This document shows positions 1-62,032 of a stretch of 62,032 nucleotides of DNA, in pieces (within the stretch, counting starts at the first letter, position 1; the number at the start of each line of letters is the position of its first letter). Source of the stretch: Bacteroidia bacterium (lineage in GTDB: Bacteria > Bacteroidota > Bacteroidia > Bacteroidales > Azobacteroidaceae); contig BNTW01000006.1 in NCBI GenBank assembly GCA_025996895.1, positions 1 to 62,032 on the forward strand, in the 5' to 3' direction. Both the position numbers and the translations under genes were made by a program. The notes under the pieces were generated by a model. It was not told the DNA's origin. It did no database searches and saw only the letters and a program-made list of their open reading frames with translations.

Positions 1-618
1 CGTTAAGTCCGTTGTTGGGGAACATCATGTTGCACGAGTTGGACAAGGAGCTTGAATCACGCGGACACGCATTTGTACGTTATGCAGACGATATGATGAT
101 ACTGTGCAAGAGCAAACGCAGTGCAGAGCGTACACTCAAGCACATAGTTCCGTTCATCGAAAGCAAGTTGTTTCTGCGGGTAAACAAAGTCAAGACGGAG
201 ATAGCGCATGTGTCAAAGTTGAAGTTTCTGGGTTACGGTTTTTACAGGTACAAAGGTAAATGCCGACTGCGCGTCCACCCTAAAAGTATGTCAAGGATGA
301 AAGAGCGTTTACGCGCAATCACGTCCCGGAGCAACGGCAAGGGCGACGCATGGCGCAAGGAAACGGGCAACACCTACATAAGGGGCTGGGTCAGATATGA
401 AGGGCGCACTTGCGAGAATAGATGAATGGCATCAACGACGCTTACGGATGGTCATTTGGAAACAGTGGAAACGGATAAAGACCAAATTTACCAACCTGAT
501 TAAATTGGGGGTGAAGAAAGCGAAAGCGTGGGAATATGCCAATAATCGGGTAGGAGAAACGGGAAATAATCCCGTTTCTCCTACCCGATTTTTAGGACGG
601 GACATTATTTCGCTGTGA
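1..618 (+). pseudogene. Group II intron reverse transcriptase/maturase, 3' remnant
   Basis: The reading frame is already open at the left edge and shows the end of a group II intron reverse transcriptase: LSPLLGN, the catalytic YADD box at about 80-100, and then the maturase/thumb region. The frame stops at 425. Homology resumes in another frame from 397 (MKGALARIDEW, then RRLRMVIWKQWK, the GIIM-type C-terminal domain). In intact relatives a few residues separate GWVRY from MKGAL, so a small deletion caused the frameshift. The family-typical C-terminus is also missing: similarity ends near YANNR at about 548, inside a hairpin. This is an inactive remnant. The rest of the element would lie left of the window. 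Confidence 0.85.
544..590. terminator. Perfect 21-bp hairpin between convergent genes
   Basis: Arms 544-564 and 570-590 are perfect reverse complements with a 5-nt AATAA loop, followed by TTT on the plus strand. The hairpin lies where the maturase remnant loses homology and just before the 3' end of the convergent Lrp/AsnC gene. It probably works as a bidirectional terminator. Confidence 0.75.
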
Positions 619-1069
619 CGATTGGAATTTCGCGTTTGAAACTCTGGCGCAGTGAAATCAGTGTTTCCGTCGAAACCACGCCCGGGATTTCTTGAATGCG
701 TCCGTTCAGCAGTTCCATAAAATGTTCATTGTCTTTTGCATACAACTTGATTAACATGGTGTAGGGGCCGGTTGTGAAATGGCATTCGACTATTTCGGGA
801 ATTTTTTCCAATTCGGGAACCACGTCTTTATACATAGAACCTCGTTCCAATTTCACTCCGATATAAGTACAGGTGTTAAATCCCAACACTTTCGGATTAA
901 TGTGATAACCGGAACCGACAATAACTTTCATCTCAATCATTTTCTGCACGCGCTGATGAATGGCAGCCCGCGAAACACCGCATACTTCCGCTACATCTTT
1001 GAAAGGAATGCGTGCGTTTTGAGAAATGATTTCTAATATTTTTCTGTCTAATTTGTCAATCCGTTCCAT
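605..1069 (-). CDS. Lrp/AsnC family transcriptional regulator
   Basis: A 154-residue protein with the two-part Lrp/AsnC layout. The N-terminal winged helix-turn-helix spans about residues 4-50 (LDRKILEIISQNARIPFKDV and the recognition helix SRAAIHQRVQKM). The C-terminal RAM ligand-binding domain spans about 65-140. Length is normal for the family. These proteins usually sense amino acids and form octamers that bend DNA; the ligand here cannot be read from sequence. It lies 13 bp downstream of the FKBP gene on the same strand, so the two may be co-transcribed. It is convergent with the intron remnant. Confidence 0.93.
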   Translation of the reverse strand: MERIDKLDRKILEIISQNARIPFKDVAEVCGVSRAAIHQRVQKMIEMKVIVGSGYHINPKVLGFNTCTYIGVKLERGSMYKDVVPELEKIPEIVECHFTTGPYTMLIKLYAKDNEHFMELLNGRIQEIPGVVSTETLISLRQSFKREIPIVTAK

Positions 1070-1082
1070 AAATCCGGTACAA

Positions 1083-1973
1083 TTATTTTACAATTTCGTG
1101 CAAAGTTACTTCAAAAACCAACGTAGAGAAAGGCGGAATAGCATTGTTGCCGTTTTCGCCATAAGCCAAGTTGTAGGGAATATAGAACATATATTTTGAA
1201 CCTACAGGCATCAATTGCAAGCCTTCTACCCAGCCCGGAATAACACCCGAAACCGGAAATTCGGCCGGCGTACCTCTTTGTATCGAACTGTCGAATACTT
1301 TACCGTCAATCAATTTGCCTTCGTAATCTACTTTTACCTTATCGGTAGCAGCCGGTTTCAGGCCTTTGCCTTCGGTAATCACTTTGTACTGCAAGCCGCT
1401 GGGCAATGTAACAACGCCTTCTGCCGATTTGTTTTTTTCCAAGAAATCTTCATTTTCTTGTTTAGCTGCGGCATATTGTTTTTCCATCGATGCTTTGCGT
1501 ATTTTTTCGGCAGTAGCCATAGCATACATCTGCGCTTCATTTTTGCCGATGGGCAACAAAGAATCCGGTTGGGAGATAGCACTCAGATAACCGGCCAAGA
1601 AATCTTTTTTATTCAGCGATTGAGTAGAATCGTTGCCGAACAATTGTTCATTGAAATAAGGAATACCTTGCGAACCAATATCATGTCCAATCATTCGACC
1701 AATCATGATTGCTTTGGTTTTTTTGTCTTTCGGATCAACCGAAAATCCTTCTTGGAAACCTTTAATAAAGTCAGCTTTGTTGGCTTCGTCAAATCCGAAT
1801 TGTTGATAAATCCGGTCGATTTGCTGCGAAGCGAGCATTACGCCCTGTGCGTAAGAAACTGAATCGACTTCGTTTTTCAACTCTGCTTTAGGCACTTGTG
1901 CATTGCAGGAAAACAAAGCAATACCTACAAATACTAATAACGATAGCATGGATACATTCAATAACTTTTTCAT
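1083..1973 (-). CDS. FKBP-type peptidyl-prolyl isomerase, lipoprotein
   Basis: A 296-residue protein. The signal peptide ends in a lipobox (LFSC, Cys23), predicting a lipoprotein of the envelope. Residues about 35-180 form the helical FkpA/Mip-type N-terminal domain that dimerises and chaperones. Residues about 185-296 are the FKBP fold, with VDYEGKLIDGKVFDSS, GVIPGWVEGLQLM and IPYNLAYGE. It should catalyse proline cis-trans isomerisation in exported proteins. Transcription probably starts from the minus-strand -7 box at 2013-2020, giving a leader of about 30 nt. Confidence 0.93.
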   Translation of the reverse strand: MKKLLNVSMLSLLVFVGIALFSCNAQVPKAELKNEVDSVSYAQGVMLASQQIDRIYQQFGFDEANKADFIKGFQEGFSVDPKDKKTKAIMIGRMIGHDIGSQGIPYFNEQLFGNDSTQSLNKKDFLAGYLSAISQPDSLLPIGKNEAQMYAMATAEKIRKASMEKQYAAAKQENEDFLEKNKSAEGVVTLPSGLQYKVITEGKGLKPAATDKVKVDYEGKLIDGKVFDSSIQRGTPAEFPVSGVIPGWVEGLQLMPVGSKYMFYIPYNLAYGENGNNAIPPFSTLVFEVTLHEIVK

Positions 1974-2012
1974 TTTCTTTTGTACATTTTAAATTAATAT
2001 TTTTTTGTGGTG

Positions 2013-2020
2013 CAAAAGTA
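2013..2020 (-). promoter_or_regulatory. -7 box (TACTTTTG) for the FKBP gene
   Basis: Matches the Bacteroidota -7 consensus TAnnTTTG on the minus strand, 40 bp before the start codon. Confidence 0.6.
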
Positions 2021-2033
2021 ATTCTTTATTTTG

Positions 2034-2041
2034 TATTTTTG
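2034..2041 (+). promoter_or_regulatory. -7 box (TATTTTTG) for the nucleoside kinase gene
   Basis: TAnnTTTG match 42 bp before the start at 2083. It is divergent from the FKBP promoter about 20 bp away. Confidence 0.55.
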
Positions 2042-2082
2042 TCATCGAATAACGTTTTTTTAATGCACATTTATTTATTATT

Positions 2083-3750
2083 ATGGGAAATAAAATTAAA
2101 ATTTATTGCAAAAATAATCAAATGTATAAAGAATTTGAGCCGGGAACGTCATTGCTGGATATGTATGAGGCTTTTGATATTCATCTGCCCTGCCAAGCGG
2201 CTTGTGCTAAAGTAAATAACAAGACGGAATCACTTAACTATGTGTGTTATAAGCCGAAAGATATTGAATTTATCGGCGTAAATGATCCTTCGGGCATTCG
2301 GGCGTATGTCCGTTCGCTCTGTTTTGTCCTGTCGAAAGCCGCGTATGAATTGTTTCCCGAAGGAAAATTGTTTATCGAACACCCGGTTTCTAAAGGATAT
2401 TACTGCGAATTGGCAATCGGACGCACGTTGATGGAAGAGGATATTCACGCCCTCAAACAGCGAATGAAAGAAATTATCGCAGCCGGTTTACCGTTTGTGG
2501 CCTGTCTGGAACAGACGCCGGAAGTCATTGAGGCGTTTCGGAAAAATAACCGTACGGACAAAACGCTGCTGCTGGAAACCATCGGCGAATTGTATAGCCG
2601 ATATTATTCGGTCGATGGTTATATCGACGACTTCTACGGCTGTCTGCTGCCCACGACGAAATGGATTTATCTGTTCGACGTGATTCCCTACGCCAACGGA
2701 TTTTTGTTGCGCGTGCCGAATACCGACGCGACAGAAGAATTGCAACCTTATGTTGAACAGGGGAAAATGTTGTCCGTTTTTCAGAATTTGTTGCAATATC
2801 AAAAAGCCATGCGTATGACGAACGTGGGCGATTTGAACAAATCCATTCAGCGGGGGGGCATTTCGACGGTGGTGAAAGTGGCCGAAACCGTTCAGGAACG
2901 ACAAATCGGACAAATCGCCGACGAGATTTTTCGGAAATTCGACGAAGGTGTCCGGATTGTGCTTATTGCCGGGCCTTCTTCTTCGGGAAAAACGACTTTC
3001 TGCAAACGCCTGCAACTTCAGCTGTTAGCCACTACGCTGCGGCCTATCAGCATTTCGCTGGACGATTATTATGTGAATAGAGTTGATACGCCGTTGGACG
3101 AAAACGGCGAATACGATTATGAGTCCCTGTATGCTATCGATTTACCGCAGTTCAATGAAGACCTGCAAAAAATATTGGCCGAAGAAAAAGTGGCGTTGCC
3201 GACTTACGATTTTCCTTCGGGCATGCGGGTATATAGAGGCAATACCGTTCAGCTGAAAAAAAACTCGGTGTTAGTCATGGAAGGCATTCACGCCATGAAT
3301 CCGTTGTTAGTGCCGAACATTCCGCCGCAAGCGATTTATAAAATTTATGTGTCGGCTTTGACGTCTATTTCGCTCGACGACCACAACTGGATTTCGACGA
3401 CCGACAACCGCCTGATACGGCGCATTGTGCGCGATTTTCAGTTTCGTGGCTATTCGGCCAAAGAAACGATTTCGCGTTGGCCGTCTGTCCGGCGGGGCGA
3501 GGACAAATGGATTTTCCCGTTTCAGGAAAATGCCGACTCGATGTTTAACTCAGCGATGCTCTATGAGTTAGCCGCTTTGCGCAAAATTGCCGAGCCGATT
3601 TTGAAGGAAGTCCCGCAAAAAGAAGCCGAATTTTCGGAAGCCTTCCGCCTGCTGAAATTTCTCGGCTATTTCAATTATGTGGACAAGGAGGAATTGCCGA
3701 ACACTTCTTTGTTGCGCGAATTTGTGGGCGGAAGCAGTTTTAGGTATTGA
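2083..3750 (+). CDS. TGS domain-uridine kinase-like nucleoside kinase
   Basis: A 555-residue protein. The N-terminus (about 1-60) is a TGS-like beta-grasp domain. Residues about 60-230 resemble the second additional domain of threonyl-tRNA synthetases. From about 285 there is a P-loop kinase of the uridine kinase/phosphoribulokinase family, with the Walker A motif GPSSSGKTT near 295-303 and SLDDYYVNR about 25 residues later. This domain order is common in Bacteroidota and Firmicutes proteins annotated as nucleoside kinase. Substrate specificity is not certain. The ATG at 2083 fits the promoter at 2034-2041. The gene stands alone. Confidence 0.85.
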   Translation: MGNKIKIYCKNNQMYKEFEPGTSLLDMYEAFDIHLPCQAACAKVNNKTESLNYVCYKPKDIEFIGVNDPSGIRAYVRSLCFVLSKAAYELFPEGKLFIEHPVSKGYYCELAIGRTLMEEDIHALKQRMKEIIAAGLPFVACLEQTPEVIEAFRKNNRTDKTLLLETIGELYSRYYSVDGYIDDFYGCLLPTTKWIYLFDVIPYANGFLLRVPNTDATEELQPYVEQGKMLSVFQNLLQYQKAMRMTNVGDLNKSIQRGGISTVVKVAETVQERQIGQIADEIFRKFDEGVRIVLIAGPSSSGKTTFCKRLQLQLLATTLRPISISLDDYYVNRVDTPLDENGEYDYESLYAIDLPQFNEDLQKILAEEKVALPTYDFPSGMRVYRGNTVQLKKNSVLVMEGIHAMNPLLVPNIPPQAIYKIYVSALTSISLDDHNWISTTDNRLIRRIVRDFQFRGYSAKETISRWPSVRRGEDKWIFPFQENADSMFNSAMLYELAALRKIAEPILKEVPQKEAEFSEAFRLLKFLGYFNYVDKEELPNTSLLREFVGGSSFRY

Positions 3751-3802
3751 AAAAAAGGGCGTATTGCTTACGCGAGTTGTTTTATATTAACGCAAATCAT
3801 TA

Positions 3803-3961
3803 TCAACTGTTTTTCACAATATCGGTAAAATCCGACCAATTCTCTACTTCAAAATTATGTTTGCTTAATATAGATTTAATTTCGTAATAGGCTCTGTTAT
3901 ACGGATTTCCGTAATTAGCAGTCAAATCGGAAATAACCATGTCAAAACTTATAGCAAACAT
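3803..3961 (-). pseudogene. vapD: VapD ribonuclease toxin with internal in-frame deletion
   Basis: A 52-residue frame starts with ATG at 3961 (MFAISFDMVISDL) and ends VENWSDFTDIVKNS. The first 38 or so residues match the N-terminus of VapD, a Cas2-like endoribonuclease (MFAISFD with the conserved Asp7, then YGNPYNRAYYEIK and LSKHNFE). The last 14 match its C-terminus. VapD proteins have about 93 residues, so about 40 central residues are missing between FE and VENWSDF, with the frame kept. The missing part carries the QGSVY and WFKKSVRDIRAF regions. The start overlaps the end of the upstream vapX-like gene by 13 bp, a typical toxin-antitoxin arrangement. It is probably inactive as a nuclease. 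Confidence 0.8.
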
Positions 3962-4152
3962 ACTTCTGCTTGTTTATTACGGAATAAATCTCGTTGCCAA
4001 AAAAATACATTTCTATCATTTGTTTCGGCAGCAATGACGACTCCATTATAGGGATTGTTTTCAACTTCAATAACTTTACCGTCAGTCCATTGAGTAAAAC
4101 CTGTCAAATCAGGCGAAATTAAAACGCTATCGCCAATTTTCATCGCATTCAT
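3949..4152 (-). CDS. VapX-like SH3-fold antitoxin, small protein
   Basis: A 67-residue protein rich in short beta strands (MKIGDSVLISPDL, GKVIEVENNPYNGVVIAAE, VFFWQRDLF), consistent with the SH3-like fold known for VapX antitoxins. Its stop overlaps the start of the vapD remnant by 13 bp, and that coupling is the main support for an antitoxin role. The start may be the first ATG (4152) or the internal one three codons later. The -7 box at 4188-4195 precedes it. Family assignment rests on fold-like pattern and context, not on a strong motif. Confidence 0.65.
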   Translation of the reverse strand: MNAMKIGDSVLISPDLTGFTQWTDGKVIEVENNPYNGVVIAAETNDRNVFFWQRDLFRNKQAEVCLL

Positions 4153-4187
4153 ATCATTGACTTTTAATTTTATCTTACAAAGTTACT

Positions 4188-4195
4188 ACATTTTT
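4188..4195 (-). promoter_or_regulatory. -7 box (TAACTTTG) for the vapX-vapD locus
   Basis: TAnnTTTG match on the minus strand, 36 bp before the antitoxin start. Confidence 0.55.
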
Positions 4196-4233
4196 CTCAA
4201 ATAAAAAACAACACTTATTTGGGAAATTTAATT

Positions 4234-4241
4234 TACCTTTG
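4234..4241 (+). promoter_or_regulatory. -7 box (TACCTTTG) for gpmI
   Basis: Perfect TAnnTTTG match 28 bp before the ATG at 4269. It excludes the in-frame ATG at 4239, which lies inside the promoter. Confidence 0.65.
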
Positions 4242-4268
4242 TGGCTTGAAAGCATAAAAATTAAAAAT

Positions 4269-5798
4269 ATGGCAAATAAGAAGGCATTATTGGTTATCCT
4301 CGACGGTTGGGGTTTGGGCGACCATACTAAAAGAGATGTAATATATAGCACACACACGCCCTATTGGGAATATTTGCTCAAAACGTATCCGTATTCGCAA
4401 TTGCAGGCTTCGGGCGAAAATGTGGGATTGCCCGACGGACAAATGGGCAATTCGGAAGTCGGCCATTTAAATATAGGTGCGGGACGGGTGGTTTATCAGG
4501 ATTTGGTGAAAATCAACATCGCTGCCCGCGACAATTCCATTCTCGAAAATCCCGAAATCAAACGCGCGTATTCGTATGCGAAAGAACATAATAAGCAAAT
4601 CCACCTGATGGGTTTGGTTTCCAACGGCGGGGTGCATAGCTCGCTCGAACATTTGTTTAAATTGACGGACATCAGTAAGATTTACGGCGTGGATAAAACG
4701 TTTGTGCATTGTTTTATGGATGGACGCGACACCGATCCGAAAAGCGGTGCGGGCTTTATCCGGAAACTTGAAGACCATTTGAAGGCAACCACCGGACACA
4801 TTGCCTCGATTGTGGGACGCTATTATGCGATGGACAGAGACAAACGTTGGGAACGGGTCAAAGAGGCTTACGATTTGTTGGTAAATGGAGTCGGCACGCC
4901 AACCGAAAATCCGGTAGAAGCTGTAGAACATTCTTATACAGAAGGTGTTACGGACGAATTTATCAAGCCGGTTGTCTGTACGAAAAACGGCAAACCGGTG
5001 TCGGTGATTGAAGAGGGCGATGTCGTGATTTTCTTCAACTACCGGAATGACCGTGCGAAAGAGCTGACCAGCGTACTCACCCAGCAAGATATGCCCGATT
5101 TCGGCATGTACACTATTCCCAATCTGCAATATTTCACGATGACGCCATACGACCCGACGTTCAAAAATGTGCATATTCTTTTTGATAAGGACAATGTGGA
5201 AAATACGTTGGGCGAATACCTTTCTAATCTGAATTTGAAGCAGTTACATATTGCGGAAACGGAAAAATATGCACACGTTACGTTTTTCTTCAACGGCGGC
5301 CGCGAAGCCCCTTACGAAGGCGAGGAACGTATTTTGGTGACTTCACCCAAAGTGGCGACTTACGATTTGAAACCGGAAATGTCGGCCTACGAAGTCAAAG
5401 ACCAATTAGTGAAAGCGATACAATCGCAAAAATTTGAATTTATCGTGGTGAATTACGCCAACGGTGATATGGTTGGACATACCGGCGTTTATGAAGCCAT
5501 TACCGGTGCGGTGAAAGCGGTCGATACTTGCCTACACGACACGATTGAAGCAGCAAAAGCCAACGGCTATGAAGCGATTGTGATTGCCGATCACGGCAAC
5601 GCTGATTATGCGTTGAACGACGACGGAACGCCGAATACGGCTCACTCGCTCAATCCGGTGCCGTTTGTTTACGTTTCCGAAAACGCGAAGGCGACAGTTG
5701 AAAACGGCAAATTAGCAGACGTTGCGCCGAGCATTTTGCATATTTTGGGCATACAACTGCCGAAAGAAATGACAGGACATAATTTAATAAACAATTAA
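4269..5798 (+). CDS. gpmI: 2,3-bisphosphoglycerate-independent phosphoglycerate mutase
   Basis: A 509-residue, full-length cofactor-independent mutase that interconverts 3- and 2-phosphoglycerate in glycolysis. It belongs to the alkaline phosphatase superfamily. Visible metal-site motifs are [11 protein letters not shown] at the start, the catalytic-serine segment [16 protein letters not shown] (about 60-75), [20 protein letters not shown] and, near the end, [10 protein letters not shown] and [10 protein letters not shown]. The start at 4269 (MANKK) is preferred because the upstream ATG lies in the promoter. The gene is followed after 11 bp by a small outer-membrane protein and then DPP III, probably one operon. 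Confidence 0.96.
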
Positions 5799-5809
5799 TA
5801 CACAAGAAA

Positions 5810-6313
5810 ATGAAAAAAGGAATTTTAGTAGCGATAATTTCGCTTATCGGATTGAACGTATTGAACGCACAGACTTTTTCGCAGGGAGAAAAAGCTATCT
5901 CCACCAGAGTATCCGGCTTAAATTTGAATTTTAATAAAGTAGAAGGGCAGGATAGCGAAGTGAATTTCAATTTAGGGTTGAAAGGTGATTACTTTCTCAT
6001 TGATAATCTGACGCTTACGGCAGGTTTCGATTATGCTTACCAAAACAAGGATAATAGTTTCCAAGGTGAAATCGGTTTTAAATATTATTTCTGGAATTAT
6101 CTCTACGGCGGTGCTTTTTATCAAGGTCTGTATGACTATAAACGTATTAATAGCAGCGGAAAAGTGGAATTCGGTGCTACTTATTACATTGCCGACAACG
6201 TATTTATAGAGCCGGCGATTTATTTTCAAGCGGGCGAAAAAGCTCTTGGCGTAGATTTTACAAAAAGCTACACCCAGTTTGGCCTGGCGATCAGTTTTGG
6301 GGTGAATTTCTAA
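5810..6313 (+). CDS. Small outer-membrane beta-barrel protein
   Basis: A 167-residue protein with a signal peptide (MKKGILVAIISLIG...LNAQ, cleavage after about residue 21). It has alternating amphipathic strands and ends in Phe (SFGVNF), as expected for a beta-barrel inserted by BAM. Strands such as LGLKGDYFLIDNLTLTAGF and FGATYYIADNVFIEPAIYF fit a compact 8-strand barrel. The specific function is unknown. It sits 11 bp after gpmI and 15 bp before the DPP III gene. Confidence 0.75.
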   Translation: MKKGILVAIISLIGLNVLNAQTFSQGEKAISTRVSGLNLNFNKVEGQDSEVNFNLGLKGDYFLIDNLTLTAGFDYAYQNKDNSFQGEIGFKYYFWNYLYGGAFYQGLYDYKRINSSGKVEFGATYYIADNVFIEPAIYFQAGEKALGVDFTKSYTQFGLAISFGVNF

Positions 6314-6328
6314 AAATCGTAGCAATAC

Positions 6329-8374
6329 ATGAAAAAGATTTTTATTTTTATGATGATGACTGCATTGTATTTTTCTTGTGCGAAACAAACGAAAACGGTT
6401 GAACAAGAGGAGTTTAATTACAATGTAGAACAGTTTGCCGATTTGGGAATTTTGCGTTATCAGGTGAGTAATTGGGACAGCCTTTCGCTCAACCAGAAGC
6501 AGTTGGTGTATTGCTTGACCGAAGCGGCGTTGCATGGACGCGACATTTTGTTCGATCAGAACAACCGCTATAATCTGGCTATTCGCCGGACATTGGAAGC
6601 GATTTATGCCAATTACAATGGCGATAAAACTACGCAAGATTATCAGGAATTTGTCGTTTATACAAAGCGTGTCTGGTTTTCAAATGGTATTCATCACCAT
6701 TATGGAGAAGAAAAATTTACACCCGGATTTTCGCCCGGATTTTTTCAGCAAGCGGTGAAAACTTTGCCTGAGTCGCTTGTTCCGATACGCGCAGGGCAGT
6801 CCGTAGATTCGTTTTTGGCAGAAATCACACCGGTGATGTTTGATACGAATTTATATGCGAAGAAAGTCAATCAGGACAGCCGTTTAGACGTTATTCTGAC
6901 TTCCGCCAATAATTATTATGGTGAAAATGTTACGCAAAAAGAAGTTGAAGCGTTTTACAATGCGATGAAAAATCCGAACGATTTGACGCCTGTGCCTTTC
7001 GGACTGAACAGCCGGTTAGTCAAGAAAGACGGAAAATTGACGGAAGAAGTGTATAAAGTCGGCGGATTGTATTCTTCTGCTCTCGAAAAAGTCGTTTATT
7101 GGCTGGAAGAAGCGGAAAAATATGCAGAAAACGACCAACAGAAAAAAGTTATCGAGTTGCTGGTCGATTTTTACAAAACCGGCGATTTGAAGAAATACGA
7201 CAAATATTCCATCGAATGGGTACATGACACGCATTCGCTCGTAGATTTTGTCAATGGCTTTACAGAATCCTATGGCGACGCGCTGGGATTGAAAGCCAGT
7301 TGGGAGTCGATGGTGAATTTCAAGGATTTGCAATCGACTGCGTTGACCCAAAAATTGGGAGAAAACGCTCAATGGTTTGAAGACCATTCGCCGGTTAGTC
7401 CGCAGTTCAAGAAAAAATCGGTGAAAGGAATTACGTTTAAAACGATTACGGCGGCGATTTTGGGAGGCGATTGCTATCCGGCAACCCCTATCGGAATTAA
7501 CTTGCCCAATTCCAATTGGATACGCAAAGAATTCGGCTCGAAGTCAGTTACGATTACTAACATCACGGAAGCTTACGACAAAGCGGCTGCCGGCAACGGT
7601 TTCCTCGAAGAGTTTGTTTGCTGCGCCCACGAAAAGGAATTGATGGAAAAATACGGCGCGCAAACGGACAATCTGCATACCGATTTGCACGAATGTCTGG
7701 GACATGCGTCGGGACAATTGCTTTCGGGCATTGACCAGGACGCTTTAAAAGTATATGGCTCAACGATTGAAGAAGCACGCGCCGATTTGTTCGGACTGTA
7801 TTATATTCCCGATGCTAAAATGTTGGAAATGGGCTTTTTAGACAATGCGGAAGCTTATAAAGCCGAATATTACAAATACATGATGAACGGTTTGCTCACG
7901 CAGTTGTCGCGTATCGAATTGGGCAAAGACATCGAAGAAGCACACATGCGCAACCGCGCGCTGATTGCTCATTGGGTGTTGGAACACGGACAAAAAGACA
8001 ATGTCGTGGAATTGTCGAAAAAAGACGGCAAAACATACGTCATTATCAATGACTACGACAAAATGCGCACATTAATCGGTGAGTTATTGGCTGAAATTCA
8101 GAGGATTAAATCCGAAGGTGATTTTAACGGTGCAAAAAACCTGGTAGAACAATATGCAGTCAAAGTTGATGTGGAACTGCACAAAGAAATCTTGGAACGC
8201 TACGGCAAACTGCATATCGCGCCCTACAAAGGTTTTGTCAATCCGGTTTATGAAGTGGTGAAAGACGCCAAAGGAAACATTACGGACATCAAAATTTCCT
8301 ATATAGAAGGCTACGCCGAACAAATGTTGCGATACGCAAAAGATTATTCGGACTTACCGACATACAACGACTGA
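6329..8374 (+). CDS. Dipeptidyl peptidase III (M49) lipoprotein
   Basis: A 681-residue zinc peptidase that removes dipeptides from the N-terminus of oligopeptides. The M49 signature HECLGH is at about 454-459 and the second zinc-binding motif EEARAD at about 482-487, both intact. The N-terminus is a short signal with lipobox YFSC, so the enzyme is probably anchored in the periplasm or at the outer membrane. Length and layout match other Bacteroidota DPP III proteins. It is likely co-transcribed with gpmI and the barrel gene and would help use peptides as nutrients. Confidence 0.93.
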   Translation: MKKIFIFMMMTALYFSCAKQTKTVEQEEFNYNVEQFADLGILRYQVSNWDSLSLNQKQLVYCLTEAALHGRDILFDQNNRYNLAIRRTLEAIYANYNGDKTTQDYQEFVVYTKRVWFSNGIHHHYGEEKFTPGFSPGFFQQAVKTLPESLVPIRAGQSVDSFLAEITPVMFDTNLYAKKVNQDSRLDVILTSANNYYGENVTQKEVEAFYNAMKNPNDLTPVPFGLNSRLVKKDGKLTEEVYKVGGLYSSALEKVVYWLEEAEKYAENDQQKKVIELLVDFYKTGDLKKYDKYSIEWVHDTHSLVDFVNGFTESYGDALGLKASWESMVNFKDLQSTALTQKLGENAQWFEDHSPVSPQFKKKSVKGITFKTITAAILGGDCYPATPIGINLPNSNWIRKEFGSKSVTITNITEAYDKAAAGNGFLEEFVCCAHEKELMEKYGAQTDNLHTDLHECLGHASGQLLSGIDQDALKVYGSTIEEARADLFGLYYIPDAKMLEMGFLDNAEAYKAEYYKYMMNGLLTQLSRIELGKDIEEAHMRNRALIAHWVLEHGQKDNVVELSKKDGKTYVIINDYDKMRTLIGELLAEIQRIKSEGDFNGAKNLVEQYAVKVDVELHKEILERYGKLHIAPYKGFVNPVYEVVKDAKGNITDIKISYIEGYAEQMLRYAKDYSDLPTYND

Positions 8375-8407
8375 AATATTAGATAATCAATTTTTATAAA
8401 TAAATCT

Positions 8408-9862
8408 TTATATCTTTTTCAGCACTTCCGTCAAGAACTCCCACCATTTCTCGACTGTCTTAATTTCCAACCGTTCTTCCGGCGAGTGTGCACCCAAAAC
8501 GGTCGGCCCGCAAGAAATCATGTCTAATTTCGGATTTTTTTCAAAGAATAATCCGCATTCCAAACCGGCATGAATGGAAATGATGTGTGGTTGCGTGCCG
8601 AATAATTGCTTGAAAATTTCTTCCGACAAATGCAAGATGTGCGAATCGGGATTGGGCTTCCAACCCGGATAGCCGTCGGACGATTTGGCTGCTGCGCCTG
8701 CCAGACGGAACACCGATGTAACCATTGCTACCGTATTGTCCTTCAACGAGGCGGTCGAACTCCGCTGACTGGTCGTTACAACAATCTTGTGCCCTTCCTT
8801 CATTTTGACGGACGCCAAATTAGTGGAAGTTTCCACCGTTCCGGGCATATCCAAACTCCAGCCCATTACGCCGTGAGGCAAGGCATACAAAGCCAAAATC
8901 AAGTCTTTACCGGTTTTTTCGTCGATAACATGCGACGGCGTTGCAACGGAATGAATATCTAACCGCACTTCGCGGTCTTCCGGCGGCAATTCATTGAGAA
9001 GATCCGCCTGCAAAATGTTCAAAAACGCGCTGGCTTTTTCTTTGGAAGCCAACGGAATACCGACCGTCGCACTCGCCTCACGCGCAATCGCATTGTGCAA
9101 ATTACCGCCGTCGATTTTCGACAAAACGATTGGACTTTCCTGCAACAACACATACAAGTAGCGGGCGAGGATTTTGTTTGCGTTACCCAACCCTTTGTGA
9201 ATATCACTGCCCGAATGTCCACCTTTCAAACCGGAAACTTGTACGTCAAACCAGAAATAATCCTGAGGCGAAAGTGTTGATTGATAGGTGAATGTACCGA
9301 TGGTATTTCTTCCGCCGGCACAGCCTACGCAAAATTCACCCCATTCTTCACTGTCTAAATTCAACAAAATATCACCCTGCAAAAATTCCGGTTTCAGGGC
9401 ATTGGCACCGGTCAATCCGGTTTCTTCATCGGTCGTGAAAAGCGCAACAATTGTCCCATGTTCTATGTCATTGGAAGCCAAAATCGCCAAAACTGCCGCC
9501 ACACCAATGCCGTCGTCCGCGCCTAAAGTCGTTCCTTGCGCCTTCACCCAACCGTCTTGTATGTACGTCCGAATGCCGTCGGTTTCAAAATTAAACACGA
9601 TGTCGCTGTTTTTTTCGCACACCATATCGACGTGCGATTGCAAAATAACCGTCGGCGATTTTTCTCTCCCGCGCGTGGCAGGTTTGCGGATAATCACGTT
9701 CAATGCTTCGTCTTTTTCCGCTTGCAAGTGATGTTTTTCGGCAAAATCGAGCAAAAATTGCACTATTTTTCCTTCTTTCTTGGAAGGACGAGGAATTTGA
9801 GTGATTTGATTGAACAAATCCCACAGCAAAACCGGCTGTAAATCATTTATTTTCATTTTCAT
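8408..9862 (-). CDS. pepD: Aminoacyl-histidine dipeptidase (peptidase D, M20C)
   Basis: A 484-residue cytosolic dipeptidase of the M20C family. Metal-binding and catalytic motifs are visible: LQSHVDMV (about 75-82), LGADDGIGVAA (about 117-127) and TTDEETGLTGA (about 147-157). The C-terminus has HAGLECG and GAHSPEERL. It cleaves a broad range of dipeptides, including X-His. It is convergent with the DPP III gene 33 bp away, so two peptide-degrading enzymes sit side by side on opposite strands. ATG codons two residues apart make the exact start uncertain. Confidence 0.94.
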   Translation of the reverse strand: MKMKINDLQPVLLWDLFNQITQIPRPSKKEGKIVQFLLDFAEKHHLQAEKDEALNVIIRKPATRGREKSPTVILQSHVDMVCEKNSDIVFNFETDGIRTYIQDGWVKAQGTTLGADDGIGVAAVLAILASNDIEHGTIVALFTTDEETGLTGANALKPEFLQGDILLNLDSEEWGEFCVGCAGGRNTIGTFTYQSTLSPQDYFWFDVQVSGLKGGHSGSDIHKGLGNANKILARYLYVLLQESPIVLSKIDGGNLHNAIAREASATVGIPLASKEKASAFLNILQADLLNELPPEDREVRLDIHSVATPSHVIDEKTGKDLILALYALPHGVMGWSLDMPGTVETSTNLASVKMKEGHKIVVTTSQRSSTASLKDNTVAMVTSVFRLAGAAAKSSDGYPGWKPNPDSHILHLSEEIFKQLFGTQPHIISIHAGLECGLFFEKNPKLDMISCGPTVLGAHSPEERLEIKTVEKWWEFLTEVLKKI

Positions 9863-9961
9863 TTCGTATTAAGTAATTATAAAATTTGATTTGAAAGGAT
9901 AAAGAAACGAAAAAATCCGATAATTATCAAGAAAAAACGATAAATTCCCAAGAAAATGCCT

Positions 9962-9969
9962 TATATTTG
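9962..9969 (+). promoter_or_regulatory. -7 box (TATATTTG) for the OmpH-like gene
   Basis: TAnnTTTG match 19 bp before the ATG at 9988 and 40 bp before the one at 10009. Confidence 0.55.
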
Positions 9970-10008
9970 CGGACTTAAAAATAATTTATGTTCAATATAA
10001 ATAATCTT

Positions 10009-10614
10009 ATGAAACGATTTCAGTACTTTGTTCGTGCAACTCTAACTCTTGCAACGGTTATGTTATTTTTTGTGCAATGCGGTAAAAATCAGGCAAATAC
10101 GCCAAACGAAGCGGTGGCCGGAAACGATACGCTTTCCCAAACGTTACCGATTGCCTACGTCGATGCAGACTCGCTGCTGACGCATTTTAAATTTTACAAC
10201 AACTTGATTAGTGCTTACGAATCTAAATTGAGCAAGCATAACAATTCGTTGAATTCGACTTATCAGAAATTCCAAAGTGAAGTGATTGCTTTTGAACAAA
10301 AAGCACAGAACAATGCATTTCTGAGTCAGGAACGAATGATGCAAGAACAAACTCGCTTACAGGGCATGAAACAGGATATTGAACGGCGCGCTGCCCAAGC
10401 CGAGCAGGAATTAGCTTTAGAACAGAAACTTATCCAGCAACAACTGTCCGATTCGCTGGCTTTGGGGATCAAAGAATTTAATAAATCGCAGAAATATCAA
10501 ATGATATTCACCAAGGCAGGATTATTCAATAGCAATATTTTATATGCCAATGAGCAATACGATATTACGAAGGACGTTCTTGAATTTTTGAACAAACGAT
10601 TTAAAGCCGATTGA
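10009..10614 (+). CDS. OmpH/Skp-like periplasmic chaperone lipoprotein
   Basis: A 201-residue protein. The signal sequence ends in lipobox FVQC. After PIAYVDADSLLTHFKFY the protein is a long helical hairpin (about residues 60-150, rich in Gln, Glu and Lys), followed by a short strand region. This is the Skp/OmpH layout, in which the helices form tentacles that hold unfolded outer-membrane proteins. The start at 10009 gives the better signal peptide; an ATG at 9988 adds seven residues. Its TGA stop overlaps the TTG start of the glycosyltransferase. Confidence 0.82.
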   Translation: MKRFQYFVRATLTLATVMLFFVQCGKNQANTPNEAVAGNDTLSQTLPIAYVDADSLLTHFKFYNNLISAYESKLSKHNNSLNSTYQKFQSEVIAFEQKAQNNAFLSQERMMQEQTRLQGMKQDIERRAAQAEQELALEQKLIQQQLSDSLALGIKEFNKSQKYQMIFTKAGLFNSNILYANEQYDITKDVLEFLNKRFKAD

Positions 10615-11723
10615 AAATAGTTATTCCCTGTTACCACGAGCCGGAAGTTTTAGCAACTATCGGTAGTTTGTTTGTGTGCGAGAGGGGAAATTTTGAAGTC
10701 GAAATCCTTGTCGTAGTTAATTCTTATGCGATATCATCAGAGGCGATTGTACAATTCAATCGCCTTTCTTTCAATGAATTAACCGCTTTTGCAGAAAAGC
10801 ACAATACGCCGGATTTCCGGTTGTCGCCTTTGTGGGTGGAAAACCTGCCGGGACATCAGACCGGTGCCGGACTTCCACGCAAAACCGGTATGGATGAAGC
10901 CGTTAAACGCTTTAAGGAACAATCCCAATCCGGCGGAATTATCGTTAGCTTGGACGCCGACTGTACGGTGGCGAAAAATTATTTGACGGAAATTGACCGC
11001 TGTTTCAAGCAATACAAACTGAAATCGGCAACAATCCAATTTCATCACCCGGTCGAACATTTGGAAAAAGACAGCGAGTTGCGTCGAGCCGCTGAAACTT
11101 ACGAAGAATATCTCCGTTATTACCGTTCGGCATTAGAATATACAGGTTATCCGTATGCGTATTATACTATCGGCTCGGCTTTTGCCGTTACGGCTGAAAC
11201 TTATTCGCAAATCGGCGGAATGGGCAAACAGCAAGCGGGCGAAGATTTTTATTTTCTTCAAAAAGTCTTTCCGCTGGGAAAAACACGATTTATCGATACG
11301 ACTTGCGTTTATCCGGCTGCCCGGCTTTCCGACCGCGTGCCTTTCGGAACAGGTCCGGCGATTGCACAGATGCTTAAAGACAAGCAACTGAAAAAATATT
11401 CCTATCAAGTTTCCGCATTTACGGAACTAAAACAATTCTTCAACAAAATTCCTTCCTTTTTCCGGGCTTCGACCGCAGAAGTCGAAAATCAATTGCAGGA
11501 TTTGCCGCCGTATTTTCAAACTTTTTTAAGAGAAGACGATTTTTTGAATAAAATCGAAGAAATCAACTGTTACACGGCTAATCCGGAAAGTTTCCGGAAA
11601 CGTTTTTTTCAATATTTCACGGCTTTCAAAATTCTCAAATACTTGAACTCTGTCCATCCTGCACCCTACGAATTTTCGGACGTGCAGGAACAATACAGAC
11701 GATTGCAAGCACTTGCTTTATAA
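10611..11723 (+). CDS. Family 2-like glycosyltransferase
   Basis: A 370-residue protein with an N-terminal GT-A Rossmann-like fold: KIVIPCYHEP, then a basic acceptor-site segment (TGAGLPRKTGMDEA), and the metal-binding DxD-type motif SLDADC at about 119-124. The C-terminal 150 residues are less conserved. It starts with TTG, overlapping the stop of the OmpH-like gene as TTGA, so translation is probably coupled. Donor and acceptor sugars cannot be told. It ends convergent with and overlapping the MmcQ/YjbR gene by 6 bp. Confidence 0.82.
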   Translation: MKIVIPCYHEPEVLATIGSLFVCERGNFEVEILVVVNSYAISSEAIVQFNRLSFNELTAFAEKHNTPDFRLSPLWVENLPGHQTGAGLPRKTGMDEAVKRFKEQSQSGGIIVSLDADCTVAKNYLTEIDRCFKQYKLKSATIQFHHPVEHLEKDSELRRAAETYEEYLRYYRSALEYTGYPYAYYTIGSAFAVTAETYSQIGGMGKQQAGEDFYFLQKVFPLGKTRFIDTTCVYPAARLSDRVPFGTGPAIAQMLKDKQLKKYSYQVSAFTELKQFFNKIPSFFRASTAEVENQLQDLPPYFQTFLREDDFLNKIEEINCYTANPESFRKRFFQYFTAFKILKYLNSVHPAPYEFSDVQEQYRRLQALAL

Positions 11724-12080
11724 TTCGTTGTATTCTTTCTGCTTGTATTTCGGCAGTTTTTTGACCACTTCCCCGACCGAATGGGCAATCAGTTCCACAA
11801 TTAATTTGTCGGGGACATCGCTCGCGATAGAAACTGTAATCCAATATTTTTTATCGGAATAATAACCGAAAGTAATCCCCGCATAACGTTCGCGCAAAAT
11901 GGCAGATTTTTCCGGCTCGCATTTCAGATTGACAATAAATTCGCCGTTACGGGGCGTCAAGCCAAAATAAGCAAACATTTTGCCCATCACTTTATACACC
12001 ATCGTATCCTCGTCAAACGGCATACATTCTTCCATCCTTTTCACCGCGAGGCAGTGCTCGCGCAATTCTTCGATATTCAT
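11718..12080 (-). CDS. MmcQ/YjbR family protein
   Basis: A 120-residue protein of the MmcQ/YjbR family: starts MNIEELREHCLA, then MPFDEDTMVYKVMGKMFA, NLKCEPEKS and YWITVSI. Family members have a CyaY-like fold and are often called DNA-binding, but the role is not established. It lies 1 bp downstream of the nitroreductase gene, forming a three-gene minus-strand unit with the CDF transporter. Confidence 0.88.
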   Translation of the reverse strand: MNIEELREHCLAVKRMEECMPFDEDTMVYKVMGKMFAYFGLTPRNGEFIVNLKCEPEKSAILRERYAGITFGYYSDKKYWITVSIASDVPDKLIVELIAHSVGEVVKKLPKYKQKEYNEL

Positions 12081-12081
12081 A

Positions 12082-12888
12082 TTATTCGTCCATCCAGGAA
12101 ATTACATATTTAGCACTATTCGTTTGCGGGTAGTTTTTTAAAACTGCAAATTTGCCGCTGATATTCAACTCTTTGCAAGTTTGTTCAAAATGGCAGAGCG
12201 CAATGCCGATGTCGATGGTATCAAAGCCCATGTATGGGATTTTGTAAAAATGCACAGTGTTGTTTTCCAACACCGCACGCCGTTCCTGCTTGTTGTTGGC
12301 CGAAGGAGATAAACGCACCATTTCCAATGGAATAGCGAAAATTCCGGCTTGCGCTTCGGTGAGCGGACGACTGAAATCGTTGTCGAAAAAGAGCTCGCCG
12401 AAAGGTTTGCGTGAAGCATGATTTTTCTCGGCATTCACAACCACCTGTTCCAGAAACCAACGTTTTTTGTCGCTCGGATAACCGATCGGCGACACGATTT
12501 TCAGTTTTTCGTTGGATTGCAACGAAATTTGCTTTTTGAAATCGCCGCGACTAAAAGAGCCACCCAACCAGCAAGTTCCTAATCCCAAACTCGTACAAAA
12601 CAAAACGACCTGCTCAAACCAATAAGCGGCAGCCGTTTCGGCAAACGGAGAGTCTTCATAAATCAATGCGAGATAATCGGCCGCGCCTTTCACCCAGCCG
12701 TAAGTTCCCAATTTTATCGGCTCGCCACTCGACTGACTTCTAATCAATTCTATCCGTGCTTTCGCCCCGAAAGGCGCATGCGTCTGACTGATAAACTGTT
12801 GAATTTGAGCGATATGCTCACTGTTCAACGGCTCGCCCGTATAAGTGCGGACAGACCGGCGTTGCTGTATAGCTTCTGTGATTTTCAT
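12082..12888 (-). CDS. Nitroreductase-family protein (TM1586 type)
   Basis: A 268-residue protein starting MKITEAIQQRRSVRTY, the usual FMN-binding nitroreductase opening (Arg-Arg-Ser at about 10-12). It continues with two tandem half-domains typical of the TM1586-like group, including FCTSLGLGTCWLGG (about 92-105) and VRLSPSANNKQERRAV (about 190). It probably binds FMN and uses NAD(P)H; the substrate is unknown. Its start overlaps the CDF transporter stop by 4 bp, suggesting translational coupling. Confidence 0.88.
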   Translation of the reverse strand: MKITEAIQQRRSVRTYTGEPLNSEHIAQIQQFISQTHAPFGAKARIELIRSQSSGEPIKLGTYGWVKGAADYLALIYEDSPFAETAAAYWFEQVVLFCTSLGLGTCWLGGSFSRGDFKKQISLQSNEKLKIVSPIGYPSDKKRWFLEQVVVNAEKNHASRKPFGELFFDNDFSRPLTEAQAGIFAIPLEMVRLSPSANNKQERRAVLENNTVHFYKIPYMGFDTIDIGIALCHFEQTCKELNISGKFAVLKNYPQTNSAKYVISWMDE

Positions 12889-13814
12889 ATTGTTTTATCT
12901 AAATTTTGTTTGCTTACTCCGTATTTTTCCTCACAATGCGTATCGCCTTTCGGTTCCACATGAACGACAATATCATACACATTTTCGACCGAATGCTTGA
13001 TTTTATCCTCCACCTCGTGCGCAATTTCGTGCGCTTCCTTTAAAGAAATATTGCCGTCAGCTTCAACGTCCAGCACAATATTATACATATTTCCAACATG
13101 GCTGGAACGAATACGGTGCGGATTGGTTGCTCCCGGAACACTTTCGACTGCCTGAATAATTCGTTGATACACAGAAGTATCCGACATTCCATCCATCAAA
13201 ATCAAATTCGCATCTTTGAAAATGCCGACCGCCGAATAAATAATATACACACTAATTAATAAGGCCACCACAGAATCCAGCACAGGCATATTCAGGAAAA
13301 AAGTAAAACCCAATCCCAGCAACACACCCAGCGAAATAATCACGTCGTTGCGCATATTTATCGCGTTGGCTTTCAGCATGGAAGAATCGACCCGTTTCCC
13401 CTGCTGGAACTGATAAAGTGCCAACAGCAATTTCCCGGCAATCGAAATCACCGTTACCCAAATCGCGATTTTGGTGGGCATTTCCGCGATTTCGGGGTGT
13501 ATCAACTTTTTTATAGCTGTAATAAACATCTGGATTCCCATAAACAGGATGACAAACGAAAGTATGGTCGATGCCATATTTTCGGCTTTCACCTGCCCGT
13601 AAGCATATTTGGAATTTGGCGGACGGTTGATGATCGGCACGGCAACCAAAATCACAATCGACGTAACCACGTCCGAAGCCGAATCCAGACCGTCGCTCAA
13701 CACCGCCAAACTGCCGGAAATAACGCCAATCACGATTTTCAACAGCGACAAAACCATATTACCCAGCACACTAATCCAAGAAGTGCAAAGCATGATTTTC
13801 TTTTTATCTTCCAT
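12885..13814 (-). CDS. Cation diffusion facilitator (CDF) transporter
   Basis: A 309-residue CDF-family metal exporter. About six membrane segments fill residues 15-215. The TM2 metal site appears as SDGLDSASD (about 40-48), and the second Asp-rich site lies in TM5 (PVLDSVVALLIS). The cytosolic C-terminal domain (about 220-300) has the usual HxxE/VEPKGD-type metal motifs (AHEIAHEVEDK, VVHVEPKGD). It is the first gene of a unit with the nitroreductase and MmcQ/YjbR genes. The likely substrate is Zn2+, Fe2+ or another divalent ion, not determined by sequence. Confidence 0.92.
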   Translation of the reverse strand: MEDKKKIMLCTSWISVLGNMVLSLLKIVIGVISGSLAVLSDGLDSASDVVTSIVILVAVPIINRPPNSKYAYGQVKAENMASTILSFVILFMGIQMFITAIKKLIHPEIAEMPTKIAIWVTVISIAGKLLLALYQFQQGKRVDSSMLKANAINMRNDVIISLGVLLGLGFTFFLNMPVLDSVVALLISVYIIYSAVGIFKDANLILMDGMSDTSVYQRIIQAVESVPGATNPHRIRSSHVGNMYNIVLDVEADGNISLKEAHEIAHEVEDKIKHSVENVYDIVVHVEPKGDTHCEEKYGVSKQNLDKTI

Positions 13815-14135
13815 ATTTTTATTCTGTTTCAGCAGGTAAAGATACTATATTTTAATTATAAAACAGGGGGAGGAGGTAAAATTTGCAACGCTGATAGTTA
13901 CGCACCGGCAATATTTTGAAACTGATTTTATAATCAGCCGTATCTCTACATAAAAACATACTTATGGCTGATTATAAATTTATATTTTGAAATATCTATA
14001 TCATTTCATGCTTTTATGGCTGATTATAAAAAATCGAGAAAACTATTGATAATCAGAATTTAATCCCTATCTTTGCACCCGTTTTTATTGACAACATAAT
14101 GTCTAACTTTATTAATTAACAATTTTATTTACAAA
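13815..14135. promoter_or_regulatory. rpsA upstream region with repeated GGCTGATTATAAA boxes
   Basis: This 321-bp gap holds two identical 17-bp direct repeats (TTATGGCTGATTATAAA at 13962-13978 and 14014-14030, 52 bp apart, about five helical turns). An inverted 13-bp copy lies at 13927-13939 and a weaker inverted match at 14045-14056. All lie just upstream of the rpsA -7 box at 14068-14075. The arrangement suggests binding sites for a dimeric regulator. No gene is seen here. Confidence 0.6.
14068..14075 (+). promoter_or_regulatory. -7 box (TATCTTTG) for rpsA
   Basis: Perfect TAnnTTTG match 60 bp before the rpsA ATG, followed by the common CACCC start-site context. Confidence 0.65.
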
Positions 14136-16115
14136 ATGAGTGAAGAACTGAACAAAGAACAGCCGGTAGAAACTGCAGAAACGAAAGAATTTGCTACTCC
14201 GGTAGAAGCACCAACGGTGGAAGAAGCACCGGTAGTCGCAGATGCTCCAGTTGTTGAAGAAAAAGCCCCCGAAGTAGAAACGCCGGCTGCCCCTGCAAAA
14301 AAAGCAGAAACTAAAAAAGCCCCTGCCGATTCTAAAGATGAATTCGATTGGGATGCTTACGAAAAAGGCGATACGAATCGCGAAGTAAGCAAAGACAAAT
14401 TGATTGAAACGTATGATCAATCATTGAACCAAATCAACGACCGCGAGGTGGTGATAGGCAAAGTAACTTCCTTAAACAAAAGGGAAGTCGTTATCAATAT
14501 CGGTTACAAATCCGACGGCGTAGTTTCGATGACCGAATTCCGCTACAATCCCGACCTGAAAGTGGGTGATGAAGTGGAAGTGTATATCGAAAGTCAGGAA
14601 GATAAAAAAGGACAATTAATATTATCGCATAAAAAAGCCCGCACGAGCCGTTCGTGGGACAGAGTGAATACCGCTCTCGAAAATGACGAAATCGTAAAAG
14701 GTTATGTAAAATGCCGCACCAAAGGCGGTATGATTGTCGATGTGTTTGGCATCGAAGCATTCTTGCCCGGCTCGCAAATCGACGTGAAACCCATTCGTGA
14801 TTACGATGTATTTGTGGATAAAACGATGGAATTCAAGGTGGTGAAAATCAACCAGGAATTTAAAAACGTGGTGGTTTCGCATAAGGCATTGATTGAAGCC
14901 GAATTGGAACAACAGAAGAAAGATATTATTTCCGGCTTGGAAAAAGGCCAGATTTTGGAAGGTGTGGTTAAAAACATCACCAGCTACGGCGTATTCATTG
15001 ATTTGGGTGGCGTAGATGGTTTGATTCACATCACCGATTTGAGTTGGGGACGTGTTTCTCACCCGGAAGAAATCGTTACGCTGGACGAAAAAATCAGTGT
15101 AGTTATTTTGGATTTCGACAACGATAAAAAACGTATTGCACTCGGTTTGAAGCAATTAACTCCGCATCCATGGAATGCTTTGGACGAAGGCCTGAAAGTA
15201 GGCGATGTAGTGAAAGGCAAAGTGGTGGTTATGGCCGATTATGGTGCATTTATCGAAATCGCACCGGGCGTAGAAGGCTTAATCCACGTTTCGGAAATGA
15301 GCTGGACGCAACATCTGCGCAGTGCACAGGATTTTATGAAAGTGGGCGACGAAGTAGAAGCCGTTATTTTGACATTAGACCGCGACGAACGCAAAATGTC
15401 GTTGGGTATCAAGCAGTTGAAATCTGACCCGTGGGAAGATGTCGAAAACAAATACGCTATCGGAAGCAAACACAATGCGAAAGTACGCAACTTCACCAAT
15501 TTCGGTGTCTTTGTAGAAATCGAGGAAGGCGTAGAAGGTTTGATTCACATTTCCGATCTTTCTTGGACGAAAAAAATCAAGCACCCGAGCGAATTTACTT
15601 CTATCGGTGCGGAAATCGACGTACAAGTGTTGGAAATCGACAAGGAAAACCGTCGTTTGAGTTTAGGACACAAACAATTGGACGAAAATCCCTGGGACGT
15701 GTTTGAAACTATCTTTACCGTTGGCTCTATCCACGAAGGAACAATCATCGAATTGCTTGATAAAGGGGCTGTTATCTCTTTACCTTACGGAGTAGAAGGT
15801 TTTGCCACTCCAAAACATTTGGTCAAAGAAGACGGCTCACAGGCGCAGTTGGACGAAAAATCGGAATTCAAAGTAATTGAATTCAACAAAGATTCCAAAC
15901 GGATTATCCTTTCGCACAGCCGCATTTTCGAAGACGAACAACGCGCTGAAGCTAAAAAAGAAGCGGCAGCCGCCGGCACTGAAAAGAAAGCAAGTAAGAA
16001 AGTCAAAAAGGAAAAAGAAGAAGTTTTCCAACAACCGGCCATCGAAAAAACCACTTTGGGTGACATCTCCGAATTAGCCGAGTTGAAAGAAAAAATGGAA
16101 GGAAACAAAGAATAA
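14136..16115 (+). CDS. rpsA: 30S ribosomal protein S1
   Basis: A 659-residue S1 protein. An acidic, low-complexity N-terminal extension (about 1-75, rich in Ala, Glu, Pro and Val) precedes six S1 RNA-binding domains. Repeat cores include VVIGKVTSLNKREVVINIGYK, ILEGVVKNITSYGVFIDLGG, VVKGKVVVMADYGAFIEI and AKVRNFTNFGVFVEIEEG. The C-terminal tail is Lys/Glu-rich. S1 helps mRNA bind the ribosome, which matters in Bacteroidota where Shine-Dalgarno signals are weak. Transcription probably starts just after the -7 box at 14068-14075, and repeated boxes upstream suggest a regulator. Confidence 0.96.
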   Translation: MSEELNKEQPVETAETKEFATPVEAPTVEEAPVVADAPVVEEKAPEVETPAAPAKKAETKKAPADSKDEFDWDAYEKGDTNREVSKDKLIETYDQSLNQINDREVVIGKVTSLNKREVVINIGYKSDGVVSMTEFRYNPDLKVGDEVEVYIESQEDKKGQLILSHKKARTSRSWDRVNTALENDEIVKGYVKCRTKGGMIVDVFGIEAFLPGSQIDVKPIRDYDVFVDKTMEFKVVKINQEFKNVVVSHKALIEAELEQQKKDIISGLEKGQILEGVVKNITSYGVFIDLGGVDGLIHITDLSWGRVSHPEEIVTLDEKISVVILDFDNDKKRIALGLKQLTPHPWNALDEGLKVGDVVKGKVVVMADYGAFIEIAPGVEGLIHVSEMSWTQHLRSAQDFMKVGDEVEAVILTLDRDERKMSLGIKQLKSDPWEDVENKYAIGSKHNAKVRNFTNFGVFVEIEEGVEGLIHISDLSWTKKIKHPSEFTSIGAEIDVQVLEIDKENRRLSLGHKQLDENPWDVFETIFTVGSIHEGTIIELLDKGAVISLPYGVEGFATPKHLVKEDGSQAQLDEKSEFKVIEFNKDSKRIILSHSRIFEDEQRAEAKKEAAAAGTEKKASKKVKKEKEEVFQQPAIEKTTLGDISELAELKEKMEGNKE

Positions 16116-16138
16116 GTTCTTGTTCCGGATAAAATGCG

Positions 16139-16168
16139 AGAAGCTGTCTTTTTTTGAGGACAGCTTCT
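16139..16168 (+). terminator. rpsA terminator
   Basis: A 10-bp perfect stem (AGAAGCTGTC / GACAGCTTCT) with a 10-nt loop, followed by TTCTTTAT, 23 bp after the rpsA stop. Confidence 0.75.
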
Positions 16169-16205
16169 TTCTTTATACTAACAAAAATTAAATGTCAAAC
16201 AAAAA

Positions 16206-16227
16206 AATACTGTTGAAAAACAGTATT
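16206..16227 (+). promoter_or_regulatory. 9-bp hairpin just upstream of the DUF349 promoter
   Basis: AATACTGTT and AACAGTATT flank a GAAA loop. It ends 17 bp before the -7 box at 16244, so it covers the -33 region and could be an operator, or a second terminator element for rpsA. Confidence 0.4.
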
Positions 16228-16243
16228 GTGTGAAATTTTTTAA

Positions 16244-16251
16244 TAGCTTTG
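16244..16251 (+). promoter_or_regulatory. -7 box (TAGCTTTG) for the DUF349 gene
   Basis: TAnnTTTG match lying inside the longest possible reading frame, which shows that the upstream GTG at 16230 is not the real start. Confidence 0.6.
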
Positions 16252-16289
16252 TACGCTATTATAAATTATGTTATTCTATTATTAGACCT

Positions 16290-18122
16290 ATGGATCCTGA
16301 ACACGCGAAAAATGAAAATGTAGTTGATGAGATGAATGCGAACACGACCTCGAATGAGGAAAACAAAGAACTAAGCACCCCGAGTCAAATTGACTTGGAC
16401 AAGTTGAGTAAGGATGAAATCGTCGAACAAGTGACGGAAGCCGTTGAAAAAGAAATCGACGAGTCCGTCAAAAATGAAGTTGATGCACTGAAGCAGGCTT
16501 TTTACAAGTTGAAACGCTCGGAAACGGAGGCAGCAAAAAAGGCTTTCGTCGAAGCCGGTGGCGCGGAAGATGAGTTTAAAACCGAAGAAGATGCATTAGA
16601 AGAAAAATTAAAAGAATTGTTGGCGGTATTTCGTGAGAAAAAGGCGGTTTTGACGGCAGAATCCGATAAAATCAAAGAGGAAAATCTGGTCGCCAAGAAA
16701 GCTATTATCGAGAAATTGAGAGCACTAATCGACAGTAATGAAGATTTTTACAAGGTTTATAACGAATTTAAAAAGTTGCAACAGCAGTGGAAAGAGATTA
16801 AACAAATTCCACAGGCAGCGGTCAATGACCTTTGGAAAGATTATCAACATTACAGCGAAAAGTTCTACGATTTGTTGAAGATTAACAACGAAATGCGCGA
16901 CTATGATTTCAAGAAAAATCTGGAGTTGAAGCAAGGACTTTGCGAAGCGGTAGAACGCTTGGACGAAGAAAAAGATGTAATTTCCGCTTTTTACCAATTA
17001 CAAAAATTACACCAGGAATGGCGGGAAATCGGGCCGGTAGCGCACGAATTGCGCGAAGACATCTGGGCGCGCTTCAAAAAAGCGTCGTCCGTGATTAACA
17101 AAAAACACCAGGAACATTTTGACGCGCTACGCGTGTTGGAACAACGCAATCTGGAAGAAAAAACCGCACTTTGCGAAGAAATCGAAGCGGTCGATTATTC
17201 CAAATTGACGTCGTTTAAGGAATGGGACGAACAAAACAAGCGCATTTTAGAATTGCAGGACAAATGGAAAACAATCGGTTTCGCACCGAAAAAGAATAAC
17301 GTGAAGATATTTGAACGTTTTCGTGCTGCCTGCGATATTTTTTTCCAAAATAAAAGTGATTTCTACAAATCGGTGAAAGAAGGCATGGAAGTCAATTTGG
17401 AAAAGAAAAAAGGCTTGTGTGAGCAAGCCGAAGCGTTGAAAAACAGCCAGGATTGGAAAGAAGCCACCGACAAGTTGATTACTCTTCAAAAAGAGTGGAA
17501 AACGATCGGTCCTGTTTCGCGCAAATATTCCGATGCGATATGGAAACGCTTTATCAGCACGTGCGATTACTTTTTTGAACAGAAAAACGCACATTTTTCT
17601 TCTCAAAAATCTGAAGAAACGGAAAACCTGAAGAAGAAAAAGGATATTATCGCCAAGATTGAAGCCATCAACGAGTCGCTTCCCGTCAATGAGGCTATCC
17701 TGCAGTTGCGCGAATACATGTCGGAGTTTAATGCGGTCGGTTATGTTCCTTTCCGTGATAAAGACAAGATTTACAAAGAATACCGCACGGCTGTCGACCA
17801 GCATTTCGACCGGTTGAAAGTCGATGAATCGGAACGCCGTTTGCAATCGTTCCGCTCGAATTTGAGCGAAATGGGTGCATCGGGCGAAAAATCGAGAGGC
17901 CGTTTGTTGAGCGAACGCGAAAAGTTGATGCGCAACTACGAACGATTGAAAGGCGATATTCAAACTTACGAAAACAACATCGGTTTCTTGTCCGTTTCTT
18001 CGAAAGGCGGTAGCGGTCTGCTGAAAGAAATGCAGCGCAAAATCGAAAGTTTGAAGGAAGAGTTAAATCTTATCGAAAAGAAAATCGAAGTGATCGATCA
18101 GAACTTGGGTTTCGAAAATTGA
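16290..18122 (+). CDS. DUF349 repeat protein
   Basis: A 610-residue, highly charged, almost wholly helical protein. It carries about six DUF349 repeats (about residues 125-540), each around 70 residues with a core like WKEIKQIPQ, WREIGPVAH, WKTIGFAPK, WKTIGPVSR. The C-terminus is coiled coil. The exact role of DUF349 proteins is not settled. The ATG at 16290 is chosen because the -7 box lies just upstream. The stop codon overlaps the ATG of phosphofructokinase (TGATG), so the two genes are coupled. Confidence 0.9.
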   Translation: MDPEHAKNENVVDEMNANTTSNEENKELSTPSQIDLDKLSKDEIVEQVTEAVEKEIDESVKNEVDALKQAFYKLKRSETEAAKKAFVEAGGAEDEFKTEEDALEEKLKELLAVFREKKAVLTAESDKIKEENLVAKKAIIEKLRALIDSNEDFYKVYNEFKKLQQQWKEIKQIPQAAVNDLWKDYQHYSEKFYDLLKINNEMRDYDFKKNLELKQGLCEAVERLDEEKDVISAFYQLQKLHQEWREIGPVAHELREDIWARFKKASSVINKKHQEHFDALRVLEQRNLEEKTALCEEIEAVDYSKLTSFKEWDEQNKRILELQDKWKTIGFAPKKNNVKIFERFRAACDIFFQNKSDFYKSVKEGMEVNLEKKKGLCEQAEALKNSQDWKEATDKLITLQKEWKTIGPVSRKYSDAIWKRFISTCDYFFEQKNAHFSSQKSEETENLKKKKDIIAKIEAINESLPVNEAILQLREYMSEFNAVGYVPFRDKDKIYKEYRTAVDQHFDRLKVDESERRLQSFRSNLSEMGASGEKSRGRLLSEREKLMRNYERLKGDIQTYENNIGFLSVSSKGGSGLLKEMQRKIESLKEELNLIEKKIEVIDQNLGFEN

Positions 18123-19114
18123 TGAAAATAGGAATTTTATCGTCAGGCGGGGATTGTCCGGGTATTAATGCCACCATTCGGGGAGTGGGAAAAACAGCTT
18201 TGACCAACTTCGGAATGGAAGTTATCGGTATCAGGGATGGATTTCAGGGACTTTTGAACAAAGACTGCTTGCCATTAGACGAGGAATCTCTTTCCGGTTT
18301 ATTAAGCCTGGGAGGTACTATATTGGGTACTTCCCGGGAAAAACCGTTTAAAAAACTATTGGACGGCGGCACGGAAGAAAAGCCCCAAATCATTTTTGAC
18401 GCTTACCACGAATTAGGATTGGACTGCTTAGTGTGTATCGGCGGAAACGGTACGCAAAAAACAGCTTACAAATTATCAAAATTAGGCATCAATACGGTTG
18501 GTATTCCGAAAACGATTGACAACGACGTGTGGGGAACTGACTGTTCGTTCGGTTTTGATACGGCCGTAGCCATTGCGACCGAAGCGATTGACCGTTTGCA
18601 TTCAACAGCCAGTTCGCACAAGCGTGTCATGGTGATCGAATTGATGGGACACAAAGCCGGCTGGATTACGCTGTATTCCGGAATGGCCGGTGGCGCGGAC
18701 GTAATCCTTTTACCCGAATTGGGTTTTGACATCAACCGGGTGAATGAAGCGATTTTGGAACGTGTCAAAAAAGGAAAACCGTATTCAATTGTTGCTGTCG
18801 GTGAAGGCTTGAATGCCAAGCATTTATCCCAATTGATTGAAGAAGGCACAGGTATCGAAACGCGTGAAACCATTCTCGGCTATGTGCAACGCGGGGGAAG
18901 TCCTTCGGCTTTCGATCGCAATCTGGCAACGCTTTTGGGTGGTCATGCTACCGAGTTGATTGCCAAAGGTAAATTCAACCGGATGGTTTGCCTCAAAGAC
19001 AATAAAATCTCCTCGCTTCCTTTGTCGGAAGTTTCCGGCAAACTTAAACTCGTTCCGCCCGACCACGATTTAATCATTCAAGGTAAACGCATAGGGATTT
19101 CATTCGGGAATTAA
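18122..19114 (+). CDS. pfkA: 6-phosphofructokinase, group III type
   Basis: A 330-residue phosphofructokinase that makes fructose 1,6-bisphosphate. It begins MKIGILSSGGDCPGINATIRG, with the donor-binding glycine loop, and has VGIPKTIDNDVWGTDCSFGFDTA as the sugar-phosphate and catalytic segment. Two residues decide the phosphoryl donor in this family. Here the GGDG(S/T) motif reads GGNGT (about 106-110), with Gly at the position that is Asp in pyrophosphate enzymes. The later loop reads PKTIDND, with Lys as in pyrophosphate and mixed-substrate group III enzymes. ATP or PPi use is therefore open. It is coupled to the DUF349 gene. Confidence 0.9.
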   Translation: MKIGILSSGGDCPGINATIRGVGKTALTNFGMEVIGIRDGFQGLLNKDCLPLDEESLSGLLSLGGTILGTSREKPFKKLLDGGTEEKPQIIFDAYHELGLDCLVCIGGNGTQKTAYKLSKLGINTVGIPKTIDNDVWGTDCSFGFDTAVAIATEAIDRLHSTASSHKRVMVIELMGHKAGWITLYSGMAGGADVILLPELGFDINRVNEAILERVKKGKPYSIVAVGEGLNAKHLSQLIEEGTGIETRETILGYVQRGGSPSAFDRNLATLLGGHATELIAKGKFNRMVCLKDNKISSLPLSEVSGKLKLVPPDHDLIIQGKRIGISFGN

Positions 19115-19527
19115 GCCGCTTGTTCCAGCGGTCTGATTTTATCTATAATTTTGTAAGCAGAATCAAAGCCCGCTAAAACGGCGCGTGCGTCCAATGTTCC
19201 GTCGTAATAACCGGATAAATGCAGAATAGTATAAACACTGTCGAGATATTTCAACAGTTTTTTGTCCTGACTACCAACATTGTCGCAATAATACTCAATA
19301 GATTTCCGTCCTTTGGTCTTTTTAATTCCCTTAAAAAGCAGATAAGTGTCTAAGGCAATCAATACGCCACTATACGCCGTACCACAAGCTACACGCACAT
19401 ACTTCTTGTCATTATAAAAATGGCCTTCTTTTCCTGCTTTTTTCAGCATTTCCTTCGCATTGTCCATATAACGGATGGCCTCGGCATACTGCTTCTCTCT
19501 GATTTTTTGTTGTTCGTCGATTGACAT
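19111..19527 (-). CDS. DUF5618-like helical protein
   Basis: A 138-residue, almost entirely helical protein (KQYAEAIRYMDNAKEML, YVRVACGTAYSGVLIALDTYLL, DKKLLKYLDSVYTILHLSGYYDG). It resembles the DUF5618 family of Bacteroidota and has a HEPN-like helical bundle appearance, but no HEPN RxxxxH nuclease motif is evident. The function is unknown. It is convergent with pfkA, overlapping its stop by 4 bp, and has its own -7 box at 19556-19563. Confidence 0.72.
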   Translation of the reverse strand: MSIDEQQKIREKQYAEAIRYMDNAKEMLKKAGKEGHFYNDKKYVRVACGTAYSGVLIALDTYLLFKGIKKTKGRKSIEYYCDNVGSQDKKLLKYLDSVYTILHLSGYYDGTLDARAVLAGFDSAYKIIDKIRPLEQAA

Positions 19528-19555
19528 AATTATGGTATTTAAATGATTTGACGGA

Positions 19556-19563
19556 CAAAGATA
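19556..19563 (-). promoter_or_regulatory. -7 box (TATCTTTG) for the DUF5618-like gene
   Basis: Perfect TAnnTTTG match on the minus strand, 29 bp before the start codon. Confidence 0.6.
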
Positions 19564-19581
19564 AAAAACATTTTTTAATTT

Positions 19582-20775
19582 TCAAACCAATTTTTCCAAC
19601 GCTTTTTTTACTCGTTTCATGGCTTCAACCAACTGTTCGTCGGCAGCAGCGTATGAGAAACGAATGCAGTTCGGCGCGCCAAACGCTAATCCGCCAACGG
19701 CAGCAACATGTCCTTCTTCCAGGAGATACATCGCCAAATCGGCCGAGTTTTCGATTTTCTTGCCGTTAAACGATTTGCCGATATAATACGAGCAATCGGG
19801 GAATAGATAAAACGCGCCCTGAGGTTGATTCACCTGAAATCCGGGAATATCTTTGCCCAGCGAAACCATTAAATTGCAACGACGTTCAAATGCTTGACGC
19901 ATGGTTTCCACGCAGTCTTGCGCTCCATTGTAAGCCGCTTCCGCTGCTTTCTGCGCAATCGAATTAGGCCCGGAAGTATATTGTCCCTGCAATTTGTTGC
20001 AGGCAGAAGCAATCCACTGCGGAGCCGCAATCCAACCCAAACGCCAGCCGGTCATCGCATAACCTTTGGAAACGCCGTTGATAATCACCACCCGTTCGCG
20101 GATATTTTCAAATTGAGCGATACTTTCGTGCCGGCCCACATAATTGATATGTTCGTAGATTTCGTCCGATAAAACGATGATATTCGGATACTTAGCCAAC
20201 ACGTCGGCCAAGTCTTTCAATTCTTTTTTCGTATAAACGCTTCCGGTTGGATTAGACGGAGAGCAAAGGATCAATGCCTTCGTTTTCGGTGTGATCGCTG
20301 CTTCCAACTGTGCCGGCGTAATTTTAAAATCCTGTTCAATTCCGGCGGTTACAATCACATTCGTGCCTTCGGCGAGCTTCACCATTTCCACATAGCTCAC
20401 CCAATAGGGTGCAGGCACAATCACTTCGTCGCCTTTCCCGATAATGGATAAAAGCACATTACAGACCGATTGTTTTGCACCATTGGAACAAACGATTTGT
20501 TCCGCCGTGTAATCCAACCCGTTTTCCCGCTTCAATTTATTGACAATCGCGTTGCGCAAAGACGGATAGCCGGGCACGGGCGAATAGAACGAATAGTTTT
20601 CATCGATCGCTTTCTTCGCCGCTTCTTTAATGAAACCGGGTGTAAAAAAATCGGGTTCCCCCACACTCAAATTGATGACATCAATTCCCTGTGCTTTCAA
20701 TTCATTGCTTTTTTGGGACATGGCCAGCGTTTCCGACGGGGACAACGCTGCTAAACGTTCTGAAACAGAAGACAT
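19582..20775 (-). CDS. Aspartate aminotransferase, class I PLP-dependent
   Basis: A 397-residue fold-type I aminotransferase of the prokaryotic AspAT (1-gamma) subgroup. Seen are INLSVGEPDFFTP near the start, CSNGAKQSVCN (PLP phosphate contact), SPSNPTG with the PLP-ring Asn, and NGVSKGYAMTGWRLGW with the Schiff-base lysine near 235. The C-terminus holds CIRFSYA, the substrate-carboxylate Arg. It swaps the amino group between aspartate and 2-oxoglutarate. It is a single gene with its own promoter. Confidence 0.94.
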   Translation of the reverse strand: MSSVSERLAALSPSETLAMSQKSNELKAQGIDVINLSVGEPDFFTPGFIKEAAKKAIDENYSFYSPVPGYPSLRNAIVNKLKRENGLDYTAEQIVCSNGAKQSVCNVLLSIIGKGDEVIVPAPYWVSYVEMVKLAEGTNVIVTAGIEQDFKITPAQLEAAITPKTKALILCSPSNPTGSVYTKKELKDLADVLAKYPNIIVLSDEIYEHINYVGRHESIAQFENIRERVVIINGVSKGYAMTGWRLGWIAAPQWIASACNKLQGQYTSGPNSIAQKAAEAAYNGAQDCVETMRQAFERRCNLMVSLGKDIPGFQVNQPQGAFYLFPDCSYYIGKSFNGKKIENSADLAMYLLEEGHVAAVGGLAFGAPNCIRFSYAAADEQLVEAMKRVKKALEKLV

Positions 20776-20812
20776 ACGCTATTTTTCTATTTAATGTTTG
20801 AAAATTTCGATA

Positions 20813-20820
20813 CAAAAATA
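20813..20820 (-). promoter_or_regulatory. -7 box (TATTTTTG) for the aminotransferase gene
   Basis: TAnnTTTG match on the minus strand, 38 bp before the ATG at 20775. Confidence 0.5.
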
Positions 20821-20860
20821 ATGAAAATAATGACACCCTGTTTATTATACGAATAAAAAT

Positions 20861-20888
20861 GTAGGGGCGTTGCGCGCAACGCCCTTAC
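20861..20888. repeat. GTAGGGGCG-type palindromic repeat, intergenic copy
   Basis: A 28-bp near-perfect palindrome opening GTAGGGGCGTTGCG and closing CGCAACGCCCTTAC, with one mismatch from perfect symmetry. An almost identical copy lies inside the giant gene at 21098-21125. Confidence 0.85.
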
Positions 20889-20938
20889 GCCGGAAATTAA
20901 ATGTTATGCGAACTTCCCGATTGTCGTTCTGTCCTGTC

Positions 20939-21020
20939 ATTGCGCGCTTGACGCGCAATCCCCTAATGTCCGTTAATGACTGTTTAACGATGGGCAGGGG
21001 ATTGCGGCCTTCGCCGCAAT
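20939..21020. repeat. GTCATTGCG-type palindromic repeats (two units)
   Basis: Two hairpins, ATTGCGCG-CTTGA-CGCGCAAT (20939-20959) and ATTGCGG-CCTTCG-CCGCAAT (21001-21020), belong to the GTCATTGCG / CGCAATGAC repeat type. They lie between the aminotransferase gene and the 3' end of the giant T9SS gene and may also stabilise or terminate that transcript. The rest of 20776-21027 shows nothing else. Confidence 0.75.
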
Positions 21021-21027
21021 GACAACA

Positions 21028-24000
21028 TTATTTCACAATAATTTTGTGTGTCTGCGCCTCCCCGTTGCCTAATACCGCCTTCACGATGTAAACCCCGGTA
21101 GGGGCGTTGCGCGCAACGCCCCTACGCAAATTCATCTGATATACATTATTCTCAATCTGATCCGCTTGTTTGATTCTTCTTCCTTGCATATCGAATAATT
21201 CCACCGAATTAATCTTTTCCGGCGAAGAAACGGTTACTGTTTCATCGTCTTGATAAATCGCGATTTTGCTTTCGTTTTTTATCTCACTGATGGCCGTCGG
21301 CGATTTGAAACTCAACGCAAAGCGGTCAATATAAGGTGTTGTGTTGTCGCTCTGTGTGAAAGTGTAAGAATTGTTTTGCAGCAAATCCTGCGTTTGACCG
21401 GTCTTTTTGTCTAACAATGTCAGTGCTTCCACATCCGCATTGATATCGAATGTCAGCGTAATGCGGTTGCCGAAACCACTGCGAAGACCCAGCGGAATAA
21501 TCGTTGTTGCTTGATTTTCGTTTTCTGTGGAATATTGCACCGCATTCTTTTGCCCGCTTTCATCAGTGAAATACACTTGCGGAATATTGTTGGATGCTTC
21601 ATAAAACAACTGATACACATTTTGGCCTTCTTGATTTATTGCAAGCGTTGCCGAAGTTGCTTTGTTCTTGTTCGCATGGCTTGTCGCCGTTACATAAATC
21701 ACATCGTTGTTTGCTTTTGGTGATTTAAAGTAATCATAGTGCGCTTTCCCGGTTTCTCTGGTGATTGATGTTGTCTCAAACGGAAAATACAGATCGACAG
21801 TACTGCCCGGCGTTCCGGTGGTTGTGATAAAGAACGCTTGCAAAACCGTAATCGTATCCGTTATGCTTACGCTTCCAACATTGTACTCATAAGTATTAAA
21901 CGTGCCGTTGTAAAGGCGGAAATAATTGTTGATGGCCGTACTGTTTGCCTGATAGAAATTATTGAACTTCAGCGAGGACATAAACGGATTTCCGAGCATG
22001 ATTTCCTTGCCGGTCGGGACTGTGATTTTGAACGCATTTTTACCGATTAATGTTCCGCTGGGGATTGGCACAATCTGATTGTCGAAGATAAAGCGATAGG
22101 CTTCGTCTTCGCGTAGAATGCTTCCCTGCGGGTGAGTGGTCAGTGCCAAATTCGTATCATAATACCAATACTCTTTGAAAAAACTTGTTTTGCTTCCGGT
22201 ATCATATTGATGCACGCGGTGAGGATGAATATGACTTGCGCTGTTGTCGAAATCACTTTCGTCATACGGGCCTTCAAAGTAGGGAAGAGTGATAATTCCT
22301 TTCAAAGTATCTAATCCGGCTTGATAACCGCCCGACCAGTCTTCACCGTTATAGCCCGGATTGTTGTCTGCAACCAATAGAGCGATGGCATAGCCCAGAC
22401 TGTCGTTCAATTCGGCTTCGTTGTTGGGCTTGATATTGTCGTCGGGCCAGTCGAAAGCGCCGGTAAAAGTTCCGGATACATCCGAGCGGATAAAGCGTTT
22501 CTGCCACGTGTGCGGTTTACCGCCCAAGGAAAAGTCGCCGGTAACAATCTTTTTTAATGGTGCGGAAAGGGCGTACCATTGGTCGCGGTCCATTACCGAA
22601 GTGGGTTGAGTGTTTTCATAACCCGGATGGTCAGTGATTGTTCCACCTGCATTGTAATACCCGAAATTGTACTGAATCCACGCTTTGGTATAATGCAGAG
22701 AATCGGTACGGGCGACTTCGCCGCCAAACTCAAAGAGTATGTGGTCGCAGGAAGCTTCGTTGTAAATCATACGGTCGGTAACATTTTCACTTAAATCGGG
22801 GTAAATATTGATTCCATCGGGAATTAAGACGTGTGTACAAGGACGGGGAATCCAAGTTAGCGAGAAACCGGCTGCCGGAGAAAGCAGGTCGGGATTTAAC
22901 CAGTTGGCGGGGTCGTGCCAATCCTGCGTATTACCCAATCCTGTCCAAATCAACGAATCCGAATGATGAAAAATCTTTACTTCTATGCGATTGACTGTTT
23001 TCTTGGTTGTACCGTCATACACATCGACATACAAGGATTGTTGAGCGTTTCCGTCTTTGACAAACAAAGCGGAATTACTTAATTTGCCTTTGTTGGTTTC
23101 CAGAAAATCGGACGGATCGATACTCGTCGGATCGGTGTACCAGGAGTAATCCAACGGAGAATTCAAGGGATAAAAATAGACCGTGCTGTCGCCCTCGCAA
23201 AGCACTTGGTCGGGTACACCATACAAATCCGTATTATAATAATTATTCGCATAACGACATTCTTCCATGCCGACAGGCAATATATTGTTGTCTTCATTCA
23301 AACGAATTTGGATATTGGTTGGAACGAATTTGGATACTGCGCCGATAATTTTAAACATAAGCTGTTTTGTTTCACCCACCGCAATACTTCCACCTCCAAT
23401 TGGTATCGGATTGGGTGTTACAGACAATTTAGCAAAACCGCTGCCGGTAAATCCGTAAGCATTGACGGTTAGCGGACTGGGAAATGCGGCGTCACCCTCG
23501 TTCGTCACCCAGATATCCACATCGTAATCATTTCCATTCTGGACGATTTGCACTCCGGTATTGTTATCGCCTTCGTTTGTATCGAAAGTCAGATCGGGGC
23601 CTCTTTGTAACATCTTGCCTTCATCGTTGAGCGAAGTGGCCTGTTGAAGAAAATTATTGAAGGGCTGGTGAGTCGTACCGTCGCTATTGATAAAGAATGT
23701 TGCCGGATTGAGCGGATTGGCGGGAATCGTTACGTCTTTATTGACATAGACCGGATTATAGGCATATTGATTCCAGACTTTACGGGCAGGCGCCCAGGGA
23801 GAAGCCGGATCGTCGCTCTTATATATCCTTAATGGCCCCAACCAATAGTCCATGCCACCCGGCTCGCCCGGAGTTCCACCGACGATAAGGATTTCGGACT
23901 GACCATCTCCGTCCACATCAGCTACCACGGGATATTCCCAGCCTGTTCCGGACTTACTGGGCATAACGGTTTTATTTCTATCCGGATAGTTAATAGCGCC

Positions 24001-26028
24001 ATTGGCTGTTCCGTCAAGGATACGTAATTCCGTTTCATCCCGATACACCAATTCCGCTATACCATCCTGATCGAAATCAAATAAAGTAATACCGGTAGTT
24101 CCCGAAGCATCAAGATGGCTTAAGCGCCAAAATTCCGTCAATACCGGATTCCCGGGAATATATTTATATGCAAACATAAGCGTACCACCCGTGGTTCCGG
24201 ATCCAGCTAATTTAATTAGAATTATTTCATTATTGTCATCTCCATCAATGTCCCCGACAAAAGGATAACTACCTGTCGTTCCCGAAATGTATTTAGCAGC
24301 GCGTATGGTTCCATTCGTTCCCGTTCTCGGATCGACAATATAAATGGCTATATTAGGACTGGCAATTACTCTGACAATCAGTTCTAATTGACCGTCATGA
24401 TCCATATCGACTGCAGAAACATGTCCTCCCGCCGGAACAGTCCAGGCGGTGGCTGAGGTATAGTCCGGATCAGCAATACCGGTTTCCGTACTTCCAACCC
24501 TTTTAATGGTTGGCGGGGTGATGTTTTTTTTCAGAGTCATCGTCCAGGTACCGCCCGGATTGACATCATAAATCAGGTTACCGGCAATATAATTCAGCGT
24601 ACCATCATTGTACAAATCGGCAGCAATGCAGGAAGCCAATGTTTCTGTTATTGAGCAAAGAAGTTGTCCGTTCGCAGAATTAAAAAGTTTTCCGTTAGTC
24701 AATATTTCCGGAATGCCGTCTTTATTAAAATCTGCAAAACTTACTATACTTTGATAAGTTGTTGAAGCATGGTAAACTACCGAACTGGTCCAAGCCAGCG
24801 TTCCGGTGGGGTAATAAGCCCGCAAGTACCGGTCGCCCTCGCAAACAACAATTAACGTAGTATCTATGCCGCTTATTTGAGTACGAACGATACTGTACTG
24901 CATATAACCGCTCCAGTAATAGGGCTTTACCGTATTAATGGTAGTAGTCGGTGCCGTAAGGTCATTTCCTTTATATATGGTTATTTTACTACTGGGTCTT
25001 GCTATTGTAACCCCATTGATGGCTGTTGTATTATTCACTATTGGATCGGTAGATACTAAAATTTCTACAATGCCATCACTATCAATATCCCCTACTACCG
25101 GAATAGCATACGGGCAGTGATTGGCGTTGGCTGTTTCTATATAGGTCATTCCCCAACTTACCGGTATGGGAGTTATCGCACAAATATCATCATAAATGTT
25201 ATCCGGTTTATCATCCACATTAATCAAAACAAGAACCGGCGCCGATGTTACATCACAAGTAATCGTATATTGCAACGTATCCTGTCCGGTGTAGCCGGCG
25301 GCCGGTTTGTATTTTATCGTATCGCCGGTGGCACCTGAATAAACATCTGCACCGCCATGTTTGGCCGGTTGTGTAATGGCTATTTGAATACCCGTCTCCG
25401 TACACATGCCTAATTCATCATTGCGAAGCACCTGGATTACGGTTGAATCCGTCGAATTGGGTAGGACAAAGGCGTTGTCGGGAACGGCTTTGAAGGGGAG
25501 TTGGGCATACGTGTTGGTTCCGCAGAAAAGCAGGAAAAATAGAAATAGTTTACCCCCCAACCCCCTGAAGGGGGCTTTGAGAGTCTGCGAATTTTCAACG
25601 TTTTGCGTCAGCCAAAGTCTCCCCTTCAGGGGAGATTGAGAGGGGTGTATTGTTGTTTGCATTTTGAGCAAATGTTTTTTAGTTAATAAAACTGTGAAAT
25701 AAAGCACTGAAATAATCAGCAAAAAGATTATTCCGTTTCCCAGTGGAATAGACGAGATGGCCAAGTGGTTGCGGTGACCGTCGTCGGTGGAAAGACCGGT
25801 TTCCAGATAAGAGCTGCCGAAAATATTCGTCAAAAAATCGCCAGAAGGATTGAATGATGAAAAATCGCGAGACAACATAAGATTGTCGCGATAAAACAGG
25901 TCGGATTGCGGCAAAAAATCGTTATCGGATTGTAGAGACGCGGCATGCCGCGTCTCTACTTCCCATTGGGCAAAAGCACCAGAGGGAAGAAGCAGAAAAA
26001 ACAATGTCAAAAATTTAAATGTTCGCAT
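21028..26028 (-). CDS. Giant T9SS surface protein, FG-GAP repeats, N-terminal fusion
   Basis: A 1666-residue protein. Residues 1-122 are a complete small protein: signal peptide ending AFAQ, GDFLTNIFGSSY (63-74), PLGNG (95-99), membrane segment (100-116), KK. Residues about 125-159 are encoded by a short-repeat cassette. A second signal-like segment follows at 160-176 (LFLFFLLFCG...YAQ). Then come an Ig/cadherin-like domain (about 180-275), about six FG-GAP/VCBS repeats with Ca-binding cores such as DIDSDGIVEI and DVDGDGQSEI (about 311-730), beta-rich modules, and a region shared with the other giant protein (about 1060-1480). A type A T9SS sorting domain ends TGVYIVKAVLG...HKIIVK. Palindromic repeats are read in frame at residues 24-33 and 1635-1644. 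The protein is likely exported and attached to the cell surface. A sigma-54 promoter lies at 26427-26442. Confidence 0.85.
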   Translation of the reverse strand: MRTFKFLTLFFLLLPSGAFAQWEVETRHAASLQSDNDFLPQSDLFYRDNLMLSRDFSSFNPSGDFLTNIFGSSYLETGLSTDDGHRNHLAISSIPLGNGIIFLLIISVLYFTVLLTKKHLLKMQTTIHPSQSPLKGRLWLTQNVENSQTLKAPFRGLGGKLFLFFLLFCGTNTYAQLPFKAVPDNAFVLPNSTDSTVIQVLRNDELGMCTETGIQIAITQPAKHGGADVYSGATGDTIKYKPAAGYTGQDTLQYTITCDVTSAPVLVLINVDDKPDNIYDDICAITPIPVSWGMTYIETANANHCPYAIPVVGDIDSDGIVEILVSTDPIVNNTTAINGVTIARPSSKITIYKGNDLTAPTTTINTVKPYYWSGYMQYSIVRTQISGIDTTLIVVCEGDRYLRAYYPTGTLAWTSSVVYHASTTYQSIVSFADFNKDGIPEILTNGKLFNSANGQLLCSITETLASCIAADLYNDGTLNYIAGNLIYDVNPGGTWTMTLKKNITPPTIKRVGSTETGIADPDYTSATAWTVPAGGHVSAVDMDHDGQLELIVRVIASPNIAIYIVDPRTGTNGTIRAAKYISGTTGSYPFVGDIDGDDNNEIILIKLAGSGTTGGTLMFAYKYIPGNPVLTEFWRLSHLDASGTTGITLFDFDQDGIAELVYRDETELRILDGTANGAINYPDRNKTVMPSKSGTGWEYPVVADVDGDGQSEILIVGGTPGEPGGMDYWLGPLRIYKSDDPASPWAPARKVWNQYAYNPVYVNKDVTIPANPLNPATFFINSDGTTHQPFNNFLQQATSLNDEGKMLQRGPDLTFDTNEGDNNTGVQIVQNGNDYDVDIWVTNEGDAAFPSPLTVNAYGFTGSGFAKLSVTPNPIPIGGGSIAVGETKQLMFKIIGAVSKFVPTNIQIRLNEDNNILPVGMEECRYANNYYNTDLYGVPDQVLCEGDSTVYFYPLNSPLDYSWYTDPTSIDPSDFLETNKGKLSNSALFVKDGNAQQSLYVDVYDGTTKKTVNRIEVKIFHHSDSLIWTGLGNTQDWHDPANWLNPDLLSPAAGFSLTWIPRPCTHVLIPDGINIYPDLSENVTDRMIYNEASCDHILFEFGGEVARTDSLHYTKAWIQYNFGYYNAGGTITDHPGYENTQPTSVMDRDQWYALSAPLKKIVTGDFSLGGKPHTWQKRFIRSDVSGTFTGAFDWPDDNIKPNNEAELNDSLGYAIALLVADNNPGYNGEDWSGGYQAGLDTLKGIITLPYFEGPYDESDFDNSASHIHPHRVHQYDTGSKTSFFKEYWYYDTNLALTTHPQGSILREDEAYRFIFDNQIVPIPSGTLIGKNAFKITVPTGKEIMLGNPFMSSLKFNNFYQANSTAINNYFRLYNGTFNTYEYNVGSVSITDTITVLQAFFITTTGTPGSTVDLYFPFETTSITRETGKAHYDYFKSPKANNDVIYVTATSHANKNKATSATLAINQEGQNVYQLFYEASNNIPQVYFTDESGQKNAVQYSTENENQATTIIPLGLRSGFGNRITLTFDINADVEALTLLDKKTGQTQDLLQNNSYTFTQSDNTTPYIDRFALSFKSPTAISEIKNESKIAIYQDDETVTVSSPEKINSVELFDMQGRRIKQADQIENNVYQMNLRRGVARNAPTGVYIVKAVLGNGEAQTHKIIVK
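21098..21125. repeat. GTAGGGGCG palindrome inside the sorting domain
   Basis: A perfect 28-bp palindrome (GTAGGGGCGTTGCG and its reverse complement). It adds the residues RRGVARNAPT in frame just before TGVYIVKAV of the T9SS sorting domain. Confidence 0.9.
25547..25660. repeat. CCCCCTGAAGGGGGC / CTCCCCTTCAGGGGAG repeat cassette inside coding sequence
   Basis: Two GC-rich inverted repeats, CCCCCTGAAGGGGG (about 25560) and CTCCCCTTCAGGGGAG (about 25618), flank a spacer. In frame they encode the residues SPLKGRLWLT...LKAPFRGLGG. The same repeat types occur in the leader cassettes at 26077-26166 and 41709-41797. The cassette joins the small N-terminal protein to the giant protein. Confidence 0.85.
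25932..25959. repeat. GTAGAGACG palindrome inside coding sequence
   Basis: A perfect 28-bp palindrome (GTAGAGACGCGGCA and its reverse complement) encoding VETRHAASL at residues 24-33, right after the signal peptide. Confidence 0.9.
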
Positions 26029-26277
26029 GTTTATTGAGTTATGAATTATAAGTTATGAGTTATGAGTTGAAGAAAACCCCACCCCAGCCCTCCCCTGAAG
26101 GGGAGGGAGTGGCAGCGCACAATTTTGCAAGGGCTTTTTCTCCCCCTTTAGGGGGCTGGGGGGGAAACAGGAGATTGCGGGTCAAGCCCGCAATGACAGA
26201 AGAACTGCCGCCTTCGCAATGACGGAGGCCGGAAATATTGCGTATTAAAAATAAATTTTGTATATTACGCGCGTGAG

Positions 26278-26309
26278 AAAAAAGACGCGTTACAGGGCAC
26301 ATAACGCGT
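26278..26309 (-). terminator. Terminator-like hairpin in the leader of giant gene 1
   Basis: On the minus strand ACGCGTTA pairs with TAACGCGT (8 bp, 9-nt loop), followed by C and six T. It lies about 120 nt after the predicted sigma-54 start and 250 bp before the start codon, so it could attenuate transcription. Confidence 0.6.
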
Positions 26310-26426
26310 GAATTTTTGTTAAACCGCCAGGTGAGTAATGTGTGTGTGTATCATATTATTTTGCATTTTTTAAAACATTTTTATATGTTATACAACATAA
26401 AAGTGCTTTTTTCTAAAAAAAATAAC

Positions 26427-26442
26427 AGCAAAAAACGTGCCA
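26427..26442 (-). promoter_or_regulatory. Sigma-54 promoter, copy 1
   Basis: The minus strand reads TGGCACGTTTTTTGCT, a full match to the -24/-12 consensus TGGCACG-N4-TTGCW with ten bases between GG and GC. It points toward the giant gene that starts at 26028. Confidence 0.85.
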
Positions 26443-26461
26443 AAATCAAAGTTTTGATTTT
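26442..26461. promoter_or_regulatory. Palindromic operator candidate for hipBA
   Basis: AAAATCAAA and TTTGATTTT are separated by 2 bp. The site ends 14 bp before the hipB -7 box and abuts the divergent sigma-54 element, so a bound HipB dimer could affect both. Confidence 0.5.
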
Positions 26462-26475
26462 TGAAAAATAATAAC

Positions 26476-26483
26476 TACTTTTG
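26476..26483 (+). promoter_or_regulatory. -7 box (TACTTTTG) for hipBA
   Basis: TAnnTTTG match 34 bp before the hipB ATG. Confidence 0.6.
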
Positions 26484-26517
26484 TAAGTGATAAAAATAAG
26501 CATTTTTTAGCGATAAA

Positions 26518-26847
26518 ATGGAAATTAATGATAATATATTATCTCTTATAGAAGGAACTCCTAATTCTATAATTCAAGGTATTTCCGAAAGGATGAAGCA
26601 ACGAAGGCTCGAATTGGCTCTTACTCAAAAAGGACTTGCCCAACGATCCGGGATTCCGCTACCTACTTATCGCCGTTTTGAGCGTACGGGCGAAATTTCG
26701 CTTCGTTCTTTAATCATGCTGGGTATTGCGTTGGGAATGACCACTGAATTTTCCGAATTATTTGCTACAAAAACATACAGTAGTATCGACGAACTATTAA
26801 AACAAACCAAGAAACGACAAAGGGGAAAACGAAATGAACAAAATTGA
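26518..26847 (+). CDS. hipB: XRE-family antitoxin/regulator HipB
   Basis: A 109-residue protein with an XRE helix-turn-helix at about residues 20-75 (GISERMKQRRLELALTQKGL, then AQRSGIPLPTYRRFER). It has a basic tail (KTYSSIDELLKQTKKRQRGKR). HipB proteins bind the toxin HipA and repress their own operon. The gene overlaps hipA by 14 bp, as is usual for the pair. A palindrome just upstream (26442-26461) is a fitting operator. Confidence 0.88.
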   Translation: MEINDNILSLIEGTPNSIIQGISERMKQRRLELALTQKGLAQRSGIPLPTYRRFERTGEISLRSLIMLGIALGMTTEFSELFATKTYSSIDELLKQTKKRQRGKRNEQN

Positions 26848-27937
26848 GGTAATAGAAGTATTTTTAGGGAAGGAAAAAGTTGGGCGAATTGCATTGAATG
26901 AACAAGGTATTTGCGCTTTTGAATACGATACCGAATTTTTGAAAACAGGATTTTCTTTATCACCCTATCATTTACCTCTTCATGCGGGTGTATTCATTTC
27001 CACTTGGACTCCTTTTCGAGGGAATTTCGGTGTTTTTGATGACAGTCTGCCCGATGGTTGGGGAAATCTGATACTCGACCGGTACTTGCTTGGCAAAGGA
27101 ATTAAATCTGATAAACTTTCTGTCCTTCAACGGCTTGCTTTGGTAGGAACAACCGGACGAGGGGCTTTAGAATATTTTCCCGACAAAAGCGTATCCATTA
27201 AAAATTCTTATTTCGATTTGGAACAATTGGCGGTAGAGGCCGAAAAAATATTGACCAGCGAATATTCCGGTGAGGGATTGGATACTTTATATCAATATGG
27301 AGGCTCGTCGGGTGGGGCACGCCCCAAAATATTCGTAACTTTTGAGAATCGCCAATGGCTGGTCAAGTTCAAAGCAACAACCGACCCGCAGAACATCGGT
27401 AAAACCGAATACGAATATTCATTGCTTGCCCGCGAGTGCGGGATTGAAATGCCTGAAACCCGGTTGTTTGAAAACAAATATTTCGGCGTAGAACGATTTG
27501 ACAGAACGGATGCAGGGAAAATTCATACCGTCAGTGTAGCAGGACTGTTACACGCTGATTATCGAATACCTAGCCTCGATTACTCCGTTTTGTTGAAAGT
27601 GTGTTTAAATTTGACCAAAAATATGGAAGAAGTATATTCATTGTTTCGATTGATGGTTTTCAATGTAGCTATAGGTAATCGAGATGATCACGCTAAAAAT
27701 TTCTCGTTCCAATATCGGAATGGCGAATGGAAATTGTCGCCTGCTTATGATCTTTTGCCCAGCACAGGTTTTAACGGTTATCATACCACAACCATCAATG
27801 GGCAGGGTATACCGGTTATGAAAGATATTTTGCAAGTGGCCAATGAAACAGGCTTATTAGAAAAGCGAGCCAAAGAAATTATTTCGCAAGTAGTCGATGC
27901 TTGTCGAACGAAAAACCTCTTGTGTGATATTGGCTAA
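26834..27937 (+). CDS. hipA: HipA-family serine/threonine kinase toxin
   Basis: A 367-residue HipA with the N-terminal subdomain (about 1-105; FSLSPYHLPL, FDDSLPDGWGNLILDR) and the kinase-like C-terminal part. Key motifs are present: the nucleotide-binding glycine-rich loop GGSSGGARPK (about 156-165), the catalytic GNRDDHAKNFS (about 279-289), and the metal-binding PAYDLLPS (about 301-308). E. coli HipA phosphorylates a tRNA synthetase and causes persistence; the target here is unknown. Nothing indicates inactivation. Its 3' end overlaps the convergent glsB gene by 59 bp. Confidence 0.9.
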   Translation: MNKIEVIEVFLGKEKVGRIALNEQGICAFEYDTEFLKTGFSLSPYHLPLHAGVFISTWTPFRGNFGVFDDSLPDGWGNLILDRYLLGKGIKSDKLSVLQRLALVGTTGRGALEYFPDKSVSIKNSYFDLEQLAVEAEKILTSEYSGEGLDTLYQYGGSSGGARPKIFVTFENRQWLVKFKATTDPQNIGKTEYEYSLLARECGIEMPETRLFENKYFGVERFDRTDAGKIHTVSVAGLLHADYRIPSLDYSVLLKVCLNLTKNMEEVYSLFRLMVFNVAIGNRDDHAKNFSFQYRNGEWKLSPAYDLLPSTGFNGYHTTTINGQGIPVMKDILQVANETGLLEKRAKEIISQVVDACRTKNLLCDIG

Positions 27938-28907
27938 CCATTTTCCGAATGCGATTAATCAATTTTTTCGTCGGTCGTTCGTTGAGAAACGATTCGATAT
28001 GTCGTTGTTTTTTTTCTTCAAACACATCGTCGAAGTCTATTAAGATGCCGGTTTCTTCCACTTCGCCGAATTCCATGTTGACGGCTGTTCCAAAAACACG
28101 CATGCTGGGTGATAGATTCATGTAGGCACTCACCAAGGGCGGCACATTAATGCCGAAATTACGCACTTCCTGATTCAGGATTTTATAATCTTCCTTGTAA
28201 GTGGGCTTGTCAAACAGTTTTTCGAGTTTTGCATAGTCCATGTTGGTTTCCAGCGGGACGATTGGTTGAATTAAATCATCTTTGTCCTTGAAATATTTGT
28301 TCAGGAAAAACAAAATCATATTACGTGCTTCGGAATTGTAGGTGTTATACATGGTCACTTTCCCGAAAAAATAGCGGAAATCGGGATCGATTACGGACAG
28401 CGCACCCAATCCGTCCCATAAATTATCCAGCGCAAACAAACCTTTGGTGCCGAATTTGGTAGATTGATAATCCAGCGACACAAACGAGCGTCCCAATTCG
28501 ATGGTTTTCGGCAGATAACCGGACAAAAAACGAGAGGAAAAATGAAACAATTCGCAAGTAGCAATATTGTTGGGCTGGCCGGCATCGTTAAACGTTACCT
28601 CATTTCCGCAGCGGAAACGATAACCGCCCAAGATTTCTTCGGCTTGTGGGTCCCACACAATCAACTGACGGTAAGGCGTTTCCATCGTGTCGAACTCATC
28701 CAAATCGACGGACTTGCCCGTGCCTCCACCGTAATATCGAAAGGCGATTTCGCGCAACCGTCCGACTTCCTGCATCAGGTTGGGCGCATTGTGGGCGGTG
28801 AATAAATAAATTTCGTTGCCCGACTTGTTTGTCTTCCGAAAGAGTTTGTCAGGAGTTAGCTCAGACTTGAGAATCGCTTTGTCTATTTGAGGAATAATCT
28901 CTTCCAT
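27879..28907 (-). CDS. glsB: GlsB/OlsB-type N-acyltransferase (GNAT)
   Basis: A 342-residue protein of the hemolysin/OlsB GNAT group (Acetyltransf_5). It has LREIAFRYYGGGTGKSVDLDE, YRQLIVWDPQAEEILGGYRF and ELGRSFVSLDYQ. In Bacteroides the GlsB-GlsA pair makes N-acyl glycine (glycine) lipids, GlsB adding the first acyl group to the amino acid; ornithine lipids are the alternative. The start at 28907 (MEEIIPQ) is chosen because it lies directly after the stop of glsA, as expected in an operon. The longer frame to 29060 overlaps glsA. The 3' end overlaps hipA. Confidence 0.83.
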   Translation of the reverse strand: MEEIIPQIDKAILKSELTPDKLFRKTNKSGNEIYLFTAHNAPNLMQEVGRLREIAFRYYGGGTGKSVDLDEFDTMETPYRQLIVWDPQAEEILGGYRFRCGNEVTFNDAGQPNNIATCELFHFSSRFLSGYLPKTIELGRSFVSLDYQSTKFGTKGLFALDNLWDGLGALSVIDPDFRYFFGKVTMYNTYNSEARNMILFFLNKYFKDKDDLIQPIVPLETNMDYAKLEKLFDKPTYKEDYKILNQEVRNFGINVPPLVSAYMNLSPSMRVFGTAVNMEFGEVEETGILIDFDDVFEEKKQRHIESFLNERPTKKLINRIRKMVSQYHTRGFSFDKHRLLAK

Positions 28908-28908
28908 G

Positions 28909-29748
28909 CTATTTTTTCGTGTTATTTTTAGTATCGTAAGTTCTATTTTCCATTTCTTTTGCCCATTGTTGAGGCGTTTTTGAGGCGTCGAATGTTTGCC
29001 AGGGTACCGGTTTTCCGAAATAAACGGTAAATGTTGAGCCGGCTGCTTTAAACATTTCACTTGGCAAAAGCAACATTTCCAAGTTAAACCCGATATGCAA
29101 TTTTTTTCGTCCGTTCGCTATCGTATAAAATAAATTGGAATTACGTGCTTCAAAATAAACCGGAACAATATCTCGCTGATATTCAACGGCTTTAGTGATA
29201 AACATTTTCTTCCATTCCGGATCGTGAATGACGCCGTTGGTTTTCCGCGAACATAATCCCGCCGGAAACGTAATAATCTGATTATCGGATAAAAAGGCTT
29301 CGTTCATTGCTTCTACCGCCGATTTTGCTTGCGCACCGTGTTTGTTAACCGGAACGAAAATATCTTGCAACGGCCGGATAAAATATAAAATATCATTGAC
29401 CAAATAGCGGACTTTTTTGTTGTAATGTTTGCCCAATATAGCTGAAAGACAGATGCCGTCCAGACCACCTAACGGGTGATTAGATGCAAAAATACAAGGT
29501 TTGTCCACTTCGGGCAGGTTTTCCGTTCCTTTCAAATGCAGTGTCAGATGAAAATCCTGTACCAGATTTTGCATAAAATCCACACCGGTGACACCGGCAT
29601 TTTTTCGTATAATTTCGTTGAGTTTTTCCTGGCACACGAGTTTGGCCAACCCTGTAATCACAAAACCCGGAATTTTTTTGTACAGTTTGGGAGCTTTCGT
29701 CCGAAGTATCTCCTTGACATTCAGCTGAAAAACATTATTATCACTCAT
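28909..29748 (-). CDS. glsA: GlsA/PlsC-like O-acyltransferase
   Basis: A 279-residue lysophospholipid-acyltransferase-like protein. The acyltransferase motif is seen as ASNHPLGGLDG (an NHxxxxD variant, about 90-100), followed by VPVNKH and the glycerol-phosphate-site-like FPAGLCSRK. As the partner of GlsB it would add the second acyl chain to make glycine or related amino-acid lipids. The start at 29748 is favoured: the -7 box at 29782-29789 leaves no room for longer versions. One base separates its stop from the glsB ATG. Confidence 0.85.
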   Translation of the reverse strand: MSDNNVFQLNVKEILRTKAPKLYKKIPGFVITGLAKLVCQEKLNEIIRKNAGVTGVDFMQNLVQDFHLTLHLKGTENLPEVDKPCIFASNHPLGGLDGICLSAILGKHYNKKVRYLVNDILYFIRPLQDIFVPVNKHGAQAKSAVEAMNEAFLSDNQIITFPAGLCSRKTNGVIHDPEWKKMFITKAVEYQRDIVPVYFEARNSNLFYTIANGRKKLHIGFNLEMLLLPSEMFKAAGSTFTVYFGKPVPWQTFDASKTPQQWAKEMENRTYDTKNNTKK

Positions 29749-29781
29749 ATTATTCCGATGGGCGTTCATTGAAAAAACAAG

Positions 29782-29789
29782 CAAAGATA
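29782..29789 (-). promoter_or_regulatory. -7 box (TATCTTTG) for glsA-glsB
   Basis: Perfect TAnnTTTG match on the minus strand, 34 bp before the start at 29748. Confidence 0.6.
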
Positions 29790-29831
29790 GTTTTTTCCTG
29801 TGAAATTTCAGAATAAATGAGAAATAATCCT

Positions 29832-29839
29832 TACTTTTG
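29832..29839 (+). promoter_or_regulatory. -7 box (TACTTTTG) for the lipoprotein gene
   Basis: TAnnTTTG match 36 bp before the ATG at 29875. It is divergent from the glsA promoter. Confidence 0.6.
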
Positions 29840-29874
29840 TAACACAAATTTAATATGTAATTAAGAAGGAGTAT

Positions 29875-30645
29875 ATGAAAAAGGGAACAATTATCGCATT
29901 ATTATTTATTGGAATTGCTTTAGGTACAACGAGTTGCCTCAATACAGACATGACGGGCAATACTCAATCGTTTGGTGATCACCCGGCAGTAGTCAATCGG
30001 AATATTTATACAGGCAGTTTAACGTTTTTGTCTTCCTACGGCTTGGAAATTATTATTCCGGCTGAATCTCAGGTAGGTTTGACGGAAGGGCAATGTGTGT
30101 TGGCTCAATTTGTGTTGGACTATGATAACCAGCCCAATCCGAACTATTATACGGCACAGGGTGCAAAATATAAAACGGTGGAACAAGATCCGGTCTATAT
30201 AGCTGACTCTATTTTTTCGAGTGTAGATCGACGTGATAACTTTACTGCCCCGATTGAGGCGATGGCACCGGCAGCTTATGACCCGATTATGCACGGAAAA
30301 ATCTTTTTCCAATTGGCCTACATAGGCTCTAAAGACCGGACGGTGAATTACCGTATGTATTTAGGCAGGGACAGTATCAATGCGCAAACCGGCGCGAGAA
30401 ATTTGTATTTATTGACGTCGCGCGACGATACAACAACCGCAGCGGTTACCAAACACCACGCTTTCGATTTTAAACCGTTGATAGACGGCGATTTTGGAAG
30501 AGATTCGACTTTTACCATAGCGGGAGAAAAGATATACACACGTTATATAAGGGTTCATTTGAATTATTTGGAAAAAGTGGATAATGGAGTGCCTGTTTTC
30601 AAACAGATGAATGCTACTCCGCTCGAAATATTTGTTTATAAATAA
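29875..30645 (+). CDS. Lipoprotein of unknown function
   Basis: A 256-residue protein with a lipoprotein signal (MKKGTIIALL...TTSC, Cys21) and an otherwise beta-rich sequence with no catalytic motif I recognise. The general pattern (small N-terminal beta domain, YTGSLTFLSSYGLEIIIPAE) recalls NigD-like lipoproteins of Bacteroidales, but I would not assign it firmly. It starts a plus-strand unit with the Yip1-like gene 4 bp downstream and smpB. Confidence 0.7.
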   Translation: MKKGTIIALLFIGIALGTTSCLNTDMTGNTQSFGDHPAVVNRNIYTGSLTFLSSYGLEIIIPAESQVGLTEGQCVLAQFVLDYDNQPNPNYYTAQGAKYKTVEQDPVYIADSIFSSVDRRDNFTAPIEAMAPAAYDPIMHGKIFFQLAYIGSKDRTVNYRMYLGRDSINAQTGARNLYLLTSRDDTTTAAVTKHHAFDFKPLIDGDFGRDSTFTIAGEKIYTRYIRVHLNYLEKVDNGVPVFKQMNATPLEIFVYK

Positions 30646-30649
30646 AAAC

Positions 30650-31216
30650 ATGTTTAAAAAACTTTTTATTCTGCTTTTTCAGTTGATCACCGCACCTACG
30701 CAAACGTGGGAAACATTGTCGGAAGAGCAGTTGGAAAATAACGAGGAATTTCAAAAGAGCTATTTTTTTCCGATTGTGGGAATAATAGCCCTTTTGGCTT
30801 TCGCCGGCTTGTTGTTGTCTGACCGGACATTTACTTTCCAAGCGGCTATGAAAGAAGTAATTAAGCAAGTGCTGATTTACGGCGGAAGTTTTTATCTTAT
30901 TTCGTTTATTTTTTCGGAATATGTGTTTCCACGCTTCGATGTGGGAAAAAATAAATTGTTCGCGGAGCGTTTCACCGGTTATGCTTCGTCGCTGGTTTAT
31001 GTCGTGGCGATGGTTGAAACCCTGTTTCCTTATTTCCTTATGAAAATACTCATTTTTTATACCGTTTATATTGTATGGACAGGCGGAATAAAGTTTTTGG
31101 GGATAGAAGAAAAACAATGGATAAAATTCACTATTTTTGCGAGCCTTTTAATTCTGGCCGTTCCTGTGGTGATTGAGGGAATTATTTATTGGCTGATGCC
31201 GGGATTGGGTGCTTGA
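30650..31216 (+). CDS. Yip1-domain membrane protein
   Basis: A 188-residue integral membrane protein with about five hydrophobic segments ([79 protein letters not shown]). The opening [15 protein letters not shown] is typical of bacterial Yip1-family proteins. The function is unknown. The ATG at 30650 gives MFKKLF and 4-bp spacing from the previous gene. It is followed by smpB after 4 bp. Confidence 0.8.
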
Positions 31217-31220
31217 AACG

Positions 31221-31679
31221 ATGACGCAGTTAAACAATAATATAGTCATTAAGAACAAACGGGCGACTTTCGACTACGAATTGGTCGAAACGTTTGTGGC
31301 CGGAATTGTCCTTACCGGAACGGAAATTAAGTCAGTCCGTTTGGGAAAGGCAAGTCTGGTAGATACTTATTGCGTTTTCATCCGGCAGGAATTGTGGGTG
31401 AAAAACATGAATATCACCGAATATTTTTACGGAACCTACAACAACCACGTGGCACGGCGCGATCGCAAACTGCTCTTAAACCGCAAAGAACTGAACAAAC
31501 TCGAACGCTTGTCGCGCGACAATGGTTTTACGATTATCCCGACCAAACTGTTTATCAACGAAAAAGGGCTGGCCAAAATGGTCATCGCGGTAGCCAAAGG
31601 GAAAAAAGCCTACGACAAACGGCAGTCGTTAAGGGAGAAAGACGACAAACGGGAAATGGACAGAGCGTATAAGAAATAA
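31221..31679 (+). CDS. smpB: SsrA-binding protein SmpB
   Basis: A 152-residue SmpB, the partner of tmRNA in trans-translation. It has the beta-barrel core ([37 protein letters not shown]), [16 protein letters not shown] and the C-terminal tail that enters the ribosome ([18 protein letters not shown]). Length is normal. The ATG at 31221 is preferred over an upstream GTG at 31209 that overlaps the Yip1 gene. No tmRNA gene is seen in the window. Confidence 0.95.
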
Positions 31680-31684
31680 CCGTT

Positions 31685-34156
31685 TTATAAAACCACTTTC
31701 TTTGTCAGTTCTTGTCCCTCATTCTGCACTTTCACGATAAATATTCCTTTTTGATGTAACGGAATAACAATCGATTGCCTGGATGTAGTGGTTTGCCCGA
31801 TCAACTTTCCACTAATGTCGTAAATCGAAATCAGGGTAGGAGATTGCAGGTTGGAAATTTGCAACTGCCGGTCGAAAGCCGAAAGGCCGATTTCCGCAGA
31901 CGCAAGTTCCATTATCGAATTGAGCTTGTTTATCAGTCTGATTTTCAACGTAGTACAATCCTCAACAATCGGATAGGATAAATCCTGCTGGTTGTAGGTT
32001 TTCACCGTTTTTGTCCCATCGATGGTTTCCGTGATTTCCCAAGCATAGAGCGGCGCATTTCCGTCGTAATGCAGTTGAAGCGTTTCCTTTTGAAAATAAG
32101 ATCCGTTCAGTGCAGGCTTTTGCAACCGGACGCCATTCACGGAAATGACCGGCGTTTCATTCAAATTATCGGCTGTTTCAAGCGTTAATTTCATAATTGT
32201 TCCCAATTTGAAATAATCCTGCAAGTGTTTATAGACTTCATAATTACGGCCGAAGCACCACGTTTTCATTGATGAAACTTCACGCCGCCAACCGTCCATA
32301 TCCTGATACCACATTTCGGGTCTCCAGCGATCTAAATGTGTTTGCATGGACGGCTCTATCAATTTTTGAATACTGTCAATCAGCAGCGAAGTTGTTTTAT
32401 AATGCAGCAAATCTCCCATATAAATCGCAAAACGGCTGTAAAATTCTTTCTTAAAATCGTTTTGCGTCAACAAAGCATTAAACAATTTTCGATCGTCGTT
32501 GTTGTTTTCCGTATTGTATTTCAGTGCATTATGCGTAACCGGATTTGTGCCCCAAATACCCAAACCGAAATCCATATCCTTCAAGATAAACCGCCATTTG
32601 CCGTTGTCTTCACGCGGACGCCACATCACCATATTATTACCCGGAAAATCGGTATTGGAAACGTAAATTTCCAAAATCATGTAATTAATAAATTCATTCA
32701 CATCGACCTGGCTCTTAATCCATTCATAATTGCGTGAGGAAGACGATTTTCGTAGTTCTTTCATTAATTGATTCCACGCCGTCAGGTCGCCGGTTTTTAA
32801 TTCTCCTCCCCAATTTTCGATCATATCAATATCTTCCCGTCCGTAATTAGCTAAGACAAAATCTTCGTTCGAACGTTCGCGCAAGTTTTGAATGCCCCAA
32901 TAGTTGCCGTTCAGATAGAAAATAGCCGGCTGATAGGCTTGATAATCGATATCCACCTTTTGTCCCATAAACAGCTGAATAGCGGCATCGCGAAAATGGG
33001 TGAACCAAAAATCATTACCGGAGTTGCGTATCATAAATGATTTGATTTCCTGATTGGGCTTATCTTTAAAAAAATCGTATTCAAATCGTTTGACGCCGAA
33101 GCGTTTGTTTCCATACACGATGAATGTTTTTTGCGAATTGGAACGCGAACAGCCGCCGGAAATTCGCATTTCGCCCAGTTGATTGAGTATGCTTGTATCG
33201 CTTTCCAACGGAAAATATTCAAAATTGGCCGGCCTGCGCCAATCATTGTTCCAATTGACCGGATACTCCACGCACCTACCGGCTACGCCATATTTGCCAT
33301 TTCCTTTACAATAAATGCCAAATTCTTCGTCCCACAAATAGGTACTGTCCGTGCTGATGGAAATGACCGGCAAAGAAAAATCTTTTGACGAAAAAATATA
33401 GGATTGTACCTGCGAGCGTCCGCTTAAATAATCGGGGTGAATGATTTTTGCTCTTACAATCGTTGTTTGCGAAATCGTCAGACTTTCCGAATAAGCCGGA
33501 GAATCTATTGTCGGTTCCGAATTATCCAACGTATAATGAATGTCCGACAAAGCAACTTCGGCCGGTACATCGGAAGGCAGAGACAATTCCAAATCTACCG
33601 AATTACTAATAATTCCGCCCGCCCGGCTGAAAATAGGAAGAGGCAACAATCTGTCTGATATTTTTCCTGTGTTGGGCGAGTAGGGTGTCGCTGACACAAA
33701 ATATGCCCACGTATCGTTGCCGTCGCTAATCCGTCCCCATGCAATATTGGGCGCGAGTTGTTTCGGGATATAAGGTATTTCGTCGATTAAAATTCCATCT
33801 TTGTCGAAGAGATAAAATGCTCCCCCGCTTCCACTTTCCAATCGAAAAGAGGTATGCAACCCTTTTGCTTCCGTATCAGCATAAATCAACAAATAACCTT
33901 TCGTTTCAATCACCGCCGGCGTGTTGATTTTCCAGCCTGTCCGGTAATCGGGTTTGTCTGAAACATACCAATTTTGAATATCGACTGCCTGGTCTGAATC
34001 GTTATACAATTCTACCCAGCTGTCCGGAAATTCTTGCAAATCGTCTCGAACGAGGTCTATGTTACTTTGCATCAGTTCGTTAATCCAAATTTTGGCCGAT
34101 AAGGGGAAAGCCGAAAAAATCCCTAAAAGGAGTGTTAGTAATGTAAATTTTCTCAT
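31685..34156 (-). CDS. CotH-family secreted protein with lamin-tail and T9SS sorting domains
   Basis: An 823-residue exported protein. A signal peptide (ends LSA, about residue 21) is followed by a lamin-tail-like domain (about 22-160; INELMQSNIDLVRDD), a chitobiase/Fn3-like domain (about 185-255; SDIHYTLDNSEPT), and a CotH spore-coat kinase-like domain (about 260-600; GNYWGIQNLRERSNEDF, FILKDMDFGLGIWG). A T9SS sorting domain ends LTKKVVL. CotH proteins phosphorylate or otherwise modify surface proteins; DxD(F)-type residues are kept here. It is convergent with smpB, 5 bp apart, and probably sits on the cell surface. Confidence 0.87.
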   Translation of the reverse strand: MRKFTLLTLLLGIFSAFPLSAKIWINELMQSNIDLVRDDLQEFPDSWVELYNDSDQAVDIQNWYVSDKPDYRTGWKINTPAVIETKGYLLIYADTEAKGLHTSFRLESGSGGAFYLFDKDGILIDEIPYIPKQLAPNIAWGRISDGNDTWAYFVSATPYSPNTGKISDRLLPLPIFSRAGGIISNSVDLELSLPSDVPAEVALSDIHYTLDNSEPTIDSPAYSESLTISQTTIVRAKIIHPDYLSGRSQVQSYIFSSKDFSLPVISISTDSTYLWDEEFGIYCKGNGKYGVAGRCVEYPVNWNNDWRRPANFEYFPLESDTSILNQLGEMRISGGCSRSNSQKTFIVYGNKRFGVKRFEYDFFKDKPNQEIKSFMIRNSGNDFWFTHFRDAAIQLFMGQKVDIDYQAYQPAIFYLNGNYWGIQNLRERSNEDFVLANYGREDIDMIENWGGELKTGDLTAWNQLMKELRKSSSSRNYEWIKSQVDVNEFINYMILEIYVSNTDFPGNNMVMWRPREDNGKWRFILKDMDFGLGIWGTNPVTHNALKYNTENNNDDRKLFNALLTQNDFKKEFYSRFAIYMGDLLHYKTTSLLIDSIQKLIEPSMQTHLDRWRPEMWYQDMDGWRREVSSMKTWCFGRNYEVYKHLQDYFKLGTIMKLTLETADNLNETPVISVNGVRLQKPALNGSYFQKETLQLHYDGNAPLYAWEITETIDGTKTVKTYNQQDLSYPIVEDCTTLKIRLINKLNSIMELASAEIGLSAFDRQLQISNLQSPTLISIYDISGKLIGQTTTSRQSIVIPLHQKGIFIVKVQNEGQELTKKVVL

Positions 34157-34174
34157 TATTCAGAGTGTTTCGGG

Positions 34175-34182
34175 CAAAGATA
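34175..34182 (-). promoter_or_regulatory. -7 box (TATCTTTG) for the CotH gene
   Basis: Perfect TAnnTTTG match on the minus strand, 19 bp before the start codon. Confidence 0.6.
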
Positions 34183-34225
34183 AAAAAAATATAGATATTT
34201 CTTGTTTTTTCCCGGAAAAAATTTA

Positions 34226-34233
34226 TACCTTTG
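34226..34233 (+). promoter_or_regulatory. -7 box (TACCTTTG) for the metK leader
   Basis: Perfect TAnnTTTG match. Transcription would begin near 34240, just before the SAM-II aptamer. Confidence 0.65.
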
Positions 34234-34245
34234 TACCCATATTAG

Positions 34246-34296
34246 AGAGTGGATAGATTTGTATGCTTGCAACCACAGAAAAAAATGCTAAAGACC
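34246..34296 (+). ncRNA. SAM-II riboswitch aptamer
   Basis: The segment reads GTGG-ATAGATTTG-TATGCTTGCAACCAC, then an A-rich linker and GCTAAAGAC. It matches the SAM-II core: a GTGG/CCAC P1 stem, the GATTT strand, TTGCAA before the P1 close, and the 3' GCTAAA strand that forms the pseudoknot around S-adenosylmethionine. It lies 80 bp before metK, which makes S-adenosylmethionine, so feedback control fits well. Confidence 0.85.
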
Positions 34297-34329
34297 CGTT
34301 GTTGGTTAGAATACATGATTTTTTCGCTT

Positions 34330-34362
34330 TCTGATAGTAACTATCAGATTTTTTTATTTTTA
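34330..34362 (+). terminator. Intrinsic terminator in the metK leader
   Basis: TCTGATAG-TAA-CTATCAGA forms an 8-bp stem with a 3-nt loop, followed by a run of T. It lies between the SAM-II aptamer and metK. No upstream plus-strand gene needs it, so it probably belongs to the riboswitch. Confidence 0.78.
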
Positions 34363-34375
34363 AACAACATTCAAA

Positions 34376-35638
34376 ATGAGTTATTTATTTACGTCCGAAT
34401 CCGTATCTGAAGGCCATCCCGACAAAGTGGCCGATCAAATTTCAGATGCTCTGCTTGATCAGTTTCTTGCGTATGATCCTGATTCTAAAGTAGCTTGCGA
34501 AACATTAGTAACCACCGGCCAAGTCGTTTTAGCCGGTGAAGTAAAGTCTAAATCCTACATTGACATTCCCGAAGTGGCGCGGAAAGTAATCGAAAAAATC
34601 GGTTACACCAAAAGTGAATATCAGTTTGAAGCCAAATCGTGCGGGATATTCAGCGCGATTCACGAGCAATCGGGCGACATCAATCGTGGTGTGGAGCGCG
34701 CTGATCCGCTCAATCAGGGTGCCGGCGATCAAGGCATGATGTTCGGTTATGCTACGAAAGAAACGGCCAATTATATGCCGTTGCCGTTGGATTTGTCGCA
34801 CCAATTGTTGATTGAATTGGCGGATATCCGTAAAAATGAATTGGCATTGATGCCTTACCTGCGTCCCGATGCCAAATCGCAGGTAACGATTCAATACCAC
34901 GAAGACGGTACACCGGAAAAAATCGACACGATTGTGATTTCCACCCAACACGACGAATTTGCCGGTGACGAGGCGATGCAGAAAAAAATTGCGGAAGATG
35001 TGAAAACGATTTTAGTTCCGCGTGTGAAAGCCAAGTATCCGGTGCATATCCAAGCGTTGTTCAACGATAAAATCAAGTTTTTTGTCAATCCGACCGGCAA
35101 ATTTGTTATCGGCGGCCCGCACGGCGATACCGGATTGACCGGAAGAAAAATCATTGTGGATACTTACGGCGGAAAAGGGGCGCATGGTGGCGGTGCATTT
35201 TCGGGAAAAGACCCCTCGAAAGTGGATCGTTCGGCTGCTTATGCTGCCCGCCATATTGCCAAGAATTTGGTTGCTGCCGGTGTGGCCGACGAAATTTTGG
35301 TACAAGTGGCTTACGCGATTGGCGTTGCCGAGCCGATGAATATTTTCATTAATACTTATGGTAAAAGCAACGTTGCGCTATCCGACAGTCAGATTGCCGA
35401 AAAAATTGCTCAAATTTTCGATATGCGTCCGAAAGCGATTGAAACCCGCTTGAAACTCCGTAACCCGATTTATTTTGAAACGGCCGCATACGGTCACATG
35501 GGACGTCAGCCGGAAGTAGTCAAAAAGACATTCACTTCGCGCTACCAGGAAGAGCCGACCAAAGAAATCGAAGTCGAATTGTTCACGTGGGAAAAATTGG
35601 ACTATACGGAACAAATTCAAAAAGCATTTGGCATTTGA
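34376..35638 (+). CDS. metK: S-adenosylmethionine synthetase
   Basis: A 420-residue enzyme that makes S-adenosylmethionine from methionine and ATP. The family signatures are complete: [15 protein letters not shown] (about 9-23), [12 protein letters not shown] (about 117-128) and [22 protein letters not shown] (about 262-283). It is a single gene controlled by a SAM-II riboswitch and terminator in its leader. A stable hairpin follows it (35655-35678). Confidence 0.97.
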
Positions 35639-35654
35639 ATTGAAATATGAAAAA

Positions 35655-35678
35655 GGGCAGACACCGGCGTGTCTGCCC
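35655..35678 (+). terminator. Hairpin after metK (GGGCAGACAC repeat type)
   Basis: GGGCAGACAC-CGGC-GTGTCTGCCC is a perfect 10-bp stem 16 bp after the metK stop. It lacks a T-run. It may be a repeat unit used as a terminator or stabiliser. Confidence 0.6.
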
Positions 35679-35688
35679 TCGTGATATC

Positions 35689-35712
35689 GGGGCGTATTCA
35701 ATACGCCCCTAC
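35689..35712. repeat. GGGGCG-type palindromic repeat, intergenic
   Basis: GGGGCGTAT-TCA-ATACGCCCC followed by TAC has the same outer sequence as the GTAGGGGCG repeats at 20861 and 21098 but a different centre. Confidence 0.75.
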
Positions 35713-35747
35713 TTCGGGAATTTGAAGTTATGCGAACATCCCGATTA

Positions 35748-36233
35748 TTATTTTTCTCCTGTCATTGCGCGCTTGACGCACAATCCCCGGAACACCGTTA
35801 ATACATAAATCCCTGCAATGAGCAACAAACACATTGTTCCATTTCCTACCGGAATTTTCAACGCCGTTTCTTGCGTGCTGTATTGCGTATCCAAATACCC
35901 CTGCGCCGTTTGTCCGGCATAGCTTGCACCGAACTTGTTGGTCAGGAAATCACCTGCCGGCAAAAATTCGGAAAATGGCGAAAAGGCCGTTTCAAAATCG
36001 AGCGACAGCGGATTTGTTGCATACAAACCGTCTATCGGTGTTTGATATATTTCGTAACTGTTTGCGTAGGGCGAAAAAATGTCGTCATACGCGAGCTGGG
36101 CACGAAGCGAGAAGGTCGCCGTCAAAAATAAAAGAAACAGCATGATGATTGTTTTCCCGCAGGTCGATGATCTACGGTTATGAAAATGTTGGCTTTCAGC
36201 CATTGGATTTGCGATATTATATTTTGTTTTCAT
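35748..36233 (-). CDS. Small exported protein with PVGNG-membrane-basic C-terminus
   Basis: A 161-residue protein. The signal peptide core is MLFLLFLTATFSLRAQ (about 31-46). The mature part carries FLPAGDFLTNKFGASY, then IPVGNG, a hydrophobic segment (MCLLLIAGIYVLTVF) and a basic tail (RGLCVKRAMTGEK). It is clearly homologous to residues 1-120 of the giant protein at 21028-26028 (GDFLTNIFGSSY ... IPLGNG + membrane segment + KK). The layout recalls tripartite sorting signals such as PID-CTERM. The last 13 or so residues come from a GTCATTGCG-type repeat. It follows the second giant gene by 22 bp, so the two are probably co-transcribed. Confidence 0.75.
   Translation of the reverse strand: MKTKYNIANPMAESQHFHNRRSSTCGKTIIMLFLLFLTATFSLRAQLAYDDIFSPYANSYEIYQTPIDGLYATNPLSLDFETAFSPFSEFLPAGDFLTNKFGASYAGQTAQGYLDTQYSTQETALKIPVGNGTMCLLLIAGIYVLTVFRGLCVKRAMTGEK
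35761..35788. repeat. GTCATTGCG-type repeat supplying a protein C-terminus
   Basis: GTCATTGCGCGCTTGACG followed by CACAATCCCC closely matches the repeat at 20936-20963. Read on the minus strand it encodes RGLCVKRAMT of the small membrane protein. Confidence 0.8.
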
Positions 36234-36255
36234 ATTGTCGTATTTTTATTGTTTT

Positions 36256-39200
36256 TCATTTTACAATGATTTTCTTCGTTTCACCATTCACTCTCACGAT
36301 ATACACGCCTGTGGCGTTTGCCTGATAGCTGTAAGCCGGTTTGACGGTGTTTTCTTTCACCAATGTTCGACCCTGTGTGTCAATGATTTCCAGGTTTCCG
36401 AGCGAATTGCCGCTGTTGGAAGTAATCCGGATTGTTTGCGGAACCGGACTGGTTACTTGAAAGTCTTTAAGGCCATTAAAGTCCTTAATGCCGGTTATAT
36501 CTTCAAACGAAAGATAGAAGCGGTCGTCGGTGTAGAAATTGCTGTCATATTTGATATAAGCATATTCGCTTTGCTCAGACAGGTCGATTTTGGTATTATC
36601 TACTGCGTCGTGCAGATAGATTTTTTTGCCGTCAAAGTCTTCCATGCCGGTGAAAGTGAAGAGTATTCGTCCGATTTTGGAAGTGCGTATCCCGATTTTG
36701 ACGATGGTGTTTTCGTCGAGCCTGTCGAGTGTGTTGATGTCGAGTGCAATGCCGTCTGACGAAAGCAAATAGACAAGCACCGGTTCAGTTGCTTTTTCGT
36801 CAAACAGCTTGCGGCTGTCTTCGTCAGCATGGTAATTTTTGGAAGCGCCGGCGATACGAACAAGCGAGGCAGAGCTTTTTTGCTTTCCCCGAATGGCTGT
36901 AACAAACAGCTGTTGCGTATCGTTGTGTGCAGGACTAAGCAACGGACTGCCGGCTGCGGCCGGCGCAACAGCTGTGTGGGCAGCAATGTCGGCAATCAGC
37001 TGTCCGCTGTTGCCTTTGGCATAGACAATAAACGACTGCATGGGCGCGATGTATTGCGGCAAAGTGCTTGGGTCGCTTGTGAACGGCGTTCCGGCTACGT
37101 TTTTGTAAGTTACAAAATCGCCCATACTGCCGAGATTATCTATCACATCCGAAGCAATTTTATATTCGTCGTAAATCAAACCGGTATTGTGCGGATTGGT
37201 CGAGAAAGCATCGAAATCGAGATGCGCCATAAACGGATTGCCGACCAGCACCATTTCGCCTATTTCGAGCGAGGAATGAGATAATGTTACAATCCCGTTC
37301 CCGTCAATGGCATCTTCGTAGATAAACCGGCTGCTGTTGGTGCGGTCTAACGAGCCGCCCACTCCGGTAATAGCACCCTGTATGTTGTAATAATAATGCA
37401 CCGGGTCAGCTTTGGGAAAACAGAACGGCTCGCCGATTTCGTTTTGTTCGCCGTAGTCCGAGTTTTTCGGATTGGCAAACAACGCAAATCCCTGACCGGC
37501 CTGCAATTCGATGTCGTTCGTGTTGAAACCGTTCGTCCAGTCGTGGGCAAGAAAATAGCCGGTTTGCGGATTGGTGATGTCGAACCGCATCATGTGAACG
37601 AGCATACCACGATTATTCAAATCGGCGTGCGGATTGTGGTCGGTTACATAATAATCGCCGGAATAGGTATTGCGAAGCGGGGCGGAAAGCATATACCATT
37701 GGTTTGAATTAATATCCAATTCCACTTTCGCACCGTTGTAGGTGAGGTAATGCGTATTTTTCACTTCTCCGCCAAATTTAATATCAATGGTGTCGCAAGC
37801 GGCGGCCGGAATCACTTCCGGTATGGCTTCTTCCAAAACCGGATAGGAAGAAAGTCCGCCCGGAATGGTAACATACGAGCAGGCGTCGGGAAGACTTGCC
37901 TGATCCCAGTTGGCCGTATTGTTCCAGTCGTTGTCGCCCGCTGCGCCTGTCCATTCAAAATCCGTAGAAAAAGAAATGGGTATCGAAAACGGGCTGTTGC
38001 AGCCGGTAGAAGAAGTGGAATTGAACACCACCGTTGCTTCATAAAATCCCGGCTCCGAGACACTCAGCGATTGTTGGTTGGCATTGGCAGTCAACGGTAC
38101 GTTATCTTTTTTCCACGCAATGCTGTTGATGGAGGCTGCATTTCCGGGCAAGGTAATGATATACGGCTTGCAACTTGCAACCAATGGCGGAAACAGGGTA
38201 GGTATCCCCGACTGGTAGCGGGCTTCAAACTGAATATTCGAGCTGTTGTCACCCTGATCTGTTCCATACACGGTCCATACATCTTCGTCTTCGCAGTCAT
38301 CCGGCAAAAGAATATTGATGTCTTTCAGATACAAATCATACGAAACCAGATCGCAAGCGGGCAACTTTAAATTGGCTGGTATGCCGGCAACGGTAGATTT
38401 TATGTAATACTCATCGCAGGGCGACCCGTTCTGTATCAACGCATTATGAACGATAACCGTATTGGCCGCGCCCAAGGCAAGCGTACCGCGTTGCGATTTC
38501 ACTTCCAATGTATCGGTTTCAAACAAGCCGGTGATGGTATTGGTCTGTGCCACTGTTGTAGAGTTAAAAATTATCTTATCGTCGAAGCAAACCACTCCGG
38601 TACCGGTATTGGTGATCGAAGTATTGGCTCCACTTGTTATAAATGAGCCGAAATGCTCGGTGCAGGATCCGTCGTTGTTGGTAATAGTCATCGAAGCCCT
38701 TGTATTGAACACCGCTCCTTCTCCGTTGAAGTTAGCACATTGATTGATAATGATTGGGCCATCCCATCTTCCGGTAAAAGTAGCATTGGATATATCCACT
38801 GTTTTACCCGTTGCCTGCGTAATCTGTCCGCTGGGGTTAACCACGTCCATCGTAGCACCTGATGCATAGAAACTGCCGGCAACGGTAAAAGCAAAACTGT
38901 CAAATGGAAAATTTCCGTACCAATCATAGCGTCCTGTGCTGAAGGCAGGTGTTCCCCATCTAAAACCGCCTGCATAAGTAACGCCGCGTGTGTCGAATGT
39001 CTGTGCGTCAGCGGCATCGCTTGACCCGGTAAAGCTGATATTGCCGGTTGCCTGTAGTCCGACGGTCATGCCCGAAGCCAGCATAATCGAGCCTGAAGCA
39101 GTGATCGCATTTACGTTCAATAGGGGCGCGTTTATTCCCGCTTCAGCTGTCCAAATCATCGTGTTAAATGTCGCGGGCTGATCCATGACCACCGTTTGTC

Positions 39201-41643
39201 CGGTTTGAGTAAAGGAATTGCCGGTAAAATATACCGTATCTGCCAAATTCGGAATACAACCATTTGCATTGTTCTGACTGGGGAAAACGCCGTCGTCCAC
39301 ACCGAGGCTCCAATGCGTGGGGTCTGACCAATCTCCGGCATCGCCTACCCAATAAAATCTTTCCGACTGGCCGGTCGTGAAATAGATGTCCGTCATATCG
39401 TTGCTTCCGCCATCCACGCCGTTGGGTACTTGCAGCATGGAGTTGTCCGTAGTATCGCGGGTATAATTGATGCGGGTCAGGTTTCCGCCCGGAATAGTCA
39501 GCACACCACCGGTTTTATTGATAATCGTACTTCGATGGGTGGCCGCCGTACCGCTGATCAGCGTAATGACACTGCACGCTCCTGAACCTGCATTCAGGCT
39601 GCCGGTGATGGTATAGGAGTAATTGTTTCCCAGCGTGTAAGTCCTGAAAGGAGACAGTGTAAGATTTCCGACTGAAAACGAATAACTGCCTGTCAAATTG
39701 CCATTTACATTATCAAAAGTAAAATTATCAAATTTATTAGCGTAATTCGCCATTCTCAAATAAGCTGTGGAAATAATCGTGCTGTTGGGATATTCGTGAA
39801 ACGTTACATTGTGAAAATTATATATTCCACCCTGAGTAAACAAATCAATTCGACCGCCGTTGGTTGCCGGATAAATATGAAATTCCGTACCGCTTATATT
39901 AACCTTCGCCGGATTCGTCAAGTAAATATTATTAATAAAATTAGCATTAGTTACTGTATATCGGCTGGTTACGATAGAATTGGAAATATTCAACAAGTAA
40001 GTCGAGGTACTTGTGCATTGCAGATAGGATAATCCGATGTTTAGTCCGGAAGCAGTCACCGTACCGGTTTGCATAATTAAAGCACCGGACGACAAGAAAT
40101 CGCTTGTAAAAGTATAAGTTCCCAGATGGCGGAAAGTTACTGCACCTGTATAAACCGGATCAGGGCCGGAGTTGAGCGTAAAGCTATTCGATGCGCTTTT
40201 GTTGTTGACAAAATACAAGTCGGAAGCGATTTGATCGGCTCCCGAAAAATCGGCATTACCCCAAATACTCAATTGGCTGCCTGTCAATACACCGCCTTTA
40301 GCAGCTCCCGGCCAGTCCATTTCGCGGCAGGCGGAAGCAATCGGAATCGTTACCGTATCGGTCAGTGCCGGGTCGAAATGTACCACATCTACAGCCGTCG
40401 GCACACAACCGTTGCTTTGGTCGCGTGCCGGATTGATTGCCCACATGACGGGGTCGTTCCAGCTGCCTTTTCCGCTAATCCAATAATAATCGATTCCGGC
40501 TACCGGATTCCACGTTACATTGGTGCCGGAGTTTCCCATATTGTTGTTTTCGTCGGCGATAAATCCGTTGCCGGAAGCACTGAACGTACAACCTGAGTAA
40601 TTGATGTGATGGGTTTCGATGGCTGTACCGACTGTTGCTTGCAGTGTAGCATTGAGAATGACACTGAACGCATTGCTGCAACTCGCAACCGGGTCGTTAA
40701 TTGCATTGAAAGTCATTGTACCGTTGTTGCTTACAATCGTTGTCTGCTGGTTGATATTCAACGTACCGATTGCATAAGTACCGGCTCCGGCATTCACCTC
40801 AGGGGTATTGATATTCAACGTGCCTGCTGTTACTGTCCCCGTCAGCGTGATATTGCTGCGTCCAAGCGTATTGCTGTTTAATGTAAGCGACTGAAACGGA
40901 ATATCGGCGGAAATCGTCATATACGGATTGCTGACAATCAGATTGCTATTGCTGATATTGAAAGTCGTATTTGTTCCTCGGAATTGAGTTGTAGCATAAT
41001 AGCCGTTCCCACTACTACCATTATAATTTGAGGTGATAGTACAATTTGTCAAATTGATAGTGCGGGCTACAGTAGGAATGCTTGCTCCGCTTCCGAAAAG
41101 AACAGTTCCTACAGTTATATCTTTACCGTTAATCGAAAAATCTCCCTCAAAAATCCGTAAGCCGGCTTCGCTATCTGTAGTATTTAACCGGATATTATTG
41201 GTTGCCGTAATTCCGCCGCCGGGTTTATTTATGGCCAATATGATCGCATGTGTTACATTGTCGCCCAGAGCCAGCGTATTTTGCGTAGCGCCCAGCATGG
41301 TGATGGTTTTGTTTCCGGTAAAAGTCAGCTTTTCGCTGGTGTTGAGAATATCGCCATAGACACTCATAGTTGCATTGAGCGTATAAGCCACCGTAGCCGT
41401 ACAGGTAATATTGTTTACCGAAATCGTCCCCGACGTAATGTTCCGGTTGATAGCATCGTTGCGGTCGAAAAACACATTATCGCCCTGCTGGGGATAACCG
41501 CCCAAGCCGCTGTCATTGATCCAGTTGCCTGCTGTTTGAAATTCGGTACTGGTTGCTCCCGTCCAATGGAAATCGGCGGCAAAAGTTGGGAAAACAAAAA
41601 TGCCAAAGAAAAATACTAAAGCTAAAAGTCTAATTGTTCGCAT
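36256..41643 (-). CDS. Giant T9SS surface protein with W-G-x-W repeats
   Basis: A 1795-residue protein with signal peptide MRTIRLLALVFFFGIFVFPTFA. Similar segments start near residues 24 (FHWTGATS...GNW), 385 (YYWISGKGSWNDPVMW), 766 (FYWVGDAGDWSDPTHW) and 1229 (FEWTGAAGDNDWNNTANW). Each introduces a long beta-rich stretch of G/N/T-rich strands that looks like a right-handed beta-helix. Residues about 1230-1600 match the corresponding part of the other giant protein (FGGEVKNTHYL, QWYMLSAPLRN, VGNPFMAHLDFDAF). A T9SS type A sorting domain ends ATGVYIVRVNGETKKIIVK. It is probably a surface adhesin or glycan-contact protein. The start is preceded by leader cassette copy 2 and a sigma-54 promoter at 42093-42108. 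Confidence 0.85.
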   Translation of the reverse strand: MRTIRLLALVFFFGIFVFPTFAADFHWTGATSTEFQTAGNWINDSGLGGYPQQGDNVFFDRNDAINRNITSGTISVNNITCTATVAYTLNATMSVYGDILNTSEKLTFTGNKTITMLGATQNTLALGDNVTHAIILAINKPGGGITATNNIRLNTTDSEAGLRIFEGDFSINGKDITVGTVLFGSGASIPTVARTINLTNCTITSNYNGSSGNGYYATTQFRGTNTTFNISNSNLIVSNPYMTISADIPFQSLTLNSNTLGRSNITLTGTVTAGTLNINTPEVNAGAGTYAIGTLNINQQTTIVSNNGTMTFNAINDPVASCSNAFSVILNATLQATVGTAIETHHINYSGCTFSASGNGFIADENNNMGNSGTNVTWNPVAGIDYYWISGKGSWNDPVMWAINPARDQSNGCVPTAVDVVHFDPALTDTVTIPIASACREMDWPGAAKGGVLTGSQLSIWGNADFSGADQIASDLYFVNNKSASNSFTLNSGPDPVYTGAVTFRHLGTYTFTSDFLSSGALIMQTGTVTASGLNIGLSYLQCTSTSTYLLNISNSIVTSRYTVTNANFINNIYLTNPAKVNISGTEFHIYPATNGGRIDLFTQGGIYNFHNVTFHEYPNSTIISTAYLRMANYANKFDNFTFDNVNGNLTGSYSFSVGNLTLSPFRTYTLGNNYSYTITGSLNAGSGACSVITLISGTAATHRSTIINKTGGVLTIPGGNLTRINYTRDTTDNSMLQVPNGVDGGSNDMTDIYFTTGQSERFYWVGDAGDWSDPTHWSLGVDDGVFPSQNNANGCIPNLADTVYFTGNSFTQTGQTVVMDQPATFNTMIWTAEAGINAPLLNVNAITASGSIMLASGMTVGLQATGNISFTGSSDAADAQTFDTRGVTYAGGFRWGTPAFSTGRYDWYGNFPFDSFAFTVAGSFYASGATMDVVNPSGQITQATGKTVDISNATFTGRWDGPIIINQCANFNGEGAVFNTRASMTITNNDGSCTEHFGSFITSGANTSITNTGTGVVCFDDKIIFNSTTVAQTNTITGLFETDTLEVKSQRGTLALGAANTVIVHNALIQNGSPCDEYYIKSTVAGIPANLKLPACDLVSYDLYLKDINILLPDDCEDEDVWTVYGTDQGDNSSNIQFEARYQSGIPTLFPPLVASCKPYIITLPGNAASINSIAWKKDNVPLTANANQQSLSVSEPGFYEATVVFNSTSSTGCNSPFSIPISFSTDFEWTGAAGDNDWNNTANWDQASLPDACSYVTIPGGLSSYPVLEEAIPEVIPAAACDTIDIKFGGEVKNTHYLTYNGAKVELDINSNQWYMLSAPLRNTYSGDYYVTDHNPHADLNNRGMLVHMMRFDITNPQTGYFLAHDWTNGFNTNDIELQAGQGFALFANPKNSDYGEQNEIGEPFCFPKADPVHYYYNIQGAITGVGGSLDRTNSSRFIYEDAIDGNGIVTLSHSSLEIGEMVLVGNPFMAHLDFDAFSTNPHNTGLIYDEYKIASDVIDNLGSMGDFVTYKNVAGTPFTSDPSTLPQYIAPMQSFIVYAKGNSGQLIADIAAHTAVAPAAAGSPLLSPAHNDTQQLFVTAIRGKQKSSASLVRIAGASKNYHADEDSRKLFDEKATEPVLVYLLSSDGIALDINTLDRLDENTIVKIGIRTSKIGRILFTFTGMEDFDGKKIYLHDAVDNTKIDLSEQSEYAYIKYDSNFYTDDRFYLSFEDITGIKDFNGLKDFQVTSPVPQTIRITSNSGNSLGNLEIIDTQGRTLVKENTVKPAYSYQANATGVYIVRVNGETKKIIVK

Positions 41644-41913
41644 ACTTTTTTTGAGTTATGAGTTATGAATTATGAGTTATGAGTTGAAGAATTGAGAGTT
41701 GAGAATGACCCCACCCCAGCCCTTCCCTGAAGGGGAGGGAGTGGCAGTGCACAATTTTGCAAGGGCTTTGCTCCCCCTTTAGGGGGTTGGGGGGAAACAG
41801 GGGATTGCGGGTCAAGCCCGCAATCCCAGATTGTTGTCCGCCTTCGCAATGACGGAAGCCGGAAATCGGAAATCTTGCGTATTAAAAATAAATTTTGTAT
41901 ATTACGCGCATAA

Positions 41914-41946
41914 GAAAAAAGACGCGTTACAGGGCACATAACGCGT
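41914..41946 (-). terminator. Terminator-like hairpin in the leader of giant gene 2
   Basis: Same 8-bp stem ACGCGTTA / TAACGCGT and T-run as in copy 1, about 270 bp before the start codon. Confidence 0.6.
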
Positions 41947-42092
41947 GAATTTTTGTTAAACCGCCAGGTGAGTAATGTGTGTGTGTAACAAATTTTTAGT
42001 AAATAAAACAAATATTTCTACATGTTTTACAACATAAAAATGTATTTTTTTAGAAATTGTTCGCATCACAAATTGTTACGAGTGCAAATTGC

Positions 42093-42108
42093 AGCAAAGA
42101 ACGTGCCA
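42093..42108 (-). promoter_or_regulatory. Sigma-54 promoter, copy 2
   Basis: The minus strand reads TGGCACGTTCTTTGCT, a full -24/-12 consensus match pointing at the giant gene. It lies 7 bp past the lacZ stop, so the giant gene need not rely on readthrough from lacZ. Confidence 0.85.
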
Positions 42109-42114
42109 AAAAGT

Positions 42115-45228
<3,114 letters not shown>

Positions 45229-46143
45229 TCAAAATAATTCCAATTGTTCTACTTTCTGCTTTTCTTTTGTTTCATGATTATGCTGTTCCATTTTTGCTAC
45301 ATCAAAATTACAAACTAACGCCTCTACAACGGCTTTCCGATTCTCAATATTTGCGCCGTTGTGATAAAAATGGTCTTTGGTAATGATATTGAATTTGCTC
45401 CAGTATTTTTTTATCATTTCGTTTTCGCGCCAATCATTGTGGTGCCAAGTGGAAAGAATAAACTTTGCTTTCGTTTCGCTTAATAATTGAAATAAATTAT
45501 TTTCGTCTTCTTCCGTCCAACCGTTGTAATAATCAACGTGTCGCCCAAAATACGGCGGATCGCAGTAGATTATGTCGTTTTCGGTTGCCAAAGGGATAAT
45601 TTCAGTAAATGATTTGTTGTAAAATTGCCAATCCGGTTCAGGCTGTAAAATTTGAGAAACCGCAATTAACTGATTGACAATTTTTGTAATATACGCCTGT
45701 GCAAAACGGTCGGGTTTTTTACAAAATGGAATATTCCAATTTCCTTTGCCGCCAAAACGCATCATTCCGTTAAATCCTGATCGTGATAAAAAAATAAAAT
45801 CAAAAGGTGAATATTCTCCGCTATTAAATCGCTTTCTAACAGCCAAATAATGTTCATAACCGTTATTATCGGCTTCGCTTAATAATTTTCCTTCTTGTTC
45901 CAAATACCGTTTCATTGCAGGTGCGGAAACCGTTTTGTTTTGCACCGATTTGTAAAAATTGATAATATGAGGATTTGTATCATTGAGAATTGCCTTTTTA
46001 TAACGAGAATTGAAAGCCACAACTCCTGTGCCAACGAATGGCTCTATCCATCTGCCACTGACCTTTGGGGCAACGGCCATAATCCATGGCACAAGTTTAG
46101 TTTTGATTCCCTGACTTTTTATTGGCGGTACAATCACTTTCAT
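45229..46143 (-). CDS. Dam-like DNA adenine methyltransferase of an EcoRV-type system
   Basis: A 304-residue class alpha (D12) N6-adenine methyltransferase. The SAM-binding motif is EPFVGTGVV (about 34-42), preceded by the PPIKSQGIKTKL substrate-SAM segment, and the catalytic motif is DPPY (about 195). It lies one base after the EcoRV-like nuclease stop, so it should protect the host by methylating the same sequence, predicted GATATC. M.EcoRV is of the same class. The pair is flanked by unrelated genes (lacZ, purF), consistent with horizontal gain. Confidence 0.9.
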   Translation of the reverse strand: MKVIVPPIKSQGIKTKLVPWIMAVAPKVSGRWIEPFVGTGVVAFNSRYKKAILNDTNPHIINFYKSVQNKTVSAPAMKRYLEQEGKLLSEADNNGYEHYLAVRKRFNSGEYSPFDFIFLSRSGFNGMMRFGGKGNWNIPFCKKPDRFAQAYITKIVNQLIAVSQILQPEPDWQFYNKSFTEIIPLATENDIIYCDPPYFGRHVDYYNGWTEEDENNLFQLLSETKAKFILSTWHHNDWRENEMIKKYWSKFNIITKDHFYHNGANIENRKAVVEALVCNFDVAKMEQHNHETKEKQKVEQLELF

Positions 46144-46144
46144 A

Positions 46145-47029
46145 TCAATACTTTTTTGTGATTTTATCCAATAAATCAGTTCTGCCTTTAAACTCTAAAA
46201 AATCACGCAAACTGGTAATTTTTATCGTTTTGCCATTTTTCAGCATTGTTGCAGAGCCGAAATTCATCCAATACTCGTCAAACCATTCTTCTCCAAGTTG
46301 TGAAAAAATACCGTTTTCGTTTTTCAAGTCTTCAAAATTGAGTGTACAGCCGATATTTGCCGTATTCCCTGATCCTTGTTTATCGCTTGCAATTTTCCAT
46401 TTTTCAGCAGCGAAAAAGTCAAAATCCTTAATTACGGAAGTAATTGATTTTAAATGTTTAATGGTCGTAACTTCACGCTCGCCTATTTTTTTGATTTTTG
46501 TTTCGTATTCTTCCTGTAATTCTTCAACACGGTAAATTTCAGTTTCGGAGACATCATCATCTGCCCTTGTGTAAATAATGCCCAAACAAAAATGCCCTAA
46601 ATATTGATTGTATGGAAACTGTATATTTTTTTGTTTGTCACGTTCTTTAAAATATGCGCCGTGACTGCCAAGCGTGAAACTTGAAATACCACTCTTTTTT
46701 CGGTAAGTAGTTTTCAAATCAACAGCAAATTTTATACTGTCGTCTTTTTTATTGACGAAAGTTAGGTCTGGATAATAATTTTGCTGTTCAGCAAGAATTA
46801 TATTGTATCCGATTTCTTCTGCGAACTGAATAATCTGTGGAAAAATATGAATTTCAAGGATTTTCGACACGATTTTTGTGTCTGACGAAATCGTGTAAAT
46901 GTTTTTATAAACATCAATAAAACCTTTAACTGACCACTCGCCTGTTTCTGTTGCCACATATTTGCGAAGTCTTTCCGCAAAAGCAACTAACGCTTTTTTA
47001 AAATCCAATTTATAATGTTCTATTTTCAT
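46145..47029 (-). CDS. EcoRV-like type II restriction endonuclease
   Basis: A 294-residue protein that aligns by eye with R.EcoRV along most of its length: SSDTKIVSKILEI, QQNYYPDLTF, AVDLKTTYRKK, SSFTLGSHGAY, FPYNQYLGHFCLGIIYTR and GSGNTANIG. The catalytic residues fall at Asp88, Asp104 and Lys106, the same spacing as Asp74, Asp90 and Lys92 of EcoRV. It should cut GATATC bluntly. It is about 50 residues longer than EcoRV, mainly near the N-terminus and around residues 165-200. It is translated ahead of its methyltransferase partner. Confidence 0.9.
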   Translation of the reverse strand: MKIEHYKLDFKKALVAFAERLRKYVATETGEWSVKGFIDVYKNIYTISSDTKIVSKILEIHIFPQIIQFAEEIGYNIILAEQQNYYPDLTFVNKKDDSIKFAVDLKTTYRKKSGISSFTLGSHGAYFKERDKQKNIQFPYNQYLGHFCLGIIYTRADDDVSETEIYRVEELQEEYETKIKKIGEREVTTIKHLKSITSVIKDFDFFAAEKWKIASDKQGSGNTANIGCTLNFEDLKNENGIFSQLGEEWFDEYWMNFGSATMLKNGKTIKITSLRDFLEFKGRTDLLDKITKKY

Positions 47030-47077
47030 AATATTTATATTTTCGTTCTGTAAAAGTCATGTCCTGACAAGTTCCAA

Positions 47078-47085
47078 CAAAGATA
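47078..47085 (-). promoter_or_regulatory. -7 box (TATCTTTG) for the restriction-modification operon
   Basis: Perfect TAnnTTTG match on the minus strand, 49 bp before the nuclease start. No separate controller gene is seen. Confidence 0.55.
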
Positions 47086-47221
47086 TGATTTTTCAGAAAA
47101 AGTGCTCACAAAAATAAGAAAAAATTCTTATCTGTGATGTAGATTCATTTTGTAATCGTGAAAATAATAATTCTTTGTTTTTTATAAAAATGTTTTTTGA
47201 GGATTGTACGGGAAATTTTCG

Positions 47222-47229
47222 TACCTTTG
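47222..47229 (+). promoter_or_regulatory. -7 box (TACCTTTG) for purF
   Basis: Perfect TAnnTTTG match 21 bp before the ATG at 47250. It rules out the upstream ATG codons. Confidence 0.6.
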
Positions 47230-47249
47230 TGCCGACTTTAAAAGTAAAT

Positions 47250-49133
47250 ATGGAACAACTTAAACATGAATGCGGTATCGCGTTAGTCCGTCTGTTAAAA
47301 CCCATTGAATATTATGTTGAAAAATATGGTACGTGGCAATACGGACTGAATAAATTGTATTTGATGATGGAAAAACAGCACAATCGCGGGCAGGAAGGCG
47401 CGGGAATCGGTTGTGTGAGTGCCAAAGCCAAACCCGGAACTGAATACGTGTCGCGTGAGCGGGCGATGGGCAGCGGAGCAATTAAAGAAGTTTTTCAAAA
47501 TGCATATCAAGCGATTAAGCAGGCAAATCCCGGCACTCCCTACGAAAATATTCCCTTTTGCGGGGAAGTATATATGGGGCATTTGCGTTACAGCACGACC
47601 GGACGGTCGGGGTTGGCCTATATTCACCCATTTTTGCGCCGGAATAATTGGCGCGCACGAAGTTTGATGTTGTGCGGAAATTTCAACCTTACCAACGTCG
47701 ATGAGTTATTTGAGGAACTGCTTGCACAGGGACAGCATCCGCGTCTCTATTCGGATACCTTAATGATTTTGGAACTGATGGGCAGCGATTTAGACCGTGA
47801 AGTGCAACGTTTGTACGATTTGTACAAGCCTGAATTTAAAGGCGGCGGTGAGGCTCTTAACCGGAAAATCGATGAAAATATCAATCTGGCAGATGTCTTA
47901 CGGCGTACGTCGCAACTGTGGGACGGTGGATTTGTGATTTGCGGTGTAACCGGAAATACCGATATGTTTGCGTTCCGGGATCCGCAGGGGATTCGTCCCG
48001 CGTTTTATTATGCTGATGACGAAATAGTGGTAGTTGCTTCCGAACGTCCTGTAATACAAACCGTTATGAATGTAAGGGTGGAAGAGGTAAAAGAACTTCA
48101 ACCCGGACAGGCGTTTATCGTGAAGCAAAACGGCCAAATCGTTCTGGAACAAATTCAGGAAGCGAGAAATGTCAAGCCTTGTTCATTCGAGCGGATTTAT
48201 TTTTCGCGTGGCTCGGACAAAGATATTTATCAGGAACGTAAAATGTTGGGTAAATTGCTTTTAAATCCGATTTTGAAAGCGATCGACCACGATTTGGAAC
48301 ATACGGTTTTCTCTTTTATCCCGAATACGGCGGAAGTGGCTTTTTTCGGCATGATGGAAGGTTTTGAAAATTATCTGGAAAATCAGAAAAAACAACTGCT
48401 CAAAAATCGTCTGTACGAATTGACGGAAACGGAACTCGATCAAATACTTTCCATGAAAATCCGTCAGGAAAAGGTAGCGATTAAGGACATCAAGTTGCGT
48501 ACGTTTATTGCCGAAGGCGACAGCCGCGACGAATTGGCGGCGCACGTCTATGATATTACTTACGGCTCAATCCGAGAAGATGTGGATAATCTGGTGGTTA
48601 TTGACGACAGCATTGTTCGCGGGACAACGTTGCAACAGAGCATTATCAAGATTTTAGACCGGTTGAAACCGAAAAAAATCGTGATTGTTTCGTCTTCGCC
48701 CCAAATACGTTATCCCGACTGTTACGGTATTGATATGAATCGCATGGACGAGTTTGTGGCCTTTCGTGCAGCCATTGCATTATTGCAGGAACGAGGGATG
48801 CAACCGGTTATAGACGAAACCTACCGGAAGTGTAAGGCGCAGTTGGATTTGCCGAAGGAAGAAGTAATCAATTATGTGAAAGACATTTACCGTCCATTCA
48901 CCGCCGAAGAGATTTCCAAGAAAACGGCTGAAATCCTGACACCCGAAGGTACGCACGCAGAAGTTGAAATCGTCTATCAATCGCTGGAAGGATTGCACGA
49001 GGCTTGTCCCGCGCACAAAGGCGACTGGTATTTTTCGGGCGATTACCCCACACCGGGCGGGAATAGAATCGTCAACCGGTCGTTTGTAAATTATTACGAG
49101 CGGACTACCGGCTGTTCATCAAGCGCAAACTAA
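47250..49133 (+). CDS. Long amidophosphoribosyltransferase-like protein (PurF type)
   Basis: A 627-residue protein with an N-terminal class II glutamine amidotransferase domain. MEQLKHECGIALV places the nucleophile Cys8 after a short propeptide, as in Bacillus PurF. The phosphoribosyltransferase domain carries the PRPP motif VVIDDSIVRGTT (about 448-459). It is over 100 residues longer than classical PurF, with inserts around 65-130 and 340-420 and an extra C-terminal stretch. Bacteroidales commonly carry such a long form. It may be the first enzyme of purine synthesis or a paralog of unknown role. It overlaps the convergent ATPase gene by 29 bp. Confidence 0.85.
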   Translation: MEQLKHECGIALVRLLKPIEYYVEKYGTWQYGLNKLYLMMEKQHNRGQEGAGIGCVSAKAKPGTEYVSRERAMGSGAIKEVFQNAYQAIKQANPGTPYENIPFCGEVYMGHLRYSTTGRSGLAYIHPFLRRNNWRARSLMLCGNFNLTNVDELFEELLAQGQHPRLYSDTLMILELMGSDLDREVQRLYDLYKPEFKGGGEALNRKIDENINLADVLRRTSQLWDGGFVICGVTGNTDMFAFRDPQGIRPAFYYADDEIVVVASERPVIQTVMNVRVEEVKELQPGQAFIVKQNGQIVLEQIQEARNVKPCSFERIYFSRGSDKDIYQERKMLGKLLLNPILKAIDHDLEHTVFSFIPNTAEVAFFGMMEGFENYLENQKKQLLKNRLYELTETELDQILSMKIRQEKVAIKDIKLRTFIAEGDSRDELAAHVYDITYGSIREDVDNLVVIDDSIVRGTTLQQSIIKILDRLKPKKIVIVSSSPQIRYPDCYGIDMNRMDEFVAFRAAIALLQERGMQPVIDETYRKCKAQLDLPKEEVINYVKDIYRPFTAEEISKKTAEILTPEGTHAEVEIVYQSLEGLHEACPAHKGDWYFSGDYPTPGGNRIVNRSFVNYYERTTGCSSSAN

Positions 49134-50988
49134 TCAAAATTACAATCAGCGTAACGCCCACATCGGCCGTAATCGCTAAAATCAGGTGACTGTATCCGAA
49201 AAAAGCCAGCAGGATAAAAATAATCTTGACGGCAATCGCCCCGAACGTGTTCCATCGAATTGTCCGGACAGTCTTTTTTGCCAATCGTACTAAAAACGGA
49301 AGCAACGATAACTTGTCGTTCATCAGGGCGATGTCGGCAATTTCAATCGCGGTGTCGCTTCCGGCAGCACCCATCGCAATGCCCACCGTCGCAGCAGCCA
49401 ACGCAGGCGCGTCATTCACGCCGTCGCCCACCATGGCCACCGAGCCGTATTTTTGCTTCAACTCCTGAATATGAGCGACTTTGTCCTGCGGCAATAATCC
49501 GCCGAAAACTTTCCGAATGCCGACTTGTTCGGCCACGTAACGCGCTGCCTGCGGATTGTCGCCAGTAATCATTATGGTTTCGATACCTTCTTTTTGCAGT
49601 TCTTCAATTGCTTGCTGGCTGTCGGGCTTGATTTCGTCCGTCAAACCGAAAAGGCCTTTAATTTCGCGATTGCAACTGACTAACACGCTGGTTTTTCCTT
49701 GCGAAGCTAATTGTGCCGTCGTTTTTTTGATGTCGGAGCTGACTTCCTGGTGTTTTTCGATAAAATCGGGTTTTCCGACGAGCACCGTTTCGTTGTTGCA
49801 GACCAGACAGCGCGATTTTGCTCCTTCACCGACCACGCTTTCAAACGCGCAGATTTCGTGCGGTTGAATGCCTTCTTTCAATGAGGCTTCCACAATCGCT
49901 TGTGCCAGCGGGTGTTCCGAAAATAATTCTGTGCCTGCACCGCAACCCAACAATTCCTGCCGTTCATTGTCGTTCAGAGGAATGATGTCGGAAACAAGGG
50001 GTTTGCCGTAGGTAATTGTCCGCGTTTTGTCCAATCCGACGGCTTTGATGCCCGCCAGCAGTTCGAGAAATTTCCCGCCTTTAATCAACGCTCCTTTGGA
50101 ACTTGCGTTGCCGATAGCGGCATAAATGGCCACCGGCGTAGAAATTACCAACGCGCAGGGACAGGCAATCACCAGTAAGCTAACTGCCTGATTTAACCAA
50201 TGTTGAAAATCCTGATGTAGAAAAACGACCGGAATAAGTATCAACAGCAGTGCCGAAAGAATCACCACCGGCGTATAAATCGTTGCAAATTTTTCGATAA
50301 ATTTTTGCGATTCGGACGGATTGTTTTGTGTTTGTTGCGTGAGTTCAATAATTTTGGAAAAAGTCGAATCCTTGTTTTCCTTTGTTACGCGGATTTCGAT
50401 AAAACCGTTTTTGTTGAGTGTTCCCGCAAAAACCGGGTCACCTTTCATTTTGAAAGCCGGTATAGGCTCGCCGGTTATCGGCGATTCATCGACCGAAGTT
50501 TCGCCCGATTCCACTGTTCCGTCTAATGGAATTTGGTCGTGCGGTTTCACTTGAATAATTGTACCTGCACGAATTTCCTCTACCGGCACACTCGTTTCTG
50601 TTTCCTTCACGAAAGCGGTTTTCGGCGAATGGCTTACCAATTGGTCTAATGCCGACCGGCTGTTTTCGATGCCGATGTCTTCCAATTTCTCACCCAACAC
50701 ATACAGCACAATAACTACCGCTGCTTCGGGATATTCTTTGAGGTAAAAAGCTGCTACAACGGCAATTAACATCAACAATCCGATATTTCCGAAGTTGAAT
50801 TTAATCAGGGATTTTATTCCATTTATCAAAACCTCATGTCCCACAATCAAGATAAATAATCCGTAAATAAACGGCGCGTAGGGTAGAGGTAGCTGTATTC
50901 CGGTGAGCGACAATATTTCGAGAACAATGGCAATCGCCACAGAAACAAGCAAATAACAAAATTTTTTATCGTGAAAAGGCAGTTTCAT
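49105..50988 (-). CDS. Heavy-metal P-type ATPase (Zn/Cd/Pb type)
   Basis: A 627-residue P1B-type ATPase. About eight membrane segments, the CPC metal-binding motif (IACPCALVIS, about 278), the actuator motif SPITGEP and the hinge GDGVNDAPAL are present. There is no N-terminal heavy-metal-binding domain. The phosphorylation motif reads DKTRTIT rather than the usual DKTGT(L/I)T, with the Asp intact. The start at 50988 is chosen because the -7 box at 51009-51016 excludes the longer frame. It likely exports Zn2+, Cd2+ or Pb2+. It is divergent from the TetR gene. Confidence 0.9.
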   Translation of the reverse strand: MKLPFHDKKFCYLLVSVAIAIVLEILSLTGIQLPLPYAPFIYGLFILIVGHEVLINGIKSLIKFNFGNIGLLMLIAVVAAFYLKEYPEAAVVIVLYVLGEKLEDIGIENSRSALDQLVSHSPKTAFVKETETSVPVEEIRAGTIIQVKPHDQIPLDGTVESGETSVDESPITGEPIPAFKMKGDPVFAGTLNKNGFIEIRVTKENKDSTFSKIIELTQQTQNNPSESQKFIEKFATIYTPVVILSALLLILIPVVFLHQDFQHWLNQAVSLLVIACPCALVISTPVAIYAAIGNASSKGALIKGGKFLELLAGIKAVGLDKTRTITYGKPLVSDIIPLNDNERQELLGCGAGTELFSEHPLAQAIVEASLKEGIQPHEICAFESVVGEGAKSRCLVCNNETVLVGKPDFIEKHQEVSSDIKKTTAQLASQGKTSVLVSCNREIKGLFGLTDEIKPDSQQAIEELQKEGIETIMITGDNPQAARYVAEQVGIRKVFGGLLPQDKVAHIQELKQKYGSVAMVGDGVNDAPALAAATVGIAMGAAGSDTAIEIADIALMNDKLSLLPFLVRLAKKTVRTIRWNTFGAIAVKIIFILLAFFGYSHLILAITADVGVTLIVILISLRLMNSR

Positions 50989-51004
50989 ACATAAGTAAAA
51001 ATTT

Positions 51005-51033
51005 GTTTCAAACGTACGATAAATTTTTGAAAC
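51005..51033. promoter_or_regulatory. GTTTCAAA inverted pair, candidate TetR operator
   Basis: GTTTCAAA (51005-51012) and TTTGAAAC (51026-51033) overlap the ATPase -7 box at 51009-51016. A third GTTTCAAA lies at 51083-51090 near the TetR promoter. The arrangement suits one regulator controlling both directions. Confidence 0.5.
51009..51016 (-). promoter_or_regulatory. -7 box (TACGTTTG) for the P-type ATPase gene
   Basis: TAnnTTTG match on the minus strand, 21 bp before the ATG at 50988. Confidence 0.55.
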
Positions 51034-51099
51034 TGCAAAATTCAAGATTATTTAACACAATTGTAACCAAAAAACTTTTTTTGTTTCAAAAGTTTTCAT

Positions 51100-51107
51100 T
51101 TACTTTG
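51100..51107 (+). promoter_or_regulatory. -7-like box (TTACTTTG) for the TetR gene
   Basis: One mismatch to TAnnTTTG, followed by the common CACCC context, 30 bp before the ATG at 51137. Confidence 0.5.
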
Positions 51108-51136
51108 CACCCGGTTTGGAAAAAGTAAATTTAAAC

Positions 51137-51757
51137 ATGGACTTAAAAGACAGAATCGTTCGGGAATCTTCGACGCTCTTTTTCAAAAAAGGCATTCGGA
51201 GTATGACGATGTCTGACATTGCCAATGAGTTAGGTGTCTCTAAACGAACGCTTTACGAAGTTTTTCGCGACAAAGAGGAATTGCTGGAAAATTGTATCAA
51301 TTTTCACATGGCGAAAGCCGACCGCGAAGTTGAAAGGCTGGCCACGACTTCCGAAAATGTCATCGATACGTTTATGCGCATTTATGCGATACACCTTCAG
51401 GAAGTGCGCGATGTGAATAAATCGGTGATACACGATTTGCGGAAATATCACCCGAATATTTACCGGAAAATCGAATGCCGGCAACAAGAAGATGTTAGCA
51501 TGTTTAACCCCTTGTTTAAGAAGGGAATAGCCGAAGGGCTGATTCGCGAGGATGTGAATTACGAAATCCTGCTCTACCTGTTGAAAGCGCAATTTCGGGT
51601 GTTGATGGACGACGAATCGATTCCGGTAAATAAATATTCGACAGGCGAATTTATTCAAACGATTATTTTGAACTTTGTGCGTGGAATTGCTACGCCTCTG
51701 GGCATGGAAAAAATCAACGCATTTCTGGGAAAATTGAAAAAAACGGAGGAAATATAA
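51137..51757 (+). CDS. TetR/AcrR-family regulator
   Basis: A 206-residue protein with an N-terminal TetR helix-turn-helix (about 5-50; FKKGIRSMTMSDIANELGVS, then KRTLYEVFRDKEEL) and a helical ligand domain. The start at 51137 (MDLKDRI) follows the promoter; the upstream TTG at 51116 is unlikely. It heads the efflux operon (TolC, MFP, RND), which it probably represses until a substrate binds, and it is divergent from the metal ATPase. Confidence 0.92.
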   Translation: MDLKDRIVRESSTLFFKKGIRSMTMSDIANELGVSKRTLYEVFRDKEELLENCINFHMAKADREVERLATTSENVIDTFMRIYAIHLQEVRDVNKSVIHDLRKYHPNIYRKIECRQQEDVSMFNPLFKKGIAEGLIREDVNYEILLYLLKAQFRVLMDDESIPVNKYSTGEFIQTIILNFVRGIATPLGMEKINAFLGKLKKTEEI

Positions 51758-51823
51758 AATAAAACGCAGGCTGAATTGTCTGCATGAATTAAGAAATAAT
51801 GAAATTAGATTAATAAAATTTTT

Positions 51824-53167
51824 ATGAAAGTGAATTTAGGCAAAAAGAAAAGTATTTTATGGCTGGTGATGTTTTTTCCGTGGCTTTTGCATGCACAAGA
51901 CAAGCCTGCGCCATTAACTGTAACATTGGAGGAAGCTATTGAAATTGCACTCAGTGAAAGCCCTACGATTAAAATTGCGGATCAAGAAATTAAACGGGTG
52001 GATTATTCCAAAAAATCGGCATGGCAAGGCTTGTTGCCCACATTAGATGGTACGGGGCAATATGCCAAGTATTTAGTCCCGGGTACCATGTCCTTGGCAG
52101 GTATGAAAATAGATATGCCTACAGATTGGAATATTTCGCTTGGATTACAGGCTGCCTTGCCTCTGATAGCCCCCGGCTTGTGGAAGTCCATTCAACTCTC
52201 TGAGTTAGACTTGCAAATGACAGTCGAACAAGCACGTTCCTCCAAGATAAACTTGCGCAACCAAATAAGTATCGCTTATTACAACATTCTTTTGGCCCAG
52301 AGTTTATACAAAGTGCTGCAAGACGGTTATGCTCTTGCCGAAGAAAACTACAAGCAAGCCAAAAAACGCTTCGAAACAGGAGTAGCTGCCGAATACGATT
52401 ATCTTTCGGCAGAGGTTTCCATGACCAATCTACAACCTCAAATAGTGCAAGTGGAACATGGTATTGCCCAAGCAAAACTTTTATTGAAGGTATTGATGGG
52501 TGTAGAGGTGTCGCAAACGGTAAACACTAAAGGCACGCTGGCGGATTATGAAAGTCAAGCTGTCTTATTGAATGCTAAAAGAGACATTGATTTATCGAAT
52601 AACACCGATTTAAAACAATTGGAGATCGGACAACTGCAAGTCGCTAAAGCAAAAGAAGCATTAACCACTCAATTTATGCCTACTTTGGCCGCTTTCGGAC
52701 AATACACTTATGCCGGTCAAGGAAATAAAGCCATGAACAGCCCTCTCTTTGGTGACAGACCGGCCAGTAAGGATTGGTTTGGACAGGGTTTGATTGTAGG
52801 ATTGCAATTGAGTGTGCCTATCTTCCATGCAAGCAATTTTACCAAGTTAAAACAAAATAAAATACAAGCTAACGAACTGAAATTGCAACAAGAATTGTTG
52901 GAAAATACGCTCAATTTGCAGGCTCGTACCGCTCTTGATAATATGGAGAAAGCTTCCAAGCAAGTGGAAGTAACTAAAAAAGCCTGCATGCTTGCTCAAA
53001 AAGCCTATGACATTTCGGCTAAACGCTATGAAACGGGCGTAAGTGTCATGATTGAATTGCAACAAGCCTCGGTAGCTGTAACTCAAGCGGGTCTGTCGCA
53101 CGAACAAGCAATCGCTGATTATTTAATAGCACAAGCTGATTACGAAAAAATTATAGGACAACAATAA
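51824..53167 (+). CDS. TolC-family outer-membrane efflux protein
   Basis: A 447-residue protein with signal peptide (ends WLLHAQ, about residue 25) and two outer-membrane-efflux repeats. The first has the typical LEEAIEIALSESPTIKIADQEI opening; the second is about 255-440. It would form the trimeric outer-membrane duct for the RND pump whose other parts follow. It lies 66 bp after the TetR gene and 7 bp before the adaptor gene. Confidence 0.93.
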   Translation: MKVNLGKKKSILWLVMFFPWLLHAQDKPAPLTVTLEEAIEIALSESPTIKIADQEIKRVDYSKKSAWQGLLPTLDGTGQYAKYLVPGTMSLAGMKIDMPTDWNISLGLQAALPLIAPGLWKSIQLSELDLQMTVEQARSSKINLRNQISIAYYNILLAQSLYKVLQDGYALAEENYKQAKKRFETGVAAEYDYLSAEVSMTNLQPQIVQVEHGIAQAKLLLKVLMGVEVSQTVNTKGTLADYESQAVLLNAKRDIDLSNNTDLKQLEIGQLQVAKAKEALTTQFMPTLAAFGQYTYAGQGNKAMNSPLFGDRPASKDWFGQGLIVGLQLSVPIFHASNFTKLKQNKIQANELKLQQELLENTLNLQARTALDNMEKASKQVEVTKKACMLAQKAYDISAKRYETGVSVMIELQQASVAVTQAGLSHEQAIADYLIAQADYEKIIGQQ

Positions 53168-53174
53168 ATCACAA

Positions 53175-54200
53175 ATGAATATGAAAGCAAAAAGATTATT
53201 TAAATTATTACCCTTTTTAGGGTTGGGAATGTTGATTTCCTGCGGAGAGAAGAAACAGGAAACAACCGCCGAAGAGGCAAATGTGAAAGTAAAAACCGTG
53301 ATAGCTCAAATACAAAACGTAGATGAGACTTCTACCTACACGGCTACCGTAAAAGCCGAAGTGGTTAATCAGATTACTCCTGCTTTGGCCGGTGCCCGTA
53401 TAGATAAAATACTCGTAGAGATAGGCGACAGAGTGAGCAAAGGGCAACTTTTAGTACAGATAGACCCCTCTACTATCACCCAGCAGAAAATTCAATTAAA
53501 GGCACTCACGGACGATTATGCTCGTTATAGTGAATTATTAAAAGTGGGTGGTATCTCGCAACAAACAGTGGATGCCGTAAAGACGCAAATTGATATATTG
53601 ACTACGGCTATCAAGACTTTGGAAGACAATACAACGCTAAAAAGCCCTGTTGACGGATATATCACTGCTCGTAATTATGATAATGGCGATTTGTTTGCTC
53701 AGAAACCTATTTTGACGGTAGAGCAACTCAACCCGGTAAAGGCGGTTATCAATGTGTCGGAAGCTTATTTCGCAAGAGTGAAAAGAGGCATGCCGGTAGA
53801 TATAACGCTGGATGTCTATGGCGACGAAGTTTTTACCGGCAAAGTAAATCTTGTATATCCTACGATTGATGCTGCGACCCATACTTTCGGGGTAGAAATA
53901 GCGATTAACAACGCTAACTTGCGGGTACGTCCGGGTATGTATGCGCGCGTAACGTTGAATTTCGGAGAAAAACAAAGTATTGTCGTTCCGGATGTGGCTG
54001 TTCAAAAACAAGCAGGGGCAAACGATAAATATGTATTCACCGTCAGCGACGGCAAAGCGCATTTCCAAAAAGTGGAACTGGGACAACGTCTCGACACCCA
54101 ATACGAAATTCTTTCCGGTATCACCCCCGGTCAGGAAGTCGTAACTGCCGGTCAGACCCGTCTCATCGAAGGCACACCCGTTGAAATAATTACGAATTAA
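53175..54200 (+). CDS. RND periplasmic adaptor (membrane fusion protein), lipoprotein
   Basis: A 341-residue HlyD/AcrA-type adaptor with a lipoprotein signal (lipobox LISC). It has the lipoyl halves VVNQITPALAGARIDKILVEIGDRVSKGQLL and LKSPVDGYITARNYDNGD, an alpha hairpin (about 100-150), and a beta-barrel followed by the membrane-proximal domain (RPGMYARVTLNF, ITPGQEVVTAGQTRL). It bridges the RND pump and TolC. Its stop codon lies in the left arm of a 22-bp inverted repeat. Confidence 0.93.
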   Translation: MNMKAKRLFKLLPFLGLGMLISCGEKKQETTAEEANVKVKTVIAQIQNVDETSTYTATVKAEVVNQITPALAGARIDKILVEIGDRVSKGQLLVQIDPSTITQQKIQLKALTDDYARYSELLKVGGISQQTVDAVKTQIDILTTAIKTLEDNTTLKSPVDGYITARNYDNGDLFAQKPILTVEQLNPVKAVINVSEAYFARVKRGMPVDITLDVYGDEVFTGKVNLVYPTIDAATHTFGVEIAINNANLRVRPGMYARVTLNFGEKQSIVVPDVAVQKQAGANDKYVFTVSDGKAHFQKVELGQRLDTQYEILSGITPGQEVVTAGQTRLIEGTPVEIITN

Positions 54201-54271
54201 AAATTACGAATTACGATTGTTATTGTAACATTCGTAATTTTTAATTGATTCGTAATTCGTAATTTTTAATT
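54195..54271. repeat. 22-bp inverted repeat between adaptor and pump genes
   Basis: Arms 54195-54216 and 54250-54271 (AATTAAAAATTACG... type) are perfect reverse complements 33 nt apart. The left arm includes the adaptor stop. A third, shorter copy lies in between. The hairpin may set different expression levels for adaptor and pump. It is AT-rich, without a T-run. Confidence 0.8.
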
Positions 54272-54286
54272 TTTAATTGAAATAAT

Positions 54287-57200
54287 ATGAGTTTATATTC
54301 ATCAGCAGTAAAAAAACCGGTTACCACGGCGCTTATATTTGTGGGGGTCGCCCTTTTCGGGTTGTTCTCTTTGACGAAGTTGCCTGTGGATTTATTTCCG
54401 AATATTGAGACTAACAGTCTAACGGTCATCACGGCTTATGCCGGTGCCAGCGCGTCGGATATTGAGACGAACGTAACCCGTCCCATGGAAAATATTTTGA
54501 ACTCGGCAGAAAATCTGAAAAAGATTACTTCCCAGTCGAAAGATAATATGTCGCTCGTTACCTTGGAATTTAACTACGGGACGAACATTGATCTCGCCAC
54601 CAACGATGTGCGCGATAAGATTGAAATGGTGCGTAGTTCGCTTCCGGACGATGTATCCAACCCGATTATTTTCAAATTCAGTACAGACATGATGCCGGTG
54701 GTCATCTATACGGCTACGGCTACGGAAAGTGTGAATGGACTGTACAAGATTTTGGACGATAAAATTGCCAATCCACTCAACCGGGTGGAAGGCGTGGGTG
54801 CTGTTTCTATTTCCGGTGCGCCGAAACGGCAAGTACAAGTCAATGTGTCGCCCGAAAAGTTGGAAGCCTACAATCTCACCGTTGAGAAAATCGCCAACGT
54901 GATTAATATGGAAAACTTGAATATTCCTGCCGGTAGTTTCGATGTGGGTACCAACACCTACTCGCTCCGTATGGAAGGCGAGATGAAACGCAGTGAAGAT
55001 TTGCTATACTTGGTGGTAGGCAGTCAAAACGGGAGAAATATTTATTTGAAAGACGTGGCAACCGTGGCCGATACCTTGCAAAGCCGTATTCAGGAAGCTT
55101 ATACCAACGGAGTACAAGGAGCTATGATCATCGTACAAAAGCAATCGGGAGCCAATACGGTGGCGATTGCCAACAAGGTCAATAAGATTATGCCCGAATT
55201 GCAAAAAACATTGCCGACCGATGTTACCCTGACGATGATGATGGATACTTCCGACTTTATCAAGGAATCCATCAGTTCATTGGCTGAAACCATTATTCTC
55301 GCCATTGTCTTTGTGGTGTTGATTGTTATGTTCTTCTTGGGACGTTGGCGGGCGACTGCGATTGTGGTGCTGGCGATTCCCGTTTCTTTAGTGGCGTCGT
55401 TCATTTATTTGATGGCGAAAACCGGTAGTTTGAACATTATTTCACTTTCTTCTTTGACCATTGCCATTGGCTTGGTGGTGGATGATACGATTGTGGTGTT
55501 GGAAAATATCACCAAGCACATCGAAAGGGGAGCTACGCCGAAGCAGGCGGCTGTTCATGGCACCAATGAAGTGGGGGTAGCGGTGATTGCCTCTACATTG
55601 ACCATCATTGCGGTGTTTTTCCCGATGACCATGGCTACCGGTTTTGCCGGAGTGATGTTTGGCGAATTGGGATGGATGGTTACGATTATGATTACCGTAT
55701 CTCTGATTGCGGCTTTGTCGCTGACGCCGATGCTTTGCTCCCAATTGTTGCGATTAACCAATACGCAAGGTAAATTGTTTGATAAACTGTATGCACCGAT
55801 TGGTCGCGCTTTAGATCGATTGGATGAATGGTACAGAAAGGTAGTAAATGCTTGCGTGCGCAACCGTTGGAGAACGTTAACCATCGCATTTGCCACCGTT
55901 CTTTTTATTATGGTTCCGGCATGTAATCTCGTTAAAATGGACTTTATGCCCGCTACGGACAACAATATGATTACGGCTACGGTCTATTTGCCAACGGGAA
56001 CACGTATGGAAGTGGCTCGTGAAACGGCGCTAAAAATTGACCGGATAGTGAAAGAAAAATATCCGGAAATCAAAACACGCAGTTTCACGGTCGGTCAAGC
56101 CGATGAAAATAACTCATTTGCTTCGATGCAGACCAACGGAACGAACTTGATTTCCTTCCGTTTCCGCGCGATTGACGCAGATACCCGTAAACGGAGTATT
56201 TATGAGATGGGTGAAGGTATGCGTGAAGACTTGTCCAATATGCCCGAACTTTACAAATACATTGTTGTCCCGGGTGGTAGCGGCGGTATGATGGGCTCCG
56301 GAGCCAGCACGGTTGATGTAGAAATCTACGGTTACGATTTGGCATTGACCGATAAGATTGCACAAGAATTTAAAGTGCGATTAGCCGAAGTGAAAGGCTT
56401 GAAAGACTTGAATATCTCGCGTCAGGACTATCGCACGGAGTATCAGATGGATTTCGACCGTGAAAAATTGGCGGAAAACGGACTCAATTCGGCAACAGTT
56501 GCTACTTATGTCCGCAACCGCATCAATGGTTCTTTCACCACTAAATTCAGGGAAGAGGGCGATGAATACGATCTTGTGGTACGCTATGCAGAAAACCACC
56601 GTCAGTCGCTCGAAGACATCCAAAATATCACGGTTTACAATGCAATGAATACGCCGATTCGCCTTCGGGAATTGGGAACGGTGGTCGAAAAATCAACCCT
56701 GCCGCAAATTGACCGGCAAAACCGCCAACGTGTCAACAAGGTGCAAGGCTCTATCTACAAAGCCGCTTTGAGCGAAGTAGTGGCAGGCGCTGAAAAAGTC
56801 ATTGATGAAATGCGCAAAGACGGCACTATCCCGCCGGAAATCGGTATCAGTATCGGCGGATCAACCGTCGACCAACAGGAATCGAACGCTGCATTGGGAC
56901 TCTTAATGGTTCTCTGCGTGCTCCTCGTGTATATCGTGATGGCGGCGCAGTTCGAATCGCTGAGTTATCCGTTTATCATTGTTCTTTCGCTCATTTTCGG
57001 TATGGCAGGGGTTTACTTGGGCTTGATGGTCTGCGGACAATCCTTAAGTTTGATGGGTATGGTTGGTATTGTAATGTTGATTGGTATCGTGGTGAAAAAC
57101 GGTATTGTGTTTATCGACTACGCCAACCTGAATCGAGAGCGGGGCATGTCGGTGGATAAAGCCATTGTTGATGCCGGCCGTTCACGTTTGCGTCCCATTC

Positions 57201-57418
57201 TGATGACCACCTGTACGACAGTATTGGGGATGATTCCGATGGCTATTCCACGGGGAGCCGGTTCTGCCATGTGGCAACCGTTGGGAATCGCCGTGGTATT
57301 CGGACTGTCCTTTTCAACCATTTTAACGTTGATTTACGTTCCGGCGCTTTACTCCATCTTCGGTAGCAACGGTATCCGTCGCTCGCGCAAAAAATATGCA
57401 AAATCTTTAAATAAATAA
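54287..57418 (+). CDS. RND-family efflux pump (AcrB/HAE1 type)
   Basis: A 1043-residue inner-membrane proton-driven pump with 12 membrane segments and two large periplasmic loops. Motifs include the opening KKPVTTALIFVGVALFGL, LPVDLFPNIE, the TM4 proton-relay pair in GLVVDDTIVVLENI (about 400-413) and VKNGIVFIDYANL with LRPILMTTCTTVLGMIPMA near TM10-11. The substrate is unknown. It follows the adaptor gene after an 86-bp gap holding an inverted repeat. A PII-like gene follows 5 bp later. Confidence 0.95.
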   Translation: MSLYSSAVKKPVTTALIFVGVALFGLFSLTKLPVDLFPNIETNSLTVITAYAGASASDIETNVTRPMENILNSAENLKKITSQSKDNMSLVTLEFNYGTNIDLATNDVRDKIEMVRSSLPDDVSNPIIFKFSTDMMPVVIYTATATESVNGLYKILDDKIANPLNRVEGVGAVSISGAPKRQVQVNVSPEKLEAYNLTVEKIANVINMENLNIPAGSFDVGTNTYSLRMEGEMKRSEDLLYLVVGSQNGRNIYLKDVATVADTLQSRIQEAYTNGVQGAMIIVQKQSGANTVAIANKVNKIMPELQKTLPTDVTLTMMMDTSDFIKESISSLAETIILAIVFVVLIVMFFLGRWRATAIVVLAIPVSLVASFIYLMAKTGSLNIISLSSLTIAIGLVVDDTIVVLENITKHIERGATPKQAAVHGTNEVGVAVIASTLTIIAVFFPMTMATGFAGVMFGELGWMVTIMITVSLIAALSLTPMLCSQLLRLTNTQGKLFDKLYAPIGRALDRLDEWYRKVVNACVRNRWRTLTIAFATVLFIMVPACNLVKMDFMPATDNNMITATVYLPTGTRMEVARETALKIDRIVKEKYPEIKTRSFTVGQADENNSFASMQTNGTNLISFRFRAIDADTRKRSIYEMGEGMREDLSNMPELYKYIVVPGGSGGMMGSGASTVDVEIYGYDLALTDKIAQEFKVRLAEVKGLKDLNISRQDYRTEYQMDFDREKLAENGLNSATVATYVRNRINGSFTTKFREEGDEYDLVVRYAENHRQSLEDIQNITVYNAMNTPIRLRELGTVVEKSTLPQIDRQNRQRVNKVQGSIYKAALSEVVAGAEKVIDEMRKDGTIPPEIGISIGGSTVDQQESNAALGLLMVLCVLLVYIVMAAQFESLSYPFIIVLSLIFGMAGVYLGLMVCGQSLSLMGMVGIVMLIGIVVKNGIVFIDYANLNRERGMSVDKAIVDAGRSRLRPILMTTCTTVLGMIPMAIPRGAGSAMWQPLGIAVVFGLSFSTILTLIYVPALYSIFGSNGIRRSRKKYAKSLNK

Positions 57419-57423
57419 AAGAA

Positions 57424-57717
57424 ATGAAAGCAGTATTTATACCATACAATCAGGCATTCAAGGATGAGCTGATAACGATATTAGACCGCATGAGCATTCG
57501 GGGTTTCACCATGTGGGACGAAGTGCAAGGGCGTGGCAGCGAAAAGGGCGATCCGCACTACGGCGACCATGCCTGGCCTACGATGAACTCCGCCATTCTG
57601 ACGGTCGTTCCCGATGAAAAAGTAGAAACCCTTCTCCAACGAGTTCATGAACTCGACAAAGGGTTCGAGTTGCAGGGCATTCATGCCTGCGTTTGGAATG
57701 TAGAAAAAATGGTTTGA
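57424..57717 (+). CDS. PII-like small regulator in the efflux operon
   Basis: A 97-residue protein with a ferredoxin-like PII pattern: KAVFIPYNQAFKDELITILDRM (beta1-alpha1), RGFTMWDEVQGRGSEKGDPHYG (beta2 and T-loop), NSAILTVVPDEKVETLLQRV and a final strand with CVWNVEKMV. It resembles DUF3240-type PII-like proteins, some linked to RND metal or drug pumps. PII uridylylation and 2-oxoglutarate residues are not clear. A role in sensing or tuning the pump is an inference from position only, 5 bp after the pump gene. Confidence 0.8.
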   Translation: MKAVFIPYNQAFKDELITILDRMSIRGFTMWDEVQGRGSEKGDPHYGDHAWPTMNSAILTVVPDEKVETLLQRVHELDKGFELQGIHACVWNVEKMV

Positions 57718-57744
57718 AAAACGGTTCAATAAATTTGATAGTCC

Positions 57745-57773
57745 AACCGGCCGGTGCATTACATCGGCCGGTT
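57745..57773 (+). terminator. Hairpin ending the efflux operon
   Basis: AACCGGCCG and CGGCCGGTT, a perfect 9-bp stem with an 11-nt loop, 27 bp after the PII-like stop. It is followed by only a weak T-run. Confidence 0.65.
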
Positions 57774-57790
57774 TGCTTAATAAAATAGAA

Positions 57791-58291
57791 ATGGACATGA
57801 AAAAAATCGGATTGCTTTCGGATACGCACGCTTATTGGGACGAGAAATTCCGGCAGTATTTCGCCGGCTGCGACGAAATCTGGCACGCGGGAGATATAGG
57901 TAATATGACGATACTCAATCAGTTGGAGACCATTGCGCCGGTGCGGGCGGTGTATGGAAATGTCGATGATCATCATCTGCGTACGATTTGTCCGAAAATT
58001 CTCCGTTTCCGAATAGAAGAAATCGAAGTGTTATTGACCCACATCGGCGGTTATCCCGGACGATATGCGCCCGAAATCCGGCAGGAAATTTACGCCAATC
58101 CGCCCAAATTGTTTGTCTGCGGACATTCGCATATCCTGAAAGTCATGTACGACAAATCGCTTCAAATGCTTTGCGTCAATCCGGGAGCAGCCGGAAAATA
58201 TGGTTTCCACCAAGTCCGCACGCTCATGCGTTTCGTTATCGACGGAAACGACATCAAAAATCTGGAAGTGATTGAATTGGCGGAAGAATGA
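57791..58291 (+). CDS. YfcE/MJ0936-type metallophosphoesterase
   Basis: A 166-residue calcineurin-like phosphoesterase. The metal motifs are complete: LSDTHAYWD (DxH), HAGDIGN (GD), YGNVDDH (GNxD), LTHIGGYPG and CGHSH. Family members hydrolyse phosphodiesters; the natural substrate is unknown. ATG codons at 57791 and 57797 are both possible starts. It lies after the efflux hairpin and upstream of tRNA-Cys. Confidence 0.92.
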   Translation: MDMKKIGLLSDTHAYWDEKFRQYFAGCDEIWHAGDIGNMTILNQLETIAPVRAVYGNVDDHHLRTICPKILRFRIEEIEVLLTHIGGYPGRYAPEIRQEIYANPPKLFVCGHSHILKVMYDKSLQMLCVNPGAAGKYGFHQVRTLMRFVIDGNDIKNLEVIELAEE

Positions 58292-58357
58292 AATAGAAGT
58301 CTATTTATTTGGTAAAATGAAATAAAAGTAGTTACTTTGCACTCTCAAAAATAAAAA

Positions 58358-58428
58358 GGTTCCTTGGCCGAGTGGTTAGGTAGCGGTCTGCAAAACCGTC
58401 GACAGCAGTTCGAATCTGCTAGGAACCT
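58358..58428 (+). tRNA. tRNA-Cys (GCA)
   Basis: A 71-nt cloverleaf with acceptor stem GGTTCCT/AGGAACC, D arm GCCGAGTGGTTAGGTAGC, anticodon GCA at 58390-58392 in the loop CTGCAAA, and TTCGAAT in the T arm. The 3' CCA is not encoded. A TTACTTTG box (58332-58339) with GCAC lies upstream. Confidence 0.95.
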
Positions 58429-58433
58429 CCCTG

Positions 58434-58483
58434 AATCCCTGTAATTGACTGATTTTTCAGTAGTTAATTGCAGGGATTTTTCT
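58434..58483 (+). terminator. Terminator after tRNA-Cys
   Basis: AATCCCTG...AATTGACTGA pairs with TCAG...TTAATTGCAGGGATT, giving a long stem with small bulges, followed by TTTTCTGTTTT. Confidence 0.85.
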
Positions 58484-58683
58484 GTTTTCTATATTTAATC
58501 TAATTTATGTATAATATTATGAAGCTAATTCGTGTTAAATCAAAGCAATATGATTTTATTTTAAAAATATTCAAACAAAAAGAAATAAAAACTTGCATAA
58601 TAAAAATAAAATGCTTTTCTTTGCACCGTGAAATAACAAAAAGTGAATTAAATAAGTATTTAGTAATTTAAAAAGGCAAAAAG
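58484..58683. promoter_or_regulatory. AT-rich upstream region of the porin-like gene
   Basis: About 200 bp with no gene. It ends with a CTTTGCACC segment (58618-58626) resembling a promoter start context, about 60 bp before the ATG at 58684. No strict TAnnTTTG match is seen. Confidence 0.4.
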
Positions 58684-59388
58684 ATGAAAAGGTTAGGTTT
58701 AGTTTTATGTGTGTTAGTTAGTGTGTGTGTATCGAACGTGAAGGCGCAAGAATTTTCGGTTGGCGCAGATTTCGTGAGTTCGTATGTGTGGCGTGGCATT
58801 TATCAAGGCGGGGGCGCAAGCGTTCAGCCGAATGCCGCGCTTGCTGTGGGTGGTTTTTCAATCGGTGCGTGGGGAAGCACCAATCTTGGTGGTGGAAACA
58901 AGGAAGTGGATTTTACGCTCGGTTATGAAGTCGCCGGACTTTCGTTAGCCGTTACGGATTATTGGTGGGCAGGTGAAGAAGCATACAAATATTTTGCGTA
59001 TGATAAGGACAAAACGGAACACCTTTATGAGGTTACGTTCGGCTACACTTTGCCGGTTGAAAAATTTCCTTTGAGTTTGAAATGGAATACATTTTTTGCA
59101 GGCTCGGATTTCTTTTCACTGAAAGAAGACGGCACCGCCGACAGGTCGTATTCTACCTATATCGAAGCAGCTTATCCGTTTTCCATTAAGGACGTAAACT
59201 TGGAAGCGGCTCTCGGTTTCACGCCCTGGGAAGGACTTTACGCCTCCAAATTTTCCGTAGTCAATATCCATTTGAAAGCATCGAAGGAAATAAAAATTAC
59301 AGAAAATTTTTCATTACCGGTGTTTGGTCAGATTATTGTTAATCCGCATTCGGAAGATATATTTTTCGTATTCGGAGTGAGTTTGTAA
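58684..59388 (+). CDS. TorF-family-like outer-membrane protein
   Basis: A 234-residue protein with signal peptide (MKRLGLVLCVLVSVCVSNVKAQ) and a beta-barrel pattern of alternating aromatic strands, ending VFGVSL. The opening EFSVGADFVSSYVWRGIYQGG is typical of the TorF-like/conserved porin group (SDYVWRG motif). Substrate unknown. It stands 100 bp before glnN with a promoter between, so the two are separate transcription units that may share nitrogen-related roles. Confidence 0.78.
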   Translation: MKRLGLVLCVLVSVCVSNVKAQEFSVGADFVSSYVWRGIYQGGGASVQPNAALAVGGFSIGAWGSTNLGGGNKEVDFTLGYEVAGLSLAVTDYWWAGEEAYKYFAYDKDKTEHLYEVTFGYTLPVEKFPLSLKWNTFFAGSDFFSLKEDGTADRSYSTYIEAAYPFSIKDVNLEAALGFTPWEGLYASKFSVVNIHLKASKEIKITENFSLPVFGQIIVNPHSEDIFFVFGVSL

Positions 59389-59432
59389 GAAATAAAATGA
59401 AAGATATTTTTTGATTTTGCAAACAAATCATT

Positions 59433-59440
59433 ATCTTTGC
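59433..59440 (+). promoter_or_regulatory. Promoter of glnN (TTTG-N18-TATCTTTG)
   Basis: TAnnTTTG at 59433-59440 with TTTG at 59411-59414 as the -33 element. It lies 49 bp before the ATG and is the best full Bacteroidota promoter in the window. Confidence 0.7.
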
Positions 59441-59488
59441 AGGCAATTTATAAACGCTTTATTTTAATAAATAAAAAACAACAAGACA

Positions 59489-61684
59489 ATGTCAAACTTA
59501 AGATTTAAAGCAGTTGAAGAAGCTTTTAAGAAAAAAGCCGTACAGGTGTCCGCACCCGATCAACTTACTTCCGCGTATTACGGAAAAAATGTTTTTAACA
59601 AGAAACAAATGACAAAGTATCTTTCCAAAGAAACAATGAAAGTGCTTACCGCTGTCATTGAAAAGGGAGAAACTTTAGACCGCGAATTAGCCAACCACGT
59701 GGCCGCCGGCATGAAAATGTGGGCCATTGAAAATGGCGCGACGCATTATACGCACTGGTTTCAACCTTTAACGGAAGGTACGGCCGAAAAACATGACTCC
59801 TTTATTGAATATGCCAGCATTCCAGGCAGTCCGGTGATTGAAGAATTTTCGGGCAAGCTGTTGGCACAACAAGAGCCGGACGCTTCTTCATTTCCCAGTG
59901 GTGGTATCCGCAACACATTCGAGGCGCGCGGATATACGGCTTGGGATCCGTCTTCGCCTGCTTTTATCGTAGATGACACGCTTTGTATTCCGACCGTGTT
60001 TATTTCCTATACCGGCGAAGCGTTGGATTATAAAACACCGTTGTTGAAATCGTTGAATGCGGTGGATAAAGCGGCTACCGAAGTTTGCCAATATTTTGAT
60101 CCTTCGGTGAAAAAGGTATTTTCATATTTGGGTTGGGAACAGGAATATTTTTTGATTGACGAAGGTTTGTATGCCACTCGTCCCGACTTGGTTTTGACCG
60201 GACGTACCCTGATGGGACACGAATCGGCGAAAAATCAGCAGTTGGAAGACCATTATTTCGGCTCTGTTCCTACGCGCGTACAAGCGTATATGAAAGACAT
60301 TGAGTTTGAAGGATATAAATATGGTATCCCTTTGAAAACGCGCCATAACGAAGTTGCACCCAACCAGTTTGAGTTAGCCCCGATTTTCGGTGAAACCAAT
60401 CTGGCAGTCGATCAAAACTTGCTGGTGATGTCGATTATGAAAAAAGTAGCTCGCCGTCACGGTTTCCGTCTGCTGTTGCACGAAAAGCCGTTTGCAGGCA
60501 TTAACGGCTCAGGCAAGCACAATAACTGGTCGCTGGGTACGGATACCGGTGTAGGTCTTTTGACGCCGGGCAAAACGCCGGAAGAAAATTTGCAATTTAT
60601 CACGTTCGTGGTTAATATTTTGTTGGCGGTATATAAAAACAATGCGTTGCTGAAAGCATCAATTATGACGGCGCAAAATGCTCACCGTTTGGGTGCGAAC
60701 GAAGCACCGCCCGCCATTATTTCCGTATTTTTGGGTACGCAGATTTCGACCGTATTGGATAAATTGGAAGCCAGCACGAGCGAACAAGCCATCATTATGG
60801 ATCCGAAACAAGGCATGAAATTGGGTATTGCCAAAATTCCCGAAGTGCTTTTAGACAACACCGACCGCAACCGTACTTCGCCGTTTGCTTTCACCGGTAA
60901 CCGGTTTGAATTCCGTGCTGTCGGCTCGTCGGCCAATTGCTCGTCGGCCATGCTGACACTGAATTCTATCGTAGCAGCGCAATTAATCGAGTTCAAGAAA
61001 GCGGTCGATGCCAAAATTGCCAAAGGCGAATCGAAAGAAAAAGCGATTTTCAACGTATTAAAAGAATATATTAAGGAATCGAAACCCATTCGTTTCGACG
61101 GCAACGGCTACAGCGACGAATGGAAGAAAGAAGCGGAAAAACGCGGTCTGGACTGCGAAACAAGCGTTCCGGTGATTTTCGATGTTTACACGAATCCCGA
61201 ATCCATTAAGTTGTTTGAAAGTGTCGGCGTATTCTCCGAACGGGAATTGCATGCACGCAACGAGGTGAAATGGGAGACTTATACGAAGAAAATCCAGATT
61301 GAAGCGCGTGTGTTGGGCGACTTGGTGATGAATCACATCATTCCGATTGCCATCAAATATCAATCGGAACTGTTGGATAACGTATATAAGATGTACCAAG
61401 TGTATGATAAGGAGCAAGCGGCGAAATTATCCGCTTACGATACGTCGATTATCGAAGAAATTTCGGAACGGATTTCGGTTATCAAATCCAAAACCGAAGC
61501 GATGGTCGAAGCGCGCAAAGTGGCCAATAAAATTGAGGAGGAACGTGCAAAAGCCATCGAATATCACGATAAAGTGCAACCCTATTTCGATGAAATCCGC
61601 TATCATGTGGATAAATTGGAATTGATTGTCGATGACGAATTATGGACGCTTCCGAAATACCGCGAACTGCTTTTTGTAAGATAA
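59489..61684 (+). CDS. glnN: Type III glutamine synthetase
   Basis: A 731-residue GSIII that makes glutamine from glutamate, ammonia and ATP. Length is typical of GSIII and far from the 470 residues of type I. Seen are WFQPLTEGTAEKHDSF, the ammonium/ATP region YFLIDEGLYATRPD, KTRHNEVAPNQFELAPIF with the metal-binding residues, GINGSGKHNNWSL (ATP site) and NRTSPFAFTGNRFEFRAVGSS. The C-terminal 150 residues are the helical GSIII extension. A clear promoter precedes it and a terminator follows. Confidence 0.96.
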   Translation: MSNLRFKAVEEAFKKKAVQVSAPDQLTSAYYGKNVFNKKQMTKYLSKETMKVLTAVIEKGETLDRELANHVAAGMKMWAIENGATHYTHWFQPLTEGTAEKHDSFIEYASIPGSPVIEEFSGKLLAQQEPDASSFPSGGIRNTFEARGYTAWDPSSPAFIVDDTLCIPTVFISYTGEALDYKTPLLKSLNAVDKAATEVCQYFDPSVKKVFSYLGWEQEYFLIDEGLYATRPDLVLTGRTLMGHESAKNQQLEDHYFGSVPTRVQAYMKDIEFEGYKYGIPLKTRHNEVAPNQFELAPIFGETNLAVDQNLLVMSIMKKVARRHGFRLLLHEKPFAGINGSGKHNNWSLGTDTGVGLLTPGKTPEENLQFITFVVNILLAVYKNNALLKASIMTAQNAHRLGANEAPPAIISVFLGTQISTVLDKLEASTSEQAIIMDPKQGMKLGIAKIPEVLLDNTDRNRTSPFAFTGNRFEFRAVGSSANCSSAMLTLNSIVAAQLIEFKKAVDAKIAKGESKEKAIFNVLKEYIKESKPIRFDGNGYSDEWKKEAEKRGLDCETSVPVIFDVYTNPESIKLFESVGVFSERELHARNEVKWETYTKKIQIEARVLGDLVMNHIIPIAIKYQSELLDNVYKMYQVYDKEQAAKLSAYDTSIIEEISERISVIKSKTEAMVEARKVANKIEEERAKAIEYHDKVQPYFDEIRYHVDKLELIVDDELWTLPKYRELLFVR

Positions 61685-61712
61685 GAAGCGAAAATTTTCG
61701 TTTTATGCAAGG

Positions 61713-61744
61713 TGGTCGGGAGATTTTTCTTCCGGCCATTTTTT
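61713..61744 (+). terminator. glnN terminator
   Basis: TGGTCGG and CCGGCCA form a 7-bp stem with one G-U pair, followed by TTTTTT, 29 bp after the glnN stop. Confidence 0.75.
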
Positions 61745-61756
61745 ATAACGATTTTT

Positions 61757-61772
61757 TGGCACGCTCTTTGCT
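61757..61772 (+). promoter_or_regulatory. Sigma-54 promoter, copy 3
   Basis: TGGCACGCTCTTTGCT on the plus strand fully matches TGGCACG-N4-TTGCW and points off the right end of the window. Confidence 0.85.
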
Positions 61773-62032
61773 ATATCCTCTTTCCATAACATTTGGTGAT
61801 GCGAACAATTCTTAAAAATACTGTGATTTATGTTGTAAAACATGTAGAAATATTTGTTTTATTTACTAAAAATTTGTTACACACACACACACACATTACT
61901 CACCCGGCGGTTTAACATAAATTCACACGCCACACGGCCTGTAACGCGTCTTTTTTCTCACGCGCGTAATATACAAAATTTATTTTTAATACGCAATAAT
62001 CCCGAAGGCGTTTTCACCCCCCAACCCCCTAA
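61757..62032 (+). repeat. Giant-gene leader cassette, copy 3 (inverted, cut by window end)
   Basis: Matches copies 1 and 2 in inverted orientation: sigma-54 promoter, GCGAACAATTCTTAAAAATA, ATGTTG-TAAA-ACAT hairpin, ATTTACTAAAAATTTGTTAC, an (AC)8 tract, CACCCGGCGGTTTAACA, TAACGCGTCTTTTTTCTC, and the start of a CCCCCAACCCCCTAA repeat at the edge. Its terminator-like stem is degraded compared with copies 1 and 2. No gene lies between 61685 and 62032. Confidence 0.85.

Follow-up and report, generated by a model that had tools for sequence, protein, structure and literature searches.

A many-copy leader headed by predicted sigma-54 promoters in front of giant surface protein genes in a Bacteroidia genome

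Three boxes and two giant genes in the window

The window, that is, the whole 62,032-nt stretch of DNA analysed here, contains three sequences that match the -24/-12 consensus of sigma-54 promoters, TGGCACG-N4-TTGCW, with zero mismatch. All three were found at the coordinates and on the strands given in the initial annotation, and their spacers (TTTT, TTCT and CTCT) are as it had read them. They are the sole exact sites in the window, and a relaxed form of the motif, TGGCA[CT]-N5-T[TCG]G[CT][AT], returned the same three sites and no others. When up to two mismatches were allowed, we obtained 6 matches where 9.22 were expected, and such loose matches in the window thus carry no meaning.

The first box, TGGCACGTTTTTTGCT (copy C6a), lies at positions 26427 to 26442 on the minus strand and is an exact match whose -12 spacing predicts a +1 at about 26416. 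It belongs to a short-linker form of a leader repeat (26238 to 26444, minus strand) that also contains the palindrome ATGTT-N4-AACAT (26385 to 26398, minus strand). The gene behind this leader (21028 to 26028, minus strand) encodes a giant surface protein of 1666 aa, with a signal-like N-terminus as judged by eye (MRTFKFLTLFFLLLPSGAFA), FG-GAP repeats and a borderline T9SS C-terminal sorting domain. The shared unit has its 3' limit at a hairpin with a T run behind it (GTAAGGGCG/CGCCCCTAC, 20861 to 20888, minus strand), of which the first arm is common and the rest differs.

The second box, TGGCACGTTCTTTGCT (copy C6b, 42093 to 42108, minus strand), is also an exact match, begins a few bases past the stop codon of the preceding ORF and has its predicted +1 at about 42082. 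Its leader is of the long-linker form (41875 to 42110, minus strand), with a sequence match to the palindrome at 42022 to 42035 (minus strand), and precedes a gene for a giant surface protein of 1795 aa (36256 to 41643, minus strand) that shows a weak T9SS C-terminal domain match at 36262 to 36447. The 3' limit of this unit is a hairpin with first arm GTAGGGGCG (35686 to 35712, minus strand). The third box, TGGCACGCTCTTTGCT (copy C6c, 61757 to 61772, plus strand), is again exact, with a predicted +1 at about 61783; its leader (61755 to 61996, plus strand) carries the palindrome, as a sequence match, at 61830 to 61843 (plus strand), and any gene behind it would be past the contig end, which is also the end of the window. 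Two of the three boxes thus face giant genes, as had been proposed, and the proposal of a repeated leader was borne out as well, the three window copies being members of the 46-copy set described below. Measured from the predicted +1 to the start codon, the 5' UTRs of the two genes would be 388 nt (26416 to 26028) and 439 nt (42082 to 41643) long; the medians quoted for two Bacteroidota are 24 and 32 nt (PMC9723704).

The initial annotation had also called both giant genes T9SS genes; the sorting-domain matches are borderline for the 1666-aa protein and weak for the 1795-aa protein. The former matched PF18962 at 28.9 bits, over the cut-off, in the genome scan and at 21.6 bits, under it, as a whole protein; the latter reached 24.9 bits in the genome scan, under the cut-off, and its whole-protein scan gave no Pfam family at E 0.001.

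Leader copies in the genome and the genes behind them

Scanning the genome of origin (G000; 3.12 Mb, 258 contigs), as had been suggested, gave 29 exact TGGCACG-N4-TTGCW sites compared with 0 for the reversed control pattern, which rules out a chance motif; at up to one mismatch the counts were 69 and 17. Of the exact boxes, 28 head one repeated leader, and the 29th (C25b) is a bare box that runs straight into other sequence and was counted as a broken leader copy. One mismatch was found at 40 sites in all: 12 are leader copies already in the set, and 12 further sites that were read comprised 3 leader copies (C4, C53 and C37) and 9 non-leader sites, 6 of which fall within an ORF. A 236-nt leader query gave 41 matches, of which 40 are complete or partial leaders (the best 40 of 75 candidates scored). 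Because 40 of the 75 leader candidates were scored, the count is a lower bound, and the set holds at least 46 copies, one of which (C25b) shows the box alone. As all copies come from one ancestor, they do not amount to 46 independent confirmations of the box.

Over the 46 copies, the box has no mismatch in 29, one in 15, two in one (C11) and four in one (C65, which has an extra base). Of the 21 departures, 13 sit at the seventh base, where the groES boxes of relatives mostly have A. The spacer is CTCT in 21 copies, TTCT in 9, TTTT in 8, CTTT in 4, TTAT in 2, and CTGT and CTTC in one each.

Column variation was measured on the 36 copies having both leader ends. In these the box reads TTTGGCAC[G/A]NTNTTTGCT, with a mean variation of 0.005 in the six TGGCAC columns and of 0.052 in the seven columns to the -12 end, one of which is a variable spacer column. 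The box is followed by a variable linker (0.181), after which come a palindrome block, TTTATGTTGTAAAACAT (0.018), and, 3' of it, an AT-rich stretch (0.162); the other parts are ACACACACACATTACTCACCTGGCGGTTTAACA with the next bases (0.045), a hairpin region (0.108) and a tail that ends in AATACGCAA (0.024). Repeat filler and then the start codon follow the leader. The end of TTGC and the second palindrome base are 22-34 nt apart in 6 copies, 58-62 nt in 28, and 66 and 70 nt in two; among the six copies with a linker about 25-37 nt shorter, five keep the box at no more than one mismatch. The palindrome is present in 44 of the 46 copies and missing from C25b and C53, both of them broken copies.

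Copies on C25, C36, C53 and C66 are interrupted by other, IS-like sequence about 15-130 nt from the box, and since these four copies (C25b, C36, C53 and C66) are broken off, some copies are probably dead. Moreover, 18 of the 46 copies have less than 690 nt from the box to the contig end (for example the window end at 62032); the repeat family thus probably broke the assembly, which may hide more copies.

On the leader strand, an ORF of 100 aa or more follows every one of the 28 copies that have 689 nt or more of sequence downstream. These ORFs are surface-type in 27 cases and an MFS transporter in one (C65). In that locus (L092), a leader with shifted box spacing precedes the transporter gene rather than a surface gene. 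The ORFs start with MRT or MRI in 24 of the 28 cases, and the C11 ORF has no intact N-terminus in the frame that was found. The mature proteins have several N-terminal types, and their clustering, which chained most of them together, gave families of 25, 2 and 1. Among the nine surface-type ORFs closed by a stop codon, the genome scan placed PF18962 over the cut-off in four (C6a, 28.9 bits; C14b, 27.7; C11, 34.9; C59b, 28.9) and under it in two (C6b, 24.9; C14a, 24.1), and did not list it for three (C9, C75b and C50). T9SS membership of the leader-gene cargo is thus partly shown, at the level of sequence matches. PF18962 matches number 80 across the genome, so that the leader genes make up only a part of the possible T9SS cargo.

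Sigma-54 machinery, groES promoters and related genomes

The genome encodes the machinery that such boxes call for, as the initial annotation had asked to be checked: an RpoN with all three sigma-54 domains (activator-interacting, AID; core-binding, CBD; DNA-binding, DBD) and three sigma-54 activators. A lack of rpoN, which the initial annotation had named as a refutation, is thereby ruled out. The nearest named record to this RpoN is from Candidatus Azobacteroides sp. (64% identity), which suggests that the bacterium is probably a member of the Bacteroidales from a termite gut. RpoN was found in 92 of the 97 genomes searched, this one included, and is thus ancestral.

Sigma-54 AAA+ activators carry a GAFTGA-type loop motif, and three of the six PF00158 matches in the genome are true activators of this kind. 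The C39 protein has a Fis-type HTH and the loop GSFTGA and adjoins an LptE-like ORF; the C32 protein has a receiver, a Fis-type HTH and the loop GAFTDA; and the C8 protein (L063, C8:16886-18121) consists of a receiver and an AAA+ domain without HTH, has the loop GSFTGA and adjoins a sensor-kinase-like ORF (both neighbours were named by reading the sequence). The open frames of relatives of the C8 protein are 351-445 aa long in 15 same-genus genomes (63-79% identity) and 453-474 aa long in some deeper relatives. Sigma-54 activators that lack a DNA-binding domain include FlgR (Helicobacter) and CtcC (Chlamydia), and the C8 protein is like them in combining receiver and AAA+ with no HTH; we infer its tie to the leader promoters.

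Since sigma-54 promoters are known for groESL and the sprB operon of F. psychrophilum (PMC9723704), we read the groES upstream regions of relatives as a control. From 30 loci, two in which no start was found and the copy of the genome itself (57 bp of upstream sequence) were dropped, which left 27. TGGCA[CT] occurs within 140 nt 5' of groES in 26 of these 27 relatives, compared with a shuffle mean of 0.6, 0 on the antisense strand and 1 for the reversed pattern. The 26 boxes all have G at position 14, their -12 pair is GC in 14, GT in 8 and GA in 4, and none matches the exact consensus. Within 60 nt 5' of the box, 20 of the 26 have TGTCA (1.5 on average in shuffles) and 16 of the 26 have TGTCAG (0.3); this element (L310-L337) is probably the binding site of an activator of chaperone genes in this order. 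The leaders show no such enrichment: within 60 nt TGTCA occurs in 2 of 46 copies (shuffle mean 2.2, i.e. chance) and TGTCAG in 0 of 46 (0.3). The groES evidence thus indicates that this type of box is in use in the lineage, with a looser -12 part, and that the groES upstream element is absent from the leaders. The sigma-54 chaperone promoters known in Bacteroidota, listed for groESL, dnaK and grpE in a table of PMC9723704, have the same kind of -24/-12 box as the leaders, but groES differs by its upstream TGTCA and its looser -12 part.

The leader was not found in the 96 relatives (best 8 candidates per genome); 18 short matches were obtained, of which 16 fall on the palindrome region. Exact sites number at most 6 in any relative, and their sum is 39 compared with 25 for the control; the closest sister species may be missing from this comparison. 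Homologues of the giant proteins are present in the genus, and in the six homologue upstream regions that were read no site rose above 9 of 12 on the sigma-54 consensus. Only one of the six contains TGGCA[CT] within 600 nt, and its two sites both lack G at position 14. A 20-base leader core had 0 matches in the GTDB species collection, from which own or very near records may be absent. Two IMG/VR matches to an 18-base core had no leader around them, and a viral occurrence of the leader was rejected.

The promoter most like these is that of the remFG-sprCDBF operon of F. psychrophilum, a sigma-54 promoter (SM4), tested by reporter mutagenesis, before a giant T9SS-secreted surface adhesin, SprB (PMC9723704). 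That genome, like ours, also has three PF00158 proteins. The differences are that one operon is concerned there and 46 copies here, that a second promoter, SM5, contributes there, and that no repeated leader cassette was found for that promoter in the parts of the paper drawn on here (PMC9723704). PorXY-SigP, which controls T9SS genes in Porphyromonas gingivalis, is similar in placing T9SS function under an alternative sigma factor, but it involves an ECF sigma factor and machinery genes rather than sigma-54 and cargo genes (PMC4800418). That sigma-54 controls a giant T9SS adhesin is thus known already from Flavobacterium (PMC9723704); the novelty is a cassette in 46 copies that has a sharp border and no shared upstream enhancer and that was found in one of the genomes searched. 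No earlier description of a multi-copy sigma-54 cassette was found in the literature searched, whose coverage is partial.

The leader as a proposed promoter cassette and the alternatives

As a rule, sigma-54 promoters are low in number, dispersed and accompanied by local enhancers. In this genome, giant surface proteins appear under dozens of near-identical boxes that look like sigma-54 promoters, and the cassette is missing from the relatives searched. We consider it likely that the intact boxes are working sigma-54 (RpoN) promoters heading a 5' cassette that has spread or been homogenised, and that this cassette drives lineage-specific giant surface proteins, T9SS cargo in at least some cases. 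It would consist of the -24/-12 box, a leader of about 200 nt, simple-repeat filler and the start codon. RNA polymerase-sigma54 would wait at every intact leader, and one shared activator would fire the whole set together. Since there is no shared upstream enhancer, this activator would work via the palindrome just 3' of the start site or without binding DNA; the C8 protein, with its receiver and AAA+ domain and no DNA-binding domain, would be a natural candidate for the latter mode. Start sites, RpoN dependence, the identity of the activator and the role of the palindrome are predictions in this scheme. The separate RpoN-controlled regulon put forward in the initial annotation is thereby supported, by RpoN and the three activators, by the 28 of 29 exact sites that lie at the leader and by the groES -24 box of relatives. 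The number of copies, their sharp 5' border, the missing shared upstream enhancer and the failure to find the leader in the relatives searched go beyond what that annotation had noted. If the scheme is true, a bacterium could assemble a coordinated surface regulon in a short time through duplication of a promoter cassette, and sigma-54 activation that needs no upstream enhancer would become directly testable.

It is unlikely that the housekeeping sigma factor transcribes these genes, from near the palindrome or from just 5' of the box, with the sigma-54 box as a relic or minor promoter. The initial annotation had overstated the case in attributing TAnnTTTG boxes to almost all other genes, as we found one within 150 nt of 11 of 24 hand-picked non-leader ORF starts. 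Within 100 nt 5' of the sigma-54 box, TAnnTTTG occurs in 6 of the 46 copies (shuffle mean 3.3), which favours a housekeeping promoter, as do the TACCTTTG boxes at two homologous giant genes of genome G025 and the situation of the palindrome in relatives: the exact palindrome is present in 12 of the 18 loci fetched for the short matches, and in 9 of these 12 TAnnTTTG lies 20-67 nt beyond it, on either strand. Against it, no TAnnTTTG lies between box and start codon (105-497 nt, truncated in some copies) in 43 of 46 copies, the exceptions being C34 and two broken copies, and TGGCAC is the best-conserved stretch of the leader. At 16-240 nt into the leader TAnnTTTG is found in 2 of 46 copies compared with 5.6 in shuffles, a scarcity that gives only mild support. 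In the relatives, ATGTT-N4-AACAT near the TAnnTTTG promoters of varied genes (L137-L152) looks like the operator of a common regulator.

The box could instead be first of all the fixed end of a repeat that moves or recombines, with an incidental or secondary resemblance to sigma-54 promoters, a reading that we regard as quite improbable. It draws on the border of the repeat. The conserved block begins sharply at the -24 box in all 46 copies, where the two bases 5' of TGG are TT in 44 and AT in 2 and the third base is mixed, and the frequency of contig ends within 690 nt (18 of 46) points the same way. In upstream flanks of up to 700 bp, compared for 43 copies (C4, C53 and C37 were left out), we found nothing in common beyond two short weak blastn matches. 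Flanks are unrelated even for near-identical leaders: seven pairs that are 97.1-99.6% identical have an upstream identity of 0.51-0.67, where random pairs have a mean of 0.62 and a maximum of 0.76. On the other hand, a match of 12 out of 12 to the sigma-54 consensus is very improbable by chance, the 5' border is the functional edge of a -24 box, and box and palindrome are conserved while the linker is variable. The nine downstream stretches scanned, some of them incomplete units, contained no CGTGCCAAA or reversed box as terminal inverted repeat; a classic transposon was thus rejected. In the five 3' ends that were read, homology ends at the first arm of the hairpin past the stop codon.

Three of the seven near-identical leader pairs have comparable coding sequence, which is 0.74-0.89 identical over nt 60-660. 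C14a and C75b share leader (0.93) and filler (0.92) while their coding sequences are 0.61 identical, and C14b and C9 do so likewise (0.92, 0.96 and 0.61). The same leader and filler thus stand before unrelated genes, meaning that the 5' cassette has moved, or is being homogenised, separately from the genes; gene conversion and movement both fit the pattern seen in the sequences. More tentatively, we suggest that a self-contained sigma-54 cassette is spreading or being homogenised, and that genes capturing it might join one on-off surface regulon without a local enhancer, by way of the downstream palindrome or of an activator that does not bind DNA. If such capture is true, a regulon in a sigma-54 system would grow by promoter-cassette capture.

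That the leader is chiefly an RNA regulator (an attenuator or riboswitch-like) behind an ordinary promoter is very improbable: conserved blocks far into the transcribed part, a hairpin with a T run after it in a number of copies and the predicted 5' UTR lengths (388 and 439 nt) speak for it, but no Rfam match was found at the leaders at the gathering threshold, singly folded copies have no one common hairpin, and RNAalifold on 30 distinct 3' halves gave short helices with invariant or mostly one-sided changes and no clear compensatory ones, on which grounds a structured RNA element was rejected.

Outside the leader family, the wider-regulon scan, in which 24 of the 40 one-mismatch sites were assigned, left C3:33629, C16:16087 and C21:26984, which lie outside ORFs, as possible members of a wider sigma-54 regulon. 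At C3:33629-33644, a sigma-54-like box, TGGTACG-N4-TTGCA, lies directly 5' of a BetR-domain gene. Genome G028, of the same genus, has 6 exact sigma-54 sites with varied spacers, compared with 2 for the control, and may have a sigma-54 regulon of its own. In the window, a SAM-II riboswitch (57.1 bits, 34243 to 34301, plus strand) lies 5' of an ORF at 34376.
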